In this document: one piece after another, positions 1 through 64,000 of the stretch
Position numbering within the stretch: the first letter of the stretch is position 1
Layout of the letters: every line of letters starts with the position of its first letter
NCBI RefSeq assembly: GCF_001424485.1
Contig: NZ_LMQC01000024.1
Span: forward strand, 62,001 to 126,000
DNA length: 64,000 nucleotides
Reading direction: 5' to 3'
From: Modestobacter sp. Leaf380
GTDB taxonomy: Bacteria > Actinomycetota > Actinomycetes > Mycobacteriales > Geodermatophilaceae
Translations under genes and position numbers: made by a program
The notes under the pieces: model-generated
The model's input: the letters and a program-made list of their open reading frames with translations, nothing else
The model's database searches: none
Told to the model about the DNA's origin: nothing

Positions 1-1
1 C

Positions 2-3000
2 ATTGACTTCGCCGTCACCCGCGACGAGCTCCGCGGGATCAACCCCGGCTTGGGGCACCGGGTCGACGGGGCGCTGGACGCGCTCGCGCCGGTCTTGGTC
101 GAACGCCCGGGCCACGGGGCAGTCCGCATCTACCACGAGTCGTTCGGCCGGTTCCTGCGCCAGCGACTGCAACGAGACTCCGCCGCGCTTGCCGCCGTGC
201 TCGGGTCAATCGCCGACTGGCTCCGGGCCCGCGGCATCTTCGAGGACAGCCGCGCGTTCCGGTCGCTTATCCCCGTGCTGGCCAAGGCTGGCCGTCATCG
301 GGAGGCTGCCGAGCTGGTCGACCACGACTTCGTTGTCAACGCCGTAGCGGCTGCGTTCCCGATGTCGGCGATCCGTGCGTGCCTGGCGACGGCCGCGAGC
401 AGCGCCGCCCAGGCCGGCGACTGGGCCGCGGCCGTCCGATGCGTCGAGCTCAGCCGGGCGGCCGCGACGCTGCAGGACGAACGATTCGAGTCGACCGTCG
501 TGGCGTTCGCGGACGTGGCCACGTCCCTGGTCGGTGCTGACGCCGTTTCGGACCGCCTGCTGCACGAGGGCCGGCCCGTCATGGCCGGGCGGGCCGGCCT
601 GCAGATGTGCGCGGCGGTGGACCGGCTCGGCGGAGTGCCGCCCTGGCATGAGTACATGGCCGCATACAGCGCCGAGGCCGACGACGACAGGACCAGCTAC
701 GGCGAGGAGTCCAACAGGGCGGTCGGGCTCGCGTGGCTTCGGGGCCGGCTCCGGCTGTCGGCGGCGTCGAGTGGCCCACCGCCCGCCACCGGGACCGGGA
801 CCGGGACCGGGACCGGGACCGGGACCGGGGACTCTCCGAGCCCGTCCTCGCCCGACAACGACTTCGGCGCGCCGATGAGGTGGGAGGAATTGGCGGACCA
901 CTACGACGAGGGGCGGCTGTCGGCCGCCGACCTCATCCGCCTCCTCGCCGACACCTACGGTGACGCAGCGGCCGACGCGTTCGCGCACCTGCCAGAGCGT
1001 GCCGGGCCGTACTGCCTGGCCATGGCCGAGGCAATCGCCGCGGATCGCGTGACCGGATCGTCTTGCACCGCCGTGGACTGGGCGTGGGCAGCAGTCGCGC
1101 ATCGCCTGCCGAACGGCTCGCTCCCACGGCTCTTCGCCGCCGGGCTGAACCTGGACGACGTCGCCGCCGTGTCGCCGTACGACCGGGGCGCGCTGCTGCA
1201 GTTGACCCGCGATGTCCAGCAGTCCTCCGTTCGGTGGGAGCGCTCTGTCCTGCCGAAGTGGCTAGACAAGATTGCGTCGGCGGCCCGCGCAGACCCGGTT
1301 GGTTTGGACGCCGCCGAGGCGCTCGTTGACGGCCCCGGCTGGTACCGGTGCTGGCTGCGCTTTTGCATCGCCCTGGCCCGCAGTGAGACCGTCTCCGCTG
1401 CTGACCGGGACGCCGCGGTGGAGGCCGCGCTTGAGCTGCTCACGGCTGACCTGCGCCCGTTCGTCGGGGCCCCGCGGGCGTGCGACCTGAACCCAATTCA
1501 TGGGACCCTGCAGGCCACCGTCCGCCGGGCCGTGTCGGCGATCGCCGACGACGACGCGTGGGAGCGGGCCGTTGGCGTTGTTCGGCGGGTCGGCGACGCC
1601 CTCGCCACGACGTTGTACGGCGAGGTCGGCGGGCCGCTGCCGTCCGACTGGCTGATGCTCCTCACGATCGAGACGGCGCCCGCGTCGAAGCTAACGGCGG
1701 TCCGCGCACTGGCCCGCGCCCAGATGGAGGAGTCCGGTGCGCGCTTCTACAGCGATATCGCTGAGACGCGGCTGTTCTCCGCACGGATCGAGCTCGCGGC
1801 CGGCGCGCGCGGAGAGGCAATCGCCCTGTGGACGCAGGCGTGCCAGCTGCTGGTCGCGTACGGGTGGCGCAAGGACAGGACGGTCTACGAGCTGCTAAAC
1901 CCGTTCGCGGCGCTCATCGACGCGGACCCCCGGCGCGCGCGGCAGAGGCTCCCGGCGGTGCAGGGAATCTGCGAGCGGGTCTGGCTGCATACCGACGGGA
2001 AGGGAACCCGCGGCGCCCCCAGCCGGTGGTGGGAGCTGCTGGCCGCCGCAGACCCCGTCGCCCTTGCTGGGCTCGTCGCGCCGGCCGTGCAAGCCCGCTG
2101 CAACGAGCCGGACGACCACCTGCACGACGCGCTCGCCGAGCTCTGGCGCGCGTGCAGCGGGACAGCGGATCCGTTCGTCGCTGCCGCCTTGCGCCTCGCG
2201 ATCAGCCTCCCGCTGGATCCGGCCGACCCCGATGCCGTCGCCCGGCTCGCCCAGATGTCGCCCGACCCGAAGAGCGGGCCGGGACGGCTGCTCGCGTCCT
2301 GCCTGGCCAGGTCCGACGAACGGCCGCCGCGGTACTCCTTCACCAACAGTGAGGAGATCGTGGCGTCCGACGAGAGCGTCGTCGTAGCCATCGACGCCGC
2401 CGCCCGATCGGCGCCCGGCGCGCCAACCGTGCGGCCGCTGCCCGTGGTCGCCGGGCCGCCTGAGCGCGACAACCCGTACAGCCGGCCCGCTCCGGACGCT
2501 CCGGACGGCCTCGCCGACCGGCTCGGCTCGCTGGTCCTGCCCAACTTCCCGACGGGACCGATAGGCCTGGCCCGTGCTATCCGGGCCTGGCAGTCCCGGC
2601 CGTACTCCGACCAGTCGGACGCCTGGGCCCTTGACAGAGCAGCGAGCGTCCTCGGCTACCGCCTGCTGGAGATGGCCCAGGACGGACGCTGTGAGGAAGC
2701 GTCCGCCCACCTGGAGCAGATCGCCGACGGCATCGGCCTGGGACGCGAGAGCGACCTGCTCGCCGCGCTGGCCGACGGGTTCACCCAACGGGGCGAGACC
2801 ACGCTTGCTGCCGTGGCGGGTTCTCTGGCGTGGACACGCGCCCGCGGGCGCGGCGGTTGGCTTGCCTTCGGTGGAGAGACGCACCTGAACGCCCTGCGGA
2901 CAGCGACCGCCGCCGACGCCGGCACCGCACTGGCAGTCATCGGCGACGAGATCGCCCGCGCCATCCGTAGCGACCACAGCGGGACCTGGGGCATCGCCCA

Positions 3001-4711
3001 GGCAATGGTCCTGGCGTTCGTCACCGGGGCGGCGACCCCCGACCACGCGGACGATGTCGACACAGCGTTCGCGTGTTTCGACGCAGCCCTGGAAGTCATC
3101 GACGCGCGGACGCCGCGCGTCCACCCCGACGACGACCCGGACCTGCCGTACAACGCGCCGTCGCCCGATCACGGCGAGAAGGCCCCCGGCGACGTCGACG
3201 CCGCTCTGGCCGCCGCCGCGATCGCGGGACTGGCCCGGCCCGAGCGCGAGGCCAAGCGCAGGGCGCTCCTGGCGACCGAGCACCTGCTCGCCGAACGGCC
3301 CGCGGCCGCCGCAGACGGGATCAGGCATGCACTCGAGAATCTGTCCGATCCGGCGACGCTGACCTGGCTGCTCTCACTGCTCGTCCGGTCCGCAGGCCCA
3401 GGTTCGGACGCGCTGGCCACGAGCGGCGACGCCCTGGCGGCCCTGGCCGGTGGACCGCACCTGGTCGTGCGCGCCCTCGCCCGGTCCCTGACCTACCCCC
3501 CGGCCTCACTCGGCTCGCCCGAGCCAGCCGAGCCGGAGCTGGTCGGCGCCGCGTCGACCAGACTGTGGACGCCCGACTCGCACAACCAAAACGATCACAA
3601 CGACGACGGCACGGCGCAGGCGATCGTCGATGAAGTCGCCGGCCGGCGGCTGGCCGCCGCCGAGCCGCTCCTGCCCGGGCTTTCGGCCGCCGTCGTCCGG
3701 CTAACGGCCAGCGCGATCGACGACGGGAAACTAACGCAGAGGATGCGCCGCCAGCTCAAGGCGCTCGAGGACCGGCACGGCGACGAGCGCCGATGGCCCG
3801 ATGCCTGGCTGGCGATCTCGGAGGCCGCTGAGGATGCGCTCCAGCGCGCCGCAGCCGGCGCCAGGTCGGCCGACCTACGCTGCGGCGCCCTGCAGGACCC
3901 TGGCGCGCGCGAAGCCGAACTCGCCGACTTCCTCTTAGACCCCCCGCGGCTGGCCCTGGCGCTCGAGGCGACACGCCTTCCCCGGCCGGCCGTTCCGCCT
4001 CCGCCGAGCCGCTACGACCGGCTCTGGAACACGCTCTCCCCAGCCCCTGCAGCAACGGCGGGCGCGGACGGACCCGAGCGACTTGCCGGTGCGGCGTCCG
4101 GGACCGTCGCCGCGCCGGTCATAACGGACTTTGGCGGGCTCGACGACGCTGGCGGTGGCTGGCGCGTCTTGGCCAGCGCCGAGGCGCTCCGCTCGTCTAC
4201 GCCCCGCGGTGACAACCAGGGCGACGTGCTCGTCTTCCGGTTCCGGGGCCCAGAGGCCCGCGACGAGCACGAACAGACCGGCTCGGACCTGCCGCCGTTC
4301 GTCCGCGGCGATCTGGACCATTGGGAAGGGCTGCTATCGGTGCCCTTCCGGTTCAGCGACGTCGAACCGCTCGCAGGGCTTGACATGAGCGTCGGCGCAG
4401 CCACCGACGCTCGTGGCGGGCTTGGGCTCCCAAAGATGGCAGTTGTACCTGGGCCCGCACTGCTCGCCGCGTTCCGGGCGACCTCGACCGACAGGCCGTT
4501 CGAGCTGTACGACGGCGCAGGGCCGCTTGCCGCGCTGCGCACCTGGAGGACTCTCTACGAGACCAGCGATTACCACCAGCCGTGGCCGCGGCTGACCGGC
4601 GCCGCACTAGTCGTAACCAGGCGCGGATTCGACCTGCTCACGGCCGTCGCTCCACGGACGGTCATGCGCGACTACGTCAGCCGCGCTGCCTCCATCGACG
4701 GCGGCGGTTGA
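2..4711 (+). CDS. C-terminal part of a giant STAND/NACHT-like protein with helical-repeat body (5' end outside window)
   Basis: The frame is open from base 2 with no stop, so the gene begins before the window; 1,569 residues are visible. Near the start lies a stretch reading AVRIYHESFGRFLRQRL, which resembles the H-x-SF-x-x-FL signature found where the winged-helix part of NACHT/NB-ARC (STAND) ATPases ends; the P-loop domain would then lie upstream, unseen. The next ~1,300 residues are alanine-rich alpha-helical segments of TPR/HEAT character, interrupted near residue 260 by a Thr-Gly repeat linker. The last ~170 residues (about 1,400 on) look like a separate mixed alpha/beta domain. Family knowledge: STAND proteins with long helical repeats act as sensors, often in anti-phage defence. 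That role here is inference from shape and from its place in an integrase-bearing island. No homologue is recognised with certainty. Confidence 0.75.
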   Translation: MDFAVTRDELRGINPGLGHRVDGALDALAPVLVERPGHGAVRIYHESFGRFLRQRLQRDSAALAAVLGSIADWLRARGIFEDSRAFRSLIPVLAKAGRHREAAELVDHDFVVNAVAAAFPMSAIRACLATAASSAAQAGDWAAAVRCVELSRAAATLQDERFESTVVAFADVATSLVGADAVSDRLLHEGRPVMAGRAGLQMCAAVDRLGGVPPWHEYMAAYSAEADDDRTSYGEESNRAVGLAWLRGRLRLSAASSGPPPATGTGTGTGTGTGTGDSPSPSSPDNDFGAPMRWEELADHYDEGRLSAADLIRLLADTYGDAAADAFAHLPERAGPYCLAMAEAIAADRVTGSSCTAVDWAWAAVAHRLPNGSLPRLFAAGLNLDDVAAVSPYDRGALLQLTRDVQQSSVRWERSVLPKWLDKIASAARADPVGLDAAEALVDGPGWYRCWLRFCIALARSETVSAADRDAAVEAALELLTADLRPFVGAPRACDLNPIHGTLQATVRRAVSAIADDDAWERAVGVVRRVGDALATTLYGEVGGPLPSDWLMLLTIETAPASKLTAVRALARAQMEESGARFYSDIAETRLFSARIELAAGARGEAIALWTQACQLLVAYGWRKDRTVYELLNPFAALIDADPRRARQRLPAVQGICERVWLHTDGKGTRGAPSRWWELLAAADPVALAGLVAPAVQARCNEPDDHLHDALAELWRACSGTADPFVAAALRLAISLPLDPADPDAVARLAQMSPDPKSGPGRLLASCLARSDERPPRYSFTNSEEIVASDESVVVAIDAAARSAPGAPTVRPLPVVAGPPERDNPYSRPAPDAPDGLADRLGSLVLPNFPTGPIGLARAIRAWQSRPYSDQSDAWALDRAASVLGYRLLEMAQDGRCEEASAHLEQIADGIGLGRESDLLAALADGFTQRGETTLAAVAGSLAWTRARGRGGWLAFGGETHLNALRTATAADAGTALAVIGDEIARAIRSDHSGTWGIAQAMVLAFVTGAATPDHADDVDTAFACFDAALEVIDARTPRVHPDDDPDLPYNAPSPDHGEKAPGDVDAALAAAAIAGLARPEREAKRRALLATEHLLAERPAAAADGIRHALENLSDPATLTWLLSLLVRSAGPGSDALATSGDALAALAGGPHLVVRALARSLTYPPASLGSPEPAEPELVGAASTRLWTPDSHNQNDHNDDGTAQAIVDEVAGRRLAAAEPLLPGLSAAVVRLTASAIDDGKLTQRMRRQLKALEDRHGDERRWPDAWLAISEAAEDALQRAAAGARSADLRCGALQDPGAREAELADFLLDPPRLALALEATRLPRPAVPPPPSRYDRLWNTLSPAPAATAGADGPERLAGAASGTVAAPVITDFGGLDDAGGGWRVLASAEALRSSTPRGDNQGDVLVFRFRGPEARDEHEQTGSDLPPFVRGDLDHWEGLLSVPFRFSDVEPLAGLDMSVGAATDARGGLGLPKMAVVPGPALLAAFRATSTDRPFELYDGAGPLAALRTWRTLYETSDYHQPWPRLTGAALVVTRRGFDLLTAVAPRTVMRDYVSRAASIDGGG
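791..826. repeat. Hexanucleotide tandem repeat GGGACC x6 inside the giant STAND-like gene
   Basis: Six perfect head-to-tail copies of GGGACC, with partial copies at both edges. In frame it encodes a Thr-Gly dipeptide run followed by a Ser/Pro/Asp-rich linker. A 6-bp unit cannot shift the frame, so copy-number change would alter linker length only. Confidence 0.9.
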
Positions 4712-4964
4712 CGGCGCGCCGGCCGGCGTGAGTGCGCCTAAGCCGTGGGCGGACCGAGGGGAGGCGGTCATCGGCGCTGCGGCAGAGACAGTCAGTGACG
4801 ATAGAAAGCGAGACCGCCGACGAGCAGCAAGGGAATTTCGATGGCCCGTCACTCATCGGCAGGTTGTCGTTGCTGCCGACGTAACCGACAAGACCGTCCC
4901 AGCGTCGCGCGCCACCCGCGACCAGACATAAGAATTCATGGCTGCACGCGCGAGGCCGATCATT

Positions 4965-6521
4965 CTACGGCGGGCTGATGTCATCCGTCGCCGCAGCAAT
5001 CAACCGTGCTCCGCCAGCCTGCGATGCTGCGGTCACGGCTCTTAGTGGCCCAGACCTCTGCGATTCCAGCATCACCACCTCACCGCCGGTCATGACCGGA
5101 TTCAGAAAGCGGAGCGTGCCGGAGTCAACCTCACACGACGCTATGTTAAGGCGTCCATCCAGCATCTCGAAGTTTTCGAAGTGGACGTCACTGCCGTCGA
5201 TGAGCACATGCCGTAGTGCGATCTCCCCGCCAGATACGCGCGCCCCGTCGAACGAAAATTCGGTCCCCTCTAGTCTTACTGGCCACTGAGACCACTCTGC
5301 CGCCCCAAAAATGAAGCTGCCCGCAGTCATATCGATGCCATTGCACCAGATGCTTCCCGCTTTGTGCTCGCCGCCGAGAATCCGAACGTCCGTCCCAGAG
5401 ATTTTTGCCCTGCTAAATGCAATGGAGGCACCATCGTGAAGCATTGATGGATTCAACTCCAGCACGCCACCCGAGAAGTCAGCCTCGACAAAGCTGACGC
5501 TGCCGCCGTGCTTGCGCGGACCCAAGATTCGAAGCGTGCCGCTTGTTAGGGAAGCGCCTTGGAAGTTAGCGTCTGTTTTTTCCGTAAAGTCGCCGTAGAA
5601 AGTTATGTCCGATTCTTCGAACTTTGAGTACTCGAACCCAAGTCGCCCCGCGAAGACGGCATTCAGGAAGGACACGTCGCTGCGACGGAACGTGGTCTGC
5701 GAGAAACCGCATTCCCCTACAAAGAGGCAATCGTCAAAGCGCACATGGCAGTCCGAAAAGATGATTCCATCGAAAGATGCATCCTCCAGAACCGAGCCGG
5801 TGAAGTCGAACTCGGCGCCTTGCCAGGAGCGGCCGTCTTCAGATACGAGATGATCCCGCAGCACCTGAATGACGGTGGTGCGAACCTGCGCCTCACCCGC
5901 CGCGTCGACGTTTGGGCCTGCGACAGGCTCGCCGCCAATGAACATCTCCCACGGTCGGGGCCGTCGGTACTCCGGTTGGTCGAAGGTTGGAAGCGGCCCA
6001 CGTGGCGCAAAAGGCATCCTGAGGTATGCACATAACACGTCAATGCAGGTTTGGCGCCCTTCGTGCCAGTCATCTGCAAGGCCAGCCATCGCATAGATTC
6101 CCGCTAGTCGGACTGCAGCTCTCTCCGAACCGATCTGGTCGGACGCACGCGCAAACCGCTCGTTGAACAGTCGGTTAGCGTCGCGTTGAGATGATTCCTC
6201 CTGCAAGCGGTGTTCTTCTTCGCCCAGCCGCTGCTTTCGGTAAGCGACGACCAGTGCAACGGCAGCACCGACTCCGGCCACCAGGCCCGCGGACACCTTT
6301 ATCGCATCGAGGGCGCCTCCTGGCGACACCGCATCGACCTGCTGAAAGTCAGGCCGACCGTAGACAAGCCAGATACCGACGGTCGCGAGCCCGACAAGAG
6401 TCAGGCCTCCAAGAACGACGATCGAAACGCTCATTGCTAACCCATGCCGAAAGAGTGTGGCCCGCTGCTCAGACGACTTCACGTCCCGGTCCAATGTCGC
6501 ACCCCCCTTTTCATCGCGCAC
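4965..6521 (-). CDS. Two-TM membrane protein with pentapeptide-like beta-helix domain
   Basis: 518 aa from a GTG start. Two hydrophobic segments (about residues 29-51 and 72-92) are followed by a charged helix and the stretch ERFARASDQIGSERAAVRLA (near 120-140), which in actinobacterial membrane-anchored pentapeptide-repeat proteins precedes the repeat domain. From about residue 240 to 490 the sequence is a regular series of short beta strands with aromatic/aliphatic residues spaced about every 20 positions (F-D-F-T-G, A-S-F-D-G, V-S-F-L-N and so on), consistent with a right-handed beta-helix; classic A(D/N)LXX pentapeptides are degenerate. Biochemical role unknown. It lies tail to tail with the STAND-like gene and codirectional with, downstream of, the nuclease-like gene. 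Base composition is lower in GC than the chromosomal genes to the right, consistent with transfer. Confidence 0.75.
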   Translation of the reverse strand: MRDEKGGATLDRDVKSSEQRATLFRHGLAMSVSIVVLGGLTLVGLATVGIWLVYGRPDFQQVDAVSPGGALDAIKVSAGLVAGVGAAVALVVAYRKQRLGEEEHRLQEESSQRDANRLFNERFARASDQIGSERAAVRLAGIYAMAGLADDWHEGRQTCIDVLCAYLRMPFAPRGPLPTFDQPEYRRPRPWEMFIGGEPVAGPNVDAAGEAQVRTTVIQVLRDHLVSEDGRSWQGAEFDFTGSVLEDASFDGIIFSDCHVRFDDCLFVGECGFSQTTFRRSDVSFLNAVFAGRLGFEYSKFEESDITFYGDFTEKTDANFQGASLTSGTLRILGPRKHGGSVSFVEADFSGGVLELNPSMLHDGASIAFSRAKISGTDVRILGGEHKAGSIWCNGIDMTAGSFIFGAAEWSQWPVRLEGTEFSFDGARVSGGEIALRHVLIDGSDVHFENFEMLDGRLNIASCEVDSGTLRFLNPVMTGGEVVMLESQRSGPLRAVTAASQAGGARLIAAATDDISPP

Positions 6522-6678
6522 CTTCGGTACCGGCCGGCCGCGGGCCGACCATTTCGGACACAGGCACCTCGTGGCGGCTCGATATATCTGCGGTCAATCT
6601 TCCTTATCCAGTCGACGATAGCTGGGCGGTCCGACGGACCTTCCTGAGCGCGCGGGTGCCGTCCTCAGGGCACTGGCT

Positions 6679-6700
6679 CGGGCCCCCCAAGCGGGGCCCG
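6679..6700. terminator. GC-rich hairpin downstream of the nuclease-like gene
   Basis: CGGGCCCC / GGGGCCCG, 8-bp perfect stem with a 6-nt loop, about 70 bp past the stop of the 828-aa gene and before the pentapeptide-like gene. There is no clear T-run, so it may be an attenuator or weak terminator between the two genes. Confidence 0.4.
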
Positions 6701-6767
6701 CTACCGTCGTGATTATTTCCTCTCAACCCCACATAGCCAAGATCCGACACGGCTGGTCGGCGTCCGG

Positions 6768-9254
6768 TCACCGCCTACTATTGCCCCGCTTCGCTCTTCC
6801 CGGTCTCGGCACCTTTGCGCCCATGGCATCAATCGGAATCAGTTGGGTCGCGTCTCGGGCTAGATTTTCGTCTGGGATCACGAGGCGGTTGTCGAATAGC
6901 AGCTCTAGTAGTTGCGCGTTACGCGAGTCGAAGAGCATCAGAGCTGCCCGGTGTGCGCGCATTTGATACTTCTTGGCCGACAGGTATCGCTGAAGGTATT
7001 GATGCGCCTCGTCGACCGACTCACCTTTCCCAGGGCAGGCCCAGGCAAGAACGAACGGATTACCAGCGGTATCTGTGACAACGTTCGTGACCGAGTGGTG
7101 ACGACCGTCTTGTTTGACTGCACGGCTCAGGTCTCGCGCGTATCGTCCGAATTTACGCTGGACCTTATCGCTTCCCTCTAATAGGATGGCCGTCGTGGAG
7201 AGCCAACCATTCGGCTTCTCTTCTGAGATGTTGTCGATCAACTTAAGTAGAGCGGCATCAACCGGCAGTCGCGGCTTCTCAGCGCTAGCGTTCGAGGGCT
7301 CTCGCTGAGCCTCATACCAGGCGTCCAGAGGGGCGGTCTGGCTTGCGATCAGTTCGCGACCTTGTGCTGCATGGCGCCGAAGCGACGCGACGGTGGGTGA
7401 CCCCGTCCACGGAAGTGCCTCCGCGCGCGCTTTCGGGTCAGGCTCGACGTATAGGCCGCGACGTAGGAATTGCAAGTACAGGTCGAGTTCATCGACGGCA
7501 AGGAACTTCTTCGTAACATCAGGGTGCGTGCGCCGACGTAAATAGAGGAGTAATTCACATGGACGTTCCACGAGCTCGCTAACAATTCGGAGGTCGTGCA
7601 GCGAGACGGTCCACGGTATGTTCTCCGGCTTGAGCACGCCAGCATCGACGAGCATCGCTGTGGCCGTCGTGACGCCTGACAAGTCCTCGAGACCAACAGC
7701 GATCGTATGAATTTCGCGAATGCCACCGACTTCTATCCACTTGTCATCATCAAGTCTGATACGTTTGTCTTCCACGATCCTTTCGCGTAGCCGTTCGGCC
7801 TGATTGGCCGCCGACGTCACGATGTCGCGCAACTTGCCTTGCAGGCGTCGCGCAACACCTCCCCGCGCCTCAGCGGTGAGCGACACGGCCTTGACCTCGA
7901 TGATCAGCGCAACGTCATCGACGATAATCAGCCCATCCGCTTCCACCCGCTTCGTGAACTGCGCAGGAGTATCTTGCTTGCCTGCCGCCTTTGGATCTGG
8001 GACGAAGTAGTTAAAGGATCGATGGACTGCAGCGCCCGGCAAAGCTGCCGCGATAAGATCAAGAGCTGCGTCCTCCACCCACCGACCACGGTGTCGGTCA
8101 TAGGCAGAGGTCTTGCCAGCCGCCTTGAGTTTCGTCTCGATGACTTCACGAACCGCCGGCAGGGCTAACGCATCATGAACCAACATTCGCCGACCATCCT
8201 GATCACGCACGAGCGGCGCTGTGCGCAGGGGGTTGTCGCCGTGAAAGAAACGTTCCATGGCTTCGTCCACATCGGTAATGCCCTGAAGTGTGAACGCGTC
8301 GAGGACGGCCTCGACGACTTCTTCCGTGTAGCCAGTCTTGCCCGCGACGGCTTGGATGTCGATCGCCGCAGAATGATCGACGTACGTCGTGAGGTCTTCT
8401 AGTGCAGCGAATAGCTCTTCGGCAACTGCTCGGTGTTCGTCTTCTAGCTGGGGCTCGAATTGCGCGCCAGCCCCATCGACGGCGCGCCTCACGCGGTTGA
8501 TCGACTTGAGCATAGGAAGACTGGCGTCACGAGCGGCTTCCATGCGGGAAAAGCGTTCTTCAAGCGCCTCGATGGACAGCACTCTCACCGCTTCCATGAC
8601 ATCAACAGCTTCGAGACCCGAGAATCCAAGAGTGCCTCGGCAATCGCGGTCTACATTCGAATCCGAGAAAAGGCCTCGTAGCGTTTCTCTCAGCATGTGG
8701 GGATACACAGGGTTACGAAGCATGATTTCGCGTTGAACAGACGCGACGAGCACTTGGCTTATGGCGTCTGAAGGCGGGGTCTCAAATAGAGGAAGCATCG
8801 CCCCAGCTTCAACAGCGGCCTGAGCCGAGGCCTGGATACTTAGGGGGAAGAACTCGGGATCCTGTTCTGCCGGTTGAGCGCTTTCCTGATTGACGTCGCG
8901 GCAAGTCAACGCGATGGCAATGACCTCAAGCACTGCGGGCAATGGCTCCGGGCCACCCGTGGCGTGCTGCATCGCCATCGTGGCTCGAACACTTTGGACA
9001 ACGCGCAAAATCCCCTGATTTCGGGCCGCTGAAAGCGTCTCACGAACCGCGCGACCGAGGTCTGCACGCGCCGCTGCGGCCGCTTCCTCGAAGCTGTTCG
9101 CGGCCTGGACGTATCCGGCGAGCCGCTCGTACGCGGACTCGATCGAGGAAACGGTCCGAGGGAATTGACGCGCGCCCGCGCGAACCTGTTGGGCGGCCTT
9201 TCGTGCCCGCCGCCTTCTCTCGCGACGCGCGCGCCGCTGACGTCCGGTACTCAT
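6768..9254 (-). CDS. 828-aa PD-(D/E)XK-type nuclease candidate
   Basis: Very basic N-terminus (first 30 residues mostly Arg/Lys/Ala), then a long helical region to about residue 380. The segment from about 386 (RHRGRWVEDAALDLI) to 500 has the layout of a restriction-endonuclease-like fold: RG..VE helix with a Glu, a beta hairpin, then D440 and E453-V-K455 (D-x12-ExK) at the end of hydrophobic strands, followed by an A-N-Q-A helix (Q about 485). That pattern is what NERD and other PD-(D/E)XK nuclease families show. The last 300 residues are unassigned. The nuclease call rests on motifs only. Position in a tRNA-integrated island next to a STAND-like protein and a membrane beta-helix protein suggests defence. 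GC content is lower than in flanking chromosomal genes. Confidence 0.7.
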   Translation of the reverse strand: MSTGRQRRARRERRRRARKAAQQVRAGARQFPRTVSSIESAYERLAGYVQAANSFEEAAAAARADLGRAVRETLSAARNQGILRVVQSVRATMAMQHATGGPEPLPAVLEVIAIALTCRDVNQESAQPAEQDPEFFPLSIQASAQAAVEAGAMLPLFETPPSDAISQVLVASVQREIMLRNPVYPHMLRETLRGLFSDSNVDRDCRGTLGFSGLEAVDVMEAVRVLSIEALEERFSRMEAARDASLPMLKSINRVRRAVDGAGAQFEPQLEDEHRAVAEELFAALEDLTTYVDHSAAIDIQAVAGKTGYTEEVVEAVLDAFTLQGITDVDEAMERFFHGDNPLRTAPLVRDQDGRRMLVHDALALPAVREVIETKLKAAGKTSAYDRHRGRWVEDAALDLIAAALPGAAVHRSFNYFVPDPKAAGKQDTPAQFTKRVEADGLIIVDDVALIIEVKAVSLTAEARGGVARRLQGKLRDIVTSAANQAERLRERIVEDKRIRLDDDKWIEVGGIREIHTIAVGLEDLSGVTTATAMLVDAGVLKPENIPWTVSLHDLRIVSELVERPCELLLYLRRRTHPDVTKKFLAVDELDLYLQFLRRGLYVEPDPKARAEALPWTGSPTVASLRRHAAQGRELIASQTAPLDAWYEAQREPSNASAEKPRLPVDAALLKLIDNISEEKPNGWLSTTAILLEGSDKVQRKFGRYARDLSRAVKQDGRHHSVTNVVTDTAGNPFVLAWACPGKGESVDEAHQYLQRYLSAKKYQMRAHRAALMLFDSRNAQLLELLFDNRLVIPDENLARDATQLIPIDAMGAKVPRPGRAKRGNSRR

Positions 9255-9364
9255 GCCGCCATCATGAGCCGGACGGTAGCCCAGCGATCCGATATCTCAG
9301 TCGCCCTAGGCATCAAGCAGCGGAGAGGCGCAGGTCTGACGCCCATCACGCCTAATGCATCTCG

Positions 9365-9965
9365 GTGACCGGGACTCGTGATGACGAGAAACTAGAGGCC
9401 ACTGAGAAGTGGCGCTGGCCTGGTCAGCAACGGGACAGCGCCTACCGGAGGTGGCGAGCAGAAGCCGAGCTGCGACGACGCAATCAGGCAGAGCGATGGC
9501 CGCGCGCACCGCGGCGAACCGACGTGGCTGAGGAGAATATGCGCTGCCCGGAGTGCCGGGCGGCTGCCGCTACCTGCGCGTGGTGCGGCAGCCGCATCAC
9601 TCCAAGCAGCCGCGATCCGACCCCGAAGTGGTGCTCAGCCAGCTGGCAGCTCCCTACCTGGAGTACGGTCGGACACCCGCCTTCGGACATCTGGCCATTG
9701 AGGTGGTCGAACGGCTCGTCGAGGTCCCAGCCCCCGTCACGCCTACCCTTCGAGACGGGCTGCCCTCTTCAGTAAGCCCGCCGCCCAGATCGGCGACGGC
9801 CGCATCTGCGACCGCAAGCTCGTCGCCCTCCGACGCCGACGGCGGCGGCCCGGGTCGAGACGACGTCCCTGTGTGCCTACCAGAGCGCCTACGTTCGCGA
9901 CGGATCGGTCGACGATCAACGCCAGGCACGGGCGCGACAGCATGCGGTCCTGTATCGGTCCTCAA
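9365..9965 (+). pseudogene. Frameshifted duplicate of the zinc-ribbon gene at 10,484
   Basis: One frame encodes TCAWCGSRITP...PTPKWCSAS, clearly related to TCGWCLGSITP...PVPKWCSASC in the intact gene about 1.1 kb downstream. Similarity then continues in another frame as AIEVVERLVEVPAPV, matching AVEVVERVIEVPTPP. Between the two conserved blocks the copy is one base shorter than the intact gene, so a single-base deletion near 9,650 explains the frame change. The last ligand Cys of the ribbon is also replaced (CSASW for CSASC). The downstream part, where the intact gene has its conserved C-terminal helices, is not recognisable. Confidence 0.7.
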
Positions 9966-10483
9966 TGAATTTCATGTGTCTTCGATAAAGAGCTGGCTGC
10001 TTCCGATTAATGCGCCCTGCTAGCCAGCAAGCTAGCGCCGCACGCCTGACCCGTGCTCCTCGCCTCGCCTCGTGGGCCGACCATGCTGTCAACTCGGGCG
10101 CCATCAGCGTCTCTGGCCGAGCGCCTCCTGCAACGGCCCGGTGCAGCCCGTGACAACGAATTCGGCAACCGCCTGCGCGGAGCAGGTGTGTCCGTCGTGT
10201 TGTAGGTCGCCCTGGCGGTGACGAGGGCGGCTGCCAGCGGCGGGGTGGCGAAGCCAGGCGCTAGAGGCCCACGCGGGGGTCGCGGCCGCGCTCGGCCCAC
10301 GCGCAGCTTTCGTTCCTGTCTTGCAACGGCAGCACGGATGTTCTGCCATCGTGCCCAGCCCGACGGTCAGCGCACTCCGCATCACCACCACGCCTTCGCA
10401 CAACTGGCCCACACACCTCTTGCACTTCGGGTGCGCCCACTCGTCGTGACACCTGCCAAGGCCACATGTCACCCCCGTAGGAC
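9966..10483. other. Non-coding stretch between the decayed and intact zinc-ribbon genes
   Basis: About 500 bp with no supportable gene. Open frames here have no recognisable product. Probably debris of the duplication or of an older insertion within the island. Confidence 0.4.
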
Positions 10484-11071
10484 ATGTCCACCCCCTACGC
10501 CCGCCGCCAGCAGGAACGCCGCCGCGAGCGCGAACGCCAGCGCCGGGTCGCCGACGAGCGACCGCGTCCCGCCGACCCGTCCACCCCGCCGCCGCGTGCG
10601 ACCGAGCCCGTCCCGGCCGAGCACCGTCGACGGGCAGCCACGACCTGCGGCTGGTGCCTGGGATCCATCACGCCGAAGGCGCGGGGGCCGGTGCCGAAGT
10701 GGTGCTCCGCGTCGTGTCGGCAACGGGCGTGGGAACAGAGGCGTGCCGCAGCTTCCGGTCTGAGTGCGGTCGAGGTGGTCGAGCGGGTGATCGAGGTGCC
10801 CACTCCCCCACCGCCGCGCCGAGTACCACGACACCAGGAGTGGCACGCCTGGCTCCGCGAGCTCACCCGTCAGCTCGACGATCACCTTGTGTACGGCCGC
10901 CACCTGACCGGCATCGCCAACGAGGTCCGGCTCGTCCAGCAAGCGCTCGACCATCGGGGGATGGGCAGCAGCATCCGGTGGACCGACGTCACCCCACCGG
11001 CGTTCATGGGTCCAGGTAGCAAACCCGACCCCACCCACCGACGTCACCCCCGGCGCGGTGACACCTGGTGA
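10484..11071 (+). CDS. Zinc-ribbon protein of the integrative element
   Basis: 195 aa. The N-terminal 50 residues are Arg-rich and likely disordered or nucleic-acid binding. Residues about 54-80 hold C-x2-C...C-x3-C (CGWC ... KWCSASCRQRAW), a small treble-clef/ribbon module common in actinobacterial mobile-element and regulatory proteins. A conserved helical part follows (AVEVVERVIEVP..., then REL..QLDDHL..). Its stop lies about 85 bp before the excisionase start, so it may be cotranscribed with xis and int. A DNA-binding accessory role is inference. A dead paralogue lies just upstream. Confidence 0.65.
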   Translation: MSTPYARRQQERRRERERQRRVADERPRPADPSTPPPRATEPVPAEHRRRAATTCGWCLGSITPKARGPVPKWCSASCRQRAWEQRRAAASGLSAVEVVERVIEVPTPPPPRRVPRHQEWHAWLRELTRQLDDHLVYGRHLTGIANEVRLVQQALDHRGMGSSIRWTDVTPPAFMGPGSKPDPTHRRHPRRGDTW

Positions 11072-11156
11072 ACGCGCAAGCAACCTGGTCTGGCCGACGG
11101 GCAACCGTCCCCCGGGGCGGACCGCACGGGTGCGCACCAGTGCCAGGAGGCAACCC

Positions 11157-11378
11157 GTGACCACCGCCAGGAACCGGACCGCCGACCGCCTGCACGACAT
11201 CGACAGCGCAGCCGAGTACCTCCGGTGCGGCCGGCGCCTGGTCTACCGCCTCGTCGCCGAGCGGAGGATCACCCACACGAAGGCCGGCCGCTCACTGCGC
11301 TTCTGGCAGTCCGACCTCGACGCCTACCTCGATGCGGGAACCGTCCACCCGATGGGTTCCACCTCCACCGCGGTCTGA
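11157..11378 (+). CDS. xis: Excisionase, MerR/HTH_17-type winged helix
   Basis: 73 aa when started at GTG 11,157, which has a strong AGGAGG 6 bp upstream; a longer frame begins at 11,058 but would overlap the previous gene and has no such site. DIDSAAEYLRCGRRLVYRLV...TKAGRSLRFWQSDLDAYL is the usual helix-turn-helix_17 layout of recombination directionality factors. It lies 11 bp before the integrase start, the standard xis-int order of actinobacterial integrative elements. Predicted to bind the attachment arms and favour excision. Confidence 0.85.
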   Translation: MTTARNRTADRLHDIDSAAEYLRCGRRLVYRLVAERRITHTKAGRSLRFWQSDLDAYLDAGTVHPMGSTSTAV

Positions 11379-11389
11379 CGGCCGCCGGC

Positions 11390-12550
11390 ATGGCGTCACG
11401 CGCCGGCTTCGGGGCCATCGACAAGATGGCGTCGGGCAAGTGGCGAGCCCGCTGCACCGGACCCGACGGGAAGCGCCGGTCCGCCACTTTCCCCAGCAAG
11501 TCCGACGCCCGGGTCTGGCTCGCGACCCAGCAGACCGACGCCGTCCGCCGCATGTGGCGGGCACCCGAGGGCGCTCGCCGCACGGTCGACCAGTTCGCCG
11601 GCGAGTACCTCCAGCGCCAGGATCTCCGCGACTCGACCCGGGTGCTCTACGCCAACCTGTGGCGGCTGCACCTCGCCGACCGGTGGACCGGCGTCGAGGT
11701 CGGCGACGTCACCCCGGCGATGGTGCGCACCTGGCACACCACCGCGGCCGCGACGACCGGGCCTGCCGTGCTCGCCCAGAGCTACCGCCTGCTGCGTGCC
11801 GTCCTGGGCGTCGCCGTCGCCGACGACGCCATCGCGGCCAACCCGTGCAAGTTGCGCGGGGCGTCCACGCCGAAGGCGGCCCGCCCGTCCCGGGCCCTCA
11901 CCGCCGCGGAGGCCACCGCCGTCGCCGACCACCTCGGCCAGTCATCCCGCACGGAGAGGTACAGCGCCCTGGTAATGGTCCTGACCTTCGGCGGGCTCCG
12001 CTTCGGCGAGGAGGCAGCTTTCCGCCGGTCCGACGTCCTCGAAGGCGGCAACCGGCTGCGGATCGAGCGGGCAGTCCGCTACTACGACGGTCGCTGGGTC
12101 GTCGGCGAACCCAAGACCGAGGCCGGGCACCGCACCGTCGCCCTCCCCACCAGCGTGCGCATCGCCCTGGTCCGGCACATGGACCGCTACGTGCCAGACA
12201 CCGCGGACGCCCTCGTGTTCGGCACCCGCAGCGGGACGTTCCTCAGCGCCGCCAACTTCGGGAAGACGTTCCGCCGGGCCGCGGACGCGGTCGGCCTCGG
12301 GCCTGTGCGGCCGCACGAGCTGCGGCACACCGGCGCCACGCTCGCCGCCGCAGCCGGGGCGAGCACCAAGGAGCTGATGCGCCGGCTCGGCCACGCCAGT
12401 CCCGACGCCGCGCTGATCTACCAGCACGCCAACGACGACCGCGACGCCGAGATCGCGCGCGCGCTCGAAGCGCGGATCACGCCCCCACAGCCGCCGCCCT
12501 CGATGGCACGACGGAGCAGGTCCGTGAACCGACCCGGACCAGGGCGTTAG
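11390..12550 (+). CDS. int: Tyrosine site-specific integrase
   Basis: 386 aa from ATG 11,390. Domains in order: N-terminal AP2-like arm-binding (KMASGKWRARCTGPDGK), SAM-like core-binding domain (about 70-150), catalytic domain (about 170-365). Catalytic residues are present: Arg in FGGLRFGE, Lys in GEPKTEAGHR, H-x-x-R in RPHELRHTG, His in RLGHASPD, and Tyr in ALIYQHA. The gene reads directly into the tRNA-Gly(CCC) 3' fragment 75 bp downstream, which marks that as its target. The set of catalytic residues is complete, so it may be functional. Confidence 0.93.
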   Translation: MASRAGFGAIDKMASGKWRARCTGPDGKRRSATFPSKSDARVWLATQQTDAVRRMWRAPEGARRTVDQFAGEYLQRQDLRDSTRVLYANLWRLHLADRWTGVEVGDVTPAMVRTWHTTAAATTGPAVLAQSYRLLRAVLGVAVADDAIAANPCKLRGASTPKAARPSRALTAAEATAVADHLGQSSRTERYSALVMVLTFGGLRFGEEAAFRRSDVLEGGNRLRIERAVRYYDGRWVVGEPKTEAGHRTVALPTSVRIALVRHMDRYVPDTADALVFGTRSGTFLSAANFGKTFRRAADAVGLGPVRPHELRHTGATLAAAAGASTKELMRRLGHASPDAALIYQHANDDRDAEIARALEARITPPQPPPSMARRSRSVNRPGPGR

Positions 12551-12625
12551 GTCATTCCTAGGTCACGACCGGGGTGACAAGCTAAACAGGTGCTCTGAGC
12601 TGGGCTTTCCCGTCCCGCACTAGTC

Positions 12626-12667
12626 CTTCCCAAGCTGACAGTGCGAGTTCGATTCTCGTCACCCGCT
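12626..12667 (+). other. attR: Attachment site: 3' fragment of tRNA-Gly(CCC)
   Basis: From the anticodon loop (TTCCCAA, anticodon CCC) through the anticodon-stem 3' strand, variable loop, T-arm (GCGAG-TTCGATT-CTCGT) and the acceptor 3' strand CACCCGC plus discriminator T. The 5' half is absent: the preceding bases cannot form the matching 5' strands, so this is not an intact tRNA. Crossover in the anticodon loop is typical of tyrosine integrases. Left/right naming is arbitrary. Confidence 0.85.
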
Positions 12668-12678
12668 CTACAGCAGAC

Positions 12679-12712
12679 GCCCAGGTAGACGGCGTGTCAG
12701 CTGAGCCTGGGC
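12679..12712 (+). terminator. Terminator of the original tRNA-Gly locus
   Basis: GCCCAGG ... CCTGGGC inverted repeat with a 20-nt loop, followed by CTTCGTCGTT. It starts 12 bp past the tRNA fragment and is probably the native tRNA terminator left in place when the island inserted. Confidence 0.5.
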
Positions 12713-13087
12713 CTTCGTCGTTCGGAGAGCCAACGGGGCCGCGTGCCCGCTACGTGCCCGATCCCCGCTGGGGCGTGTCCTACGGATCATGTGCGCCGCG
12801 ACCGCTGCCGGTGTCCCGAGCGGCCCAATGTGGGCGGCTGGTCAGGGACCTGCCGGAAGCGCGGACTGTCGTTCGCCATCGATGCGGGAGCAGGTGGCCA
12901 AGAGCTACTCAGGGTCGTGCAGCGAAGCGCGGTCGCGGCCTGACCGGCGCTAGACGGACGGCTTTTCGACGGCCTCTCGCTTCGCCATGGCGTCAGGGTA
13001 GGGGCGTGCCTCCTGCCCGTGGGCCACGAGCTCTTCTGCCCTGAAGGCCGTCCCCGTGTCCATGAGCGGCCCACTGAGAGACATGAG
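12713..13087. other. Gene-free stretch after the attachment site
   Basis: About 375 bp. Reading frames exist but lack family signals or start contexts. Nothing further recognised. Confidence 0.4.
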
Positions 13088-13531
13088 CTAACAGCCGCGC
13101 CAGTCGCTCTGTAGCGGAGCTGGGCGCTCCGTTGCCGGATTGGGATGCTCGGGAAAGTGCCGCCCGAAGTGCGAGTGCGCTCTGTCCTCGATGAACAGGT
13201 AGCCCCAGGTTGAGCCTCCGAGGGCGTAGCCCTCGCCCAGCGCAAGAGGGTGGTAGCCGAGAAGTGGGCCACCCGTCAACGCGATCGTCTTGACGTGCGC
13301 GTGGCCGAACTCCAGGACCGCCGCGCCATCGACGCTCTCCGCCGAGGGCGGGGCCGGCTCACACCAATCGAGAAGGCCGATGACGACGTGCACGCGCCCT
13401 TCAGGCCATACACAGAGCACCCGGCCGCACGCGTACCAACCGCCTCGTCGCAGCGGGATGGCCCAAAAGTCACCAGCCCGAAGGTGCGCTGTTGACTTGG
13501 GGATGAACGGATAACCGGGGTGCTTCGGCAC
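13088..13531 (-). CDS. Imm26-like immunity protein
   Basis: 147 aa, GTG start. The N-terminal block RAGDFWAIPLRRGGWYACGRVL matches the Imm26 pattern (G-D-x-F-A-I-P-L...G-x-x-A-x-G-x-V) found in immunity proteins of polymorphic toxin systems and in scattered orphan genes. No partner toxin is visible on either side, so it may be an orphan or a leftover of a toxin cassette. Neighbours are the tRNA-Gly attachment site and a dead integrase, consistent with traffic at this locus. The family call rests on this motif alone. Confidence 0.6.
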   Translation of the reverse strand: MPKHPGYPFIPKSTAHLRAGDFWAIPLRRGGWYACGRVLCVWPEGRVHVVIGLLDWCEPAPPSAESVDGAAVLEFGHAHVKTIALTGGPLLGYHPLALGEGYALGGSTWGYLFIEDRAHSHFGRHFPEHPNPATERPAPLQSDWRGC

Positions 13532-13616
13532 GGCTGAGGTATCGGCTCGACGGAGCTGTGTCTAAAGCCGCCTCCAGGGACGTGGGTGGTGGCGTTCAAG
13601 ATCCGCAGGAGAGGCC

Positions 13617-14230
13617 CTAGGTGCCGCACCCGTGAGCAGCCCGTTGAGGCCTGTCACGACCGCACGATCCCGCTCCGGAGTGGGTGTGCAGGTAGATGCG
13701 AGCGACCCGCGTGGACGAGGGGCCCATGCCCGTCATGACGTCCGACAGGTTCGCGCCACCGTGAGCGGTCAGGGTGTTGCCGGTGTGCCGCAGATCGTGG
13801 AAGTGCACGCTCGTCACCTGGTCGTGAGCCATCGCCGCCCGCTTGTGCTTCTGGAACCCGATCTGCCGGATGCGGACTCCAGTCGGCCCTTGAAGACGTG
13901 AGCGGCTTCGTCGACGGCGACGTAACGGCACAGGTGCTTCCGCAGGTCGGGCAGAACGGCCTCGAACAGCGCCACGGTGCGGCGGACGGCAGCGGACTTG
14001 GGCGGCCCGACGACGAACCTCCCGTGCGGCTCGCTGGCGGAGACCCGCACGTGCGCCAGCCCGGTATCGACCGCTCCCCGAGACAGCGCCGCCAGCTGGG
14101 TGGTAAGTGACCGCCGCTCGCGAGAACTCCACGGCGTTCACGATCAGCAGGGGCACGTCGCGAACCAGGTAGAAGACGCCGCGGCCCAATCTGGACTGCG
14201 CCGAACACGGGCCGGAACCAAAGTGGCGTG
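13617..14230 (-). pseudogene. Decayed tyrosine integrase
   Basis: Catalytic-domain pieces lie in different frames. One frame gives LAHVRVSASEPHGRFVVGPPKSAAVRRTVAL...HLCRYVAVDEAAHVFKG (the K-bearing hairpin region). After a shift near 13,870 another gives VHFHDLRHTGNTLTAHGGANLSDVMTGMGPSSTRVARIYLHT. After a further shift past the Tyr comes DRAVVTGLNGLL, the usual C-terminal helix. The conserved LGH/MGH His is Pro here (GMGPSS). At least two frameshifts plus a lost catalytic residue show it is dead. It is not a recent copy of the intact integrase. Confidence 0.75.
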
Positions 14231-14381
14231 AGCCATGGCCTGCGCTGACCCAGCGGCAATGCAAAGCAGACTCCCGGCACCAGCGGGTCTCACGCACGGA
14301 CCTCAGCCTCCGCTCAGAGCCCGACACGTACACCCAGGCCGCAGCCACCGGGCTGTCGTGCAACTGGTCACGATTGCCCCC

Positions 14382-15185
14382 ATGACCACGCCAGTGATCG
14401 ACCCACAGGACGTCCTACGCGGTGCGCAGCTCAAGCTGGTCCGCGCCCGAGTCCTCGTGTCCTCCTTGCTGGAGGAGATCGACCGGGTCCTCACCACCCC
14501 GACTCAGGGGTCCGCCACGCCGAACCCAGACGGCACCTTCTCCGCGTACTACCGGCCCGCCGCCGAGCCCACTCCCGTGATGAGCCTGGTGCTCGGGGAG
14601 TTCGCGCACAACGCGCGCAGCGCTCTGGACAACGTGGTGACCTCGCTCGTCGTCAGCAGCGGCGGAACCCCGAAGTCGAACCACAAGTTCCCGGTGTTCA
14701 AGACCGAGACCGCGTGGCGAGGCAAGGTCGCCACTCCCTGGCCCGGCGCCGGGCCACTGGCCGGGCTCTCACAGGAGGACTTCGACTTGATCGAGGCCGT
14801 CCAGCCGTTCCACGCCGACGAGCCCGACCGGCACCCGCTCGCGTTGCTGGCCCAGATCAACAATGCGGACAAGCACCAGATGCTGCACGCCGCGATGGCC
14901 TACACCGCGCAGGACGCCGATCAACGGGTGCTGGAAGTGGTCCCCCCACTGCCCGTTGAAATTGTCTGGACGCCCCCACGAGGGACTCTGCTCGCCGCCG
15001 GTGCCGAGGCGACCCGCTACCGGTTTACGGACTCATCACCCAGCAGCTTCGGGCTCAAGCTCAACTGGCCCTTGTCGCTGCTGTTCCGGGATCACCTGGG
15101 GCGCGACGTCTACTTCTTCGAGCTGAACGACATCTACGTCGCCGCAGCTCTGGCAGTTCGGCCGTGGCTCGACCCACCGCGATGA
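14382..15185 (+). CDS. Conserved hypothetical protein
   Basis: 267 aa from ATG 14,382; an upstream in-frame start at 14,235 would add residues of unlikely composition. Two conserved blocks, LGEFAHNARSALDNVV (about 68-83) and LALLAQINNADKHQML (about 148-163), mark a widespread uncharacterised bacterial family in which an LxNxRSALD helix is followed by an N-x-DKH motif. Mostly helical in the first half and beta-rich in the second. No function is known to me. It lies between the integrase remnant and the start of the core-like genome. There is no clear Shine-Dalgarno sequence, so translation may be leaderless. Confidence 0.7.
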   Translation: MTTPVIDPQDVLRGAQLKLVRARVLVSSLLEEIDRVLTTPTQGSATPNPDGTFSAYYRPAAEPTPVMSLVLGEFAHNARSALDNVVTSLVVSSGGTPKSNHKFPVFKTETAWRGKVATPWPGAGPLAGLSQEDFDLIEAVQPFHADEPDRHPLALLAQINNADKHQMLHAAMAYTAQDADQRVLEVVPPLPVEIVWTPPRGTLLAAGAEATRYRFTDSSPSSFGLKLNWPLSLLFRDHLGRDVYFFELNDIYVAAALAVRPWLDPPR

Positions 15186-15507
15186 CCTGAGGGCTCCTCA
15201 CCCACTCAGCTCCCCCACGTAGGCCCTCAACCGCCACGTAGAGCCCTCGTCACCCGCCTCGGGGCCCGATCACCCCAACCGGGCCACCTCGAGTCACACA
15301 GGCGCAACTCGCTCACAAGGACTTCTGAGCCCCCTGCGCTGGTCGTTACCCAGGCGCACCCACCTTCGGCCGCAGGCAGGCAGGCAGGTTGTCAGTCGGC
15401 GGGCGAAGAAGTCCGCAGAAGGAGCTGAGCGCCCTCACGCGGGTCGACGTCGACCGCGACGGCGGCGTGGTCCACGTCCGACGGTCCACCGTGCAGCTTT
15501 GTAGGCA
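15186..15507. other. Intergenic stretch with a possible gene remnant
   Basis: No gene supported. Bases about 15,430-15,490 can be read as ALTRVDVDRDGGVVHVRRSTVQL, faintly like the beta-hairpin of tyrosine integrases, but too short to call. Confidence 0.3.
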
Positions 15508-15531
15508 GGCCCCGGTCCGCCGACCGGGGCC
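15508..15531. terminator. Bidirectional-type hairpin before the FMN reductase gene
   Basis: GGCCCCGGTC CGCC GACCGGGGCC: perfect 10-bp stem with a 4-nt loop, followed by TTCGTCGT. Confidence 0.7.
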
Positions 15532-15598
15532 TTCGTCGTCCCCGGCCCGGTCGGCGTAGGTTGAGGACTCAAGCACTCACGCACCGAGGAGTCCCGTC

Positions 15599-16168
15599 GT
15601 GTCCCGTCCCGTCCTGCAGGTCATCGCCGCCAGCACCCGCCCCGGACGCAAGGGCATCGCCGTCGCCCGCTGGGTCGTGGCGCAGGCCGAGGCCCACGGC
15701 GGTTTCGACGTGGAGCTGGTCGACCTGGCCGACGCGGGCCTCCCGGTGCTGGACGAGCCGAACCACCCCCGGCTGCGGCAGTACACCCAGGACCACACCA
15801 AGGCCTGGTCGGCGACCATCGACCGCGCCGACGCGTTCGTCTTCGTCTTCCCCGAGTACAACCACTCGATGCCCGGCGGGCTGAAGAACGCGCTGGACTT
15901 CCTCTTCCACGAATGGGCCGACAAGGCCGCCGGCCTGGTCTCCTACGCCGGGGTCTCCGCCGGCACCCGGGCCGCCGCGGCCCTCAAGCCGGTGCTCGGC
16001 GCCCTGCGGATGGTCCCGGTGGTCGAAGCCGCCACCATCCCGTTCTTCACCCAGTTCATCGACGAGGACGGCGTCTTCACCGGCAACGCCGAGCTCGAGG
16101 CCGGCGCGACCGCGATGCTCGACGAGATCGCCCGGCTCACCCGCGGCCTGCAGACCGTGCGCCGCTGA
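15599..16168 (+). CDS. NAD(P)H-dependent FMN reductase
   Basis: 189 aa, GTG start. Flavodoxin-like fold of the FMN_red family: an N-terminal phosphate-binding loop (ASTRPGRKGIAVARWV, about 11-26) and the signature FPEYNHSMPGGLKNALDFL (about 82-100) that contacts FMN. Expected to use NADPH to reduce FMN, quinones or azo compounds in the cytoplasm. It is followed 14 bp later by the aminoglycoside acetyltransferase-like gene, so the two are probably cotranscribed. The strong hairpin upstream separates it from the island scar. Confidence 0.9.
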   Translation: MSRPVLQVIAASTRPGRKGIAVARWVVAQAEAHGGFDVELVDLADAGLPVLDEPNHPRLRQYTQDHTKAWSATIDRADAFVFVFPEYNHSMPGGLKNALDFLFHEWADKAAGLVSYAGVSAGTRAAAALKPVLGALRMVPVVEAATIPFFTQFIDEDGVFTGNAELEAGATAMLDEIARLTRGLQTVRR

Positions 16169-16182
16169 CCGAGGCTGTCAGG

Positions 16183-16731
16183 GTGACCCGCCCGGACCCC
16201 ACCCTGCGCACGGTGCCCACCGCCGACATCGGGCCGGCGGAGCAGGCGCGGCTGCGGGCGTTCCTGGACACCGCGTTCGCCGGCGACTTCGACGACGCGG
16301 ACTGGGGTCACGCACTGGGCGGCCTGCACGTCCTGGCCACCCGGGACGGCGAGCTGGTCGGGCACGCCGCCGTGGTCGCCCGCCAGCTCCTGACCGGGGG
16401 CACCACCCTGCGCACGGGGTACGTCGAGGCGGTCGCCGTCGCCCGCTCGGCGCGCCGGCAGGGCGTGGGCGGGGCGGTGATGGCCGAGGTCGAGCGGCTG
16501 GTCCGTGGCGGCCACGAGCTGGGCGCCCTCGCGGCCACCGAGGACGGCGCGGCGCTGTATGCCTCCCGCGGCTGGACCCGCTGGCGCGGCCCGCTCCGCT
16601 CGCTCACCCCCGAGGGCACCCGCGACGGCGACGACTCGCACGTCCACGTCCTCACCACCCCGCAGACGCCGGTGGCCCTGGACCCCGACCTGCCGCTGAT
16701 CGGCGACTGGCGGTCCGGCGACCTCTGGTGA
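16183..16731 (+). CDS. Aminoglycoside 2'-N-acetyltransferase-like GNAT enzyme
   Basis: 182 aa from GTG 16,183, almost the same length as mycobacterial AAC(2') enzymes. Family blocks I recognise: FAGDFDDADWGHALGGLHVLA (split here: GDFDDADW and LGGLHVLA), LRTGYVEAVAV with the following R-x-x-G-x-G acetyl-CoA loop (RRQGVGGAV), LGALAATEDGAALYASRGW and the C-terminal DWRSGDLW. GNAT fold, acetyl-CoA donor; family members acetylate the 2'-amino group of aminoglycosides, and in mycobacteria they are chromosomal with possible housekeeping roles. Substrate here is untested. Its likely operon partner is the upstream FMN reductase. Confidence 0.85.
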   Translation: MTRPDPTLRTVPTADIGPAEQARLRAFLDTAFAGDFDDADWGHALGGLHVLATRDGELVGHAAVVARQLLTGGTTLRTGYVEAVAVARSARRQGVGGAVMAEVERLVRGGHELGALAATEDGAALYASRGWTRWRGPLRSLTPEGTRDGDDSHVHVLTTPQTPVALDPDLPLIGDWRSGDLW

Positions 16732-16760
16732 GCAGGACCCGGCGGGGTCAGTCGACTGCG

Positions 16761-16786
16761 GAGCGTGTCGGCGCTCCGACACGCTC
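16761..16786. terminator. Hairpin after the AAC(2')-like gene
   Basis: GAGCGTGTCGG CGCT CCGACACGCTC: perfect 11-bp stem with a 4-nt loop, 29 bp after the stop. Confidence 0.75.
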
Positions 16787-16865
16787 GACACGCAGAGGAG
16801 GGACACGCGCAGCCGCCCGCATGTCGGGACTGGTCCTGGCGTGACGGACCGGTCACCATCTCCCT

Positions 16866-17384
16866 GTGAACGGAACTGACCAGTCCGCGCCTGCTCCGGC
16901 AGCCGCGGCACCTCCCCGGCCGACGACGTCCGTGGTCAGCTGCCCGACGGTCGCCACCGGACCGGCCGCGCAGGCGCCGACCGCTCCACGCCGGCCCCGG
17001 CCGTGGATCCTGGTGGTCGTCGAGGAGACCGACGCCGACCACGGCGCGCTGGTCTGGGCGCTGCGCGAGGCCGCCCGCCGGGAGGCGACCGTCGTCGCCG
17101 TCCGGGTGCTGGACGACGCCGCCGACGGGCCGCTGCTCGACGGGCTGACCCTGCCCGCCGGCGACGCGCACACCGCCGCCCTGGACGACGCGGTGCTGCG
17201 CGCGGTCGTCGAGACCGGCATCCAGGGCCGGACCCGCACCGCGGTGCTGGACCCGCACGTGTTCGCCGCCCTCACCGGCGCCGCCCGCGGCGCCGACCTG
17301 GTGCTGATGGGCGGGCGCGGCAAGACGCTGCTGCGCCGCCCCGCTCCACCCACCCACGCCCGGCTGTCCCCGCGGCGCGCCTGA
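16866..17384 (+). CDS. Short universal stress (UspA-like) protein
   Basis: 172 aa, GTG start. A Pro/Ala-rich N-terminal tail of about 45 residues precedes one Usp domain: WILVVVEETDADHGALVWALREAARREATVVAVRVLD (first strand and helix), then ADLVLMGGRGKT. Usp proteins normally continue with a G-9x-G(S/T) nucleotide loop and a final strand (APCPVLVV-like). Here the chain ends in RRPAPPTHARLSPRRA, so the final loop and strand are missing. It may be a degenerate, non-ATP-binding version. It is monocistronic, between two hairpins. Confidence 0.7.
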   Translation: MNGTDQSAPAPAAAAPPRPTTSVVSCPTVATGPAAQAPTAPRRPRPWILVVVEETDADHGALVWALREAARREATVVAVRVLDDAADGPLLDGLTLPAGDAHTAALDDAVLRAVVETGIQGRTRTAVLDPHVFAALTGAARGADLVLMGGRGKTLLRRPAPPTHARLSPRRA

Positions 17385-17395
17385 CCCCCAGACCC

Positions 17396-17420
17396 GACCG
17401 GGCCCTGCCCCTGCCCGGTC
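17396..17420. terminator. Bidirectional terminator between convergent UspA and type III PKS genes
   Basis: GACCGGGC / GCCCGGTC, 8-bp perfect stem with a 9-nt loop, in a 52-bp gap between two converging stop codons. Confidence 0.6.
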
Positions 17421-17436
17421 CCCAGCACTCCCCCGC

Positions 17437-18465
17437 TCAGGCGGGCAGCAGCAACGTCGCGTAGAGGGTCAGCCCGGGCCCGAACGCCATCGCGACGACC
17501 GGCCCGTCCACCGGCCCGAGCTCCTCGAGCACCAGCAGCACGGTCGCCGAGGAGCAGTTGCCGTGCTCGGCCAGCACCCGGCGCGACGGCGCGATCTGGT
17601 CCTCGGTGAGCCCCAGCTGGTCGCGCGCGACGTCCAGGATCCGGGGCCCGCCCGGGTGCACCGCCCAGCCGGCGACGTCCTCGACCCGCAGGCCGGCGGT
17701 GTCCAGCAGCTCCTGGACGACGTCGCCCACGTGCCGGGCCAGCACGTCGGGCACCCGCGGCGACAGGCCCATCTTGAAGCCCAGGTCGGTGACGTCCCAG
17801 GTCATGTGGTCGGCGGTCGAGTGGTCGGTGCGGGCGACCGTGCCGGCGACCCGCATGCCGCGCCGGGCGTCGGGCTGCAAGACCACGGCCGTGGCGGCGT
17901 CGCTGAACAGCGCGTGTGCCACCACCTGGGACAGGTCGTTGCGGGCCGGCTGCACGTGCAGGCTGGTCAGCTCGCAGCACAGCAGCACCGCCGGCCGGGA
18001 CCGGGCGACGACGAAGTCGCTGACCGCGGCCAGCCCGGGCAGCGCCGCATAGCAGCCCATGTGCCCCACCAGCAGGCGCTGCAGGCCCGCGGGCATGCCC
18101 AGGTCGCTGGCCAGCCGGATGTCCAGGCCGGGGGTGGCGTACCCGGTGCAGGTGGCGACGGCGAACAGGCCGACGTCACCGGGGGCGAGCCCGGCGGAGT
18201 CCAGCGCCGAGGCCACGGCCTGCTTCCCCAGCGGCAGTGCCTCGTTCACGTAGCGCTCCATCCGGGCGCCGGTGCCCCACTGGGAGAGGTCCTCGTGCAC
18301 GGGGTTGGCCACCGCGTGCCGGGTGGTGACGCCGGAGCCGCGGAACACCCGGCGCGCGGAGCGCAGGTCGGCGTAGTGCTCGGCGAAGAACCCGTCCCAG
18401 ACGTCGTCCTGGGTGTAGGTGGCCGGCAGCGCGTGCCCGGCGCCGGTGATCACGGCGGCGGTCAT
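17437..18465 (-). CDS. Type III polyketide synthase
   Basis: 342 aa thiolase-fold enzyme of the chalcone synthase superfamily. The catalytic triad is visible: Cys138 in HMGCYAALPGL, His270 in AVHPGGPRI, Asn303 in GNCSSATVL. The C-terminal G-F/x-G-P-G loop appears as AFGPGLTL. Such enzymes extend an acyl-CoA starter with malonyl-CoA to resorcinols or pyrones. It follows the methyltransferase gene by 22 bp on the same strand. This pairing is common in actinobacteria and suggests an O- or C-methylated alkyl-phenol/quinone-type product. Starter and product cannot be read from sequence. Confidence 0.92.
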   Translation of the reverse strand: MTAAVITGAGHALPATYTQDDVWDGFFAEHYADLRSARRVFRGSGVTTRHAVANPVHEDLSQWGTGARMERYVNEALPLGKQAVASALDSAGLAPGDVGLFAVATCTGYATPGLDIRLASDLGMPAGLQRLLVGHMGCYAALPGLAAVSDFVVARSRPAVLLCCELTSLHVQPARNDLSQVVAHALFSDAATAVVLQPDARRGMRVAGTVARTDHSTADHMTWDVTDLGFKMGLSPRVPDVLARHVGDVVQELLDTAGLRVEDVAGWAVHPGGPRILDVARDQLGLTEDQIAPSRRVLAEHGNCSSATVLLVLEELGPVDGPVVAMAFGPGLTLYATLLLPA

Positions 18466-18487
18466 CGCGCGGGCGCCAGACGGTTCG

Positions 18488-19258
18488 TCACCGGATCGAC
18501 GGTACGTGCGGCTCGGGGGCCCCGCTGCTGGAACGCTTGCGGCCGTACCCGGCGAAGAGGATCCCGCTCCACCGCATCGTCCGCATCGGCACGACAGGGG
18601 TGCGCCCGCGGCGCCAGGCGACCAGCCCCCGCACCGAGGGCCGCAGGCCGACGAGCCGGAGGTCCAGGCCGAACCGGTCCGCCGCGGCCAGCAACCGGGC
18701 CCGGTCGACGAACAGCGCCGGGTCGTGGATGCCCGGCGGCGGCCCGCCGGGGATGCGCTCCCCGATGCCGACGGCCACCGGCCCGGCCAGCCGGCTGTCG
18801 GCGATCGCGTCGATGACCAGCACGCCTCCGGGCACCAACAGCCGGGCGCACTCCCCGAGCACCGCCACGTCGTCCTCGACGTGCTCCAGGACCTCCCCGC
18901 AGACGACGACGTCGGCGCAGCCGTCGGCCAGCGGCACCTCCAGCACCGAACCGCGCACCGGGCTCACCCCGTGCTCGCGGGCGGTGTGCAGCCCGGCGAC
19001 GCCGATGTCGACGCCCACGTGCCGGTAGCCCAGGCGCTGCACGTGCGGGGCCATCAGGCCGCCGCCGCAGGCCAGGTCGACCAGGACGGCGTCCGGGCGG
19101 GGCGACGGCGGCACGTGCTCAGCGCGCGAGGCGGCCAGCCAGTGCAGCATGGCGAACCCGCCGGTCGGCTCCCACCACGAGTCGGCCAGCTGGTCGTACT
19201 GGGCCGGGTCGTTGCGGGCCAGCTCGGTGCGGGCCGGGTCTGCGCTGGCTGTCGGCAC
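18488..19258 (-). CDS. Class I SAM-dependent methyltransferase, UbiG/UbiE-like
   Basis: 256 aa, GTG start. Residues about 5-30 (NDPAQYDQLADSWWEPTGGFAMLHWL) resemble the start of UbiG-type O-methyltransferases. Motif I is VLVDLACGGGLMAPHV (about 56-71), the acidic ribose-binding residue is in VGVDIG, and motif post-I/II is ADVVVCGEVLEHV. A C-terminal region with conserved Trp/Arg follows. Most likely it methylates the polyketide made by the adjacent type III synthase. It is 9 bp downstream of the DUF3140 gene, so the three are probably one operon. Confidence 0.85.
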   Translation of the reverse strand: MPTASADPARTELARNDPAQYDQLADSWWEPTGGFAMLHWLAASRAEHVPPSPRPDAVLVDLACGGGLMAPHVQRLGYRHVGVDIGVAGLHTAREHGVSPVRGSVLEVPLADGCADVVVCGEVLEHVEDDVAVLGECARLLVPGGVLVIDAIADSRLAGPVAVGIGERIPGGPPPGIHDPALFVDRARLLAAADRFGLDLRLVGLRPSVRGLVAWRRGRTPVVPMRTMRWSGILFAGYGRKRSSSGAPEPHVPSIR

Positions 19259-19267
19259 GGACGGACG

Positions 19268-19609
19268 CTACTTCTTCTTCAGCGGGTCGTGACCCCAGTT
19301 CATCAGCGAGTACCGCCACCGGGAGTCCTCGACCGCCTCCGAGGTGGGCTCCTGCGCCAGGTGCCGTTTCACGTACCCGGTCACCTTCCTCATGTGCGCC
19401 AGGTCGTCGTCGGTGAGGTCACCGGCCTTCGTGTGCAGCAGCTCGACGATCCGCCGGCCGGACTCGTGGCCGGTGGACTCCCCCGACCCGCCGGACTTCT
19501 GCCCGACCGCCTTCGACTCGTCGGTGTCCAGCCAGTGCTCCAGCTCCGACGGCGTCATGTTGACCGCGTCGTGGAAGTCCTCCCGGACCTGCTTGTCGTC
19601 GTCTGCCAC
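19268..19609 (-). CDS. DUF3140 family protein
   Basis: 113 aa. Nearly all of it fits the DUF3140 pattern: FHDAVNMTPSELEHWLDTDES, ESGRRIVELL, DDDLAHMRKVTGYVKRHLAQ, and the terminal WRYSLMNWGHDPLKKK. A small helical, charged protein whose function is not established (some members are labelled DNA-binding without proof, as far as I know). First gene of a probable operon with the methyltransferase and type III PKS; a functional link is not shown. Confidence 0.85.
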   Translation of the reverse strand: MADDDKQVREDFHDAVNMTPSELEHWLDTDESKAVGQKSGGSGESTGHESGRRIVELLHTKAGDLTDDDLAHMRKVTGYVKRHLAQEPTSEAVEDSRWRYSLMNWGHDPLKKK

Positions 19610-19766
19610 GTCGTCCCCTCCGTCGAGTGTCCGTCCGGTCCGACGGGTACCGCACCGCGGTCAGGGGGAAACCGGGTGCCGACCGAGCGAGGCAGCGGCG
19701 CGGCGAGATGCCCGACCAGGTGCTCGACCGGAACACCGGTGAGCCGATGCGCCACCCACCGTCACC

Positions 19767-19787
19767 GGTACCAGTCGTTCTGGTACC
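19767..19787. promoter_or_regulatory. Perfect palindrome in the gap before the glycoside hydrolase gene
   Basis: GGTACCAG TCGTT CTGGTACC, 8-bp arms. It lies in the 395-bp divergent gap 19,610-20,004, between the DUF3140 operon and the hydrolase. It could be an operator for either side. Nothing else was recognised in the gap. Confidence 0.45.
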
Positions 19788-20004
19788 GCCGCGTTCTCGC
19801 GACTGTTTTCGCCCGGTTTTCTGCCCACTCCACCGCGCCACACCCGAGGTCCGGTCCGACTCGAGGGTTCCCAGCAGGCATTCCCCAGGACGCCTTGACG
19901 GTGACTCAACCCACACAGCAGGGTCACAGACGGCAATGACGCAATCGGTTTCGGTCACCCCGGCACAGCTCCGCGGGGCCCGGCCACCACCCTGAGGAGA
20001 GCCC

Positions 20005-21714
20005 GTGCAAAGACGCACGTCCGTCCTGACCGCCCTGGCCCTCGCCGTCGGGCTGGCGGTGACCACCCCCGCGAGCCCCGCCGTCGCGGCCGGCAACACG
20101 CTCACCGTCGACGTGGGCACGGCCGTCCGGCCGGTCACCCACGTCGGCGCCGGCGGCCTCTACTCGGTCGGGTCGGACTCCCGACCCACCACCGAGCAGC
20201 TGCTCCCGCTGAGCGTCAACCAGTTCACCCAGCCGCCGCCCGGCACCACCCACCTGGGCAACGGCGCGACCGAACCCTGCTGCTCGGGGCTCGACGTCGC
20301 CGCCAACATCACCCGGGCCGGCGGCCAGCAGTTCCTGCGCCTGCCCGACGTCTTCCCGACGTTCCCCTACCAGTGGACGTCCTGGGAGGACTGGGAGGGC
20401 AAGGTCCGCCAGATGGTCCAGGCCCGTCTCGCCGCCACGACCACGACGAACATCAACGGCTACGAGCTCTGGAACGAGCCCGACCTGACCTGGCAGCCCG
20501 ACCGGGCCGGGCCGTACCTCGACGGCTGGACCCGCACCCACCGGCTGGTGCGGAGCCTGGACCCGGTCACCCCGATCGTCGGGCCGAGCTTCACGCACTA
20601 CGAGCGGGCCCTGATGGAGCCCTTCCTGCGCCACGCCCGGGACACGAACACCCTGCCCGACGTCGTCGTGTGGCACGAGCTCTACGACATGGGCTGGAAC
20701 GGCCTGGGCGACCGGATCGCCGAGTACCGCTCCATCGAGCGCGAGCTGGGCATCAGCCCCCGTCCCATCTCGATCAACGAGTACGGGTCCCCGGCGCAGG
20801 TCGACATCCCCAGCGCCGCCGTGCACTGGCTGTCGGTCTTCGAGCGCTACGACGTCCGGGACGCCCAGCGGGCCTACTGGTACGAGGCGGGCACGTTCGA
20901 CGGGCTGTTCACCACCTCCGGGCAGCCCACCGCCTCCTACTGGGCCTACCGCTGGTACGGGTCGATGTCGGGCAACGTCGTGCGCACCACCCCGCAGAGC
21001 TGGCTGGACGGGGTGGCCTCCTACGACGCCAGCCGGCAGGTCGTCACCACCGTCTTCGGCGGCGACTCCGGCAGCAACACCGTGCGGCTGACCGGTCTGG
21101 GGTCCTTCGGCTCCCAGGTCCGGGTGACCCTGGACTCGACGCCGGGCACCGGCCGCAACACCGCGGTCGCCGCCGCCACCCGGGTCTCCTCCACGACGTA
21201 CCCGGTGGTGAACGGCGTGGTGACCGTGCCGGTGCAGGGCATGTCCGCCGAGAGCGCCTACCAGCTCGTCGTCACCCCGGTGAACGGCCCGACGACGCCG
21301 TTCCAGCAGGTGTACGAGGCCGAGAACTCCACCGTCGTCAACGCCGCCACCCGCACCTCCCCGTCGGCCTCCAACGGGGCCTACGTCGGCGGCATCGACG
21401 GCAGCGGTGACGCCCGCCGGGACAGCTTCGTGGACTTCGTGGTGAACGTGCCCGAGGCCCGCTCGTACTCGCTGTCCATCCGCTACGCCAACGGCACCGG
21501 CGCCACGGCCACCCAGTCGCTGGCGACCAACGGCGGCCCGTTCCGGACCGTCAGCTACCCGCCGACCGGCGCGTGGGGCTCCTTCGGTGCAGCGGCGGCG
21601 ACCCAGCAGGTCACCCTGCGGGCCGGCTACAACGTCATCCGCCTGGCGAAGGGCTCCCCCTTCGCCACCGGTGGCACCGGGTTCGCCGAGCTGGACAGCA
21701 TCACCGTCCGCTGA
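20005..21714 (+). CDS. Secreted glycoside hydrolase with C-terminal CBM6/35-type module
   Basis: 569 aa, GTG start with GAGGAG-type site upstream. A Sec signal peptide ends near residue 29 (PAVAA). The catalytic part (about 35-345) shows clan A (TIM-barrel) signatures: GYELWNEPD with E158 as likely acid/base and SINEYGSP with E259 as likely nucleophile, about 100 residues apart. It is closest in feel to GH39/GH79-like enzymes; the family is unsettled. A beta-sandwich linker follows, and from about residue 435 YEAENSTVV... to ELDSITVR is a carbohydrate-binding module of the CBM6/35 kind. Probably acts outside the cell on a plant or microbial polysaccharide. The gene is followed by a strong terminator. 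Confidence 0.82.
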   Translation: MQRRTSVLTALALAVGLAVTTPASPAVAAGNTLTVDVGTAVRPVTHVGAGGLYSVGSDSRPTTEQLLPLSVNQFTQPPPGTTHLGNGATEPCCSGLDVAANITRAGGQQFLRLPDVFPTFPYQWTSWEDWEGKVRQMVQARLAATTTTNINGYELWNEPDLTWQPDRAGPYLDGWTRTHRLVRSLDPVTPIVGPSFTHYERALMEPFLRHARDTNTLPDVVVWHELYDMGWNGLGDRIAEYRSIERELGISPRPISINEYGSPAQVDIPSAAVHWLSVFERYDVRDAQRAYWYEAGTFDGLFTTSGQPTASYWAYRWYGSMSGNVVRTTPQSWLDGVASYDASRQVVTTVFGGDSGSNTVRLTGLGSFGSQVRVTLDSTPGTGRNTAVAAATRVSSTTYPVVNGVVTVPVQGMSAESAYQLVVTPVNGPTTPFQQVYEAENSTVVNAATRTSPSASNGAYVGGIDGSGDARRDSFVDFVVNVPEARSYSLSIRYANGTGATATQSLATNGGPFRTVSYPPTGAWGSFGAAAATQQVTLRAGYNVIRLAKGSPFATGGTGFAELDSITVR

Positions 21715-21727
21715 CGCGACACCCGAC

Positions 21728-21761
21728 GACGGGCCTCTCGACCACGGTCGAGGGGCCCGTC
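21728..21761. terminator. Terminator of the glycoside hydrolase gene
   Basis: 16-bp stem (one G:U-type mismatch) starting GACGGGCC and ending GGCCCGTC with a 2-nt centre. It begins 13 bp after the stop. Confidence 0.8.
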
Positions 21762-21794
21762 CCCGTCGCGACGGACACACCTAGGCTGCCCGGC

Positions 21795-22724
21795 GTGAGC
21801 CAGCCGAGCGTGACCGTCGTGGGCAGCCTCAACGAGGACGTCGTGGTGACCGTGCGACGGCTGCCCGGCCGCGGCGAGACCGTGATCGGCAGCGCCGTCG
21901 AGGTGCTGCCCGGCGGCAAGGGCGCCAACCAGGCCGCCGCCGCGGGCCGGCTCGGCGGGGGCGTGCACATGGTCGGCCGGGTCGGTGACGACGACGCCGG
22001 GGCCCGGCAGCTGGCCGCGCTGACCGATGCCGGCGTGGACGTGACCCGGGTGCACCGCACCGCCGGCGCCCCCACCGGGTCGGCCACCATCCCGGTGGAG
22101 GCCGAGGGCGGGGAGAACCTGATCGTCGTCGTCCCCGGTGCGAACGCCGCCCTGACCGCTGCCGACGTGGACGTCGAGCCCGTGCGCCGGGCCGGGGTCG
22201 TGCTGCTGCAGCTGGAGACCCCGATGCCCACCGTGCTGGCCGCGGCCCGGGCCGCCGAGGGCACGGTGGTGCTCAACCCGGCGCCGGCCCAGCCGCTGCC
22301 GGCGGAGCTGCTCGGCGTGGTCGACGTGCTGGTGCCCAACGAGCACGAGCTGGTGCAGCTGGCCGGGGCGGTGCCCGCGGCCCGCACGCACGCCGAGCTC
22401 GCGGAGCTGGCCCGTGGGCTGGCGGCGCGGTCGGTCGTGGTGACCCTGGGCGGGGACGGCGTCCTGGTGGTCCCGGCCGACGGGCCCGCCGTGCACCAGC
22501 CCCCGCTCGCCGTCGAACCGGTGGACACCACCGGCGCCGGGGACTGCTTCTGCGGCGCGCTGTGCCGGGCGCTGTCCGCCGGGCAGGGGCTGCCCGGGGC
22601 GGTGGGCTACGCGGCGACGGCGGCGGCGCTGTCCACCACCGGTCCCGGGGCGCGGGGCGGCCTGCCCGACGACGACGCCGTCCGCAGCGCGCTGATCCGG
22701 CTGCCCGCCGCCCGCGCCGTCTGA
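21795..22724 (+). CDS. rbsK: Ribokinase (PfkB family)
   Basis: 309 aa from GTG 21,795. PfkB signature 1: GGKGANQAAAAGRLGG (about 38-53). Signature 2 with the catalytic Asp: DTTGAGDCFCGAL (about 246-258). VVGSLNEDVVVTV at the start is the ribokinase-type substrate strand. Phosphorylates ribose (or a similar sugar) to the 5-phosphate with ATP. No ribose transporter is adjacent, so the sugar source is not shown. Confidence 0.88.
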   Translation: MSQPSVTVVGSLNEDVVVTVRRLPGRGETVIGSAVEVLPGGKGANQAAAAGRLGGGVHMVGRVGDDDAGARQLAALTDAGVDVTRVHRTAGAPTGSATIPVEAEGGENLIVVVPGANAALTAADVDVEPVRRAGVVLLQLETPMPTVLAAARAAEGTVVLNPAPAQPLPAELLGVVDVLVPNEHELVQLAGAVPAARTHAELAELARGLAARSVVVTLGGDGVLVVPADGPAVHQPPLAVEPVDTTGAGDCFCGALCRALSAGQGLPGAVGYAATAAALSTTGPGARGGLPDDDAVRSALIRLPAARAV

Positions 22725-22768
22725 GCCCTCGACGGTTGGCCCGCACACCCAGCGGGCAGGGGCAGGGC

Positions 22769-22941
22769 ATGACCGAGACCACGCCCACGCACCCCGAGGA
22801 CCCCGCCGAGGGCGCCGACACCACCAGCACCGACGGGGCCGGCCGCACCCCGCACCCGGACCAGCCCGCCGAGGGCGGCGACCCCGACACCGAGCAGCGC
22901 GCCTCCGACGGGCTGGACCCGGAGAACCGGGTCACCGGCAT

Positions 22942-22945
<4 letters not shown>
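22769..22945 (+). CDS. Small acidic, disordered protein
   Basis: 58 aa, ATG with GGCAGGG upstream. Composed mainly of Asp, Glu, Thr, Pro and Gly, with no hydrophobic core. Its stop codon shares the CTAG tetramer with the stop of the convergent acyl-CoA ligase gene. Similar in character to the small acidic proteins at 39,316 and 39,586. Function unknown. Confidence 0.6.
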
Positions 22946-24567
<1,622 letters not shown>

Positions 24568-24578
24568 GGTCTGGCCTC

Positions 24579-25736
24579 TCAGTAGGACCGGGGCAGCTGG
24601 AGGTCGTGCTGGGCGATGAAGTTCAGGACCATCTCCCGGCTCACCGGGGCGATCCGGGAGAAGCGGGAGGAGGTGATCAGCGCACCGATGCCGGTCTCCT
24701 GGGACAGGCCGGACCCGCCGTGGGTCTGCACCGCGGCGTCCACGGCGTGCACCACGGCCTCGGCGGCGGCGTACTTGGCGCTGTTGGCCGCCGACGCCGC
24801 GTCCGCGCCGGTGTCGATGAGCCAGGCCGCCTTGAGCGTCATCAGCCGGGCCAGCTCGACCTCCACCTGGGCGGCGGCCAGCGGGTGCGAGACGCCCTGG
24901 TGCGCACCGATCGGGGTGCCCCAGACCCGTCGGTCCCGGGCGTAGGCGGCGGCCTTGGCCAGCGCCAGCCGGGCGGTGCCCAGCGAGTAGGCCGCACCCA
25001 TCACCCGCTCGGGGTTGAGCCCGGCGAACAGCTGGGCGATCCCGGCCTCGGGCGAGCCGACGATCGCGTCGGCGGGCAGCCGGACGTCGTCCAGGAAGAG
25101 CTGGAACTGGTGCTCGGGGCTGACCAGCTCCATGGGGATCGGCGTCCTGGACAACCCCGGCGCGTCCACCGGGACGACGAACAGCGCCGGCCGCAGCGTG
25201 CCCTTGGCCGAGTCCGCCAGCTTGGCCACGACGAGCACCGCGTCGGCGACGTCGACACCGCTGATCCACACCTTCTGGCCCGACAGCACCCACTCGTCGC
25301 CGTCCCGGCGGGCCACGGTGGTGATCTCGTGGCTGTTGGAACCGGCGTCGGGCTCGGTGATGGCGAAGGCCATGGTCAGCGACCCGTCGGCGATGCCGGG
25401 CAGCCAGCGGTCGCGCTGCTCGGGGGTGCCGTAGCGGGCGATGATCGTGCCGCAGATGGCCGGGCTGACCACCATCATCAGCAGCGGGCAGCCGGCTGCG
25501 CCGAGCTCCTCCAGCACGATCGACAGCTCGACCATGCCCCCGCCCCCGCCGCCGTGCTCCTCGGGCAGGTTGACCCCGAGGAACCCGGCCTTGCCGGCCT
25601 CGTCCCACAGCGCCCGGGTGGTCCCACCGGTGCGGGACTGCTCCAGGTACCAGGAGTGCCCGTACCGGGAGGCCAGGTCGGCGACCGCCGCGCGCAGGTC
25701 GCGCAGATCGTCGCCCTCGTCGAAGTCCAGCGTCAC
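24579..25736 (-). CDS. Acyl-CoA dehydrogenase
   Basis: 385 aa, GTG start overlapping the previous stop as GTGA. FAD acyl-CoA dehydrogenase fold: FAITEPDAGSNSHEITT (flavin-binding strand), WVLSGQKVWISGV, then the C-terminal four-helix bundle with AVQTHGGSGLSQETGI, where family members bind FAD. The catalytic Glu position is not obvious by eye. Introduces an alpha-beta double bond into an acyl-CoA. One of two dehydrogenases in this operon. Confidence 0.9.
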   Translation of the reverse strand: MTLDFDEGDDLRDLRAAVADLASRYGHSWYLEQSRTGGTTRALWDEAGKAGFLGVNLPEEHGGGGGGMVELSIVLEELGAAGCPLLMMVVSPAICGTIIARYGTPEQRDRWLPGIADGSLTMAFAITEPDAGSNSHEITTVARRDGDEWVLSGQKVWISGVDVADAVLVVAKLADSAKGTLRPALFVVPVDAPGLSRTPIPMELVSPEHQFQLFLDDVRLPADAIVGSPEAGIAQLFAGLNPERVMGAAYSLGTARLALAKAAAYARDRRVWGTPIGAHQGVSHPLAAAQVEVELARLMTLKAAWLIDTGADAASAANSAKYAAAEAVVHAVDAAVQTHGGSGLSQETGIGALITSSRFSRIAPVSREMVLNFIAQHDLQLPRSY

Positions 25737-27682
25737 GTCGTCTCTCCGCTCTCCAGGACGGTGAGGACCGCGCCGGCCTCCACCTGGGCGCCGACGGCCA
25801 CGTCCACGCTGACGACGACGCCGTCGGCGGGTGCGGTCACCGGGTGCTGCATCTTCATCGCCTCGAGCACCAGCAGCCGCTGGCCCGCCGTCACCCGGTC
25901 CCCGACGCCCACGTGGACGGCGACGACGGAGCCGGGCATCGGGGCGACCAGCGATCCCGCGGCGACCGCGGTCGAGGGGTCGGGGAACCGGGGCAGCACC
26001 CGCAGCGCCACCGACCAGCCGTCGCCGTCGACCCACACGTCGTCCCCGTGGACGGCGACGGCCAGCCGCCGTTCGACGCCGTGCACGGCCAGCACCACCT
26101 CGTCGGGCCCGGCCGACACCAGCTCGACGCCCTCGGGGCCCTGCAGGCCGTCGCGGGTGAGCCGGTAGCTGACCTCGGCCGTCTCGAACGCGGTCCGCTG
26201 CGGCTGGGAGGCCACGTTGCGCCAGCCGCTGGGCAGCCCGCCCAGCGCGACGGCGTCCCGGCGTCGGGCGGCGGCGAGCGCGAGCGCGGCGGCCAGCGGG
26301 GCCAGCACGGCCTCCTCCTCGCCGGCCAGCGGCGCGGCGAGCGCATCCAGGCCGTGCCGGTCGAAGAACGCGGTGTCGGTCTCCCCGGCCAGGAACGCCG
26401 GGTGCCGCAGCGAGCGGACCAGCAGGTCGCGGTTGGTGGTCGGGCCGTGCAGCCGGGCCCCGGCGAGCGCCGCCGCGAGCCGGGCGGCGGCCTCGCCCCG
26501 GGTGGGCGCCCAGGCCACGACCTTGGCCAGCATCGGGTCGTAGTGCGTGGACACGACGCTGCCGGCGACCACCCCGGCGTCCACCCGGATGCCGGGGCCC
26601 GGCGGCACCGCGAACGCCGTCCCCGGGACGTCGAAGCCGTGCACCGGCCCGCTGACCGGCCGCCAGTCCTGCGCCGGGTCCTCGGCGTACAGCCGGACCT
26701 CGATCGCGTGCCCGGTCGACGCCGGGGGCTCCGCGGGCAGCCGCTCCCCGGCGGCGATCCGCAGCTGCCAGGCGACCAGGTCCAGGCCGGTGACGCACTC
26801 GGTGACCGGGTGCTCCACCTGCAGCCGGGTGTTGGTCTCCAGGAAGAAGAAGGCCCCGTCGTCCCGGACCAGGAACTCGACCGTGCCGGCCCCGACGTAG
26901 TCGATGGCCCGGGCCGCGGTGACGGCGGCCCCGCTCAGCGCGGCCCGCAGCTCCGGCGTCACGAACGGGGACGGCGTCTCCTCGACCACCTTCTGGTGCC
27001 GGCGCTGCAGCGAGCACTCCCGCTCCCCCAGCGACCAGACGGTGCCGTGCGCGTCGGCCAGCACCTGCACCTCGATGTGCCGGCCGGCCTCGACGTAGGG
27101 CTCCACGAACACCGTGGGGTCGCCGAACGCCGACGCGGCCTCGGCGCGGGCGGTCCCGATCTCGGCGTCCAGGTCGGCCAGCGCGCGCACGACCCGCATC
27201 CCGCGGCCGCCGCCCCCGGCCGAGGCCTTGACCAGCACCGGCAGGTCGGCCTCGGTGACCTCGTCCAGCTGCAGCACCGGCACCCCGGCGGCGGCCATCA
27301 GCGCCTTGGCCTCCACCTTGGACCCCATCGCGTCGATCGAGGCGGGCGGCGGGCCGATCCAGGTCAGCCCGGCGTCGAGCACGGCGCGGGCGAAGTCGGC
27401 GTTCTCGGACAGGAACCCGTAGCCCGGGTGCACCGCGTCGGCGCCGGAGGCCTCCGCCGCGGCGATCAGCAGGTCGGCGCGCAGGTAGGTGTCGGCCGGC
27501 GTCGCCCCCGGGAGCCGGACGGACCGGTCCGCCTCGGCCCGGTGCGGGCTGCCGGCGTCCGGGTCGCTGTAGACCGCGACGGTCCCGATGCCCAGCTCCC
27601 GGCAGGTCTGGAACACCCGCCGCGCGATCTCCCCCCGGTTCGCCACCAGCACCCGCGTGACCGGCCCTCCGCGCCCTGGCAT
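25733..27682 (-). CDS. Acyl-CoA carboxylase alpha subunit (biotin carboxylase + BCCP)
   Basis: 649 aa from ATG 27,682. Biotin carboxylase domain (about 8-450): VLVANRGEIARRV, ATP loop KASAGGGGRGMRV, ERECSLQRRHQKVVEE, FLETNTRLQVEHPVTE. A middle linker domain follows, then a C-terminal biotinyl domain with LEAMKMQHPV (Lys is the biotin site). It works with the beta subunit encoded upstream to carboxylate a 3-methylcrotonyl- or geranyl-type acyl-CoA. The ATG and a GGGGGA site lie inside the 3' arm of a 22-bp inverted repeat; GTG 27,652 with GGAGGG 12 nt upstream is an alternative start that would still keep the first strand. Confidence 0.9.
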   Translation of the reverse strand: MPGRGGPVTRVLVANRGEIARRVFQTCRELGIGTVAVYSDPDAGSPHRAEADRSVRLPGATPADTYLRADLLIAAAEASGADAVHPGYGFLSENADFARAVLDAGLTWIGPPPASIDAMGSKVEAKALMAAAGVPVLQLDEVTEADLPVLVKASAGGGGRGMRVVRALADLDAEIGTARAEAASAFGDPTVFVEPYVEAGRHIEVQVLADAHGTVWSLGERECSLQRRHQKVVEETPSPFVTPELRAALSGAAVTAARAIDYVGAGTVEFLVRDDGAFFFLETNTRLQVEHPVTECVTGLDLVAWQLRIAAGERLPAEPPASTGHAIEVRLYAEDPAQDWRPVSGPVHGFDVPGTAFAVPPGPGIRVDAGVVAGSVVSTHYDPMLAKVVAWAPTRGEAAARLAAALAGARLHGPTTNRDLLVRSLRHPAFLAGETDTAFFDRHGLDALAAPLAGEEEAVLAPLAAALALAAARRRDAVALGGLPSGWRNVASQPQRTAFETAEVSYRLTRDGLQGPEGVELVSAGPDEVVLAVHGVERRLAVAVHGDDVWVDGDGWSVALRVLPRFPDPSTAVAAGSLVAPMPGSVVAVHVGVGDRVTAGQRLLVLEAMKMQHPVTAPADGVVVSVDVAVGAQVEAGAVLTVLESGETT

Positions 27683-27737
27683 GGGATCCCCCGCATACCG
27701 CTGAGCGCGTGATCCGTATGCGGGGGATCCCATGCCA
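27677..27737. repeat. 22-bp perfect inverted repeat covering the start of the carboxylase alpha gene
   Basis: Arms 27,677-27,698 and 27,716-27,737 are exact reverse complements with a 17-nt spacer; each contains GGGATCCCCCGCATAC or its complement. On the minus-strand mRNA the downstream arm contains the GGGGGA site and ATG of the biotin carboxylase gene, so a folded hairpin would bury both. It fills the only non-overlapping gap among the core operon genes. Confidence 0.85.
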
Positions 27738-27756
27738 TCGCGCGGGGTGGAGGCGG

Positions 27757-29370
27757 TCACGGGCGGAACACCCCGTAGGCGGGGGTGCCGTGGCCGGCGC
27801 CGGTGCCGGCCACCTCGCCGGACGCGATCGCGGACAGGCACATCCCGAGCACGGTGCGGGTGTCGCGCGGGTCGATGATGCCGTCGTCGTAGACCCGGCC
27901 GGACAGGAACTGGGGCATAGACTCCGCCTCGATCTGGGCCTCGACGGCGGCGCGCATCGCGGCGTCGCCGTCCTCGTCGAACGGGGTGCCGCGGGACTCC
28001 GCCGCGGCCCGGGCCACGATCGAGAGCACGCCGGCGAGCTGGGCCGGGCCCATGACGGCGGACTTCGCCGTCGGCCAGGCGAAGAGGAACCGCGGGTCGA
28101 ACGCCCGGCCGCACATGCCGTAGTGCCCGGCACCGTAGGAGGCGCCCAGCAGCACCGACAGGTGCGGCACCCGGCTGTTGGAGACGGCGTTGATCATCAT
28201 CGCGCCGTGCTTGATGATCCCGCCCTGCTCGTACTCCCTCCCGACCATGTAGCCGGTGGTGTTGTGCAGGAAGAGCAGCGGGGTGTCGCTGGCGTTGGCC
28301 AGCTGGATGAACTGGGTGGCCTTCTGCGCCTCGGCGCTGAACAGCACGCCCTGCGCGTTGGCCAGCACGCCGACCGGGTGGCCGTGGATGCGCGCCCAGG
28401 CGGTGACCAGCGAGGGCCCGTAGCGCGGCTTGACCTCGTCGAGGTCGGAGTCGTCGACGACCCGGGCGAGCACCTCGCGGGGGTCGAAGGGCTGGGACAG
28501 GTCGGTGCCGACGACGCCGAGCAGGTCGTCCTCGGCGTACCGCGGGGGGACTTCGGCCGCGGGCGCCGGCCCGCGCTTGCGCCAGTTCAGCCGGGCGACG
28601 ACCCGGCGGCCGATCCGCAGCGCGTCCACCTCGTCGACGGCGACGTGGTCGGCCAGCCCGGACACCCGCCCGTGCATCGCGGCACCGCCCAGGGACTCCT
28701 CGTCGGCGACCTCGCCGGTGGCCATCCTCACCAGCGGCGGGCCGCCGAGGAACACCTTCGCGCCGCCGTCGACCATCACCACGTGGTCGCTCATGCCGGG
28801 CACGTAGGCGCCGCCGGCGGTGGAGTTGCCGAAGACGATCGCGATCGTCGGGATGCCGGCCGCGGACAGCCGGGTGAGGTCGCGGAACATCTGCCCGCCG
28901 GGGATGAAGATGTCCTTCTGGGTGGGCAGGTCGGCACCGCCGGACTCGACCAGGCTGACCAGCGGCAGCCGGTTCTCCCGGGCGATCTGCATGGCGCGCA
29001 GCGTCTTCTTCAGCGTCCACGGGTTGCTGGCCCCGCCGCGGACCGTCGGGTCGTGGGCGATCACGACGACCTCGACGCCCTCCACCACGCCGACGCCGGT
29101 GACCACGCTGGCGCCGACGGTGAAGTCGGTGCCCCAGGCGGCCAGCGGGGAGAGCTCCAGGAACGGGCTGTCGGCGTCCAGCAGCAGCTCGACCCGCTCC
29201 CGGGCCAGCAGCTTGCCCCGCGTGCGGTGCCGGGCGACGGCCTTCTCCCCACCCCCGGCCACCGCACGGGCGTGCTCGTCGTCCAGCGCGCGCAGCGCGG
29301 CGAGCACCGCGGTCCGGTTGGCGGCGAACTGGTCGCCGGCGGTGTCCAGGGTGGAGCGGAACACGGTCAT
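27757..29370 (-). CDS. Acyl-CoA carboxylase beta subunit (methylcrotonyl/geranyl-CoA type)
   Basis: 537 aa. Carboxyltransferase with two crotonase-fold halves: first half KLLARERVELLLD, GGAYVPGMSDHVVMV and KVFLGGPPLV; second half LFLHNTTGYMVGREYEQGGIIKHGAMM and GASYGAGHYGMCGRAFDPRFLFAWPTA. The last block is typical of MccB/AtuC rather than propionyl- or acetyl-CoA carboxylases. Transfers carboxyl from biotin to the gamma position of a branched enoyl-CoA. ATGA overlap with the upstream dehydrogenase gene. Whether the substrate is methylcrotonyl- or geranyl-CoA cannot be decided by eye. Confidence 0.9.
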   Translation of the reverse strand: MTVFRSTLDTAGDQFAANRTAVLAALRALDDEHARAVAGGGEKAVARHRTRGKLLARERVELLLDADSPFLELSPLAAWGTDFTVGASVVTGVGVVEGVEVVVIAHDPTVRGGASNPWTLKKTLRAMQIARENRLPLVSLVESGGADLPTQKDIFIPGGQMFRDLTRLSAAGIPTIAIVFGNSTAGGAYVPGMSDHVVMVDGGAKVFLGGPPLVRMATGEVADEESLGGAAMHGRVSGLADHVAVDEVDALRIGRRVVARLNWRKRGPAPAAEVPPRYAEDDLLGVVGTDLSQPFDPREVLARVVDDSDLDEVKPRYGPSLVTAWARIHGHPVGVLANAQGVLFSAEAQKATQFIQLANASDTPLLFLHNTTGYMVGREYEQGGIIKHGAMMINAVSNSRVPHLSVLLGASYGAGHYGMCGRAFDPRFLFAWPTAKSAVMGPAQLAGVLSIVARAAAESRGTPFDEDGDAAMRAAVEAQIEAESMPQFLSGRVYDDGIIDPRDTRTVLGMCLSAIASGEVAGTGAGHGTPAYGVFRP

Positions 29371-30518
29371 GCGGGGGCCTCCGAGTAGCCGAGGAGCCGG
29401 CCGGCCAGGTCGGTGAGCACCTCGGTGGCGCCGCCGCCGATGCCGAGGATCCGGACGTCGCGGTAGTGCCGCTCGACCTCGGAGTCGCGCAGGTAGCCCG
29501 TCCCGCCGTGCAGCTGGACGGCCTGGCTGCAGACCCACTCCCCGGCGGCGACGGCGGCGTTCTTGGCCAGGCAGGCCTCGGCGGCGACGTCCTCCCCCGC
29601 GGCGTGCCGGACGACGACCGAGCGGGTGTACGTGCGGGCCAGCTCGACCCGGGAGTGCATCTCGACCAGCCGGTGCACCACGGCCTGCCGGCCGGCCAGC
29701 GGGACGCCGAACGTCGTCCGGTCCCGGGTCCAGGCGCGGGTCAGCGCCAGCGCGCGGTCGGCGACGCCGTAGGCGTGCACGGCCAGCGCCAGCCGCTCGG
29801 TGACGAACTGCCGGGTGATCTGGCCGAACCCGCCGCCCTCGGGGCCGACCAGCTGGGACGCCGGCACCCGGACGCCGTCGTAGGCCAGCTCCGCGGTGTC
29901 CGAGCAGTGCCAGCCCATCTTGGGCAGCGCCCGGGAGACGGTGAAGCCCGGCGTCCCGCGGTCGACGACCAGCAGGCTGACCCCGCGGGCGCCGGGCCCG
30001 CCGGTGCGCACCGCGGTGGTCACGAAGTCGGCGCGGGTGCCGCTGGTGATGAAGGTCTTGGTGCCGTCAACGACGAAGGAGTCCCCGTCCCGGACCGCGC
30101 GGGTGCGCAGCGCGCCGACGTCGGAGCCGGCGTCGGGCTCGCTGACCGCCAGCGACCCGATCAGCTCCCCGGCCAGCGTGGGCCGGACGTACCGCTCGAC
30201 CAGCTCGGGGTCACCGGCGGCGACCAGGTGCGGCAGCGCGATGGAGTGCGTGAACAACGCCGCCAGCAGCCCGGAGGACGCCCCGGCCGCCAGCATCGCC
30301 TCCATCACGGTGACGACGTCGACCAGGTCGCCGCCCTCCCCGCCGACCTCCTCGGGGAAGCCGATGCCCAGCAGCCCGGCGTCGGCGGCGGCCCGGTGCA
30401 GCTCGCGCGGCACCGCGCCGGCGGCCTCCCAGGCGTCCAGGTCGGGCAGCACGTGCCGCCGCACGAACCCCGCCGCGGACTCCCGCAGCTGCACCCGCTC
30501 CGCCGACTCCCAGCTCAC
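29367..30518 (-). CDS. Acyl-CoA dehydrogenase (second copy)
   Basis: 383 aa, GTG start in a GTGA overlap with the AtuA-like gene. Typical blocks: LAVSEPDAGSDVGALRTRA, VDGTKTFITSG, ALPKMGWHCSDTAELAYDGVRVP, and AVQLHGGTGYLRDSEVERHYRDVRILGIGGGATEVL near the C-terminus. The FAD-binding Arg and the LHGGxGY loop are present. Closer to isovaleryl/citronellyl-type and long-chain dehydrogenases than the other copy, from which it differs strongly. Confidence 0.9.
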   Translation of the reverse strand: MSWESAERVQLRESAAGFVRRHVLPDLDAWEAAGAVPRELHRAAADAGLLGIGFPEEVGGEGGDLVDVVTVMEAMLAAGASSGLLAALFTHSIALPHLVAAGDPELVERYVRPTLAGELIGSLAVSEPDAGSDVGALRTRAVRDGDSFVVDGTKTFITSGTRADFVTTAVRTGGPGARGVSLLVVDRGTPGFTVSRALPKMGWHCSDTAELAYDGVRVPASQLVGPEGGGFGQITRQFVTERLALAVHAYGVADRALALTRAWTRDRTTFGVPLAGRQAVVHRLVEMHSRVELARTYTRSVVVRHAAGEDVAAEACLAKNAAVAAGEWVCSQAVQLHGGTGYLRDSEVERHYRDVRILGIGGGATEVLTDLAGRLLGYSEAPA

Positions 30519-32215
30519 AGCAGGGCCTCCGGGATCTCCAGCTCGCGGCCGCGCAGCCACTCGCCGACTGCCTTGCCCTGCGGGTCGAACCGGGTGCTCG
30601 CCGCGACGCCCTGGCCGAGCAGGCCCTCGACGACCACGTTCACCGCCCGCAGGTCCGGCAGCGCGTGCACGGTCACCGGCAGCTCGGCGGCCTCGGGCAG
30701 CAGCTCCCGGACGACGTCGGGGGTCAGCGCGGCGGCCAGCCAGGCGGCGCCCTCGTCGGTGCGCGCCCAGAGGCCGATGTTCGCCGTCCCGCCCTTGTCG
30801 CCGCTGCGCGCCCGGGCGACCGCACCCAGCGGCGCCCGCCGGGTCGGACCCGGCTCCACGGACGGGGCGGGGACGGCGGGCAGGTCGGCCAGCGGTGCGG
30901 TGACCGCGGGCGGTGCGACGTCGACCCGGGTGCCGTCGGGCAGCACCGCGACGTGCGGCACCGCGGTCTGCGGCACGTAGGCCGGCGTGTAGACGCCGTA
31001 CGCCGAGCCCGAGCCGGGCGGCGCGGTCAGGTGGAAGCCCGGGTAGGAGGCCAGCGCCATCTCCACCGCGGCGCCGGAGAACGCCCGGCCGACGACGTCG
31101 GCGCTCGGGTCGGTGGCCTGGGCGCGCAGCAGCACGCTGGCGCCGGCCTCGGTGTCGGCGTCCGGGCGCTGCACGCCGACGGTCGACCAGACCAGCTCGG
31201 CCGGGCGCGGGTCCAGCGTGGCCTCGAACTGGGCCCGGGCCAGCGCCGCCTTGGCCTGGATCCGGTCGCCGGTGAGCACGAAGGTGACCTCGTTGCGGTG
31301 TCCACCCAGGGCGTTGAGGCAGACCTTGACGTCCGGCGGCGGCGCCTCGCCGCGCACGCCGGACAGCAGCACCCGGTCCGGGCCGTCCGGGGTCAGCCGC
31401 ACGGTGTCGAACCGGGCGACGGCGTCGGGCCCGGCGTACCGGGCGCCGGTGATCTCGTAGAGCAGCTGCGCGGTGACGGTGTCGACGTCGACCACGCCGC
31501 CGGTGCCCGGGTGCTTGGTGATCACGCTGGACCCGTCGGCGCGCAGCTCGGCCAGCGGGAAGCCGGGGTGCAGCAGCTGCTCCAGCGGGTGCTCGTCGAA
31601 GGCGGACAGGTTGCCGCCGGTGGCCTGGGTGCCGCACTCCAGCACGTGCCCGCAGGCCATCGCGCCGGCGATCGCGTCGTGGTCCTCCTGCCCCCAGCCG
31701 AAGTGCGCGATGCCCGGGCCGACGACCAGCGAGGCGTCGGTGACCCGCCCGGTGACCACGACGTCGGCGCCCGCGCGCAGGCACTCGGCGATCCCGAAGG
31801 CGCCCAGGTAGGCGTTGGCGGTGATCGGCTCGCCGAACCCGAGCTCGGACGCGCGGGGCAGCAGGTCGTCGCCCTCGACGTGCGCGACCGCCGTCGGCAC
31901 GCCGAGCCGGTCGGCCAGCGCCCGGACCGCGTCGGCCAGCCCGGCCGGGTTGGTGCCGCCGGCGTTGACCACCAGGCGCACCCCGCGGTCCCGGGCCAGG
32001 CCCAGGCACTCCTCCAGCTGCGCCAGGAACGTGCGGGCCCAGCCTCGGGAGGCGTCGCGAGCCCGGTCCCGGCCCAGGATGAGCATGGTCAGCTCGGCCA
32101 GGTAGTCCCCGGTCAGCACGTCCAGCGGCCCGCCCTCGAGCATCTCCCGGACGGCGGCCCGCCGGTCGCCGTAGAAGCCCGACGCGTTGCCGACCCGCAG
32201 CACCGGCGGCGTCAC
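30515..32215 (-). CDS. AtuA-like protein (acyclic terpene utilisation family, DUF1446)
   Basis: 566 aa, GTG start. N-terminal VLRVGNASGFYGDRRAAVREMLEGGPLDVLTGDYLAELTM (VGNASGFYGDR and LTGDYLAELTM) is the hallmark of the AtuA/DUF1446 family. Other conserved pieces are LVVNAGGTNP, VTGRVTDASLVVGP and, in the C-terminal domain, ARSGDKGGTANIGLWAR. AtuA is required for citronellol/geraniol growth in Pseudomonas, though its reaction is not known to me. Its presence next to carboxylase subunits, acyl-CoA dehydrogenases and a CoA ligase points to an Atu/Liu-type isoprenoid or branched-acid pathway. GTGA overlap with the upstream gene. Confidence 0.88.
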   Translation of the reverse strand: MTPPVLRVGNASGFYGDRRAAVREMLEGGPLDVLTGDYLAELTMLILGRDRARDASRGWARTFLAQLEECLGLARDRGVRLVVNAGGTNPAGLADAVRALADRLGVPTAVAHVEGDDLLPRASELGFGEPITANAYLGAFGIAECLRAGADVVVTGRVTDASLVVGPGIAHFGWGQEDHDAIAGAMACGHVLECGTQATGGNLSAFDEHPLEQLLHPGFPLAELRADGSSVITKHPGTGGVVDVDTVTAQLLYEITGARYAGPDAVARFDTVRLTPDGPDRVLLSGVRGEAPPPDVKVCLNALGGHRNEVTFVLTGDRIQAKAALARAQFEATLDPRPAELVWSTVGVQRPDADTEAGASVLLRAQATDPSADVVGRAFSGAAVEMALASYPGFHLTAPPGSGSAYGVYTPAYVPQTAVPHVAVLPDGTRVDVAPPAVTAPLADLPAVPAPSVEPGPTRRAPLGAVARARSGDKGGTANIGLWARTDEGAAWLAAALTPDVVRELLPEAAELPVTVHALPDLRAVNVVVEGLLGQGVAASTRFDPQGKAVGEWLRGRELEIPEALL

Positions 32216-32988
32216 CGGGCCTCGCTGCCGGCGCCGGGCTCACCGGCGAAGGCCTGGGCCACGGCCATCCAGCGAGCGGCGGCCTCGCCGGTCGTGGCCA
32301 GGTCGAGCGCGGCGAGGGGACGGCGCTGGGTGACCCGCAGGCAGAAGTCGAGCGCCGGACCGGTCACCCGGTCGGCCGCGGACTCCTCGCCCCAGCTCCA
32401 CACCGCCCCGGACGGCGCGACCAGCTCGACCCGCACGTCCCCGGTCGGGGCCGGCAGGCCGTGCTGGGCGTGCGCGAACCCGCGGGTGACCACGCCGAGG
32501 TGGGCCACCGCCCGGAGGCGGTCGGTCGCCGAGACCAGCAGCCCCAGGGCATCGCTGACGTCGACGCCGTGCGCCCAGGTCTCCATCAGCCGGGCGGTGG
32601 CCATCGAGGTCGCGCTCATCGGCGGGCCGTACCAGGGCAGCTTCTGGCCCGGGGGGACCGCCGCGAGCGCCGCGGCCAGAGCGGCGCGCCCGGTCCGCCA
32701 GCGGTCCAGCAGCTCGGCCGGGGGGACGGCGGCACCGGCGGCGGCTTCCTCGTCCACCAGGCCCTCGGTGTCGGGCAGGGCCCGGAAGGCGTCCGGGTCG
32801 GTGCCGGCCAGCGCGGCGACGTCGTCGGTCCAGGCGAGGTGGGCGACCTGGTGGGCGACCGTCCAGCCCGCGGCCGGGGTGGGCGTGGCCCAGCCGGCGT
32901 CGTCCAGGCCGGCGACCACGTCGTCCAGCGCGGCGCTCTCCGCGGCGAGGTCGGCCAGCAGCCCCTCGAGCAGTCCTCCGGCAGCCAT
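32212..32988 (-). CDS. TIGR03084-family metal-binding protein (DinB/mycothiol-dependent fold)
   Basis: 258 aa. The N-terminal four-helix DinB_2-like domain has the metal-ligand patterns GWTVAHQVAHLAWTDD (about 41-56) and METWAHGVDVSDAL (about 136-149), giving three His in family positions. The C-terminal part resembles the wHTH-like tail of the maleylpyruvate-isomerase-related set. The family is restricted to actinobacteria and often lies with acyl-CoA catabolic genes. Exact activity unknown. First gene of the operon, behind the palindrome at 33,022. Confidence 0.82.
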   Translation of the reverse strand: MAAGGLLEGLLADLAAESAALDDVVAGLDDAGWATPTPAAGWTVAHQVAHLAWTDDVAALAGTDPDAFRALPDTEGLVDEEAAAGAAVPPAELLDRWRTGRAALAAALAAVPPGQKLPWYGPPMSATSMATARLMETWAHGVDVSDALGLLVSATDRLRAVAHLGVVTRGFAHAQHGLPAPTGDVRVELVAPSGAVWSWGEESAADRVTGPALDFCLRVTQRRPLAALDLATTGEAAARWMAVAQAFAGEPGAGSEAR

Positions 32989-33021
32989 CCCGACCTCCTC
33001 GTCGCGACGTGAGCGGAGTCA

Positions 33022-33041
33022 CTGACCGCCCGTACGGTCAG
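33022..33041. promoter_or_regulatory. Predicted TetR operator before the catabolic operon
   Basis: CTGACCG CCCGTA CGGTCAG: perfect 7-bp arms, 34-53 bp upstream of the TIGR03084 start and overlapping the stop of the TetR gene. The segment CCGTACGGTCAG recurs in the TetR/oxidoreductase intergenic gap. Confidence 0.7.
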
Positions 33042-33751
33042 CTTGTCGGGTGGCCCGGTCCGCCGTCAAGGGCATCGGCCGCCCGACCTGCGGCGAGCGC
33101 CTCGTCGACCACCGCCACGACCGCACCGGAGGGGTCGGCCAGTGCGGCCGCCCGCCCCGGGTCGGCCAGCACCCCACCCAGGAAGGTGTCCACGTAGGAG
33201 GCCGCGACCTCGGCGACCGGCAGCGACCCGGCCGGGTCGAACCAGGTCCACATCCAGTGCACGGAGCCGAAGACCTGCAGGGTGCGCAGCCGGTCGTCGC
33301 CGGGGCGGAAGACCCCGGCGGCCACCCCGTCGGCGAGCACCCCGACGACCAGCCCGCGGTACTCGTCGCGCAGCCCGCGCGAGGTCTCCATGCCGGCGGC
33401 GTCGGCGAACCGGCGGACCTCGCGCTGGAAGGCGACCGTCGCCGTCCGGTCCACCACCTGGTAGCGGACGCCCAGGTGCAGGAAGGCGGCCAACCGCTCC
33501 GCCGGGTCCGCCAGCGCGTCCCACACCACCCGGACCTCGGCCAGCCGGCGGCGCATGTAGGTCTCGTGCAGCTCGGTGAGCAGCTGCTCCTTGGTGCCGA
33601 AGTGGTGCACGATCGTGCCCTTGCTCATCCCGAGCCCGGCGGCCAGGTCACCGAAATTGGTGCCGTCGTAGCCACGCTCGGCGACCATCGCGGTGAAGGC
33701 CGCCAGGATCTCCAAGCGCCGGCTGTCCCGCCGGACCGGCATCGCGCTCAT
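33038..33751 (-). CDS. TetR-family regulator of the catabolic operon
   Basis: 237 aa from ATG 33,751 (a longer frame from 33,799 would run through the operator). N-terminal HTH: LEILAAFTAMVAERGYDGTNFGDLAAGLGMSKGTIVHHFGTKEQLL, in which GMSKGTIVHHFGTKE is the recognition helix region. The C-terminal ligand domain contains VFGSVHWMWTWFDPAG. It sits between two copies of a shared 12-bp motif, one before the operon and one before itself and the divergent F420-type oxidoreductase. Likely represses both, relieved by an acyl-CoA ligand (family inference). Confidence 0.9.
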   Translation of the reverse strand: MSAMPVRRDSRRLEILAAFTAMVAERGYDGTNFGDLAAGLGMSKGTIVHHFGTKEQLLTELHETYMRRRLAEVRVVWDALADPAERLAAFLHLGVRYQVVDRTATVAFQREVRRFADAAGMETSRGLRDEYRGLVVGVLADGVAAGVFRPGDDRLRTLQVFGSVHWMWTWFDPAGSLPVAEVAASYVDTFLGGVLADPGRAAALADPSGAVVAVVDEALAAGRAADALDGGPGHPTS

Positions 33752-33756
33752 GGGGG

Positions 33757-33768
33757 CTGACCGTACGG
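33757..33768. promoter_or_regulatory. Second TetR motif in the divergent TetR/oxidoreductase promoter
   Basis: CTGACCGTACGG, the exact reverse complement of CCGTACGGTCAG found at 33,030-33,041. It begins 5 bp before the TetR start codon, in a 68-bp gap. Confidence 0.65.
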
Positions 33769-33819
33769 ACGGACGGCGGTCGCTGGCCAGCAGCATCACC
33801 CGTGCGGCAGAGTCCGGTC

Positions 33820-34869
33820 ATGCTGCTGGACGCGTCACTGCTGACCGCCGGGACCGACGACGTCGCGGGCACCGCCCGCCGGCTGGAGGAGCGGGGGTAC
33901 GCCGGCGTCTGGGCCTCCGAGGTCGCCCACGACCCGTTCCTGCTGCTGCACGCCGCCGCACTGTCCACCGAGCGCGTCCAGGTCGGTTCGGCCATCGCGG
34001 TGGCCTTCGCCCGCTCCCCCATGACGGTGGCGTACACCGGCTACGACCTGCAGCGGTACAGCCGCGGCCGGTTCGTGCTGGGGCTCGGGACGCAGGTCAA
34101 GGCGCACGTGGAGCGGCGCTTCTCCATGCCGTGGAGCTCCCCGGCCGCCCGGATGCGGGAGTACGTCGGCGCCCTGCGCGCGATCTGGGCCTCCTGGGAG
34201 GACGGCACCCCGCTGCGCTTCCGCGGCGAGCACTACCAGCACACCCTGATGACGCCGACCTTCACGCCGCCCCGGCACGAGTGGGGTCCGCCGCCGGTGC
34301 ACCTGGCCGCGGTCGGGCCGCTGATGACCCGGGTCGCCGGCGAGCTGTGCGACGGCCTGCTCGCCCACGGCTTCACCACCGAGCGCTACCTGCGCGAGCG
34401 GACGCTGCCGGCCCTGCAGGAGGGACTCGAGACCGCCGGCCGCTCGCGCGCGGAGGTGCAGGTCAGCCTGCCCGGCTTCGTCGTCTCCGGCCGGGACGAC
34501 GCCGAGCGGACCCGGGCCGCGGACGCCGTCCGGGCGCAGATCGCCTTCTACGGGAGCACCCCCGCCTACCGCCCGGTGCTGGAGCTGCACGGCTGGGGCG
34601 CGCTGGGTGAGGAGCTCCACGCGCTGTCCACGTCCCGCCGGGAGGACAAGTGGGAGGCGATGGCCGCCCTGGTGGACGACGAGGTGCTGGGCACGTTCGC
34701 CGTCGTCGCCGAGCCCGGACAGGTCGGCCCGGAGGTGCTGCGCCGCTTCGAGGGCGTCGTGGACCGGTTCAGCGTCTACAGCGGTGCCGGGCTGCCGATG
34801 GAGGTGTGGGACCCGGTGCTGGCGGCCCTGGGCCGACCCCCGCTGGAGCCCCCGTCGACGGCCGGGTGA
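33820..34869 (+). CDS. TIGR03617-type F420-dependent LLM oxidoreductase
   Basis: 349 aa from ATG 33,820; a GTG at 33,802 would add six residues. Luciferase-like TIM barrel: GYAGVWASEVAHDPFLLLHAAA, VQVGSAIAVAFARSPMTVAYTGYDLQRYSRGRFVLGLGTQVKAHVERRF (pieces IAVAFARSP and FVLGLGTQVKAHVERRF), and YSGAGLP near the end. The cofactor is expected to be F420. It starts 68 bp from the divergent TetR gene and shares its operator motif, so it probably belongs to the same catabolic regulon. Substrate unknown. Confidence 0.88.
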   Translation: MLLDASLLTAGTDDVAGTARRLEERGYAGVWASEVAHDPFLLLHAAALSTERVQVGSAIAVAFARSPMTVAYTGYDLQRYSRGRFVLGLGTQVKAHVERRFSMPWSSPAARMREYVGALRAIWASWEDGTPLRFRGEHYQHTLMTPTFTPPRHEWGPPPVHLAAVGPLMTRVAGELCDGLLAHGFTTERYLRERTLPALQEGLETAGRSRAEVQVSLPGFVVSGRDDAERTRAADAVRAQIAFYGSTPAYRPVLELHGWGALGEELHALSTSRREDKWEAMAALVDDEVLGTFAVVAEPGQVGPEVLRRFEGVVDRFSVYSGAGLPMEVWDPVLAALGRPPLEPPSTAG

Positions 34870-34878
34870 TACTGGTTC

Positions 34879-34893
34879 TGAGAATCATTCCCG
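34879..34893. promoter_or_regulatory. Zur-like box before znuA
   Basis: TGAGAATCATTCCCG, close to the actinobacterial Zur palindrome (TGAAAATGATTTTCA), with intact GAAT-x-ATTC core. It is 21 bp upstream of the GTG start. Predicts zinc-dependent repression of the znu operon. Confidence 0.7.
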
Positions 34894-34914
34894 GCATCAC
34901 CCAGGAGTCCCATC

Positions 34915-35907
34915 GTGTCCCGCCGTTCCACCGCCCTCGCCGTGCTGGCCGCCAGCTCCCTGGGCCTCGCGGCCTGCTCCTCCGACGGCTCGGGCGGTGC
35001 CAGCACCGCTGAGGCCGACGCCGCCAACTGCCCCGGCGACGTGCTCGACGTCGTCGTGTCGGTCGACCAGTGGGGTGACGTCGTCCAGGCGCTGGGCGGG
35101 GACTGCACGAACGTCACCACGGTCATCAACTCCACCGCCGTGGACCCGCACGACTACGAGCCGACCACCGGGGACATCGCTGCCTTCGAGGGCGCCGACC
35201 TCGTCGTCGTCAACGGCGCGGACTACGACCACTGGGCCTCCGACGCGGTGCAGAACCTGGACCCGCAGCCCGTCGTGGTGGACGCTGCCGAGGTGGTCGG
35301 CATCGAGGAGGAGCACGCGGAGGACGAGCACTCCGAGGACGACGGCCACGCCGAGGGCGAGGAGGGCCACGGTTCGGTGAACCCGCACCTCTGGTACTCC
35401 CCCGAGTACGTGCAGCAGACCGCCGACGCCGTGACCGCCGAGCTCAGCGACCTCTCCCCCGACGCCGCGGACTACTTCGCCGACCGGGCCACCGCCTGGA
35501 CGACGGACCTGCAGCCCTACACCGACGAGCTGACCACGATCGAGGGCCTGGCCGCGGGCAAGACCTACGCGGCCACCGAGACCGTCTTCGACTACACCGC
35601 GGCCGCCGTCGGGCTCACCGACGCGACCCCCGAGGGCTACCGGGACGCCGCCAGCAACGAGAGCGACCCGGCCACCGGCGACGTCGCCGCCTTCGAGGCC
35701 GCCCTGGCCGACGGCAGCATCGACGTGCTGGTCTTCAACACCCAGACCGAGGGCTCCGTCCCCGACCAGCTGCGCAGTGCCGCCGAGGCCGCCGGGGTCC
35801 CGGTCGTCGAGGTCACGGAATCCGTGCCCTCCGACGACGGTTCCTTCGTCCAGTGGCAGCTGTCCCAGCTGCAGCAGCTCGCAGACGCACTCGGTGGGGG
35901 TCAGTGA
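34915..35907 (+). CDS. znuA: Zinc ABC transporter substrate-binding lipoprotein
   Basis: 330 aa, GTG start. Lipoprotein signal with lipobox LGLAAC (Cys about 22). Cluster A-1/ZnuA fold: DQWGDVVQALGG, then STAVDPHDYEPTTGD with the first metal His, a His/Asp/Glu-rich loop (HAEDEHSEDDGHAEGEEGHG, about 130-150) that captures zinc, VNPHLWYSPEYVQQ with the second His, and a C-terminal domain with YAATETVFDYTAAAVGL. It lacks the aromatic and acidic pattern that would favour manganese. Anchored outside the membrane and delivers Zn(II) to the permease. GTGA overlap with znuC. Confidence 0.92.
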   Translation: MSRRSTALAVLAASSLGLAACSSDGSGGASTAEADAANCPGDVLDVVVSVDQWGDVVQALGGDCTNVTTVINSTAVDPHDYEPTTGDIAAFEGADLVVVNGADYDHWASDAVQNLDPQPVVVDAAEVVGIEEEHAEDEHSEDDGHAEGEEGHGSVNPHLWYSPEYVQQTADAVTAELSDLSPDAADYFADRATAWTTDLQPYTDELTTIEGLAAGKTYAATETVFDYTAAAVGLTDATPEGYRDAASNESDPATGDVAAFEAALADGSIDVLVFNTQTEGSVPDQLRSAAEAAGVPVVEVTESVPSDDGSFVQWQLSQLQQLADALGGGQ

Positions 35908-36704
35908 CGCAGGCACACCCGACGGCGACCCCGTCCGGCCCGGGCTCCCCCGCCCTGGTGCTGGACGGGGTCTCCGTCGTCCGCGGCGGGCGCACCGTCT
36001 GGTCCGAGGGCACCCTGGCGGTGCCGGCCGGCTCGGTCGTCGGGGTCATCGGCCCCAACGGCGCGGGCAAGACGACGCTCTTCCAGGTCGCGCTGGGCCT
36101 GCTGCCGGTGGCCGGCGGACGCGTCGAGGTGCTCGGCGCCCCGCCCCGGCGGGGCAACCGGCGGATCGGCTACGTGCCGCAGAACTACACCGCCGCCCTC
36201 GGTGAGGCCGTGCGCGCCCGCGACCTGGTCGCCCTGGGCCTCACCGGCAGCCGCTTCGGCATCCGGCGCAGCACCCCCGCGGAGCGCGCCCGGGTCCAGG
36301 ACGCCCTGCGCCGGGTGGGGGCCGCCGACTACGCCGACCGGCGGATGAGCGAGCTGTCCGGCGGCCAGCAGCAGCGGGTCGCCATCGCCCAGGCCATCGT
36401 CGACGACGCCGACCTGCTGCTGCTCGACGAGCCGCTGGCCAACCTGGACCTGCGCAACTCCCACGAGATCGTCACGCTGCTCGGTGAGCTCCGCCGCGAG
36501 CGCGCGGTGACGATCATGGTCGTCGCGCACGACCTGAACCCGCTGCTGCCGGTGCTCACCGATGCCGTGTACCTGCTCGACGGTCACCCGCACCACGACC
36601 CCATCGGCGAGGTCGTGACCGAGGACCTGCTCACCCACCTCTACGGCACACGCGTGCGCGTCGTGCGGACCGCCCAGGGTGACCTGTTCACCCGCAGCGG
36701 CTGA
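35904..36704 (+). CDS. znuC: Zinc ABC transporter ATP-binding protein
   Basis: 266 aa from GTG 35,904, which overlaps the znuA stop; an upstream in-frame ATG lies inside znuA. Walker A GPNGAGKTT, Q-loop YVPQNY, signature LSGGQQQRVAIAQAI, Walker B LLLLDEPLANLD, switch His in VVAHDLNP. Powers zinc import through the ZnuB permease encoded 13 bp downstream. Confidence 0.93.
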   Translation: MTQAHPTATPSGPGSPALVLDGVSVVRGGRTVWSEGTLAVPAGSVVGVIGPNGAGKTTLFQVALGLLPVAGGRVEVLGAPPRRGNRRIGYVPQNYTAALGEAVRARDLVALGLTGSRFGIRRSTPAERARVQDALRRVGAADYADRRMSELSGGQQQRVAIAQAIVDDADLLLLDEPLANLDLRNSHEIVTLLGELRRERAVTIMVVAHDLNPLLPVLTDAVYLLDGHPHHDPIGEVVTEDLLTHLYGTRVRVVRTAQGDLFTRSG

Positions 36705-36717
36705 AGGGAACACCCCC

Positions 36718-37629
36718 GTGCACCTCGACGTGCTGGCCGCCGTGCAGTTCCAGGACAACTGGCTGCAGGTGCTGCAGACGACCTTCATGCGGCACGCCTT
36801 CCTGGGCGGCTCGATGGTGGCGGTCGCCGCCGGCCTGATGGGCTACTTCGTCATCACCCGGCAGAACGCCTTCGCCGCCCACGCGCTGGCCCACATCGGG
36901 TTCCCGGGTGCGACCGGGGCGATCCTGGTCGGCGCGCCGGTCACCCTGGGCCTGGCCGTCTTCTGCGTCGGCGGCGGGCTGCTCATCGGCCTGTTCGGCA
37001 AGCGGGTGGCCGAACGCGAGATCGCCACCGGCACCATCCTCGCCTTCGCCACCGGCCTGGGGGTGCTGTTCGCCTCGCTGGCCACCGCGAACGCCAGCAC
37101 CACCACCAACGTGCTCTTCGGCAACCTGCTGGCCATCGGGCGCGACCAGCTGTGGGTGTTCGGCGGGTTCACCCTGCTGGTCGTCGTCGCGCTGGCCGTC
37201 ATCGCCCGGCCGCTGGTCTTCGCCTCGGTCGACCCGGCCGTCGCCGAGGCCCGCGGGGTGCCGGTCCGCGCCCTGGGCGTCGCCTTCGTGGTGCTGCTGG
37301 CCCTCACGATCACCATGGCCGTCCAGGTCGTCGGCACGCTGCTGCTCTTCGCCCTGGTTGTCACCCCGGCCGCGGCTGCACTGCGGCTCACCGCCCGGCC
37401 CAGCCGGGTGGCCGCGCTGGCCGTGGTGTTCGCGCTGGTGTCGGTGTGGGTGGGCCTGGTGCTCTCCGCCCTGGTGAACCTGCCGCCCAGCTTCTTCGTC
37501 GTCACGATCGCCGTGCTGATCTGGGGCGGGGTGCTGCTGGCCACCCGCGACCGGCACGAGGTGCGCCCGGGCCGGGACGCCGACACCGCCCACGGTGCGC
37601 TCCCGCGGGTCCCCGAGCACACGCACTGA
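36718..37629 (+). CDS. znuB: Zinc ABC transporter permease
   Basis: 303 aa from GTG 36,718 with GAAGGGAA upstream. About eight hydrophobic segments of the ABC-3 (FecCD-like) family. FMRHAFLGGSMVAVAAGLMGYFVITRQNAFAAHALAHIGF includes the AHALAHIGF block conserved in ZnuB. The C-terminal tail is His/Asp-rich and cytoplasmic (ATRDRHEVRPGRDADTAHG...HTH). Last gene of the znuACB operon. Confidence 0.9.
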   Translation: MHLDVLAAVQFQDNWLQVLQTTFMRHAFLGGSMVAVAAGLMGYFVITRQNAFAAHALAHIGFPGATGAILVGAPVTLGLAVFCVGGGLLIGLFGKRVAEREIATGTILAFATGLGVLFASLATANASTTTNVLFGNLLAIGRDQLWVFGGFTLLVVVALAVIARPLVFASVDPAVAEARGVPVRALGVAFVVLLALTITMAVQVVGTLLLFALVVTPAAAALRLTARPSRVAALAVVFALVSVWVGLVLSALVNLPPSFFVVTIAVLIWGGVLLATRDRHEVRPGRDADTAHGALPRVPEHTH

Positions 37630-37676
37630 CGTCTGCCCGCCGACCTCCTCGCGCGTTGTCGGCAGTCTGTCGCCAG

Positions 37677-37698
37677 GTGTGACGGATCGGTGTCACAC
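37677..37698. promoter_or_regulatory. Inverted repeat upstream of a TetR gene
   Basis: GTGTGAC GGATCGGT GTCACAC, 7-bp perfect arms with 8-bp spacer, about 80 bp before the TetR start. A possible autoregulatory operator. Confidence 0.5.
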
Positions 37699-37779
37699 GA
37701 GTCCCAGGGACCCCCTCGAACCCGGGTGGCACAGGGGTCCACGTGACTCTCAGTCGCGAGTCCGACACACCGGCGTGCC

Positions 37780-38487
37780 GTGAACTGCTCCGTCACGTCC
37801 GCGTGCACCATCGACGACGTGACCGCCGCACTCGCCTTCGACGCCAGCGCCGACCTCTCCCTCGGCTCCCTCGCCGCGGAACCGCACGGCGCCCCCGTGC
37901 CGGTGCGCCGCAGCCGGGCCGAACGGCAGGCGATCGTGCTGGACACCGCCGAGCGGCTGTTCGCCGGCCGCAGCTCGCGCAGCGTCGGCATGGACGAGCT
38001 GGTCCGCGAGACCGGCCTGGGCAAGATGACGGTGTACCGGCTCTTCAAGAGCAAGGACGACCTCGTCGGGGCCTACCTCTCGCGCAAGGCCGCCACCCTC
38101 CTGGGCTTCATCGACGCCCAGCTCGGCCACTTCGCCGAGGACCCGCGGGGCGCGCTGATGGCCATCGTCGACGTCGTCGAGCGCGACGTGACCCGCACCG
38201 GCTTCCGCGGCTGCCCCTTCACCAACGTCAGCAGCGAGTACGACGACCCGCAGCACCCGGCCCGCTCCGCCGCCGCGGACTACAAGTACGAGCTGCACAT
38301 GCGCCTGGTGCACCTGGCCGAGGAGCTGGTGCCCGGCGGTGGCGACGACCTGGCCGCCCAGCTGCACCTGATCATCGACGGGATGCAGCTCTCCGGTGGC
38401 CTGCTGGGCCCCGACGGCCCGGCCAGCCACGGCCGCCAGCTCGCCGAGCGGCTCATCGACGCGGCCAGGGCCACGCCCCGCGCCTGA
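37780..38487 (+). CDS. TetR-family regulator
   Basis: 235 aa, GTG start (GTG 37,819 is an alternative). A disordered N-terminal 45 residues precede the HTH: IVLDTAERLFAGRSSRSVGMDELVRETGLGKMTVYRLFKSKDDLVGAYL (recognition part GLGKMTVYRLFKSKDDL). The C-terminal domain carries TGFRGCPFTNVSSEYDDPQHPAR, the GCPF-N motif of a TetR subgroup often linked to small-molecule or oxidative signals. No adjacent divergent target. The inverted repeat upstream suggests self-control. Confidence 0.85.
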   Translation: MNCSVTSACTIDDVTAALAFDASADLSLGSLAAEPHGAPVPVRRSRAERQAIVLDTAERLFAGRSSRSVGMDELVRETGLGKMTVYRLFKSKDDLVGAYLSRKAATLLGFIDAQLGHFAEDPRGALMAIVDVVERDVTRTGFRGCPFTNVSSEYDDPQHPARSAAADYKYELHMRLVHLAEELVPGGGDDLAAQLHLIIDGMQLSGGLLGPDGPASHGRQLAERLIDAARATPRA

Positions 38488-38548
38488 GACCGCAGACACC
38501 GGCCGGCGCCGGGGCTTGAGGCCGGTTCCGACGGGGCACGGTGCCGTC

Positions 38549-38971
38549 GTGACCGACCGATCCCGTCCGGAACTGGACGACACCACCGTCGAGGCGCTCG
38601 GCAAGCTCTCCGAGGCCCTGGAGACCGTGGAGCAGGCCCGCGGCTTCCTCTACGCCTTCCACCAGCTCTCCGGCAAGGCCGACATCCTGCTCGGTGAGTC
38701 CCTGGAGTCCTTCCGCGAGGCCGGCGCCACCGCGCTGGCCGACGACCTCGAACGCGACCTGCTGGGCCGCAACGTCGTCGCCGACCGGTGGACCTTCCAG
38801 CTGGTGGAGGACTACGACGCCGGCTACTGGTCCACCTTCCGCGACTTCGACGCCCGGGCCCGGGACGAGCTGGCCGGCGGTGACCGGCACGTGCTCGAGG
38901 CCCGGATGAAGCAGCGCGAGCGGACGCCGGGGCACCCGCGGCACGAGGCCGGGCCCGCCCTCGAGGACTGA
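38549..38971 (+). CDS. Conserved hypothetical helical protein
   Basis: 140 aa from GTG 38,549. Repeated amphipathic helices: LGKLSEALETVEQARGFLYAFHQLSGKADILLGESLESFREAG, then LGRNVVADRWTFQLVEDYDAGYW. It looks like a soluble helical bundle family that recurs in actinobacteria. No catalytic motif. Function unknown. Confidence 0.7.
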   Translation: MTDRSRPELDDTTVEALGKLSEALETVEQARGFLYAFHQLSGKADILLGESLESFREAGATALADDLERDLLGRNVVADRWTFQLVEDYDAGYWSTFRDFDARARDELAGGDRHVLEARMKQRERTPGHPRHEAGPALED

Positions 38972-38999
38972 GTGGCCGGACCCGGCTCCGGGCCCCAGC

Positions 39000-39278
39000 A
39001 TGGACGCCGTGACCAGCCCCGCGACCGACCCGACCACCCCGCAGACCGCCCCCTCGCGCAGCCGCCGCAGGACCGCCGGGGCGACGCTCAGCGCGGTGCT
39101 GCTGGTCGCGCTCACCGTGGTGCTGGTGCTCTTCGTCGTCTTCAACACCCAGACGGTGCGGGTCAGCCTGGTCTTCGGCGTCGTGGACCTGCCGCTGGTC
39201 GTCGCGCTGGTGGCCGCCGCCGTCCTGGGTGGGCTGATCGCCGCGCTGGTCGTCCTGCGCGCCCGTCGCCACCGCTGA
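39000..39278 (+). CDS. LapA-like (DUF1049) two-TM membrane protein
   Basis: 92 aa; ATG 39,000 or GTG 39,009. A basic patch SRSRRR precedes TM1 (about 30-47), then FNTQTVRVSLVFGVVDLPLVVAL and TM2 ending in RARRHR. The N-T-Q/E-x-V-x-V-x-x-x-F-x-x-x-x-x-P-L pattern between the helices is the LapA signature. Function not settled; in other bacteria it is associated with envelope assembly. Confidence 0.8.
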   Translation: MDAVTSPATDPTTPQTAPSRSRRRTAGATLSAVLLVALTVVLVLFVVFNTQTVRVSLVFGVVDLPLVVALVAAAVLGGLIAALVVLRARRHR

Positions 39279-39315
39279 CCCGCATGACCCCCGCGACGGC
39301 GGGCACGAGGAACGC

Positions 39316-39549
39316 ATGAGCGATCCCCAGGGCAGCGAGAGCACCACCCCGCCGATCAGCGAGGAGACCAGCGCCGCCGGCAGCGGCGGCGACCTGGCCA
39401 CCGGTGGTGACGACGACGACACCGCCGGTGTGCACGACGGCGTGCCGCTCACCCGGGAGGCGGCGCTGCAGCGCGACGACCCCGACGACGACCTGCCCGC
39501 CCGGGGCGCCGACGACGTCACGGCCAGTCAGGAGTCCGGCCCCTCCTGA
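39316..39549 (+). CDS. Small acidic, disordered protein
   Basis: 77 aa, ATG with GAGGAACG upstream. Rich in Asp/Glu/Gly/Ser, including a DDDD run. A short segment, DGVPLTREAALQRDDPDDDLPARG, recurs in hypothetical actinobacterial proteins as far as I recall. Function unknown. Confidence 0.55.
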   Translation: MSDPQGSESTTPPISEETSAAGSGGDLATGGDDDDTAGVHDGVPLTREAALQRDDPDDDLPARGADDVTASQESGPS

Positions 39550-39585
39550 GGTGTGCGCGGGCGACGGAGTGGGCAGCGGACCGGC

Positions 39586-39762
39586 ATGACCGACCCGATC
39601 ACCGACCCGGCCGACTCCCCGCGCAACGACGATAACCTGGTCGACGGCCGTCCGGGCGACGACGCCCCGGACCTGGGCGCGACCGACACCGGCGACCCCA
39701 CGCTGACCACCGACGACGAGGCGCAGGCCGACGACCGGGAGATCCAGCCCGGCAACAGCTGA
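39586..39762 (+). CDS. Small acidic, disordered protein
   Basis: 58 aa, ATG; about one third Asp/Glu and no hydrophobic core. Follows the 77-aa acidic protein by 36 bp. Followed by a hairpin shared with the convergent response-regulator gene. Function unknown. Confidence 0.55.
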   Translation: MTDPITDPADSPRNDDNLVDGRPGDDAPDLGATDTGDPTLTTDDEAQADDREIQPGNS

Positions 39763-39774
39763 GCGGAGTGCGGG

Positions 39775-39793
39775 GGCGCAGGGACCCTGCGCC
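39775..39793. terminator. Bidirectional hairpin between converging genes
   Basis: GGCGCAGG GAC CCTGCGCC, 8-bp stem with a 3-nt loop, in the 43-bp gap before the response-regulator stop. Confidence 0.6.
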
Positions 39794-39805
39794 GTCAGCC
39801 TCCGG

Positions 39806-40414
39806 TCAGATCCAGCCGTGCCGGCGGGCGGCGTCGACGGCGGCGTGCCGGTTGGGGGCACCCAGCTTGGTGGCCGCCGCCGACAGGTGGTTGCGCACGG
39901 TGCCCGGGGACAGGTGCGCCCGGGCGGCGATCTCCTCGACCGGCGCGCCACCGGCGGCCAGTTCCAGCACGTCGGCCTCCCGCGGGGTGAGCGGGGAGTC
40001 CCCGGCGCTGATCGCCTCGGCGGCCAGCTCCGGGTCGACGTAGCGCCCGCCCCCGTGCACGGTCCGGACGACGTCGGCGAGCACGGCGGCGTTCACCGTC
40101 TTGGGCAGGAACCCCCGCACCCCGGCCTCCAGGGCCCGCTTGAGGTGCCCGGGCCGACCGTGCCCGGTGACGATCACGACCCGGCAACCGGGCAGCACGG
40201 TGCGCAGCTCCCCGGCCACGGAGATGCCGTCCCGGTCGGGCATCTGCAGGTCCAGCACGCAGACGTCGGGGGTGTGCGCCCGGGCCATCGCCAGCGCCTC
40301 GGCGCCCGACGCCGCCTGGGCGACCACCTCGACGTCGTCCTCCAGGCCCAGCAGGGCGGCCAGCGCGGAGCGGATCAGGTTCTCGTCGTCGGCCAGCAGC
40401 ACGCGCACGGTCAC
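39806..40414 (-). CDS. NarL/DesR-type response regulator
   Basis: 202 aa. Receiver domain: VLLADDENLIRSALAALL with the acidic pair, phospho-acceptor Asp in VCVLDLQMPDRDGI, VIVTGHGRPGHLKRALEAGVRGFLPKT with the conserved Thr/Lys. C-terminal LuxR HTH: LTPREADVLELAAGGAPVEEIAARAHLSPGTVRNHLSAA. ATGA-type overlap with the histidine kinase. Presumably activates or represses the ABC-2 exporter operon in response to its membrane kinase. Confidence 0.92.
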   Translation of the reverse strand: MTVRVLLADDENLIRSALAALLGLEDDVEVVAQAASGAEALAMARAHTPDVCVLDLQMPDRDGISVAGELRTVLPGCRVVIVTGHGRPGHLKRALEAGVRGFLPKTVNAAVLADVVRTVHGGGRYVDPELAAEAISAGDSPLTPREADVLELAAGGAPVEEIAARAHLSPGTVRNHLSAAATKLGAPNRHAAVDAARRHGWI

Positions 40415-41616
40415 GCCGGCACCCCCGCCCGGACGGTGAACCCGGTGTCCGCCGGGCCGGCCTCCAGACGACCCCCGCCGGCGGCCAGCCGCTCGGCCAG
40501 ACCGGTCAGCCCGTTGCCCCAGCCGGTCGGCGCGCCGGCACCGTCGTCGTGCACGGTCAAGATGGTCCCCCCGGGGTCCTGGGTGAGGGTGATGTCGCAG
40601 CGGCCGGCCGAGGAGTGCCGCAGCACGTTGGTCACGGCCTCCCGGACCACCCAGCCCAGCAGCTCCTGGGTGGCGGCCGGCACGGCAGCGACGTCGTCCT
40701 CACCAGTGACGGTGGTGGTGACGCCGGCCGAGCGCAGCACCGAGCGCGCCCCGGCCAGCTCGGAGGCCAGGTCGGTGGCCCGGTAGCCGCGGACCACCTC
40801 GCGGACCTCCCGCAGCGAGGACTCGGCCAGCGAGCCGACGCCGTCCATCTCCTCGGCGGCGCCGTCCCGGCCGCGGCGGGTCAGCTCGGCGGCCAGCTGG
40901 CTCTTGACCGCGATGGCCGAGAGGTTGCGGCCCATCACGTCGTGCAGGTCGCGGGCGAAGCGCAGGCGCTCCTCGGCCACGGCCAGCTGCAGCTGCACGC
41001 CGCGGGTGCGGTCCATCTCCTGGACCACCTCGAGGATCCAGACGGTGAACCGGAACGCCGAGGCCACCGCGACCAACGCGATGGCGATCGCCACCCCGGA
41101 GGCGACGGCCGGGCCGGGGAGGGCGCCGTCGACCAGCGCGACACCCGTGGCCAGCGCGCCGCAGCCCAGCGACGCCCAGGTCAGGCGGCGCATCGACCAG
41201 GTGACCGACAGCGCCATCAGCACCGCCCCGCCGAGCATGCCGACGGCGCCGGGGGCCGAGGGCGTGGGCTCCGGCCCGCCGGTGACCGCGGCGACGGCGA
41301 CCACCGCGGTCAGCCCGGCGACCGTGCCGACCACGGCGAGCTGGCCGGCCGTCGGCATGCTGGCCGGCGCCGCGGCCCGGGCGTCGAGCCCTGCGCGGGT
41401 CAGCCAGGTGCAGGCCAGGGCGGTGGCCACGGTGCCCACGACCAGCAGCAACGGCAGCACCAGGCCCGACGCCGACCAGCCGGGGGCGACGGCGAAGAGC
41501 AGCAGCGGGGGCAGGCCGAGGTACGCGGCGTAGTAGGACCACCGGGTGTAGAGCTCGATCCGCTGCGGGTCGGTGCGCGTGCGCCACCAGCGCGAGACGG
41601 TCGGCACGGCGCTCAT
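40411..41616 (-). CDS. Sensor histidine kinase (HisKA_3, NarX/DesK type)
   Basis: 401 aa. Four to five N-terminal membrane segments (about 25-190), a short coiled linker, then HisKA_3 with phospho-His in RFARDLHDVMGRNLSAIAVKSQLA and the HATPase_c domain (N box REAVTNVLRHS, G box DDGAGAPTGWGNGLTGLAERL). No extracellular sensor domain is visible, so it may sense membrane state or the exporter, like DesK/LiaS/BceS types. Overlaps the regulator by 4 bp and lies 32 bp after the permease. Confidence 0.92.
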   Translation of the reverse strand: MSAVPTVSRWWRTRTDPQRIELYTRWSYYAAYLGLPPLLLFAVAPGWSASGLVLPLLLVVGTVATALACTWLTRAGLDARAAAPASMPTAGQLAVVGTVAGLTAVVAVAAVTGGPEPTPSAPGAVGMLGGAVLMALSVTWSMRRLTWASLGCGALATGVALVDGALPGPAVASGVAIAIALVAVASAFRFTVWILEVVQEMDRTRGVQLQLAVAEERLRFARDLHDVMGRNLSAIAVKSQLAAELTRRGRDGAAEEMDGVGSLAESSLREVREVVRGYRATDLASELAGARSVLRSAGVTTTVTGEDDVAAVPAATQELLGWVVREAVTNVLRHSSAGRCDITLTQDPGGTILTVHDDGAGAPTGWGNGLTGLAERLAAGGGRLEAGPADTGFTVRAGVPA

Positions 41617-41648
41617 GCTGCCGTACCGACCGTCCCGCAAGGCCGAGG

Positions 41649-42491
41649 TCACCGGCGCGGGGCCCACCGGAAGCCCCGGGCGGCGGCGACGCCGGCCACG
41701 ACGAGCCAGACCGCGAGCACGGCGGCCGGCTGCAGGGCCGCGGCCCACAGGTCCCCGCCGGAGACGGTCTCGCCGTCCCAGGTGGTGCCGGCCAGGCCCA
41801 GCTGGACCAGCTCGATCACCGGGGTGACCGGCAGCAGCCGGGCCACCGTGGCCAGCCAGTCCGGGAAGACGCTGATCGGGTACAGCAGGCCGGACAGCGC
41901 GGTGTTGACCAGCACGATCGGCAGGGTGGTGATCTGCGCGGACTCCGGGGTCCGGGTGAACGACGTGCTCGCCGCGGCCAGCAGCACCATCAGCAGGATG
42001 CCGGCCAGCACGCCGACGACGGGCAGGACGACGTCGGCGGGGGCGGTCCACTCCCCCAGCGCCAGCACGCCGACGGCGACGACGGCCAGCTGGCCCACGG
42101 TGATGAGCAGCGTGGGGGCGGCGGTGGCGGCCAGCACCTCGGTGCCGGTGAGCTCGCCGGTGCGCATCCGCTGGAGCACCAGGTCCTCGCGCCGGGCCAC
42201 GTAGGTGGTGACCAGGTTGTAGTAGGTCAGGTAGATGAGAGTGATGCCGACGGCGGCCTGCAGCAGCAGCGGGCCGAGGGCGACGCCGTCCTCGCCGGCG
42301 CCCAGGACCGGGACGGCGGCGACCAGCAGCAGCGGCAGCACGACGGAGTTGACCAGGGCGGTGCGGTTGCGCAGCAGCAGCCGCGTCTCGGCGGCGGCCA
42401 GCGACCGGACCCGGCTCCACCGGGACGGCCCGCCGGTGGCGGTGGCGGTGGCGGGGGTGGTGGTGGTGGTGGTGGTGGTGGCGGCGGTCAT
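41649..42491 (-). CDS. ABC-2 type exporter permease
   Basis: 280 aa. The N-terminus is a Thr-rich run (TTTTTTTT then ATATA) encoded by tandem ACC codons. Six hydrophobic segments follow, with ETRLLLRNRTALVNSVVLPLLLV as the first coupling helix and TM, and TPVIELVQLGL near the end, typical of ABC-2 permeases. ATGA overlap with the ATPase gene. Probably exports a lipid-like or peptide antibiotic. Substrate not deducible. Confidence 0.88.
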   Translation of the reverse strand: MTAATTTTTTTTPATATATGGPSRWSRVRSLAAAETRLLLRNRTALVNSVVLPLLLVAAVPVLGAGEDGVALGPLLLQAAVGITLIYLTYYNLVTTYVARREDLVLQRMRTGELTGTEVLAATAAPTLLITVGQLAVVAVGVLALGEWTAPADVVLPVVGVLAGILLMVLLAAASTSFTRTPESAQITTLPIVLVNTALSGLLYPISVFPDWLATVARLLPVTPVIELVQLGLAGTTWDGETVSGGDLWAAALQPAAVLAVWLVVAGVAAARGFRWAPRR

Positions 42492-43459
42492 CGGTTCTCC
42501 TCCGGGGTGGTGGCGACGGCGGGGTGGGCGCCGTCGGCGACGGCGAGGAAGGCCTGCTCCAGGGAGCCGGCCCGGGCGAGCAGGGTGCGCAGCACGACCC
42601 CGTGCTGGGCGGCCCAGGCGAGCAGCTCGGCGAGGACCGGCTGCAGGGAGCCGGTCTGCCACTCGACCCGGCGGCCGGTCGAGACGACCTGGACACCGGC
42701 GGGCACCGGCGGCTGGGGGGCGTCGTCGTCCAGGACGAAGCGGACGGTGGCGGGCTGGGTCTCGGCGATCTCGGCCTGGGTGCCCGACAGCACGACCTGG
42801 CCGGACCGCATGACCGCGACCCGGTCGGCGAGCACCTCGGCCTCCTCCAGGTGGTGGGTGGTCAGCAGCACCGCGGCGCCGTCGGCGACCAGGCCCTGCA
42901 CCAGCTCCCACACCTGGCGGCGGGACTCGGGGTCCAGCCCGGTGGTCGGCTCGTCCAGGACGACGACGCTGGGGCGGCCCAGCAGCGCCAGGGCCAGGTC
43001 CAGCCGGCGGCGCTCGCCGCCGGACAGCGACCGGACCCGGACGTCGGCCCGGCCGGTCAGGCTGACCTGGGCGAGGGCCTCCTGGACCGGGCGGGGCGCG
43101 GTGAGCGTGCCGGCCCAGGTGCGCAGGGTCTCGGCGACGGTGAGGTCACCGGGCAGCCCGCTGGTCTGCAGCAGCACGCCGAGCTCGCGGCGGACCCGGG
43201 CCCGGTCACGGACCGGGTCCAGGCCCAGCACCCGGACGGTGCCGCCGCCGGCCGGTGCGAGGCCCTCCAGCACCTCCAGCGCGGAGGTCTTGCCGGCGCC
43301 GTTGACACCGAGCAGGGCCAGCACCTCGCCGGGCTGGACCTCGAAGGAGATGCCGCGGACGGCCTCGAAGTCGCCGTAGCTGCGGCGCAGGTCGGTGACC
43401 TCGATGGCCGGGGTGGTGCGGGTGCTCCGGGGTGCCGGGGGTGCGGTGGCGGGCTGCAT
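42488..43459 (-). CDS. ABC exporter ATP-binding protein
   Basis: 323 aa from ATG 43,459 behind AGGAGG. Walker A LLGVNGAGKTSALE, signature LSGGERRRLDLALALLG, Walker B VVVLDEPTTGLDP, switch His LTTHHLEEAE. DrrA-like C-terminal extension. First gene of the ATPase-permease-kinase-regulator operon, an arrangement known for cell-envelope stress and drug-efflux modules. Confidence 0.92.
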   Translation of the reverse strand: MQPATAPPAPRSTRTTPAIEVTDLRRSYGDFEAVRGISFEVQPGEVLALLGVNGAGKTSALEVLEGLAPAGGGTVRVLGLDPVRDRARVRRELGVLLQTSGLPGDLTVAETLRTWAGTLTAPRPVQEALAQVSLTGRADVRVRSLSGGERRRLDLALALLGRPSVVVLDEPTTGLDPESRRQVWELVQGLVADGAAVLLTTHHLEEAEVLADRVAVMRSGQVVLSGTQAEIAETQPATVRFVLDDDAPQPPVPAGVQVVSTGRRVEWQTGSLQPVLAELLAWAAQHGVVLRTLLARAGSLEQAFLAVADGAHPAVATTPEENR

Positions 43460-43581
43460 CGTCGTCCTCCTGGGTGGGTCCTCGTCCGTCACCACCGACG
43501 GTGCCCGCCCCCGGGCCCCGGGGGAGGTGCCGTCCTCCACGACCTGCGCGGGGGGTCTGCACGGTCCACCCGTGAGGTTCG

Positions 43582-44151
43582 TCAGGGGTGGGGCGTGTCC
43601 ACAGGAGCGAGCAGCAGCGCGAGGGCCCGGTCCAGCGCCCGGAGGACCTCGTCCGCGGCCTCCGGGGCGTAGAGCAGCCGCGTGGTCCAGCCGTCGGCCA
43701 GCGCGACGACGGTGCTGGCGACCGCTGCCGGGTCCGGCTCGTCGGGGCGCGCGTGGCCGACGGCCCCGGTCAGCCAGCCCAGCACCGTCGCGTCCTGGTC
43801 CCGCAGCACGTCGGCCATCCAGGGGACGGTCGCGGCCCGGCCGGCCACTGCGGTCCAGACCAGGCCCTCCTCCCGGCGGACGGCGTCCAGCGGCAGGGTC
43901 TCCTGGACCAGCGCGGCGACGTCGGTGGCCAGGTCCCCGGTCTGCGGGAGCGCGGCCATCCGGGCACCGACCCGCTCGGTCATCCGCTCGACGGCAGCCG
44001 TGAGCAACTCGTCCTTGGTGCCCAGGGTCTTCTGCAGCGCCCCCGCCGACCAGCCGGCCTCGGCCGCGACCGTGCGGATGCTCACCGCCTCCAGTCCACC
44101 GCGGGCCACCAGACGCAGCGCGGCGTCGGCGAACTCGGTGCGCCGGGTCAT
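43582..44151 (-). CDS. TetR-family regulator
   Basis: 189 aa. HTH: FADAALRLVARGGLEAVSIRTVAAEAGWSAGALQKTLGTKDELLTAAV (recognition part GWSAGALQKTLGTKDELL). The start codon directly abuts a perfect palindrome in a 24-bp divergent gap, so its mRNA is probably leaderless and self-repressed. Likely target: the divergent DUF1707 membrane protein gene. Confidence 0.88.
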   Translation of the reverse strand: MTRRTEFADAALRLVARGGLEAVSIRTVAAEAGWSAGALQKTLGTKDELLTAAVERMTERVGARMAALPQTGDLATDVAALVQETLPLDAVRREEGLVWTAVAGRAATVPWMADVLRDQDATVLGWLTGAVGHARPDEPDPAAVASTVVALADGWTTRLLYAPEAADEVLRALDRALALLLAPVDTPHP

Positions 44152-44167
44152 GGATACGACTGTATCC
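44152..44167. promoter_or_regulatory. Palindromic operator in a 24-bp divergent gap
   Basis: GGATAC GACT GTATCC, 6-bp perfect arms, between the TetR ATG (44,151) and the DUF1707 ATG (44,176). It also supplies -10-like TATCCT/TACGACT elements on both strands. Confidence 0.7.
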
Positions 44168-44175
44168 TGTTTCGC

Positions 44176-44556
44176 ATGAGCACCGACCACCGCCCCGGCA
44201 CCCAGCTCCGGGCGACGTCCCTGGACCGCCTCGGCAGCGCCCTGACCACCGGCGAACTCGACCTGGAGGAGTACGAGCGGCGCACCGGCCTCGCCCGGTC
44301 CACCACCTCGACGGCCGAGCTGACCGGGCTCACCGCCGACCTCGCCGAGGACCCCCGCGCCGCCCGCCGCCGAGACCGGCGCGAGTGGGTCGAGGAGTGG
44401 CGGTGGTGGCTGGCCGGCGTCGTGGTGCTGGTCGGCGCATGGGCGGCACAGAGCGCCGTCGACGGCGTACCGCGGGCGTTCTGGCCGGGCGTGCCGCTGG
44501 GGGTCTGGGCCGCCGTCCTGCTCGCGCTCGCCGTCGTCCCGCGCGGTCGGGACTGA
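44176..44556 (+). CDS. DUF1707-type small membrane protein
   Basis: 126 aa. N-terminal DUF1707/SHOCT-like helical hairpin: ATSLDRLGSALTTGELDLEEYERRTGLARSTTSTAEL (leucine and L-EEY/R pattern), then a basic linker and two membrane helices (about 80-122). No Shine-Dalgarno sequence precedes the ATG; the 24-bp gap suggests a leaderless transcript. Function unknown; regulated by the neighbouring TetR by inference. Confidence 0.8.
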   Translation: MSTDHRPGTQLRATSLDRLGSALTTGELDLEEYERRTGLARSTTSTAELTGLTADLAEDPRAARRRDRREWVEEWRWWLAGVVVLVGAWAAQSAVDGVPRAFWPGVPLGVWAAVLLALAVVPRGRD

Positions 44557-44602
44557 CCCGCCCAGCCGCGCGCCGGGACGCCGTCCTGGATAGGTTCGAC
44601 CC

Positions 44603-45430
44603 GTGCCCGACACCGACCGCTGGCTGGCCCTGCAGGGGACCGCGAACACCCGCGACCTGGGCGGGCTGCCGCTGGTCGGCGGCGGGGCGACGGTGCCGGG
44701 CCGGGTGCTGCGCAGCGACGACCTACAGGAGCTGACCGAGCAGGACGTGCACCTGCTGGTCGACGAGCTGGGCGTGACCGACGTCGTGGACCTGCGCACC
44801 AGCGCCGAGGTCCGGATGGAGGGCCGCGGGCCGCTGCGGGGTCTCCCGGGCGTCAGGCACCGGCACTTCACGCTGATCCCCGAGGCCGGGGAGCACACCG
44901 ACGTCTTCGCCGCCGAGGACCCGCAGGCCGACGTCGACCTGCCCTCGGACTGGGTGGAGACGCTGCTGCCGCGGGCGGTCGCGGCCGGCGACGAGGACGA
45001 GACCCCGGCGGTGAAGTCCTACCTGGGCTACCTGTCCGACGGCGCCGAGAACGTGGTGGGTGCGCTGCGCGCGGTGGCCGCGGCACCCGGCGCGGCGGTC
45101 GTGCACTGCGCCGCTGGCAAGGACCGCACCGGCGTGGTGTGCGCCCTGGCCCAGTCGGTCGCCGGGGTGGAGCGGGAGGCCGTGGTCGAGGACTACGCGC
45201 TGACCGCCGAGCGGATCCAGGGCGTGGTGGACAAGCTGTCGGCCCGGTCGACCTACGCCCAGGACATGGCCCGCCGGGACGTGGCCAGCCACACCCCGCG
45301 CGCGGAGACGATGCGCCGGGTGCTGGACCTGCTCGACGAGCGGGACGGCGGCCCGCTGGGCTGGCTGACCGCGCACGGCTTCGGCCCCGAGGAGCAGGCC
45401 GCGCTCCGGGACCGGCTCACCCGGCCCTGA
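44603..45430 (+). CDS. Tyrosine phosphatase (LipA/IphP-like, Y_phosphatase3)
   Basis: 275 aa, GTG start. TANTRDLGGLPLVGGGATVPGRVLRSDDLQELTEQD (NTRDLGG and RSDDL) is the usual start of the family. P-loop C-x5-R with following T: VVHCAAGKDRTGVV. The FATC-like C-terminal helix motif is present. In mycobacteria related enzymes dephosphorylate phosphotyrosine and phosphoinositides. Substrate here unknown. A strong bidirectional terminator follows. Confidence 0.88.
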   Translation: MPDTDRWLALQGTANTRDLGGLPLVGGGATVPGRVLRSDDLQELTEQDVHLLVDELGVTDVVDLRTSAEVRMEGRGPLRGLPGVRHRHFTLIPEAGEHTDVFAAEDPQADVDLPSDWVETLLPRAVAAGDEDETPAVKSYLGYLSDGAENVVGALRAVAAAPGAAVVHCAAGKDRTGVVCALAQSVAGVEREAVVEDYALTAERIQGVVDKLSARSTYAQDMARRDVASHTPRAETMRRVLDLLDERDGGPLGWLTAHGFGPEEQAALRDRLTRP

Positions 45431-45462
45431 GCCCTCGGCCCCACCGGGCCCGGACGGCGAAC

Positions 45463-45492
45463 GACCCCGCACTCCGCGAGGGAGTCGGGGTC
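45463..45492. terminator. Bidirectional terminator between phosphatase and small basic protein genes
   Basis: GACCCCG-x-ACTCC / GGAGT-CGGGGTC hairpin with a short loop, between converging genes. Confidence 0.75.
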
Positions 45493-45523
45493 GGTTGCCG
45501 TGCGCCGTCGGGACGGCGCTGCG

Positions 45524-45679
45524 TCAGCGGATGACGGCGGTGAACTGGCTGCTGTTCGCCAGGGTCAGCAGGTCGTCGCGCATCGCGGGGCTGCTGCTGC
45601 GGGCGAGCGCCTTGTCCAGGGCCCGACGGGTCCGCGACGCCTGACGACGCTGACGCCAGGTGCTGGTCACGCTGCTCAT
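45524..45679 (-). CDS. Small basic conserved protein
   Basis: 51 aa; sequence begins MSSVTSTWRQRRQASRTRRA and ends LANSSQFTAVIR, with AMRDDLLTLA in the middle. AGAGGGA lies 5 nt upstream of the ATG, and a leader of lower GC precedes it. Codon third positions are strongly G/C as in real genes of this genome. Small Arg-rich proteins with an R-D-(E/D)-L-L motif are common in actinobacteria. Function unknown. Confidence 0.7.
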   Translation of the reverse strand: MSSVTSTWRQRRQASRTRRALDKALARSSSPAMRDDLLTLANSSQFTAVIR

Positions 45680-45924
45680 GGTGTGTCCCTCTTCCGTACT
45701 GCTGCGGTTGTTGTTACGCCTGTATTAAAGCAGGCGAGCGTCCGTTTGTTCCAACGGAACGGAGGTGATGTCGGCGTTTGATCTACGGATGTTCACCCGA
45801 AAGCAGCAGGGACCTACGAATGGTGTCCGGCGCCACACGCTGGGGGTGGCCCCGGACACCCCGGCGCCGGGAGCGCCGTGCCCAGGGCCACAGCGGGCCC
45901 GCGCGTGTCGACCCCGGACACGAC
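45680..45924. other. Intergenic leader with a long hairpin
   Basis: Holds the upstream region of the 51-aa gene and an inverted repeat at 45,822-45,860 (GGTGTCCGG ... CCGGACACC, with an inner GCCA/TGGC). No gene supported on either strand. Confidence 0.4.
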
Positions 45925-45958
45925 GAGCCCCCGCCGACCGGGTGGTCGACGGGGGCTC
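45925..45958 (-). terminator. ptsI terminator
   Basis: 15-bp arms (one mismatch) starting GAGCCCCCG with loop GGGT, 29 bp past the ptsI stop. Confidence 0.75.
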
Positions 45959-45987
45959 GGCACGGAGCGGCGCGGCGCGGCGCGGGG

Positions 45988-47703
45988 TCAGGCAGCGGCG
46001 TCCAGCACCTCGCGCACGGCGGCGCGGGCCGCCGTCGGGTCGTCGGCCGCCAGCGCCACCTCGGCGGCCTGCTGACAGGTGGCCAGCGTGACCGTGCCGA
46101 GCTTGGCGCCGACCCCGGCGACCGAGGACGCCGCGCACGACAGCGACGTGATCCCCAGACCCACCAGCACGCAGGCCAGCAGCGGGTCGGCCGCTGCCTC
46201 GCCGCACACCCCGACCGGCTTGCCCACGCGCTGCCCGGCCTCGGCGGTCAGCTGCACCATCCGCAGCAGCGCGGGCTGCCACGGGTCGGTGAGGTCGGCC
46301 AGGTCGCCGGAGAGCCGGTCGGCGGCCAGCGTGTACTGGGAGAGGTCGTTGGTGCCGATGGACAGGAAGTCCAGGTGCTGCAGGAACCGGTCGGCCAGCA
46401 GCGCGACCGAGGGCACCTCGACCATGACGCCGGGGACCATGCCGCGCTCGCGCACCAGGGCGGCGAACTCGGCGGCCTCGGCCACAGTGGAGACCATCGG
46501 TGCCATCACCCAGGGGGTCGCACCGGTCCGCTCCGCGGCCTGGGCGACGGCGTCCAGCTGGCGGGTCAGGATGCCGGGGTCCAGCCGCGAGGTGCGCAGT
46601 CCGCGGACGCCGAGGGCCGGGTTGGCCTCGTCCGGCGGGGTGGCGAAGGCCAGCGGCTTGTCCGAGCCGGCGTCCAGGGTGCGCAGCACGACCTTGCGGC
46701 CGGCGAAGGCCTCGAAGACCTCCGCGTAGCCCTTCGCCTGCTCCTCGACGCCGGGCTCCTCGGAGTGGCCGAGGAAGGCCAGCTCGGTGCGCAGGAGGCC
46801 GACGCCCTCGGCGTGCGCGGCGGCCGCGGCACGCGCCCCGGCGCCGTCCTGCACGTTGGCCAGCACCTGCACGGCGTGCCCGTCCGACGTCGTGGCCGGA
46901 CCCTCGTAGCCGGCCAGCGCCTGGGCCGCCTGCCGGGCGGCCTCCACGCGGGAGCCGGCCTCGGTCGGGTCCGGGTCGACGGTGACGGTGCCCTGCTCGC
47001 CGTCGACGAGCACGACGGCACCCTCGGGGACGTCGGAGAGCCCGCCCACGGCGACGACGCAGGGCAGCCCGAGCTGGCGGGCGATGATCGCGGTGTGGCT
47101 GGTGGAGCCGCCCAGGCGGGTGGCCAGCGCGACCACCCGGGTCGGGTCCAGCCCGGCCGTGTCGGCGGGGGCCAGGTCGTCGGCCAGCAGCACCGACGGG
47201 GTGTCGGGGTTGGTGACGCCGGGTTCGGACTGCCCGGTCAGCTCGGCGACGATCCGGTCCCGGACGTCGTTGACGTCGGTGACCCGCTCGGCCATCAGAC
47301 CGCCCAGGCTGGCGAACAGCTCGGCGAACTGCTGGGCCGCGCCGACCGTGGCCACCGGCGCGGACGCCCCACCGTCGATGCGCTGCTCGACGGTGGACAG
47401 CAGGCCGCGGTCGCGGGCCAGGCCCGCGGTGGTGCCCAGCACGGCGGCGCTGACGCCGCTGGCTGCGGCGGCCCGCTCGGACAGCCGGGTGGCGACCACC
47501 TCGGCGGCGGCACCGAACCGCGCCTTCTCCGCGGCGCGGTCGCCCTCGGCGACCGGCTCGGCGTCCTCGGTCGGCAGCTGGACCGCGCCGTGCGGCCGGA
47601 TGACCGGCCCCCACGCCACACCGGGGACGACCGGGGTGCCGGTGAGCACCGTCGGGCCGTCGGCGCTCGGGGTGACGGCGGCGTCGGGGGTGGTGGTCGA
47701 CAT
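45988..47703 (-). CDS. ptsI: PTS enzyme I (phosphoenolpyruvate-protein phosphotransferase)
   Basis: 571 aa from ATG 47,703; longer frames upstream run through the regulatory gap. The phospho-His domain has H203 in GGSTSHTAIIARQLGLPCVV (GGSTSHTAI). The PEP-binding barrel carries LLRTELAFL, VLRTLDAGSDKPL, GTNDLSQYTLA and the catalytic Cys in GVCGEAAADP. Takes phosphate from PEP and passes it to HPr, encoded at the end of the divergent fru operon. Divergent gap of 282 bp holds fruR operator-like repeats. Confidence 0.95.
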   Translation of the reverse strand: MSTTTPDAAVTPSADGPTVLTGTPVVPGVAWGPVIRPHGAVQLPTEDAEPVAEGDRAAEKARFGAAAEVVATRLSERAAAASGVSAAVLGTTAGLARDRGLLSTVEQRIDGGASAPVATVGAAQQFAELFASLGGLMAERVTDVNDVRDRIVAELTGQSEPGVTNPDTPSVLLADDLAPADTAGLDPTRVVALATRLGGSTSHTAIIARQLGLPCVVAVGGLSDVPEGAVVLVDGEQGTVTVDPDPTEAGSRVEAARQAAQALAGYEGPATTSDGHAVQVLANVQDGAGARAAAAAHAEGVGLLRTELAFLGHSEEPGVEEQAKGYAEVFEAFAGRKVVLRTLDAGSDKPLAFATPPDEANPALGVRGLRTSRLDPGILTRQLDAVAQAAERTGATPWVMAPMVSTVAEAAEFAALVRERGMVPGVMVEVPSVALLADRFLQHLDFLSIGTNDLSQYTLAADRLSGDLADLTDPWQPALLRMVQLTAEAGQRVGKPVGVCGEAAADPLLACVLVGLGITSLSCAASSVAGVGAKLGTVTLATCQQAAEVALAADDPTAARAAVREVLDAAA

Positions 47704-47884
47704 CGTGTGCGGGGCCTCTCTGTCGGGCTGCGGAGCGGCCGGTGGCCGTTCACGGGCGGACTGCGCGGTGGTGCGGTGCGTGCGCCGGCGCCGGTGCCGG
47801 ACGAGTGCGGGGCGTGCGGGGAGCGACACGGCGGGCGTTCGTACACCCACCGCGGGCCCCGGTGACCAGAGTCACGACAAGGCC

Positions 47885-47913
47885 TTGACTTGTCAACGTA
47901 ACCAACGTAAAAC
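47885..47913 (+). promoter_or_regulatory. fru operon promoter with DeoR-type direct repeats
   Basis: -35 TTGACT (47,885-47,890), 17-bp spacer, -10 TAAAAC (47,908-47,913). Two CAACGTAA copies (47,894-47,901 and 47,903-47,910) fill the spacer with 9-bp periodicity, as expected for an operator blocking the promoter. The same repeats may also control ptsI. Confidence 0.65.
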
Positions 47914-47985
47914 AACACCAACACAGACGCGAAGCCACACGAACGGGCAGCGAGACGTGACCCGGACGACGCCGAGGAGGTGACC

Positions 47986-48753
47986 GTGTACGCAGAGGAA
48001 CGCCAGCAGGCCATCGCCGGTCTCGTCGCCCAGCGCGGACGGCTCGCCGTCACCGCCGTCGCCGAGCGGTTCGGCGTCACCACCGAGACCGTCCGCCGCG
48101 ACCTCGCCGTCCTCGAGCGCGCCGGGATGCTGCGCCGGGTGCACGGCGGCGCCGTCCCCACCGGCGCGCTGACCGTCGTCGAGCCCGGCCTGGGCGAGCG
48201 GCGCGGCACCCGCACCGAGCACAAGCGCCGGATCGCCTCCGCCGCGCTGACTTTGGTGCCCGACGTCGACGGCAGCCTGGTGCTCGACGGCGGCAGCTCC
48301 ACCGCCGCGCTGGCCGAGATCCTGCCCGCCGACCGGCGGCTGCTGGTGGTCACCAACTCGGTGCCGATCTCCCACCGGCTCACCGTCGCCCCCGGCGTCA
48401 GCCTGCACGTGCTCGGCGGCCGGGTCCGCGGCATCACCCAGACCGCGGTCGGGGAGAGCACCGTGGCCGCCCTGGCCGACCTGCGCGTCGACGTCGTCTT
48501 CCTCGGCGCCAACGGGGTCAGCGCCGGCCACGGCTTCTCCACCCCGGACGAGACCGAGGCCGCCAGCAAGCGCGCCATGGTCCGCGCCGCCCAACGCGTG
48601 GTGGTCCTGGCCGACAGCAGCAAGCTCGGCCGCGAGCACCTGGTCCGCTTCGCCAGCGTCGACGACGTCGACGTCCTGGTCACCGACGACGAAGCCGACC
48701 CGGACGTCGTCGCCGAGATCGAGTCTCACGGGATCGAGGTGCTCACCGCATGA
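47986..48753 (+). CDS. fruR: DeoR-family fructose operon repressor
   Basis: 255 aa from GTG 47,986, placed 5 nt after GAGGAGG (GTG 47,980 overlaps that site). N-terminal DeoR HTH: RQQAIAGLVAQRGRLAVTAVAERFGVTTETVRRDLAVLERAGMLRRVHGGAV (VTTETVRRDL recognition). The C-terminal sugar-phosphate domain has LDGGSSTAALAEIL, VTNSVPISHRL, FLGANGVSAGHGFSTPDETEAASKRAM. ATGA overlap with fruK. Likely senses fructose 1-phosphate and binds the repeats in its own promoter. Confidence 0.92.
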   Translation: MYAEERQQAIAGLVAQRGRLAVTAVAERFGVTTETVRRDLAVLERAGMLRRVHGGAVPTGALTVVEPGLGERRGTRTEHKRRIASAALTLVPDVDGSLVLDGGSSTAALAEILPADRRLLVVTNSVPISHRLTVAPGVSLHVLGGRVRGITQTAVGESTVAALADLRVDVVFLGANGVSAGHGFSTPDETEAASKRAMVRAAQRVVVLADSSKLGREHLVRFASVDDVDVLVTDDEADPDVVAEIESHGIEVLTA

Positions 48754-49751
48754 GCAACACCATCGTCACGCTGACCGCCAACCCCAGCCTGGACCGCACG
48801 CTGGAGCTCCCCGGGCCGCTGGAGCGGGGCCTCGTCGCCCGGCTGGGCGTCAGCCACACCGAGCCCGGCGGCAAGGGGGTCAACGTCTCCCGCGCCGTCG
48901 CCGCCGCCGGCGCCGACGTGGTCTCCGTGCTCCCGGCCGCCGACGAGGACCCGATGGTCCGCGCGCTGCAGACCCTGGGCCTGCGGCTGGCCACGGTCGC
49001 GATCACCGACGCCGTCCGCACCAATTACACCCTCACCGAGCCCGACGGCACGACGACGAAGCTCAACGAGCCCGGCGCCCGCCTGGACGACGCCGTCCGC
49101 GCGGCGCTGCTCGCCGCCGTCGTCGAGCACGCCGCGACCGCCTCCTGGGTGGCGCTGTGCGGCTCGCTGCCCCCGGGCACCCCGGTCGGCTGGTACGCCG
49201 ACCTGGTCCGGGCCGTCCGCTCCACCGGCGCCCGGATCGCCGTGGACACCTCCGAGGGGCCGCTGCTCGCCCTGCTGGCCGCCGGCCCCGACGCCGCCCC
49301 GGACCTGCTCAAGCCCAACACCGAGGAGCTGGCCCAGCTCGCCGGGGTCGACGAGGCCACCGTCGTCGCCGACCCCGACGCGGCGCTGGCCGCCGTCGCC
49401 ACCCTGCACGAGCGCGGCGTGGGTGCGGTGCTGCTGACCCTGGGCGGCGACGGCGCCGTCCTCAGCACCGCCGACGGCGGCCTGTTCTCCGCCCGTCCGC
49501 CGGCCATCACCGTGCGCAGCACGGTCGGCGCCGGTGACTGCAGCCTGGCCGGCTACCTGCTCGCCGACCTGGCCGGCGCCCCGCCGGCCGACCGGCTGCG
49601 CAACGCCGTCGCCTACGGGTCGGCCTCGGCCTCCCTCCCCGGTTCCGCCGTCCCCACCCCGGCCCAGGTGGACGGCGCCGCCGTCCGGGTCACCGCCGGC
49701 CTGCCCGGCAGCAGCACCGCACCGCCGCACGAGCACGCCCCCGCGCACTGA
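48750..49751 (+). CDS. fruK: 1-phosphofructokinase
   Basis: 333 aa, PfkB family. Begins IVTLTANPSLDRTLEL, then PGGKGVNVSRAVAAAGADV (signature 1) and VRSTVGAGDCSLAGYLLADL (signature 2, catalytic Asp in GAGD). The N-terminal TxNPSxD is typical of FruK/LacC-type enzymes. Converts fructose 1-phosphate, made by the PTS, to fructose 1,6-bisphosphate. A His/Pro tail of about 15 residues is unusual but minor. Confidence 0.93.
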   Translation: MSNTIVTLTANPSLDRTLELPGPLERGLVARLGVSHTEPGGKGVNVSRAVAAAGADVVSVLPAADEDPMVRALQTLGLRLATVAITDAVRTNYTLTEPDGTTTKLNEPGARLDDAVRAALLAAVVEHAATASWVALCGSLPPGTPVGWYADLVRAVRSTGARIAVDTSEGPLLALLAAGPDAAPDLLKPNTEELAQLAGVDEATVVADPDAALAAVATLHERGVGAVLLTLGGDGAVLSTADGGLFSARPPAITVRSTVGAGDCSLAGYLLADLAGAPPADRLRNAVAYGSASASLPGSAVPTPAQVDGAAVRVTAGLPGSSTAPPHEHAPAH

Positions 49752-49825
49752 CGCACGCCGCGCCCCGCACCCGCACCCGAGCCACCCCGACCGCGAACCA
49801 CCCCACCGCGACCCATGGAGCACCC

Positions 49826-51970
49826 GTGTCCGCACTGATCACCACCGACCTGGTGGCGCTCGACGTCAGCCCAGGCGCTGACAAGACCGCCGTCATCCGG
49901 CACCTGGCAGGGCTGGTGTCCGCCACCGGGCGCGCGAGCTCGACCGAGGGCCTCTACGACGACGCCATGGACCGCGAGTCCAAGGTGGCCACCGGCCTGC
50001 CCGGCGGCATCGCGATCCCGCACTGCCGCTCCGAGGCCGTCACCGAGGCCTCGCTGGCCTTCGCCAGGCTCTCCCCGCCGGTGGACTTCGGCGCCTCCGA
50101 CGGCCCCGCGGACCTGGTCTTCCTGATCGCCGCGCCGGCCCACGGCGACGCCGACCACCTCACCCTGCTCACCGCGCTGGCCCGCGCCCTGGTCCGGCCG
50201 GAGTTCGTCGCCTCGCTGCGCGCCGCCTCCTCCGACACCGAGGTCGTCGCCCTGGTGCAGGACGTCGTCTCCCCCGAGCCGGCCACCGCCACCACCGCCA
50301 CCCCGGCCACCGCGCCGGCCGCCGGCGCACACGCCGACCCGGCCGCTGCCACCCCCGCCGCAGCCACCCCCGCCGCGTCGGCCGACCGCCCGGTGCTGGT
50401 CGCCGTCAGCGCCTGCCCGACCGGCATCGCGCACACCTACATGGCCGCCGACAAGCTGGCCTCCGCCGCCCGCGAGATGGGCGTCGAGCTGCACGTGGAG
50501 ACCCAGGGCTCCTCCGGCGCGACCCCGATCGACCCCTCCGTGGTCAGCAAGGCCGCCGCGGTCATCTTCGCCGTCGACGTCGGCGTCCGGGACCGGGAGC
50601 GGTTCGCCGGCAAGCCGGTCGTCCAGTCCGGCACCAAGCGGGCCATCCAGGAGCCCGAGGTCATGATCCGCGAGGCCCTCGCGGCCGCGCAGAACCCCAA
50701 CGCCCGCCGCGTCCCCGGCGCCGGCGCCTCCTCCGACGCCCCGGCGACCACCGGCGGCCGCCCGAGCGCCGGCTCGGAGATCCGCCGCTGGCTGCTCACC
50801 GGCGTCAGCTACATGATCCCGTTCGTCGCCGCCGGTGGTCTGCTCATCGCGCTGGGCTTCCTCTTCGGTGGCTACCAGATCGTCAACGGCGACCCCTCGG
50901 CCGAGGGCCTGAGCTACGGCCAGAACTGGCTGCTCAACAACAACCTCTTCGACCTGCCGGTGGCCCCGGGCATCGAGGGCCTCAACGACGGCTTCCTCGG
51001 CTACCTGGGCGCGCTGTTCGTCGTCCTGGGCCAGGCCGCGTTCGGCTTCCTGGTCCCGGCCCTGGCCGGCTACATCGCCTTCGCCATCGCCGACCGCCCG
51101 GGCATCGTCCCCGGCTTCGTCGTCGGTGCGGTCTCCCTGACCGTCGGCGCCGGCTTCCTCGGCGGCCTCGTCGGCGGCATCCTGGCCGGCTTCGCGGCCA
51201 AGTGGATCGCCGGCTGGAAGCTCCCCGCCGGTGTGCGCGGCCTGCAGCCCGTCGTGATCATCCCGCTGCTGGCCACCGTCATCTCCAGCGGCCTCATGGC
51301 CCTCGTGCTCGGCCGCCCGCTCGCCCTGGCCCTCGAGGGCCTCAGCAGCTTCCTCACCGGCCTGTCCGGCTCCTCGGCGATCCTGCTCGGGGTCATCCTC
51401 GGCCTGATGATGTGCTTCGACCTCGGTGGCCCGGTCAACAAGGCCGCCTACGTCTTCGCCACCACCGGCATCGGCGTCGCCGACCCCAGCCCCGCCTCGC
51501 TGCGCATCATGGCGATCGTCATGGGCGCCGGCATGGTCCCCCCGCTGGCCATGGCCCTGTCGACCTTCCTGCGCAAGCAGCTCTACACCCCCGCGGAGCG
51601 GGAGAACGGCAAGGCCGGCATCCTGCTGGGCCTGTCCTTCATCTCCGAGGGCGCCATCCCGTTCGCCGCCGCCGACCCGCTGCGGGTCATCCCCTCGATG
51701 ATGCTGGGCGGGGCCACCTCCGGTGCCCTCATCGCGGCCTTCGGCACCGAGCTGCGGGCGCCCCACGGCGGTGTCTTCGTCTTCTTCGCGATGACGAACT
51801 TCTTCCTCTTCCTGCTCGCCGTCCTCATCGGGGCCGTCGTCGGTGGCATCGCCGTCACCGTCGCCAAGGGCATCGGCCGCACCCCGGAGACCACGCCGGC
51901 AGCGGCCACCCCGGACGCGATGGTCGGGGACGCCGGCACGACCCGTGGTGCCACCGTCGGCGCCAACTGA
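49826..51970 (+). CDS. fruA: PTS fructose transporter IIABC
   Basis: 714 aa in the order A-B-C. EIIA (1-150): phospho-His66 in GIAIPHCRSEAV. An Ala/Thr/Pro linker (about 150-185). EIIB: phospho-Cys197 in VSACPTGIAHTYMAADKL. EIIC from about 315: LTGVSYMIPFVAAGGLLIALGF and GGPVNKAAYVFATTGI, eight or more hydrophobic segments. Imports fructose as fructose 1-phosphate using phosphate relayed by EI and HPr. Downstream partner is ptsH. Confidence 0.95.
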   Translation: MSALITTDLVALDVSPGADKTAVIRHLAGLVSATGRASSTEGLYDDAMDRESKVATGLPGGIAIPHCRSEAVTEASLAFARLSPPVDFGASDGPADLVFLIAAPAHGDADHLTLLTALARALVRPEFVASLRAASSDTEVVALVQDVVSPEPATATTATPATAPAAGAHADPAAATPAAATPAASADRPVLVAVSACPTGIAHTYMAADKLASAAREMGVELHVETQGSSGATPIDPSVVSKAAAVIFAVDVGVRDRERFAGKPVVQSGTKRAIQEPEVMIREALAAAQNPNARRVPGAGASSDAPATTGGRPSAGSEIRRWLLTGVSYMIPFVAAGGLLIALGFLFGGYQIVNGDPSAEGLSYGQNWLLNNNLFDLPVAPGIEGLNDGFLGYLGALFVVLGQAAFGFLVPALAGYIAFAIADRPGIVPGFVVGAVSLTVGAGFLGGLVGGILAGFAAKWIAGWKLPAGVRGLQPVVIIPLLATVISSGLMALVLGRPLALALEGLSSFLTGLSGSSAILLGVILGLMMCFDLGGPVNKAAYVFATTGIGVADPSPASLRIMAIVMGAGMVPPLAMALSTFLRKQLYTPAERENGKAGILLGLSFISEGAIPFAAADPLRVIPSMMLGGATSGALIAAFGTELRAPHGGVFVFFAMTNFFLFLLAVLIGAVVGGIAVTVAKGIGRTPETTPAAATPDAMVGDAGTTRGATVGAN

Positions 51971-52010
51971 CACGATCAGTGCCAGAACTCGACGCAGAGG
52001 AGCGCACCGC

Positions 52011-52271
52011 ATGCCCAGCCAGACCGTGACCGTCGGATCCGCCGTCGGCCTGCACGCCCGCCCCGCCGCCCTGATCGCCGAGGCCGTCGGCAAGTCCGGG
52101 GTGCCCGTCACCCTGGCCACGCCCGGTGGCAACCCGGTCGACGCCGGCTCCCCGCTGATGATCATGACCCTGGGCGCCAAGAAGGGCGCCGAGGTCGTCG
52201 TCACCAGCGACGACGAGGCCGTGCTGGCCGACATCGCCGGCATGGTCTCCCGGGACCTCGACGCCGAGTAG
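52011..52271 (+). CDS. ptsH: PTS phosphocarrier HPr
   Basis: 86 aa. Active-site His15 in VGLHARPAALI. The usual regulatory Ser region reads VDAGSPLMIMTLGAKKG (Ser47). Carries phosphate from EI to the IIA domain of FruA. The Shine-Dalgarno sequence GAGGAG is clear. Last gene of the fru operon, followed by a strong terminator. Confidence 0.95.
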   Translation: MPSQTVTVGSAVGLHARPAALIAEAVGKSGVPVTLATPGGNPVDAGSPLMIMTLGAKKGAEVVVTSDDEAVLADIAGMVSRDLDAE

Positions 52272-52283
52272 CAGCCCCACACG

Positions 52284-52315
52284 ACGCCCCGTCCCCCTCA
52301 CGGGGGGCGGGGCGT
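52284..52315 (+). terminator. fru-ptsH operon terminator
   Basis: 14-bp stem starting ACGCCCCG and ending CGGGGCGT with a 4-nt loop, then TCGTGCGT. Confidence 0.85.
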
Positions 52316-52353
52316 TCGTGCGTCCGGGCCCGGCGTAGGAGGAGGCAAAGGAC

Positions 52354-52393
52354 GCTCTACACCCCCCTTGTAGGCCAACAGGGGGTGCAGAGC
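52354..52393. repeat. Second hairpin in the ptsH/AGE convergent gap
   Basis: 13-bp arms, GCTCT...ACCCCC and GGGGGTG...AGAGC, with one mismatch and a 14-nt loop. Flanking GGAGG/CCTCC extend the dyad. It may terminate the minus-strand epimerase gene. Confidence 0.55.
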
Positions 52394-52437
52394 TTCCTCC
52401 GCCGCAGGTCCACCGGCGGCGGAGGACGGGTGGGGCC

Positions 52438-53616
52438 TCAGGGCAGCAGGGACGCCGCCACGCTGCCGCGGACCGGGCGGTCGGCTCCCAGCAGGAGCAT
52501 CTGGGCCAGGTGGTAGGCGTCGGGCTGGCCGGTCCAGGTGCCGGTGCCGACCTCGCCGGTGGGGGTGAGCTCGTGGTGCCAGCTGCCGGTGGAGCGGTCC
52601 AGGAAGTGCGCGTCGCCGTGCGCCTCCCAGGTGTGCTGCAGCCCGGCGGCGCGCGGGTCCCCGGTGACCGCGTACCGGACGGCGGCCGCGGCGACCGCCT
52701 CGCACAGCACCCAGTGCATCCGGGCGACGACGACGGGCCGGTCCGACCAGTCCAGCGTGTACGGGAAGCCGGGGTGGCCGTCGGCGGCCCAGCCACGCTC
52801 GGTGGCGGCGGTGAACAGGGCGGCGCTGTCGGCGCGCAGCCAGCCGGGCGCGCGCTCACCGAGGACGGCGTCCAGGTGCAGGCACAGCCGGGCCCACTCG
52901 AACTGGTGCCCGACGGTGACGCCGTAGGGCCGGAACGGGTCGGCCTTCGCGTCCGCCGAGTGCTCGGGCAGCGGCGTCCAGTCGCTGGTGAAGTGCTCGG
53001 GCAGCCGCCAGTCGGCCTCACGCGCCCAGCCGTGCACGATCCGCTCCGTCGAGCGCAGCGCGTGGCTGCGCAGCCGGGCGGTGGTCTCCGGGTGGGTGCC
53101 GGCCAGGGCGTCGGCGGCGGCCAGCGCGGCCTCGACGCCGTGCATGTTGGCGTTGGCGCCGCGGTAGTCCTCGGTCTGCGACCAGTCGGGGGTGGACGAC
53201 TCCCGGGCCAGGCCCTCGGCGTCGTCCCAGAAGCGGTCCTCCCAGACGGCGAGGGCCTCGTCCAGCAGCTCGGCGGCCCCCGGCACGGCCGCGGTCGTCG
53301 CCGAGGAGGCGGCCAGCAGCACGAACGCGTGCACGTAGGCGGCCTTGGACCGGTCGCTGGTGCTGGCACCCCAGCCGCCGTGCTCGCCGTCCCGCAGCGG
53401 CCCCGAGGCCAGCGCCCGGACGCCGTGCTCGGCCAGCTCCAGTGCGCCCTCCCGGCCCAACAGCGCGGCCAGGGAGAACACGTGCGTCATCCGCGCGCTG
53501 ATCCAGGTCTCCGTCGGCCGCTCCTCGACCACCCCGTCGGCACCCAGGTACCCGAACCCGTCGGGCACCCGGGCGCGCGCGGCGAAGGCGAGCAGCGGCC
53601 CGAGCTCGGTCTCCAT
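52438..53616 (-). CDS. AGE-family epimerase/isomerase
   Basis: 392 aa with an (alpha/alpha)6-barrel layout. Recognisable family blocks: TETWISARMTHVFSLAALLG, HGGWGASTSDRSKAAYVHAFVLLAASSA, NANMHGVEAALAA, VTVGHQFEWARLCL, and WHHELTPTGEV. His in ANMHGVEA and VGHQFEWARL occupy the catalytic positions in YihS/mannose isomerase-like members. Probably interconverts aldose and ketose (for example mannose-fructose), which would feed the fructose pathway next door, but the substrate is inference. Confidence 0.85.
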   Translation of the reverse strand: METELGPLLAFAARARVPDGFGYLGADGVVEERPTETWISARMTHVFSLAALLGREGALELAEHGVRALASGPLRDGEHGGWGASTSDRSKAAYVHAFVLLAASSATTAAVPGAAELLDEALAVWEDRFWDDAEGLARESSTPDWSQTEDYRGANANMHGVEAALAAADALAGTHPETTARLRSHALRSTERIVHGWAREADWRLPEHFTSDWTPLPEHSADAKADPFRPYGVTVGHQFEWARLCLHLDAVLGERAPGWLRADSAALFTAATERGWAADGHPGFPYTLDWSDRPVVVARMHWVLCEAVAAAAVRYAVTGDPRAAGLQHTWEAHGDAHFLDRSTGSWHHELTPTGEVGTGTWTGQPDAYHLAQMLLLGADRPVRGSVAASLLP

Positions 53617-53626
53617 GCGACCGACC

Positions 53627-55159
53627 CTAGAAGGCCAGTGCGGTCCCCGGGTCGTGGAGCACGGCGCCGATGTCGGCCAGGAAGCGGGAGCCCAGCTCGC
53701 CGTCGACGACGCGGTGGTCGAAGGACAGCGCCAGCTGGGTCACCTGGCGCACGCGGATCTTGCCCTTGTGCACCCACGGCATCTCACGGACCGCACCGAA
53801 GGCCAGGATCGCCGACTCACCCGGGTTGAGGATCGGCGTCCCGGTGTCGACGCCGAACACCCCGACGTTGGTGATCGTGATCGTCCCGCCGGACATCGCG
53901 GACGGACTGGTCCTCCCCTCCCGTGCGGTGGCGGTCAGGTCGGCCAGCGCGCCGGCGAGCTCCGCCAGCGACAGCCGGCCGGCGTCCTTGACGTTGGGCA
54001 CGATCAGCCCCCGCGGGGTGGCCGCGGCGATGCCGAGGTTCACGTAGTCCTTGACCACGATCTCCTGGGCCGCCTCGTCCCACGAGCTGTTGATCATCGG
54101 GTGCCGCTGCACGGCCAGCAGCAGCGCCTTGGCCACGAAGAGCAGCGGGCTGACCTTGAGCCCGGCCAGCTCGGGGCGGGCGGCGAGCCGGGTGCGCAGC
54201 TGCATGGTGCGGGTGACGTCGACGGTGAGGAACTCCGTCACGTGCGGCGCGGTGAACGCGCTGGCGACCATCGCGGCCGCGGTGTGCTTGCGCACGCCCT
54301 TGACCGGGATCCGCTGCTCGCGGCCCTCCGTGCCGGCGTCGGCCACCGGGAAGCGGACGACGGTGCCGGCGTCGGCGGCCAGCTCCGCCGGGGTGCGCGC
54401 GCCCGAGCCGCGGGCAGCGTCGACGTCGGCGCGGGTGATGACCCCACCGGCGCCAGTGCCGGTCACGGTGGTCAGGTCGACCCCGACGTCCTTGGCGTAC
54501 TTGCGCACCGGCGGCTTGGCCAGCGGGCGCGGGGCGCCCCGGCCGGGGGCGACGGTGCGGCTGGGCGCGGCCTCCACGTCGGGCCGGGCGGCCGCGGCGG
54601 CCTCGGCCTGGCGGCCGGTCTCCAGGCCGCCGTGCCGGACCGGCTTGGTCGTGGCGTCCGGCGCGGTGGCCAGCAGCGGCGGGCGCTCGGACCCCGGGCC
54701 GGTGTTCGAGCCGTAATCGGCCTCGGGCAGCACCTGCGGCGCGGTGGCCCGCTCGGCGGCAGCCGCACCGGAGCGGCGCGGACGGCGGACGGCCTCGGTG
54801 TTCCTCGGGCCGTAGCCGACCAGCACCGAGGTGCGACCACCCGGTGCGGGCCCGCCGATCAGCCCGGCCGCCGGGGTGTCGTCGTCGGCTGCGGGGGCGG
54901 CGGGGGCAACGTCCCCGCCGAGGTCGATGGTGATGATCGGGGCGCCGACGTCGACCGTCGTCCCCGGCTCGTGCAGCAGCTCCACGACGGTGCCGGCGAA
55001 CGGGCTGGGCAGCTCGACGGCGGCCTTCGCCGTCTCCACCTCGCACAGCGGCTGGTTGGTGACGACGACGTCGCCGACCGCCACGAGCCACTGCAGGATC
55101 TCGCCCTCGGTCAGCCCCTCGCCGACGTCGGGCAGCTTGAACTGGCGCAGGTCGGCCAT
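53627..55159 (-). CDS. bkdC: Branched-chain 2-oxoacid dehydrogenase E2 (lipoamide acyltransferase)
   Basis: 510 aa. One lipoyl domain (about 5-80) with the lipoylated Lys in CEVETAKAAVELPSPFAG; actinobacterial BkdC often has ETAKA rather than ETDKA. A long Ala/Pro linker, peripheral E1/E3-binding domain (RKYAKDVGVDLTTVTGTGAGGVITRADV), and catalytic domain with HxxxDG motif SFDHRVVDGELG. Transfers the branched acyl group to CoA. Overlaps nothing and sits 1 bp after the E1 beta gene. No E3 gene is present; a shared lipoamide dehydrogenase is expected elsewhere. Confidence 0.93.
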   Translation of the reverse strand: MADLRQFKLPDVGEGLTEGEILQWLVAVGDVVVTNQPLCEVETAKAAVELPSPFAGTVVELLHEPGTTVDVGAPIITIDLGGDVAPAAPAADDDTPAAGLIGGPAPGGRTSVLVGYGPRNTEAVRRPRRSGAAAAERATAPQVLPEADYGSNTGPGSERPPLLATAPDATTKPVRHGGLETGRQAEAAAAARPDVEAAPSRTVAPGRGAPRPLAKPPVRKYAKDVGVDLTTVTGTGAGGVITRADVDAARGSGARTPAELAADAGTVVRFPVADAGTEGREQRIPVKGVRKHTAAAMVASAFTAPHVTEFLTVDVTRTMQLRTRLAARPELAGLKVSPLLFVAKALLLAVQRHPMINSSWDEAAQEIVVKDYVNLGIAAATPRGLIVPNVKDAGRLSLAELAGALADLTATAREGRTSPSAMSGGTITITNVGVFGVDTGTPILNPGESAILAFGAVREMPWVHKGKIRVRQVTQLALSFDHRVVDGELGSRFLADIGAVLHDPGTALAF

Positions 55160-55160
55160 C

Positions 55161-56135
55161 TCAGAACCCCATCGCTCGGTCGACGACGTGCAGCACCCGG
55201 TCCAGGTCGGGCAGGTACTCCTCCTCGAGCTTGGACGGCGGGTAGGTGACGTCGTAGCCACCGACCCGCAGCACCGGGGCCTCCAGGGAGTGGAAGCAGC
55301 TCTCGGTGACCCGGGCGGCGATCTCCGCGCCCAGGCCCAGGTTGGTCTGCGCCTCGTGCACCACGACGCAGCGGCCGGTCCGGCGCACGGACTCCTCGAC
55401 CGGGCCCAGGTCCAGCGGGGACAGCGTGCGCAGGTCGATGACCTCGATGGACTGGCCGTCGGACTCCGCGGCCTGGGCGGCCTGCAGCGCCGTCTTCACC
55501 ATCGGGCCGTAGGCCAGCAGGGTGAGGTCGTCCCCGGCGCGGACCACCCGGGAGCTGAACAGCGGCGGCGGGGACACGTCCAGGTCGACCTCGGCCTTGT
55601 CCCAGTACCGGCGCTTGGGCTCGAAGAACACGACCGGGTCCGGGCAGGCGATGGCCTGCTGCAGCATCCAGTAGGCGTCGGCCGGGTTGGAGACGGCGAC
55701 GACCTTCAGGCCCGTGGTGTGCGCGAAGTAGGCCTCGGGGCTCTCGCTGTGGTGCTCGACCGCGCCGATGCCGCCGCCGAAGGGGATCCGGATGGTGATC
55801 GGCATGGGCAGCCGGCCGCGGGAGCGGGCGTGGATCTTGGCGACCTGGGTGACGATCTGGTTGTAGGCGGGGAAGACGAACCCGTCGAACTGGATCTCGC
55901 AGACCGGCCGGTAGCCGCGCATGGCGAGCCCGACCGCCGTCCCCAGGATGCCGGCCTCGGCCAGCGGGGTGTCCACCACACGCGCCTCGCCGAAGTCCTT
56001 CTGCAGGCCGTCGGTGATCCGGAAGACCCCGCCGAGCTTGCCGATGTCCTCCCCCATGAGCACGACCTTCGGGTCGTCCTCCATGGCCTTGCGCAGGCCG
56101 TTGTTGAGCGCCTTGCCCAGCGTCAGGGTGGTCAC
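55161..56135 (-). CDS. bkdB: Branched-chain 2-oxoacid dehydrogenase E1 beta
   Basis: 324 aa, GTG start. Transketolase-type fold: VVLMGEDIGKLGGVFRITDGLQKDFGEARVVDTPLAEAGILGTAVGLAMRG (GEDIGKLGGVF and DTPLAEAGI). HSESPEAYFAHTTGLKVV contains the active-site His pair region, and the C-terminal transketolase domain ends TYPPSKLEEEYLP. Forms the E1 heterotetramer with the alpha subunit encoded upstream (GTGA-type 4-bp overlap). Confidence 0.93.
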   Translation of the reverse strand: MTTLTLGKALNNGLRKAMEDDPKVVLMGEDIGKLGGVFRITDGLQKDFGEARVVDTPLAEAGILGTAVGLAMRGYRPVCEIQFDGFVFPAYNQIVTQVAKIHARSRGRLPMPITIRIPFGGGIGAVEHHSESPEAYFAHTTGLKVVAVSNPADAYWMLQQAIACPDPVVFFEPKRRYWDKAEVDLDVSPPPLFSSRVVRAGDDLTLLAYGPMVKTALQAAQAAESDGQSIEVIDLRTLSPLDLGPVEESVRRTGRCVVVHEAQTNLGLGAEIAARVTESCFHSLEAPVLRVGGYDVTYPPSKLEEEYLPDLDRVLHVVDRAMGF

Positions 56136-57271
56136 TGCTCTGCTCCCTCGAAGCCGGCGTGGTAGCTGAGGAAGTCCGCGCGCTGGGCGGCGATCTCCTC
56201 GGTCTGCTCGGCGTAGACGTGGTCGAACATCTCGGTGCCGGCCGGGTCGGGCATCTCCAACGTGCCCTTCCGGATGCGGACGGCGAGCTCGTCGCCCTCG
56301 GCGTCGACGGCGTCGAAGAAGGCGGCGTCGGCCTTGCCGGAGCGGGACAGGTACGCCTTGACCCGGGCGATCGGGTCGCGCAGCTTCCACTCCTCCAGCT
56401 CACCTGCCAACCGGTAGCGGGTGGGGTCGTCGGAGGTGGTGTGCGCGCCCATCCGGTAGGTGAAGGCCTCGATGAACGTGGGACCCGAGCCCTCCCGCGC
56501 CCGCGCCAGGGCCGCGCGGGTGACGGCGAGGACGGCGAGGACGTCGTTGCCGTCGACCCGGACGCCGGGGAAGCCGAAGCCGGCGGCGCGCTGGAAGAGC
56601 GGCACCTTGGACTGGCGCTCGATCGGCACGCTGATCGCGTACTGGTTGTTCTGGCAGAAGAACACCACCGGGGCGTCGAAGGTGGAGGCCCAGATCAGCG
56701 CCTCGTTCACCTCGCCCTGGCTGGTGGCGCCGTCACCGAGGAAGGCCAGCGCGGCGGCGTCGGCGCCGTCGCGCTGGATGCCCATCGCGTAGCCGGTGGC
56801 GTGCAGGCACTGCGCACCGATGACGACCGTGTAGAGGTTGAAGCCCAGCTGCACCGGGTCCCAGCCGCCCAGGTCGTTGCCGCGGAAGAGGCTGATCACG
56901 TGCAGCGGGTCGACCCCGCGCGCCCAGGCCACGCCGTGCTCGCGGTAGGTCGGGAAGGCCATGTCGTCGGCGCCCAGCGCCCGGCCGGCGCCGATCTGCG
57001 CGGCCTCCTGGCCCAGCAGCGAGGCCCAGATGCCCAGCTCGCCCTGCCGCTGCAGGGCGGTGGCCTCGACGTCCCAGCGGCGGACCAGCGCGAGGTCGCG
57101 GTACAGCGCGCGGAGCTCGTCGTCGCCGATCTCCAGCGCGTAGTCCGGGTGCTCCACGCGCTCACCCTCGGGGGTGAGCAGCTGGACCAGGTCGGGCTGG
57201 GCGGGCAGGTGCGGCGCGCCCGCCCCGGGGACCGGGTCGACCATCTCGCGCACGTCGGGTACTGCGGTCAC
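56132..57271 (-). CDS. bkdA: Branched-chain 2-oxoacid dehydrogenase E1 alpha
   Basis: 379 aa from GTG 57,271, 7 nt after GAGGAGA. TPP-binding motif GDGATSQGEVNEALIWASTFDAPVVFFCQNN (GDG...NN). YREHGVAWARG and the phosphorylation-loop-like YRMGAHTTSDDPTRYR are also typical. Decarboxylates branched 2-oxoacids from Val, Leu and Ile and hands the acyl group to E2. First gene of the operon, transcribed away from an Lrp/AsnC gene that probably controls it. Confidence 0.93.
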   Translation of the reverse strand: MTAVPDVREMVDPVPGAGAPHLPAQPDLVQLLTPEGERVEHPDYALEIGDDELRALYRDLALVRRWDVEATALQRQGELGIWASLLGQEAAQIGAGRALGADDMAFPTYREHGVAWARGVDPLHVISLFRGNDLGGWDPVQLGFNLYTVVIGAQCLHATGYAMGIQRDGADAAALAFLGDGATSQGEVNEALIWASTFDAPVVFFCQNNQYAISVPIERQSKVPLFQRAAGFGFPGVRVDGNDVLAVLAVTRAALARAREGSGPTFIEAFTYRMGAHTTSDDPTRYRLAGELEEWKLRDPIARVKAYLSRSGKADAAFFDAVDAEGDELAVRIRKGTLEMPDPAGTEMFDHVYAEQTEEIAAQRADFLSYHAGFEGAEQ

Positions 57272-57382
57272 GACTTTCTCCTCGCCGTCGTCCCGCGGCC
57301 ACCGGGGTCTCCGGCGCCACGGTCGGTGGACGTCTCCAGCACCTCGCGGCACCGGTGTGCAGCACATCACTGTGCCGCAGAT

Positions 57383-57413
57383 CTGCGCAAGGCCCCGGCG
57401 TCCGATTGCGCAG
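57383..57413. promoter_or_regulatory. Predicted Lrp operator in the bkd/lrp divergent gap
   Basis: CTGCGCAA (57,383-57,390) and TTGCGCAG (57,406-57,413), exact inverted 8-mers with 15-bp spacing, i.e. about two helical turns between centres. Lies between the bkd operon and its divergent Lrp gene. Confidence 0.65.
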
Positions 57414-57456
57414 GATGCTCGGTCGGACCCGACTGTGGCGTGGCACACTGAGCACC

Positions 57457-57927
57457 GTGCCCGGCATCGACGCCACTGACGCGCGCCTCCTGCTCGCCCT
57501 GTCCGAGGACCCCCGGGCCACGGTGATGGCGCTGTCCCAGGAGCTGGGGCTGGCCCGCAACACCGTGCAGACCCGGTTGGCGCGACTGGAGTCCGGCGGC
57601 GTGCTGGACCCCTTCGAGCGGCGGGTCCGGCCCGAGGCGCTGGGCTACCGGCTGGGCGCCTACGTGACCGTCACGGTCACCCAGACCTCCCTGGCCGAGG
57701 TCAGCGCCGGCCTGGCCGACATCCCCGAGGTGCTCGAGGTCATCGGGCTGTCCGGGGTGGCCGACCTGCTGGTCCAGGTGGTCGCCGTCGACGCGGACGA
57801 CCTGTGGCGGATCAGCGAGCAGGTGCTCGCCATCCCCGGTGTGCAGCGCACCGACACCAACCTGGCGCTGCGCCGTTTCGTCGACCACCGGATGACACCA
57901 CTGCTCCGCCGGGCCGCCGGGCTCTGA
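57457..57927 (+). CDS. Lrp/AsnC-family regulator, probable bkd regulator
   Basis: 156 aa from GTG 57,457; a longer frame from 57,355 would run across the operator. HTH: DARLLLALSEDPRATVMALSQELGLARNTVQTRLARLESGGVL (LGLARNTVQTRLARLE). The C-terminal RAM ligand domain (about 70-145) has LEVIGLSGVADLLVQVVAVDADDLWRI, GVQRTDTNLALRRF. Divergent from the bkd operon, with a dyad site between. Expected to respond to branched-chain amino acids or their oxoacids. Confidence 0.9.
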   Translation: MPGIDATDARLLLALSEDPRATVMALSQELGLARNTVQTRLARLESGGVLDPFERRVRPEALGYRLGAYVTVTVTQTSLAEVSAGLADIPEVLEVIGLSGVADLLVQVVAVDADDLWRISEQVLAIPGVQRTDTNLALRRFVDHRMTPLLRRAAGL

Positions 57928-57946
57928 CGCCGGTCTAGGGTGCGCC

Positions 57947-59509
57947 GTGCTCACCCGTGCGGCCCGGCCCCTCGCCAGCGTCCTCCTCGCCCTGCTGCTG
58001 GCCGGCTGCGTGACCACGGTGCCCGGGTCGCCGGCCCCCCGGGAGAGCGGCTGGACGTTCGTCGGCGAGGAGCCGTGCGACGACGCCGGTGCGGTGGGCG
58101 CCGACGAGTTCTCCTGCGTGACCCTCAGCGTGCCGGTCGACCACGCCGAGCCGACCGGTGAGCACTGGGACGTGACCTTCGGGCTGCGCCGGGCCGACGG
58201 GGACAGCCGCGGCGTCCTGGTGACCGCCACCGGCGGGCCCGGGTCCAGCGGCCTGTCGGTGGCCGATCTCTACCTGGGTTCCCGCTACCCGGCCGCGGTG
58301 GCCGAGCAGTACGACACGGTCTTCTTCGACCAGCGCGGGATCGGGCTCTCCCAGGAGTTCCGCTGCGACGACACGTACTACGGGTCCTTCGCCGAGACCG
58401 TCGACACCTCCTCCACGGCCGCCGACCGCACCGCGTACGCCGAGGCCGCCACGACGTTCGGGCAGGAGTGCTTCACCGAGGCCGGGGTCGACCCGGCCAC
58501 CGCACCCCGTTACGCCACCCGACAGGCCGTCGAGGACCTCGAGGACTTCCGCGAGTGGCTGGGCACCCCGGCCCTGGTGCTCTACGGGGAGAGCTACGGG
58601 ACGCAGTACGTGCAGACCTACGCCGCGGCCCACCCGGACCGGGTCGAGCGGGTGGTGGTCGACGGGGTGGTCGACCTGACCACCGACATCCAGGACTTCG
58701 CGCTGGGCTCGGCCCGCGCCGACTCCGAGATCCTGGCCCGCACCCTGCTGTCCTGCGACACCCAGCCCGCCTGCGCCGACGAGGCACCCGGGACCTCGCT
58801 GGCGGCCTACGACGAGCTGCAGGCCCGGCTGGCCGCCGAACCGGTCACCCTGGACGACGGCACCGTCGTCGACGAGGCCACCCTGAAGAGCGCGGCCTTC
58901 GGGTGGATCAGCGACCCGTACTCCCGGACCGAGCTGCAGGTCGCGGTCAACGAGGCCGTGCTCGGCGACTACTCGGCCCTCGTCGACCTCGCCGAGGACG
59001 GCGGGGGGTTCGGCCCCACGGACGACTTCTCCGACGCGCTGTTCTACGCCGTCGAGTGCCAGGACTACGACTTCGTGCCCCAGGGCGGCGACGGCGCCGC
59101 CGCCCTGGACGGCTGGCTGGACCGGGCCGCCGCCGAGGGCGTCGACCAGCTCCGGCTGGGCGACTACTACTACGGCGACACCCCCTGCCACTTCTGGCCC
59201 GGCGTCGCGGACTCCCCCGACGTCCCGCGCCCGGCCCCGGTCACCGACCCGCCCTACCCGGTGCTGGTGGTCAACGCCGACGCCGACCCGAACACCCCGG
59301 TCGCCGGTGCGCTCGGCGTCTTCCGGGACCTGACGCCCGGCCAGGGCCCCGAGGACGCCCTGGTGCTGCTGCAGGGCGGGTTCCACGTGGTCTGGGGTGC
59401 CGGCGACCCCTGTGTCGACGGCCCGGTCGACGCCTTCGTGCTCGAGGGGACCGTGCCCGCGGAGCGGTTCACGAACTGCCCCGGTGACATCGCCGACCCC
59501 TACCCCTGA
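57947..59509 (+). CDS. Secreted alpha/beta hydrolase, TAP-like (tripeptidyl aminopeptidase family)
   Basis: 520 aa, GTG start. Lipoprotein signal with lipobox LLLAGC (Cys about 21). Catalytic Ser in the GxSxG nucleophile elbow VLYGESYGTQYVQ; oxyanion-loop region ATGGPGSSG; FFDQRGIGLS is the usual DQRGxGxS block. Asp in VVNADADPNTP and His in QGGFHVVWG complete the triad. C-terminal TAP-like domain. Anchored at the cell surface; likely a proline-type peptidase or esterase. Confidence 0.88.
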   Translation: MLTRAARPLASVLLALLLAGCVTTVPGSPAPRESGWTFVGEEPCDDAGAVGADEFSCVTLSVPVDHAEPTGEHWDVTFGLRRADGDSRGVLVTATGGPGSSGLSVADLYLGSRYPAAVAEQYDTVFFDQRGIGLSQEFRCDDTYYGSFAETVDTSSTAADRTAYAEAATTFGQECFTEAGVDPATAPRYATRQAVEDLEDFREWLGTPALVLYGESYGTQYVQTYAAAHPDRVERVVVDGVVDLTTDIQDFALGSARADSEILARTLLSCDTQPACADEAPGTSLAAYDELQARLAAEPVTLDDGTVVDEATLKSAAFGWISDPYSRTELQVAVNEAVLGDYSALVDLAEDGGGFGPTDDFSDALFYAVECQDYDFVPQGGDGAAALDGWLDRAAAEGVDQLRLGDYYYGDTPCHFWPGVADSPDVPRPAPVTDPPYPVLVVNADADPNTPVAGALGVFRDLTPGQGPEDALVLLQGGFHVVWGAGDPCVDGPVDAFVLEGTVPAERFTNCPGDIADPYP

Positions 59510-59516
59510 GCCGTTT

Positions 59517-59535
59517 CCGGCCCCACCGGGGCCGG
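59517..59535 (+). terminator. Short hairpin after the TAP-like hydrolase gene
   Basis: CCGGCCCC ACC GGGGCCGG, 8-bp perfect stem, 7 bp past the stop and 14 bp before the next start. Confidence 0.55.
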
Positions 59536-59548
59536 GTAGGGGAGCGGC

Positions 59549-60067
59549 ATGGCAATCGAGACCCCGTTCGGGGCGATCGGCAAGGGCAAGCGAGGCATCT
59601 CCACCGGCGGCTGGCTGCTGCGCGGTGCCGCAGCAGGAGCGGCCGGGACGACGGTGCTCAACACCGTGACCTACCTGGACATGGCCGTCCGTGGCCGGGG
59701 CACCAGCTCCACCCCGGAGCAGACCGTCGAGGCGCTCGCGGACAAGGCGCACGTCGGCATCCCCGGCGAGGGCGAGACCCGTGACAACCGGGTCTCCGGG
59801 CTCGGCCCGCTGACCGGCATCGTCGCCGGGGTCGGCGTGGGCGCCCTGTCCGGCCTGGCCCGCGCACTGGGCTTCCGGCCGAACCCGGTGGTCGGCGGGC
59901 TCGCCGCCGCCGTGGCCGCCCTGATCGGGGCGAACGGGCCGATGGCGGTGCTGGGCATCAGCGACCCGCGGACCTGGTCGGCCACCGACTGGGCCGCCGA
60001 CGTCGTCCCGCACCTGGCCTACGGCTTCGCCACCCACTCCACCCTGGCCGCCCTCGACCGCGCCTGA
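59549..60067 (+). CDS. Conserved actinobacterial membrane protein
   Basis: 172 aa, ATG with GGGGAG upstream. GAAAGAAGTTVLNTVTYLDMAVRGR at residues about 26-50 is a segment I recognise from uncharacterised actinobacterial proteins; three hydrophobic stretches are separated by Gly-rich loops, with LSGLARALGFRPNPVVGGLAAAVAALIGANGPMAVLGI in the middle. Function unknown. Ends at a large palindromic cluster. Confidence 0.65.
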   Translation: MAIETPFGAIGKGKRGISTGGWLLRGAAAGAAGTTVLNTVTYLDMAVRGRGTSSTPEQTVEALADKAHVGIPGEGETRDNRVSGLGPLTGIVAGVGVGALSGLARALGFRPNPVVGGLAAAVAALIGANGPMAVLGISDPRTWSATDWAADVVPHLAYGFATHSTLAALDRA

Positions 60068-60085
60068 CCCGCCGCCCGGGGGAGG

Positions 60086-60189
60086 CAACGTCCGGTTTCC
60101 TGGGTGGACACAGCCATCCGGACGTGGAGCCGGTGCACGACGCGGCTCAACGTCCGGCGAGGCAGGTCGACCCAGGGAACCGGACGTTG
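60086..60189. repeat. Four-copy palindromic cluster in a convergent intergenic gap
   Basis: Outer arms of 24 nt (22 matches) at 60,086-60,109 and 60,166-60,189, both carrying CAACGTCCGG or its complement. Two more inverted copies of the core lie inside (CCGGACGT at about 60,118 and AACGTCCGG at about 60,149). So the core occurs four times in alternating orientation. No gene overlaps it. Confidence 0.75.
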
Positions 60190-60205
60190 ACCGGCGCTGC
60201 GGGGG

Positions 60206-61522
60206 TCAGGCGGTCCAGCCGGCCTCGTCGACGCCGCCGGGGACCGGGGCGGCGGGGTCGTAGGGCTGGCGGGTGAAGGTGAAGGTGGCCAGGTCCAGGT
60301 GGTCGCCGGCGATGCGCAGGGTCTCTCCGGCGTAGTAGCCGTCCAGCCCCACCCAGCCGCCGTCGGCCCGGCGGGCGAACCGGCTGGCCCGGCCGCCGCG
60401 GCCGGGGAGCGGGCCCAGGTGCAGCAGGCCGCCGCCCACCGCGCGCAACAGGTGCGGGGCGGGGCCCCAGAACCAGACGCCGAGGTCGCTCAGGGGCACC
60501 GGGGGCTCTGCCGGCGTCCAGGCGTCGACGACGCGCGGCTCGGCTGCCCGCAGGTCGGCCAGCAGCCCGGGCACCAGCGGGTCCAGGCCGCTGGTGGTGT
60601 TGGCGAGCATCAGCGCGCCGGCCTGCTCCTCGCGGTCGACGAACACCCCGGCCAGGAACCCGGGCATCGAGCCGCCGTGCCCGACGAGGGTGGCGCCGTC
60701 GACCCGGAGCACCTGCAGGCCCAGCCCGTAGGCGGACCATCCCGGCGCGGAGCTGTCGACGCCCGCCGGGACGGCCATCTCGGCCAGCGTGGATCCGGCG
60801 AGCACGTCGCCGGTGTCCCCGAGCAGGAACGCGGCGAACCGGCCCAGGTCGGTGAGCGTCGACCACAGCTGGCCGGCGGCGTCCATCACCCCGGCGTCGT
60901 GCTCGGGCTCGGGCAGCACCACGTCCGCCCACGGGTGGACGGCGGTGCCCCGGGCGGCCGCGCCGCTGGGCCGCGGCGTCGTGCGGGTCATCCCCAGGGG
61001 GGCGAGCACCTCGGCGGTGACGACGTCGGCCCACGGGGCGCCGCGGTGCCGGGCGACGAGCTCACCGAGCAGGCCGAAGCCCAGGTTGGAGTAGTGGAAC
61101 CGGCGGGCGGCGCCCAGCACGACGTGCTCGGGGGCCAGGGCCAGGTCGGCCAGCGTGCCGCCGGGCACCCGCTCCCACCAGCCGCCGGGGCTCTCGCTGG
61201 AGGCGCCGGACAGGTGGCTCAGCAGCTGACCCACGGTGCGGTCGCCCAGCGGGGTGCCGGGGACGTGGGTGTCCAGCGGGTCGTCCAGGCCGAGGCGGCC
61301 CTCGTCGCGCAGCCGCATGACGGCGACCGCCGTGACGGTCTTGCTGATCGAGCCCAGCCGGTACTGCACGTCGGTCGGGTCACCGGGGACCTCCCCACGC
61401 CCGGCCGACCAGGCCAGCCCGCCGTCCCGGACGACGCCGGCGACCAGGCCGGGGGCGCGGCCGTCGCGCTGGACCCGGGCGGTGCGGGCCAGCAGGGTGC
61501 GCGCGGTGGTGGGTTCGACCAT
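60206..61522 (-). CDS. Serine beta-lactamase-fold hydrolase
   Basis: 438 aa, ATG start. Class C/PBP-type motifs: S-x-x-K in LGSISKTVTAV (Ser about 58), Y-x-N in FHYSNLGFGLLGELV, and HGGS in LVGHGGSMPGF. No signal peptide, so cytoplasmic. Probably an esterase, DD-peptidase-like or lactonase enzyme of the LACTB/EstB group rather than a resistance enzyme. A C-terminal beta domain (about 340-438) follows. 10 bp before the DUF3817 gene's stop. Confidence 0.88.
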   Translation of the reverse strand: MVEPTTARTLLARTARVQRDGRAPGLVAGVVRDGGLAWSAGRGEVPGDPTDVQYRLGSISKTVTAVAVMRLRDEGRLGLDDPLDTHVPGTPLGDRTVGQLLSHLSGASSESPGGWWERVPGGTLADLALAPEHVVLGAARRFHYSNLGFGLLGELVARHRGAPWADVVTAEVLAPLGMTRTTPRPSGAAARGTAVHPWADVVLPEPEHDAGVMDAAGQLWSTLTDLGRFAAFLLGDTGDVLAGSTLAEMAVPAGVDSSAPGWSAYGLGLQVLRVDGATLVGHGGSMPGFLAGVFVDREEQAGALMLANTTSGLDPLVPGLLADLRAAEPRVVDAWTPAEPPVPLSDLGVWFWGPAPHLLRAVGGGLLHLGPLPGRGGRASRFARRADGGWVGLDGYYAGETLRIAGDHLDLATFTFTRQPYDPAAPVPGGVDEAGWTA

Positions 61523-61532
61523 GCCCGGCAGG

Positions 61533-61877
61533 CTAGCCAGCCGCGGGGACCCGGGGGGCGTCCACCGGCAGCCGGCCGGTCTTCACGGCCCAGCGCTCGA
61601 ACCAGACGGTCACGAACGGCGGGATCGAGGCGATGAGCGCGAGGGCCACGGTCCGCAGGTCCCAGCGCAGCACCCGCCAGGCCAGGAGGGTGACCAGGAC
61701 GTAGACGACGAAGACCGCGCCGTGGATCGGGCCGGCGACCTGGACGCCGACCTCGGAGGTCTGCAGCACCCACTTCACGAACATGCCGGCCAGCAGCAAC
61801 GCCCAGGTCACCGCCTCGGCCAGGGCGACGAAGCGGAAGACGCGGGCGACGGTGCGGGGTGCGGTCAGGGCGCTCAC
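61533..61877 (-). CDS. DUF3817 membrane protein
   Basis: 114 aa from GTG 61,877. Three hydrophobic segments; RFVALAEAVTWALLLAGMFVKWV and GPIHGAVFVVYVLVTLLAWRVLRWD are the DUF3817 pattern (A-E-A-x-T-W-x-x-L and P-I-H-G). Function unknown; common near actinobacterial membrane and cell-wall genes. Likely cotranscribed with the beta-lactamase-fold gene. Confidence 0.82.
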   Translation of the reverse strand: MSALTAPRTVARVFRFVALAEAVTWALLLAGMFVKWVLQTSEVGVQVAGPIHGAVFVVYVLVTLLAWRVLRWDLRTVALALIASIPPFVTVWFERWAVKTGRLPVDAPRVPAAG

Positions 61878-61943
61878 GTCACCCCCCAACGCCCCGGGGC
61901 CGCTCCGGGTCCCCGGGTGTGACCGACCTCCCGCCGGGGTGTC

Positions 61944-62011
61944 CCGGACAGCACGAGGCGCCGGACAGCACGAGGCCCCGGACAGCACGAAGCCCTGGAC
62001 AGCACGACGCC
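61944..62011. repeat. 17-bp tandem repeat, four units
   Basis: Four head-to-tail units close to CCGGACAGCACGAGGCC (61,944, 61,961, 61,978, 61,995), with 1-3 changes between copies. A fifth half unit merges into the left arm of the terminator at 62,003-62,042, whose arm sequence is related to the unit. Non-coding. Confidence 0.85.
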
Positions 62012-62042
62012 CCGGACACCAGGCGGTGTCCGGGGCGTCGTG
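62003..62042 (-). terminator. Terminator of the NlpC/P60 gene
   Basis: 18-bp perfect arms (CACGACGCCCCGGACACC and its complement) with loop AGGC, 14 bp past the stop. Confidence 0.85.
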
Positions 62043-62056
62043 GTGCAGCGGGTGGG

Positions 62057-63220
62057 TCAGCCGGCGAGGCGACGCATGGCGGTGATGCTGCCCATGGTGT
62101 CGATGCTGGCGACCTTGACGACGTCGCCCGAGGTGGGCGCGTGCACCATCTGGCCGTTGCCGATGTAGATGCCGATGTGGCTGACCGGGCTGTAGAAGGC
62201 GATCAGGTCGCCGGGCTGCAGGTCGGCGCGGGAGACGGCCTGGCCCATCGAGGCCTGCATGCGGCTGGAGTGCGGCAGCGAGATGCCGGCCGCGGCGTAG
62301 GCGTACTGCACCAGACCCGAGCAGTCGAAGCTGTTCGGGCCGGAGGCGGCCCACACGTACGGGTCGCCGCGCTGGGCCATCGCCGTGTCGACGGCGATCT
62401 GGGCGGCAGCGCTGTTGGCGACCACGGTCGAGCCGCCGGACGCCTCCTCGGAGGCGGGCGCCGATCGGCTCGACGACGACGACGAGGAGGAAGACGACGC
62501 CGACGACGAGGAGCTGCTGGTGGCAGCCGGGGCGGCCGCTGCCGCGGCTGCGGCCGCCGCCTGGGCGGCCTGCTGCTCGGCGGCCGACAGCGCGGAGTAC
62601 TGCGCCTGGTAGTCGGCGATCTGGCTGTTCAGCGCGGCCTGCTGGGCGGTGACGCTGTCCAGCTGGGCCTGCGCGTCGGCAGCGGTCTGCTCGGCGGTCT
62701 GCTGCGCGGCGGCGGCGGAGTCGTTGGCGGACTGGGCGGCGTCGAGCACCTCGGTGCTGTGCGCGGAGAGCTGGTCCAGCGTGGTCATCTGGTCGACGAA
62801 GTCACCGGCGGATCCGCTGGTCAGCATCGCCTGCAGCGAGCTGAGCTGGTTGCCGCCGGTGTAGGCGGTGCGGGCCACCGAGGTGACCGACTGCTGGGCC
62901 CCGGAGTAGGCCTGCTGCGCGGCGGCGGCGTCGGTGGCGGCCTGCGCGGCGGCGGCCTGGTCGGCGGCCAGTTCCTCGCGGGCGGTGTTGAAGTCCTCGG
63001 TGACGACCTCGAGCTCGTGGCCCTTGGCGGCGATGAGCTGGGCGGCCTCGGCGGCGGTGGTGGGCTCGCTCGCCGGGGCGGACTCGGTGGTGGCCGGCGC
63101 GTCGGGGGCGGCCAGCGCCGGCGTGGAGGTCAGGACGACCCCGGCGGCGGCGAAGAGGGTGATCGCTGCGCGACGTCCGCGGAGGGCGGGACGGCGCGCG
63201 GGCATGCTCGAACTCGCCAT
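62057..63220 (-). CDS. Secreted NlpC/P60 peptidoglycan endopeptidase (RipA-like)
   Basis: 387 aa. Sec signal to about residue 37 (ALAAP). A coiled-coil region (about 55-225) typical of autoinhibited RipA/CwlO-like hydrolases, then a Ser/Ala low-complexity linker (about 218-262), and NlpC/P60 domain (270-387) with Cys300 in SFDCSGLVQYAY, His348 in SPVSHIGIYIG and His360 in MVHAPTSGD. Cleaves peptide stems of peptidoglycan during growth or division. Expression is predicted to be controlled by the c-di-AMP riboswitch upstream. Confidence 0.93.
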   Translation of the reverse strand: MASSSMPARRPALRGRRAAITLFAAAGVVLTSTPALAAPDAPATTESAPASEPTTAAEAAQLIAAKGHELEVVTEDFNTAREELAADQAAAAQAATDAAAAQQAYSGAQQSVTSVARTAYTGGNQLSSLQAMLTSGSAGDFVDQMTTLDQLSAHSTEVLDAAQSANDSAAAAQQTAEQTAADAQAQLDSVTAQQAALNSQIADYQAQYSALSAAEQQAAQAAAAAAAAAAPAATSSSSSSASSSSSSSSSSRSAPASEEASGGSTVVANSAAAQIAVDTAMAQRGDPYVWAASGPNSFDCSGLVQYAYAAAGISLPHSSRMQASMGQAVSRADLQPGDLIAFYSPVSHIGIYIGNGQMVHAPTSGDVVKVASIDTMGSITAMRRLAG

Positions 63221-63248
63221 GTGAGGCGGGTGGTCCTTTCTTCCAACG

Positions 63249-63434
63249 AGCCGCCTACCGGGTTAGCTGACGGATTCGGACGGGAAGGTCGCCCGGCACG
63301 TCCGACCCTGGGTGGGTCGGGAGTGCTTCACCCCAGTGCTGCGGTGGGTCCCCGGTCCGCTGCTCCTCGGTGCCCGACCCGGGGGTCGGACGGTGTTCCG
63401 GTGTGGTGCGCGAGGGGCGTGCGGTTCGGCGGCG
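63249..63434 (-). ncRNA. ydaO/yuaA-type c-di-AMP riboswitch
   Basis: On the minus strand the leader contains CGCCGCCGAACC at its 5' end, GGGGACCC and GGGGTGAAGCAC in the middle, and CCGAATCCGTCAGCTAACCC then GGTAGGCGG at its 3' end. These are the conserved blocks of actinobacterial ydaO elements. It ends about 30 nt before the NlpC/P60 start. In actinobacteria this riboswitch usually controls resuscitation-factor and cell-wall hydrolase genes and turns them off when c-di-AMP is high. Confidence 0.88.
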
Positions 63435-63487
63435 TCCGGTCGGTGTCACCCAGGGAGGGCGACGGATGAATCCGTCCGGACTGGCCG

Positions 63488-63516
63488 ACCGTAGGTCGGT
63501 CACGTAGTCATGACAA
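63488..63516 (-). promoter_or_regulatory. Promoter of the riboswitch-NlpC transcript
   Basis: Minus strand: -35 TTGTCA (63,516-63,511), 17-bp spacer, -10 TACGGT (63,493-63,488). Start expected near 63,480, about 45 nt before the riboswitch. A dyad GACGGATGAATCCGTC lies at 63,461-63,476. Confidence 0.6.
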
Positions 63517-63591
63517 CCGGCGGGGGTGCTTTTGTGGACATCTTCATGCGCGTCGTGTGGACACGCTCACAACGGGTGAGGAGCTGACTGC

Positions 63592-64000
63592 GTGCGGGGA
63601 CTGGCACGCCGCGAGTTCTGCCTGGTCCTGCTACGCCGGATGAGCGACCTCCGACCCGACCTGGTGGCCGACGCGCTCCCCCGAGTGGAGGCCACCCGGG
63701 CCCAGGCGCACGCCGCGCACACCCGGTGGCAGGCCCTCCAGCACGCACCGGGCGGACCCCGCGGCGGCGCGGCGTTCACCGCCGTCCTCGGCCCCCCGGA
63801 GGAGGAGACCGCCAGCGCCTGGGGCGACCTGCCCCTGCTCGTCCGGCGGTGGCCGCTGCCGCTGTGGCCGCAGTTGCGCTGGGAGGTCGTCGCGGGCCCC
63901 GACGGTCAGGTGCTGCGCACCCAGCTGGTCCGGGCGCCCGGCTCGACGGTGCCGCCGGCCACGGTGGACGACCTGCGCGTCTGGGAACACGTCGTGGACG
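63592..64000 (+). CDS. Unknown protein, 3' end outside window
   Basis: At least 136 codons from GTG 63,592, open to the window end. GAGGAG lies 8 nt upstream. The translation begins [19 protein letters not shown] and contains two Trp-rich pieces, [20 protein letters not shown] and [10 protein letters not shown]. No signal peptide. Third-position G/C bias is strong, so the frame is credible. No family recognised. Divergent from the NlpC/P60 gene. Confidence 0.6.

What the first reader, a model, noticed from the sequence alone, without database searches (positions are those of the whole stretch)
1..9254. Three-gene cargo of a tRNA island: STAND-like giant, beta-helix membrane protein and nuclease candidate
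A >1,569-aa STAND/NACHT-like helical protein, a two-TM beta-helix protein and an 828-aa PD-(D/E)XK candidate are the only substantial cargo seen beside the integrase. Sensor, membrane piece and nuclease together are what a defence system would need. I know of no described system with this exact set. The pairing could also be chance within a variable island.
Basis: partly seen in the sequence, partly recalled or inferred. Interest (0 to 1): 0.7.

Follow-up and report, generated by a model that had tools for sequence, protein, structure and literature searches.

The report
New Avs-like immune sensor in a tRNA island
A soil-type actinobacterium carries, in a mobile island at a tRNA gene, a giant predicted virus-sensing DNA-cutting protein of a family not named in the catalogues searched, next to a separate nuclease gene and a common membrane protein that probably are not parts of the same machine.

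Summary
The three genes are real. The tRNA-Gly, just outside the window, and a 43-bp copy of its 3' end (12626-12668) frame a 15-kb integrase island. The missing N-terminus of the giant protein (2135 aa in full) has Walker A and B and, before them, a Cap4-like nuclease; a confident model of this part in its closest relative matches phage sensor Avs3 best (E 7e-12). No catalogued Avs model covers it. Its C-terminal ~330 residues are fused here but a separate overlapping gene in other bacteria (found in 72 of 80 loci; three changes on a tree). So its constant partner is already inside the protein. The pentapeptide membrane protein (1 of 80 loci, weak) and the 828-aa PD-(D/E)XK protein (4 of 80, as next large gene upstream; giant protein in 0 of 16 nuclease loci) are not constant partners and differ in composition, though 4 of 80 exceeds chance. 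The nuclease lies near defence genes elsewhere (Avs3, Druantia, PifA, AbiU; chosen sample). Three congeners have a 90-91% identical integrase at this tRNA with other defence-type cargo. Verdict: an uncatalogued Avs-like sensor-nuclease plus a separate defence-type nuclease in a cargo-swapping island; not a three-gene system. Phage defence is inferred, not shown.

The parts
1..4711 (+). C-terminal 1,569 residues (567-2135) of the Avs-like STAND protein; the gene starts at C24:60304 (1,697 bases before window base 1). Nuclease motifs (GYEYQD 10-15, VDEK 35-38, DRFDD 43-47, QFKH 61-64), Walker A 310-318 and Walker B 403-412 lie upstream of the window.
3608..4708 (+). fused 'partner' domain (end of the STAND protein); a separate, overlapping downstream gene in many relatives
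   Evidence: a profile built only from 11 separate partner genes matches residues 1765-2126 with 107.5 bits
4965..6521 (-). 518-aa pentapeptide-repeat protein with two hydrophobic segments; common actinobacterial family, not a constant partner
   Evidence: 1 of 80 STAND loci
6768..9254 (-). 828-aa PD-(D/E)XK nuclease-like protein (E394, E438-x-D440, E453-x-K455); separate defence-type gene
10484..11071 (+). 195-aa island core gene, kept (58-64% identity) in three congener islands
11058..11378 (+). helix-turn-helix/excisionase-like gene (HTH_17)
   Evidence: (E 1.1e-9)
11390..12550 (+). tyrosine recombinase (integrase), 386 aa, 90-91% identical to integrases at the same tRNA in three congeners
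12626..12668 (+). attR: 43-bp exact copy of the 3' end of tRNA-Gly(CCC) (attL at C24:59611-59653)

Best explanation
The giant protein is a self-contained antiphage sensor-effector of the Avs kind: N-terminal Cap4-like PD-(D/E)XK nuclease (residues ~1-260), STAND/NACHT NTPase (~280-560), a long, probably helical region, and a C-terminal ~330-residue domain that other bacteria encode as a separate overlapping gene. Most likely the C-terminal half, perhaps with the partner domain, recognises a phage protein; ATP binding then drives oligomerisation, the nuclease domains come together and cut DNA, and the infected cell dies or stops growing. The domain order and the nuclease/NTPase folds are supported here; ligand recognition, oligomerisation, DNA cleavage and defence are inferred from Avs3. 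The 828-aa nuclease and the pentapeptide membrane protein are separate cargo of the same integrase-borne island, which occupies a tRNA-Gly site where congeners carry other defence-type cargo.
For: Upstream sequence gives Walker A APPGHGKSW and Walker B VALVVDGLDH; Pfam AAA_16 1.2e-8 above its cut-off, NACHT 2.7e-5 just below. Core nuclease and Walker residues are invariant in 58 of 58 rows, taken from 58 of the 80 loci (G7 Y8 Q11 D12 D40 D43 D44 Q57 K59; P305 G306 G308 K309; D401 G402 D404 H405, L033 fragment numbering). Model of the closest relative (537 residues), pLDDT 95.1; best PDB match Avs3 8dgc_A, E 7.0e-12, 574 alignment columns; Apaf-1, CED-4 and plant NLRs are among the next. Partner domain in 72 of 80 loci, 41 in the STAND frame; a profile of separate partner genes alone finds it in 69 of 80 and in the window protein; three split/fusion changes forced by starred branches, one of them resting on a single row. 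Nearest neighbours of the STAND genes include GajB, LmuB, AbiEi and restriction genes (no control set). Island. Composition: STAND GC3 0.86, pentapeptide 0.65, nuclease 0.63.
Against: No experiment shows defence. No catalogued Avs model covers the protein: PADLOC Avs1b only residues 378-557 (E 2.3e-6), NCBIfam Avs1b 22 bits against a cut-off of 1500. The Avs3 match has TM 0.54 (by query length) and rmsd 8.0, so the domain arrangement differs, and the tool does not print which residues align. The middle region and the partner domain were not modelled; the partner has no supported Pfam or PDB match. Four adjacencies with the nuclease in 80 loci are more than chance, so a looser functional link is not excluded.
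Confidence: 0.72

Rival explanations
1. The 828-aa PD-(D/E)XK protein is an add-on effector that works with Avs-type sensors, so that STAND plus nuclease (not the membrane protein) form a loose two-gene system.
For: In 4 of 80 STAND loci a nuclease relative is the next large gene upstream, 0.07-1.4 kb away (in three of them small, doubtful ORFs lie between): L043 and L100 divergent, L078 and L097 codirectional; expected 0.01-0.03 by chance. In Rhodococcus (L016) it lies directly beside an Avs3a gene (PADLOC E 0; SeAvs3 E 7.6e-240); in L029 beside another STAND protein. Recurrent acquisition of nucleases by unrelated immune systems is published for another nuclease type (PMC12799240; passages seen).
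Against: 76 of 80 STAND loci lack it within the fetched flanks (some flanks are short); 0 of 16 nuclease loci have the STAND protein. Of 11 STAND-bearing genomes searched that were not chosen for adjacency, 10 have no nuclease relative and 1 has it elsewhere. Other neighbours are unrelated: DruE, PifA, AbiU, helicases. L078 and L097 are distant relatives (E 1.7e-30, 7e-15). In the window it is on the other strand, with another gene between, and differs in GC3.
Confidence: 0.15
2. The three genes are one defence system as the first reader proposed (sensor, membrane piece, nuclease).
For: They are adjacent in one island; in Rhodococcus L016 an Avs3a gene, a nuclease relative and a pentapeptide-repeat protein also stand side by side.
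Against: 0 of 80 STAND loci hold both others. The pentapeptide family is common by itself (138 plasmid records, 17 of them with 80% or more of the query, against 12 for the nuclease and 3 for the STAND protein). Orientation and order differ between the window and L016; composition breaks between STAND and the other two.
Confidence: 0.05
3. The STAND protein is a regulator or kin-recognition factor (MalT-like or heterokaryon-incompatibility-like) rather than an antiphage protein.
For: STAND proteins also act in transcription (start of the abstract of PMC10427625) and in self-recognition (passages in PMC10907252).
Against: No DNA-binding regulator domain among the Pfam matches; N-terminal nuclease with invariant core residues; mobile-island setting and defence-gene neighbours.
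Confidence: 0.08

Closest known systems
Avs3 (AVAST type III, SeAvs3, PDB 8dgc)
   Same: N-terminal nuclease, STAND NTPase, large C-terminal region, ~2000 aa; best structural match of the modelled nuclease-NTPase part.
   Different: No pairwise BLASTP match between the window protein and the Rhodococcus Avs3a relative at E 0.01; not matched by PADLOC Avs3 models; has a C-terminal domain that occurs as a separate gene elsewhere.
Avs1 (Avs1b, STAND with protease)
   Same: The only catalogued Avs model with any match (NTPase part).
   Different: Match covers about 180 residues; our N-terminus is a predicted nuclease, and no MBL nuclease gene matched among the island proteins scanned (the Avs1a MBL nuclease is from passages in PMC12799240).
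Cap4 / DUF4297 nucleases
   Same: Helix with Y-Q-D, then D and Q-x-K on strands; the likeness to Cap4 is recalled.
   Different: No Pfam match to a Cap4/DUF4297 model at E up to 5.
GapS1 family
   Same: Weak NCBIfam match of the 828-aa protein over its nuclease core (residues 340-499, E 0.071).
   Different: 12 bits against a cut-off of 320.
Septu and Hailong
   Same: Nuclease (Septu) and pentapeptide-like effector (HalA) were thinkable relatives.
   Different: No Septu model matched any of the proteins scanned; HalA match E 0.42.

Membership tests
Avs (antiviral STAND) superfamily | STAND/NACHT P-loop NTPase with Walker A and B | tested here: met
Avs (antiviral STAND) superfamily | N-terminal effector domain (nuclease in Avs1-4) | tested here: met
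   invariant D and QxK motif in 58 of 58 rows; model of a relative matches Avs3 best; activity not tested
Avs (antiviral STAND) superfamily | long C-terminal TPR-like sensor | tested here: inconclusive
   residues ~560-1780 have no Pfam repeat match; weak helical-repeat (PPR) matches at residues 638-674 (E 0.002); not modelled
Avs (antiviral STAND) superfamily | recognition of a phage protein and activated oligomer | not testable with these tools
   needs experiment
named Avs types 1-5 | match to a curated Avs model over the protein | tested here: not met
   PADLOC: only Avs1b over ~180 of 2135 residues; NCBIfam Avs1b 22.1 bits, cut-off 1500; relative L033 likewise in PADLOC
PD-(D/E)XK nuclease (828-aa protein) | conserved E ... 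D ... (D/E)xK | tested here: met
PD-(D/E)XK nuclease (828-aa protein) | PD-(D/E)XK core fold | tested here: inconclusive
   model pLDDT 58.5 from 5 sequences; no PDB match at E <= 0.001; R.BspD6I small subunit, Cdn1/Can2, McrC and R2 protein among the weak top ones
integrase-borne tRNA island | tRNA att repeat, integrase, empty site in relatives | tested here: met
   empty in 2 of 8 congeners
Septu | PtuA ATPase plus PtuB HNH protein (recalled) | tested here: not met
   no Septu model matches

The most novel reading that the evidence does not exclude
A new, widespread Avs type in which the C-terminal ~330-residue domain is a detachable subunit (a phage-protein receptor or nuclease licence) that has been split off or fused two or three times, so that a bacterial NLR works either as one chain or as a two-protein sensor-effector.
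Probability: 0.3. Interest if true: 0.7.

Novelty: new variant of a known kind. Interest (0 to 1): 0.5.

Why it matters
If right, this adds a family of Avs-like bacterial NLRs (249 matching stretches in a scan of 84,980 species genomes, from Actinomycetota to Bacteroidota and Bacillota) that the catalogues used here do not name, with natural split and fused versions that make the role of the C-terminal domain directly testable. It also flags an uncatalogued PD-(D/E)XK protein that recurs near Avs3, Druantia and STAND genes, and a tRNA-Gly site whose islands share one integrase while exchanging defence-type cargo.

Tried and rejected
Three-gene unit: rejected. Phage origin: no relative of the nuclease in the viral contigs or phage records; two weak ones of the STAND protein in viral contigs. 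Sequence search of the PDB with the profiles found no convincing relative of the nuclease or the partner domain.

My own slips: the integrase was given out of frame (the lack of a match there is meaningless) and in the 'INT' rows; searches use the correct frame. Gene calls in unannotated loci come from a simple codon-position script and are approximate; the counts use six-frame profile searches. The first partner profile was built with the window's own C-terminus among its six sequences, so its match to the window proves nothing; the control (11 separate partner genes only) finds 69 of 80 loci, 39 of 41 fused ones, and the window.

Limits of the counts: the 80 loci are the best of 249 and not independent (L034/L035 come from one genome, L042/L045 from one organism, L037/L073 are near copies). 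The 31 'separate' cases include five (L040, L042, L044, L052, L084) that look like interrupted fused genes, and L099, whose partner frame stops early. Of the eight without partner, seven STAND frames end within 300 bases of a contig end and L107 (1946 aa) does not. In the tree (quick method, no bootstrap) L040, L044 and L046 were unlabelled; one of the three changes rests on L095, one row with a long branch from a low-coverage assembly, though its junction is a regular TTG/TGA overlap. Nuclease loci: 16 with a profile match were examined; L135 was fetched but has no profile match; weak hits in G256, G375, G562 and G653 were not opened; 5 of the 12 nuclease plasmid records were opened (H1, H3, H7, H8, H9). 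The neighbours are 8 large proteins from 7 loci that I chose; 5 of 8 match PADLOC at E 0.01, and no control set was scanned. The 119 neighbours come from at most 76 of the 80 loci (four were left out), at most one per side, up to several kb away, and include the four nuclease relatives; the tool gives no number of members with any match.

Papers: PMC12799240, PMC12931631 and PMC10907252, passages only; all others, search listings with abstract beginnings. That no described system matches rests and paper searches, not on a full survey; features of Avs1-Avs5, Cap4 and Septu beyond those passages are recalled.

Full report
OBSERVATION. The window is C24:62001-126000 of a 4.76-Mb genome in 25 contigs. 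A genome reported as 'same family' (G158) is identical in the STAND N-terminus to a Blastococcus record (L099), so the host is probably of that family (Geodermatophilaceae; inference). The first runs on upstream; the first stop is at C24:59917. I take the GTG at C24:60304 as start because the gene of the closest relative (L033, 73% identical over 516 columns) begins at the equivalent codon. The full protein has 2135 residues; the window holds residues 567-2135.

THE MISSING N-TERMINUS. It contains Walker A (APPGHGKSW, 310-318) and Walker B (VALVVDGLDH, 403-412). Pfam gives AAA_16 at 1.2e-8 (above its cut-off) and NACHT at 2.7e-5 (just below). Residues 1-260 hold GYEYQD, VDEK, DRFDD and QFKH. 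In an alignment of 58 relatives (58 of the 80 loci) the core residues of these motifs and of both Walker motifs are invariant. Foldseek against the PDB puts SeAvs3 bound to a phage terminase first (8dgc_A, E 7.0e-12, 574 columns, TM 0.54 by query length, rmsd 8.0); Apaf-1, CED-4 and plant NLRs are among the following ones, with other AAA ATPases. The tool prints no residue range, but 574 columns for 537 residues must span most of both domains. So the N-terminus is a nuclease-STAND pair laid out as in Avs3, though arranged somewhat differently.

A FUSED PARTNER. In relatives from plasmids of Pseudoalteromonas and Moraxella and from two genomes of the order (L025, L026), the STAND gene is shorter (1578-1783 aa) and overlaps a downstream gene of 287-387 aa. 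The window protein and the Pseudanabaena relative carry that sequence at their C-terminus. A scan of 84,980 species genomes found 249 stretches that encode a relative; the best 80 were kept. A profile of the partner finds it in 72 of the 80: 41 in the same frame as the STAND protein, 31 in another frame, of which five look like interrupted fused genes; of the eight without it seven end near a contig end. Because that profile contained the window's own sequence, I repeated the search with a profile of 11 separate partner genes only: it finds residues 1765-2126 of the window protein (107.5 bits), 69 of the 80 loci and 39 of the 41 fused ones. On a tree of 64 rows the split state needs three changes, all forced by starred branches; one rests on a single row (L095). 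Repeated fusion and splitting is good evidence of a shared function. The partner has no supported Pfam or PDB match.

CO-OCCURRENCE. In the 80 STAND loci (1.54 Mb in all) the nuclease profile matches four: L043 (4e-283) and L100 (1.5e-262), divergent, L078 (1.7e-30) and L097 (7e-15), codirectional; in each it is the next large gene upstream, 0.07-1.4 kb away. All keep the catalytic residues. The pentapeptide protein matches one locus weakly (L074, 1.2e-7). Clustering all called genes shows no other neighbour shared by more than 11 loci; I take that 11-locus cluster to be integrases, but assigned no family to it (inference). With a nuclease prevalence of 7 of 200 genomes of the order, own included (6 of 246 of the phylum; 7 of 296 of the class), about 0.01 matches would be expected for genomes of 6 Mb, or 0.03 if prevalence were 10%; four is far more. 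The same single-protein search that gave the prevalence also finds all four; among the 11 other STAND-bearing genomes in that call, one has a nuclease relative elsewhere and ten have none. In the other direction, none of 16 loci with the nuclease holds the STAND protein, although some flanks are short (L131, L031). So the pair is enriched but not constant.

THE NUCLEASE. Its invariant E394, E438-x-D440, E453-x-K455 are the PD-(D/E)XK signature. The model is poor (pLDDT 58.5); no PDB match reaches E 0.001, but the weak top ones include several PD-(D/E)XK enzymes. Large neighbours that I chose from seven loci include an Avs3a (PADLOC E 0; SeAvs3 7.6e-240), DruE (about 3 kb away), a PifA-like KAP NTPase, AbiU, a STAND NTPase and helicases; 5 of these 8 proteins match PADLOC at E 0.01, and a Gordonia plasmid has annotated helicase, DUF1156 and DUF499 genes beside it. 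PADLOC, Pfam and PHROGs give no supported match to it, and NCBIfam only GapS1 at E 0.071. It was not found in the viral and phage collections. I read it as an uncatalogued defence-island gene; this is guilt by association without a control set.

THE PENTAPEPTIDE PROTEIN. Two hydrophobic segments and pentapeptide repeats. Relatives stand in 138 plasmid records (17 with at least 80% of the query), 109 of them Streptomyces or Rhodococcus, against 12 for the nuclease and 3 for the STAND protein: a common gene with no visible tie to either. In Rhodococcus opacus (L016) a pentapeptide protein stands beside the nuclease and Avs3a, matching ours in a 73-residue stretch at 37%.

THE ISLAND. tRNA-Gly(CCC) lies at C24:59582-59655; 43 bases of its 3' end recur exactly at window 12626-12668, behind a tyrosine recombinase whose PDB relatives are integrases. 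Eight genomes of the genus besides our own have the tRNA and its left flank. Two (G710, G078) are empty: the tRNA is followed within 99-151 bp by the FMN-reductase gene that in the window begins at 15599. G071 has about 1.2 kb between; G708 and G709 were not resolved. Three (G113, G064, G127) carry an integrase 90-91% identical to ours and the 195-aa core gene, but none of our three cargo genes in the fetched stretch; a second att copy was seen in G113 (1 mismatch) and G127 (5 mismatches), not in G064. Their cargo includes PDC-M68A/B in G064, a type II restriction-like enzyme with Vsr in G127, and RmrA-like and DUF4062 genes in G113. So the site is a hot spot for islands that share an integrase and exchange defence-type cargo. 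The composition break inside our cargo (STAND GC3 0.86; pentapeptide 0.65; nuclease 0.63) suggests that it was gathered in at least two steps.

MECHANISM. Shown: domain order, conserved core residues, predicted fold of nuclease plus NTPase in a close relative, fused/split partner, island. Inferred from Avs3: recognition of a phage protein by the C-terminal half, ATP-dependent oligomerisation, DNA cleavage and cell death. A passage of PMC12931631 states that the nuclease effectors of Avs1-4 cut phage and host DNA after recognising phage proteins such as terminase or portal.

MEMBERSHIP AND NOVELTY. It resembles an Avs protein in the features that could be tested (NTPase, N-terminal nuclease; the sensor region was inconclusive), but fails the test of matching a curated Avs type over its length. 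I therefore call it an uncatalogued Avs-like family, a new variant of a known kind. Paper searches listed no description of this architecture that I recognised; most subscription papers are not held, so this is weak evidence of novelty.

Noticed in passing
window 13617-14363 (-): Fragment with a weak phage-integrase match (21.5 bits, below the cut-off of 27.1), between attR and the FMN reductase: probably the remnant of another element at the same site.
   Followed up: partly
L147, L151, L152 (tRNA-Gly site of three congeners): Islands with a 90-91% identical integrase but different cargo: RmrA-like/DUF4062, PDC-M68A/B, type II restriction-like enzyme plus Vsr.
   Followed up: yes
L016 1297-11807 (Rhodococcus opacus plasmid): An Avs3a gene, a relative of the 828-aa nuclease and a pentapeptide-repeat protein side by side.
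   Followed up: partly
L015, L019 and other plasmid relatives of the 828-aa protein: Annotated 'preprotein translocase subunit SecA', apparently a misnomer; the distant relative in L097 ends in a SEC-C-like cysteine motif (motif name recalled).
   Followed up: no
L024 6340-10134 and L014 4190-7936: Large genes (1264 and 1248 aa) directly upstream of the STAND gene in two distant hosts; not compared with each other.
   Followed up: no
L040, L042, L044, L052, L068, L084: STAND relatives whose reading frame looks interrupted; sequencing errors or decayed genes.
   Followed up: no
window 14235-15185 (+) and 13088-13531 (-): ORFs in the inserted DNA without a family match (14235-15185; 13088-13531).
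   Followed up: no
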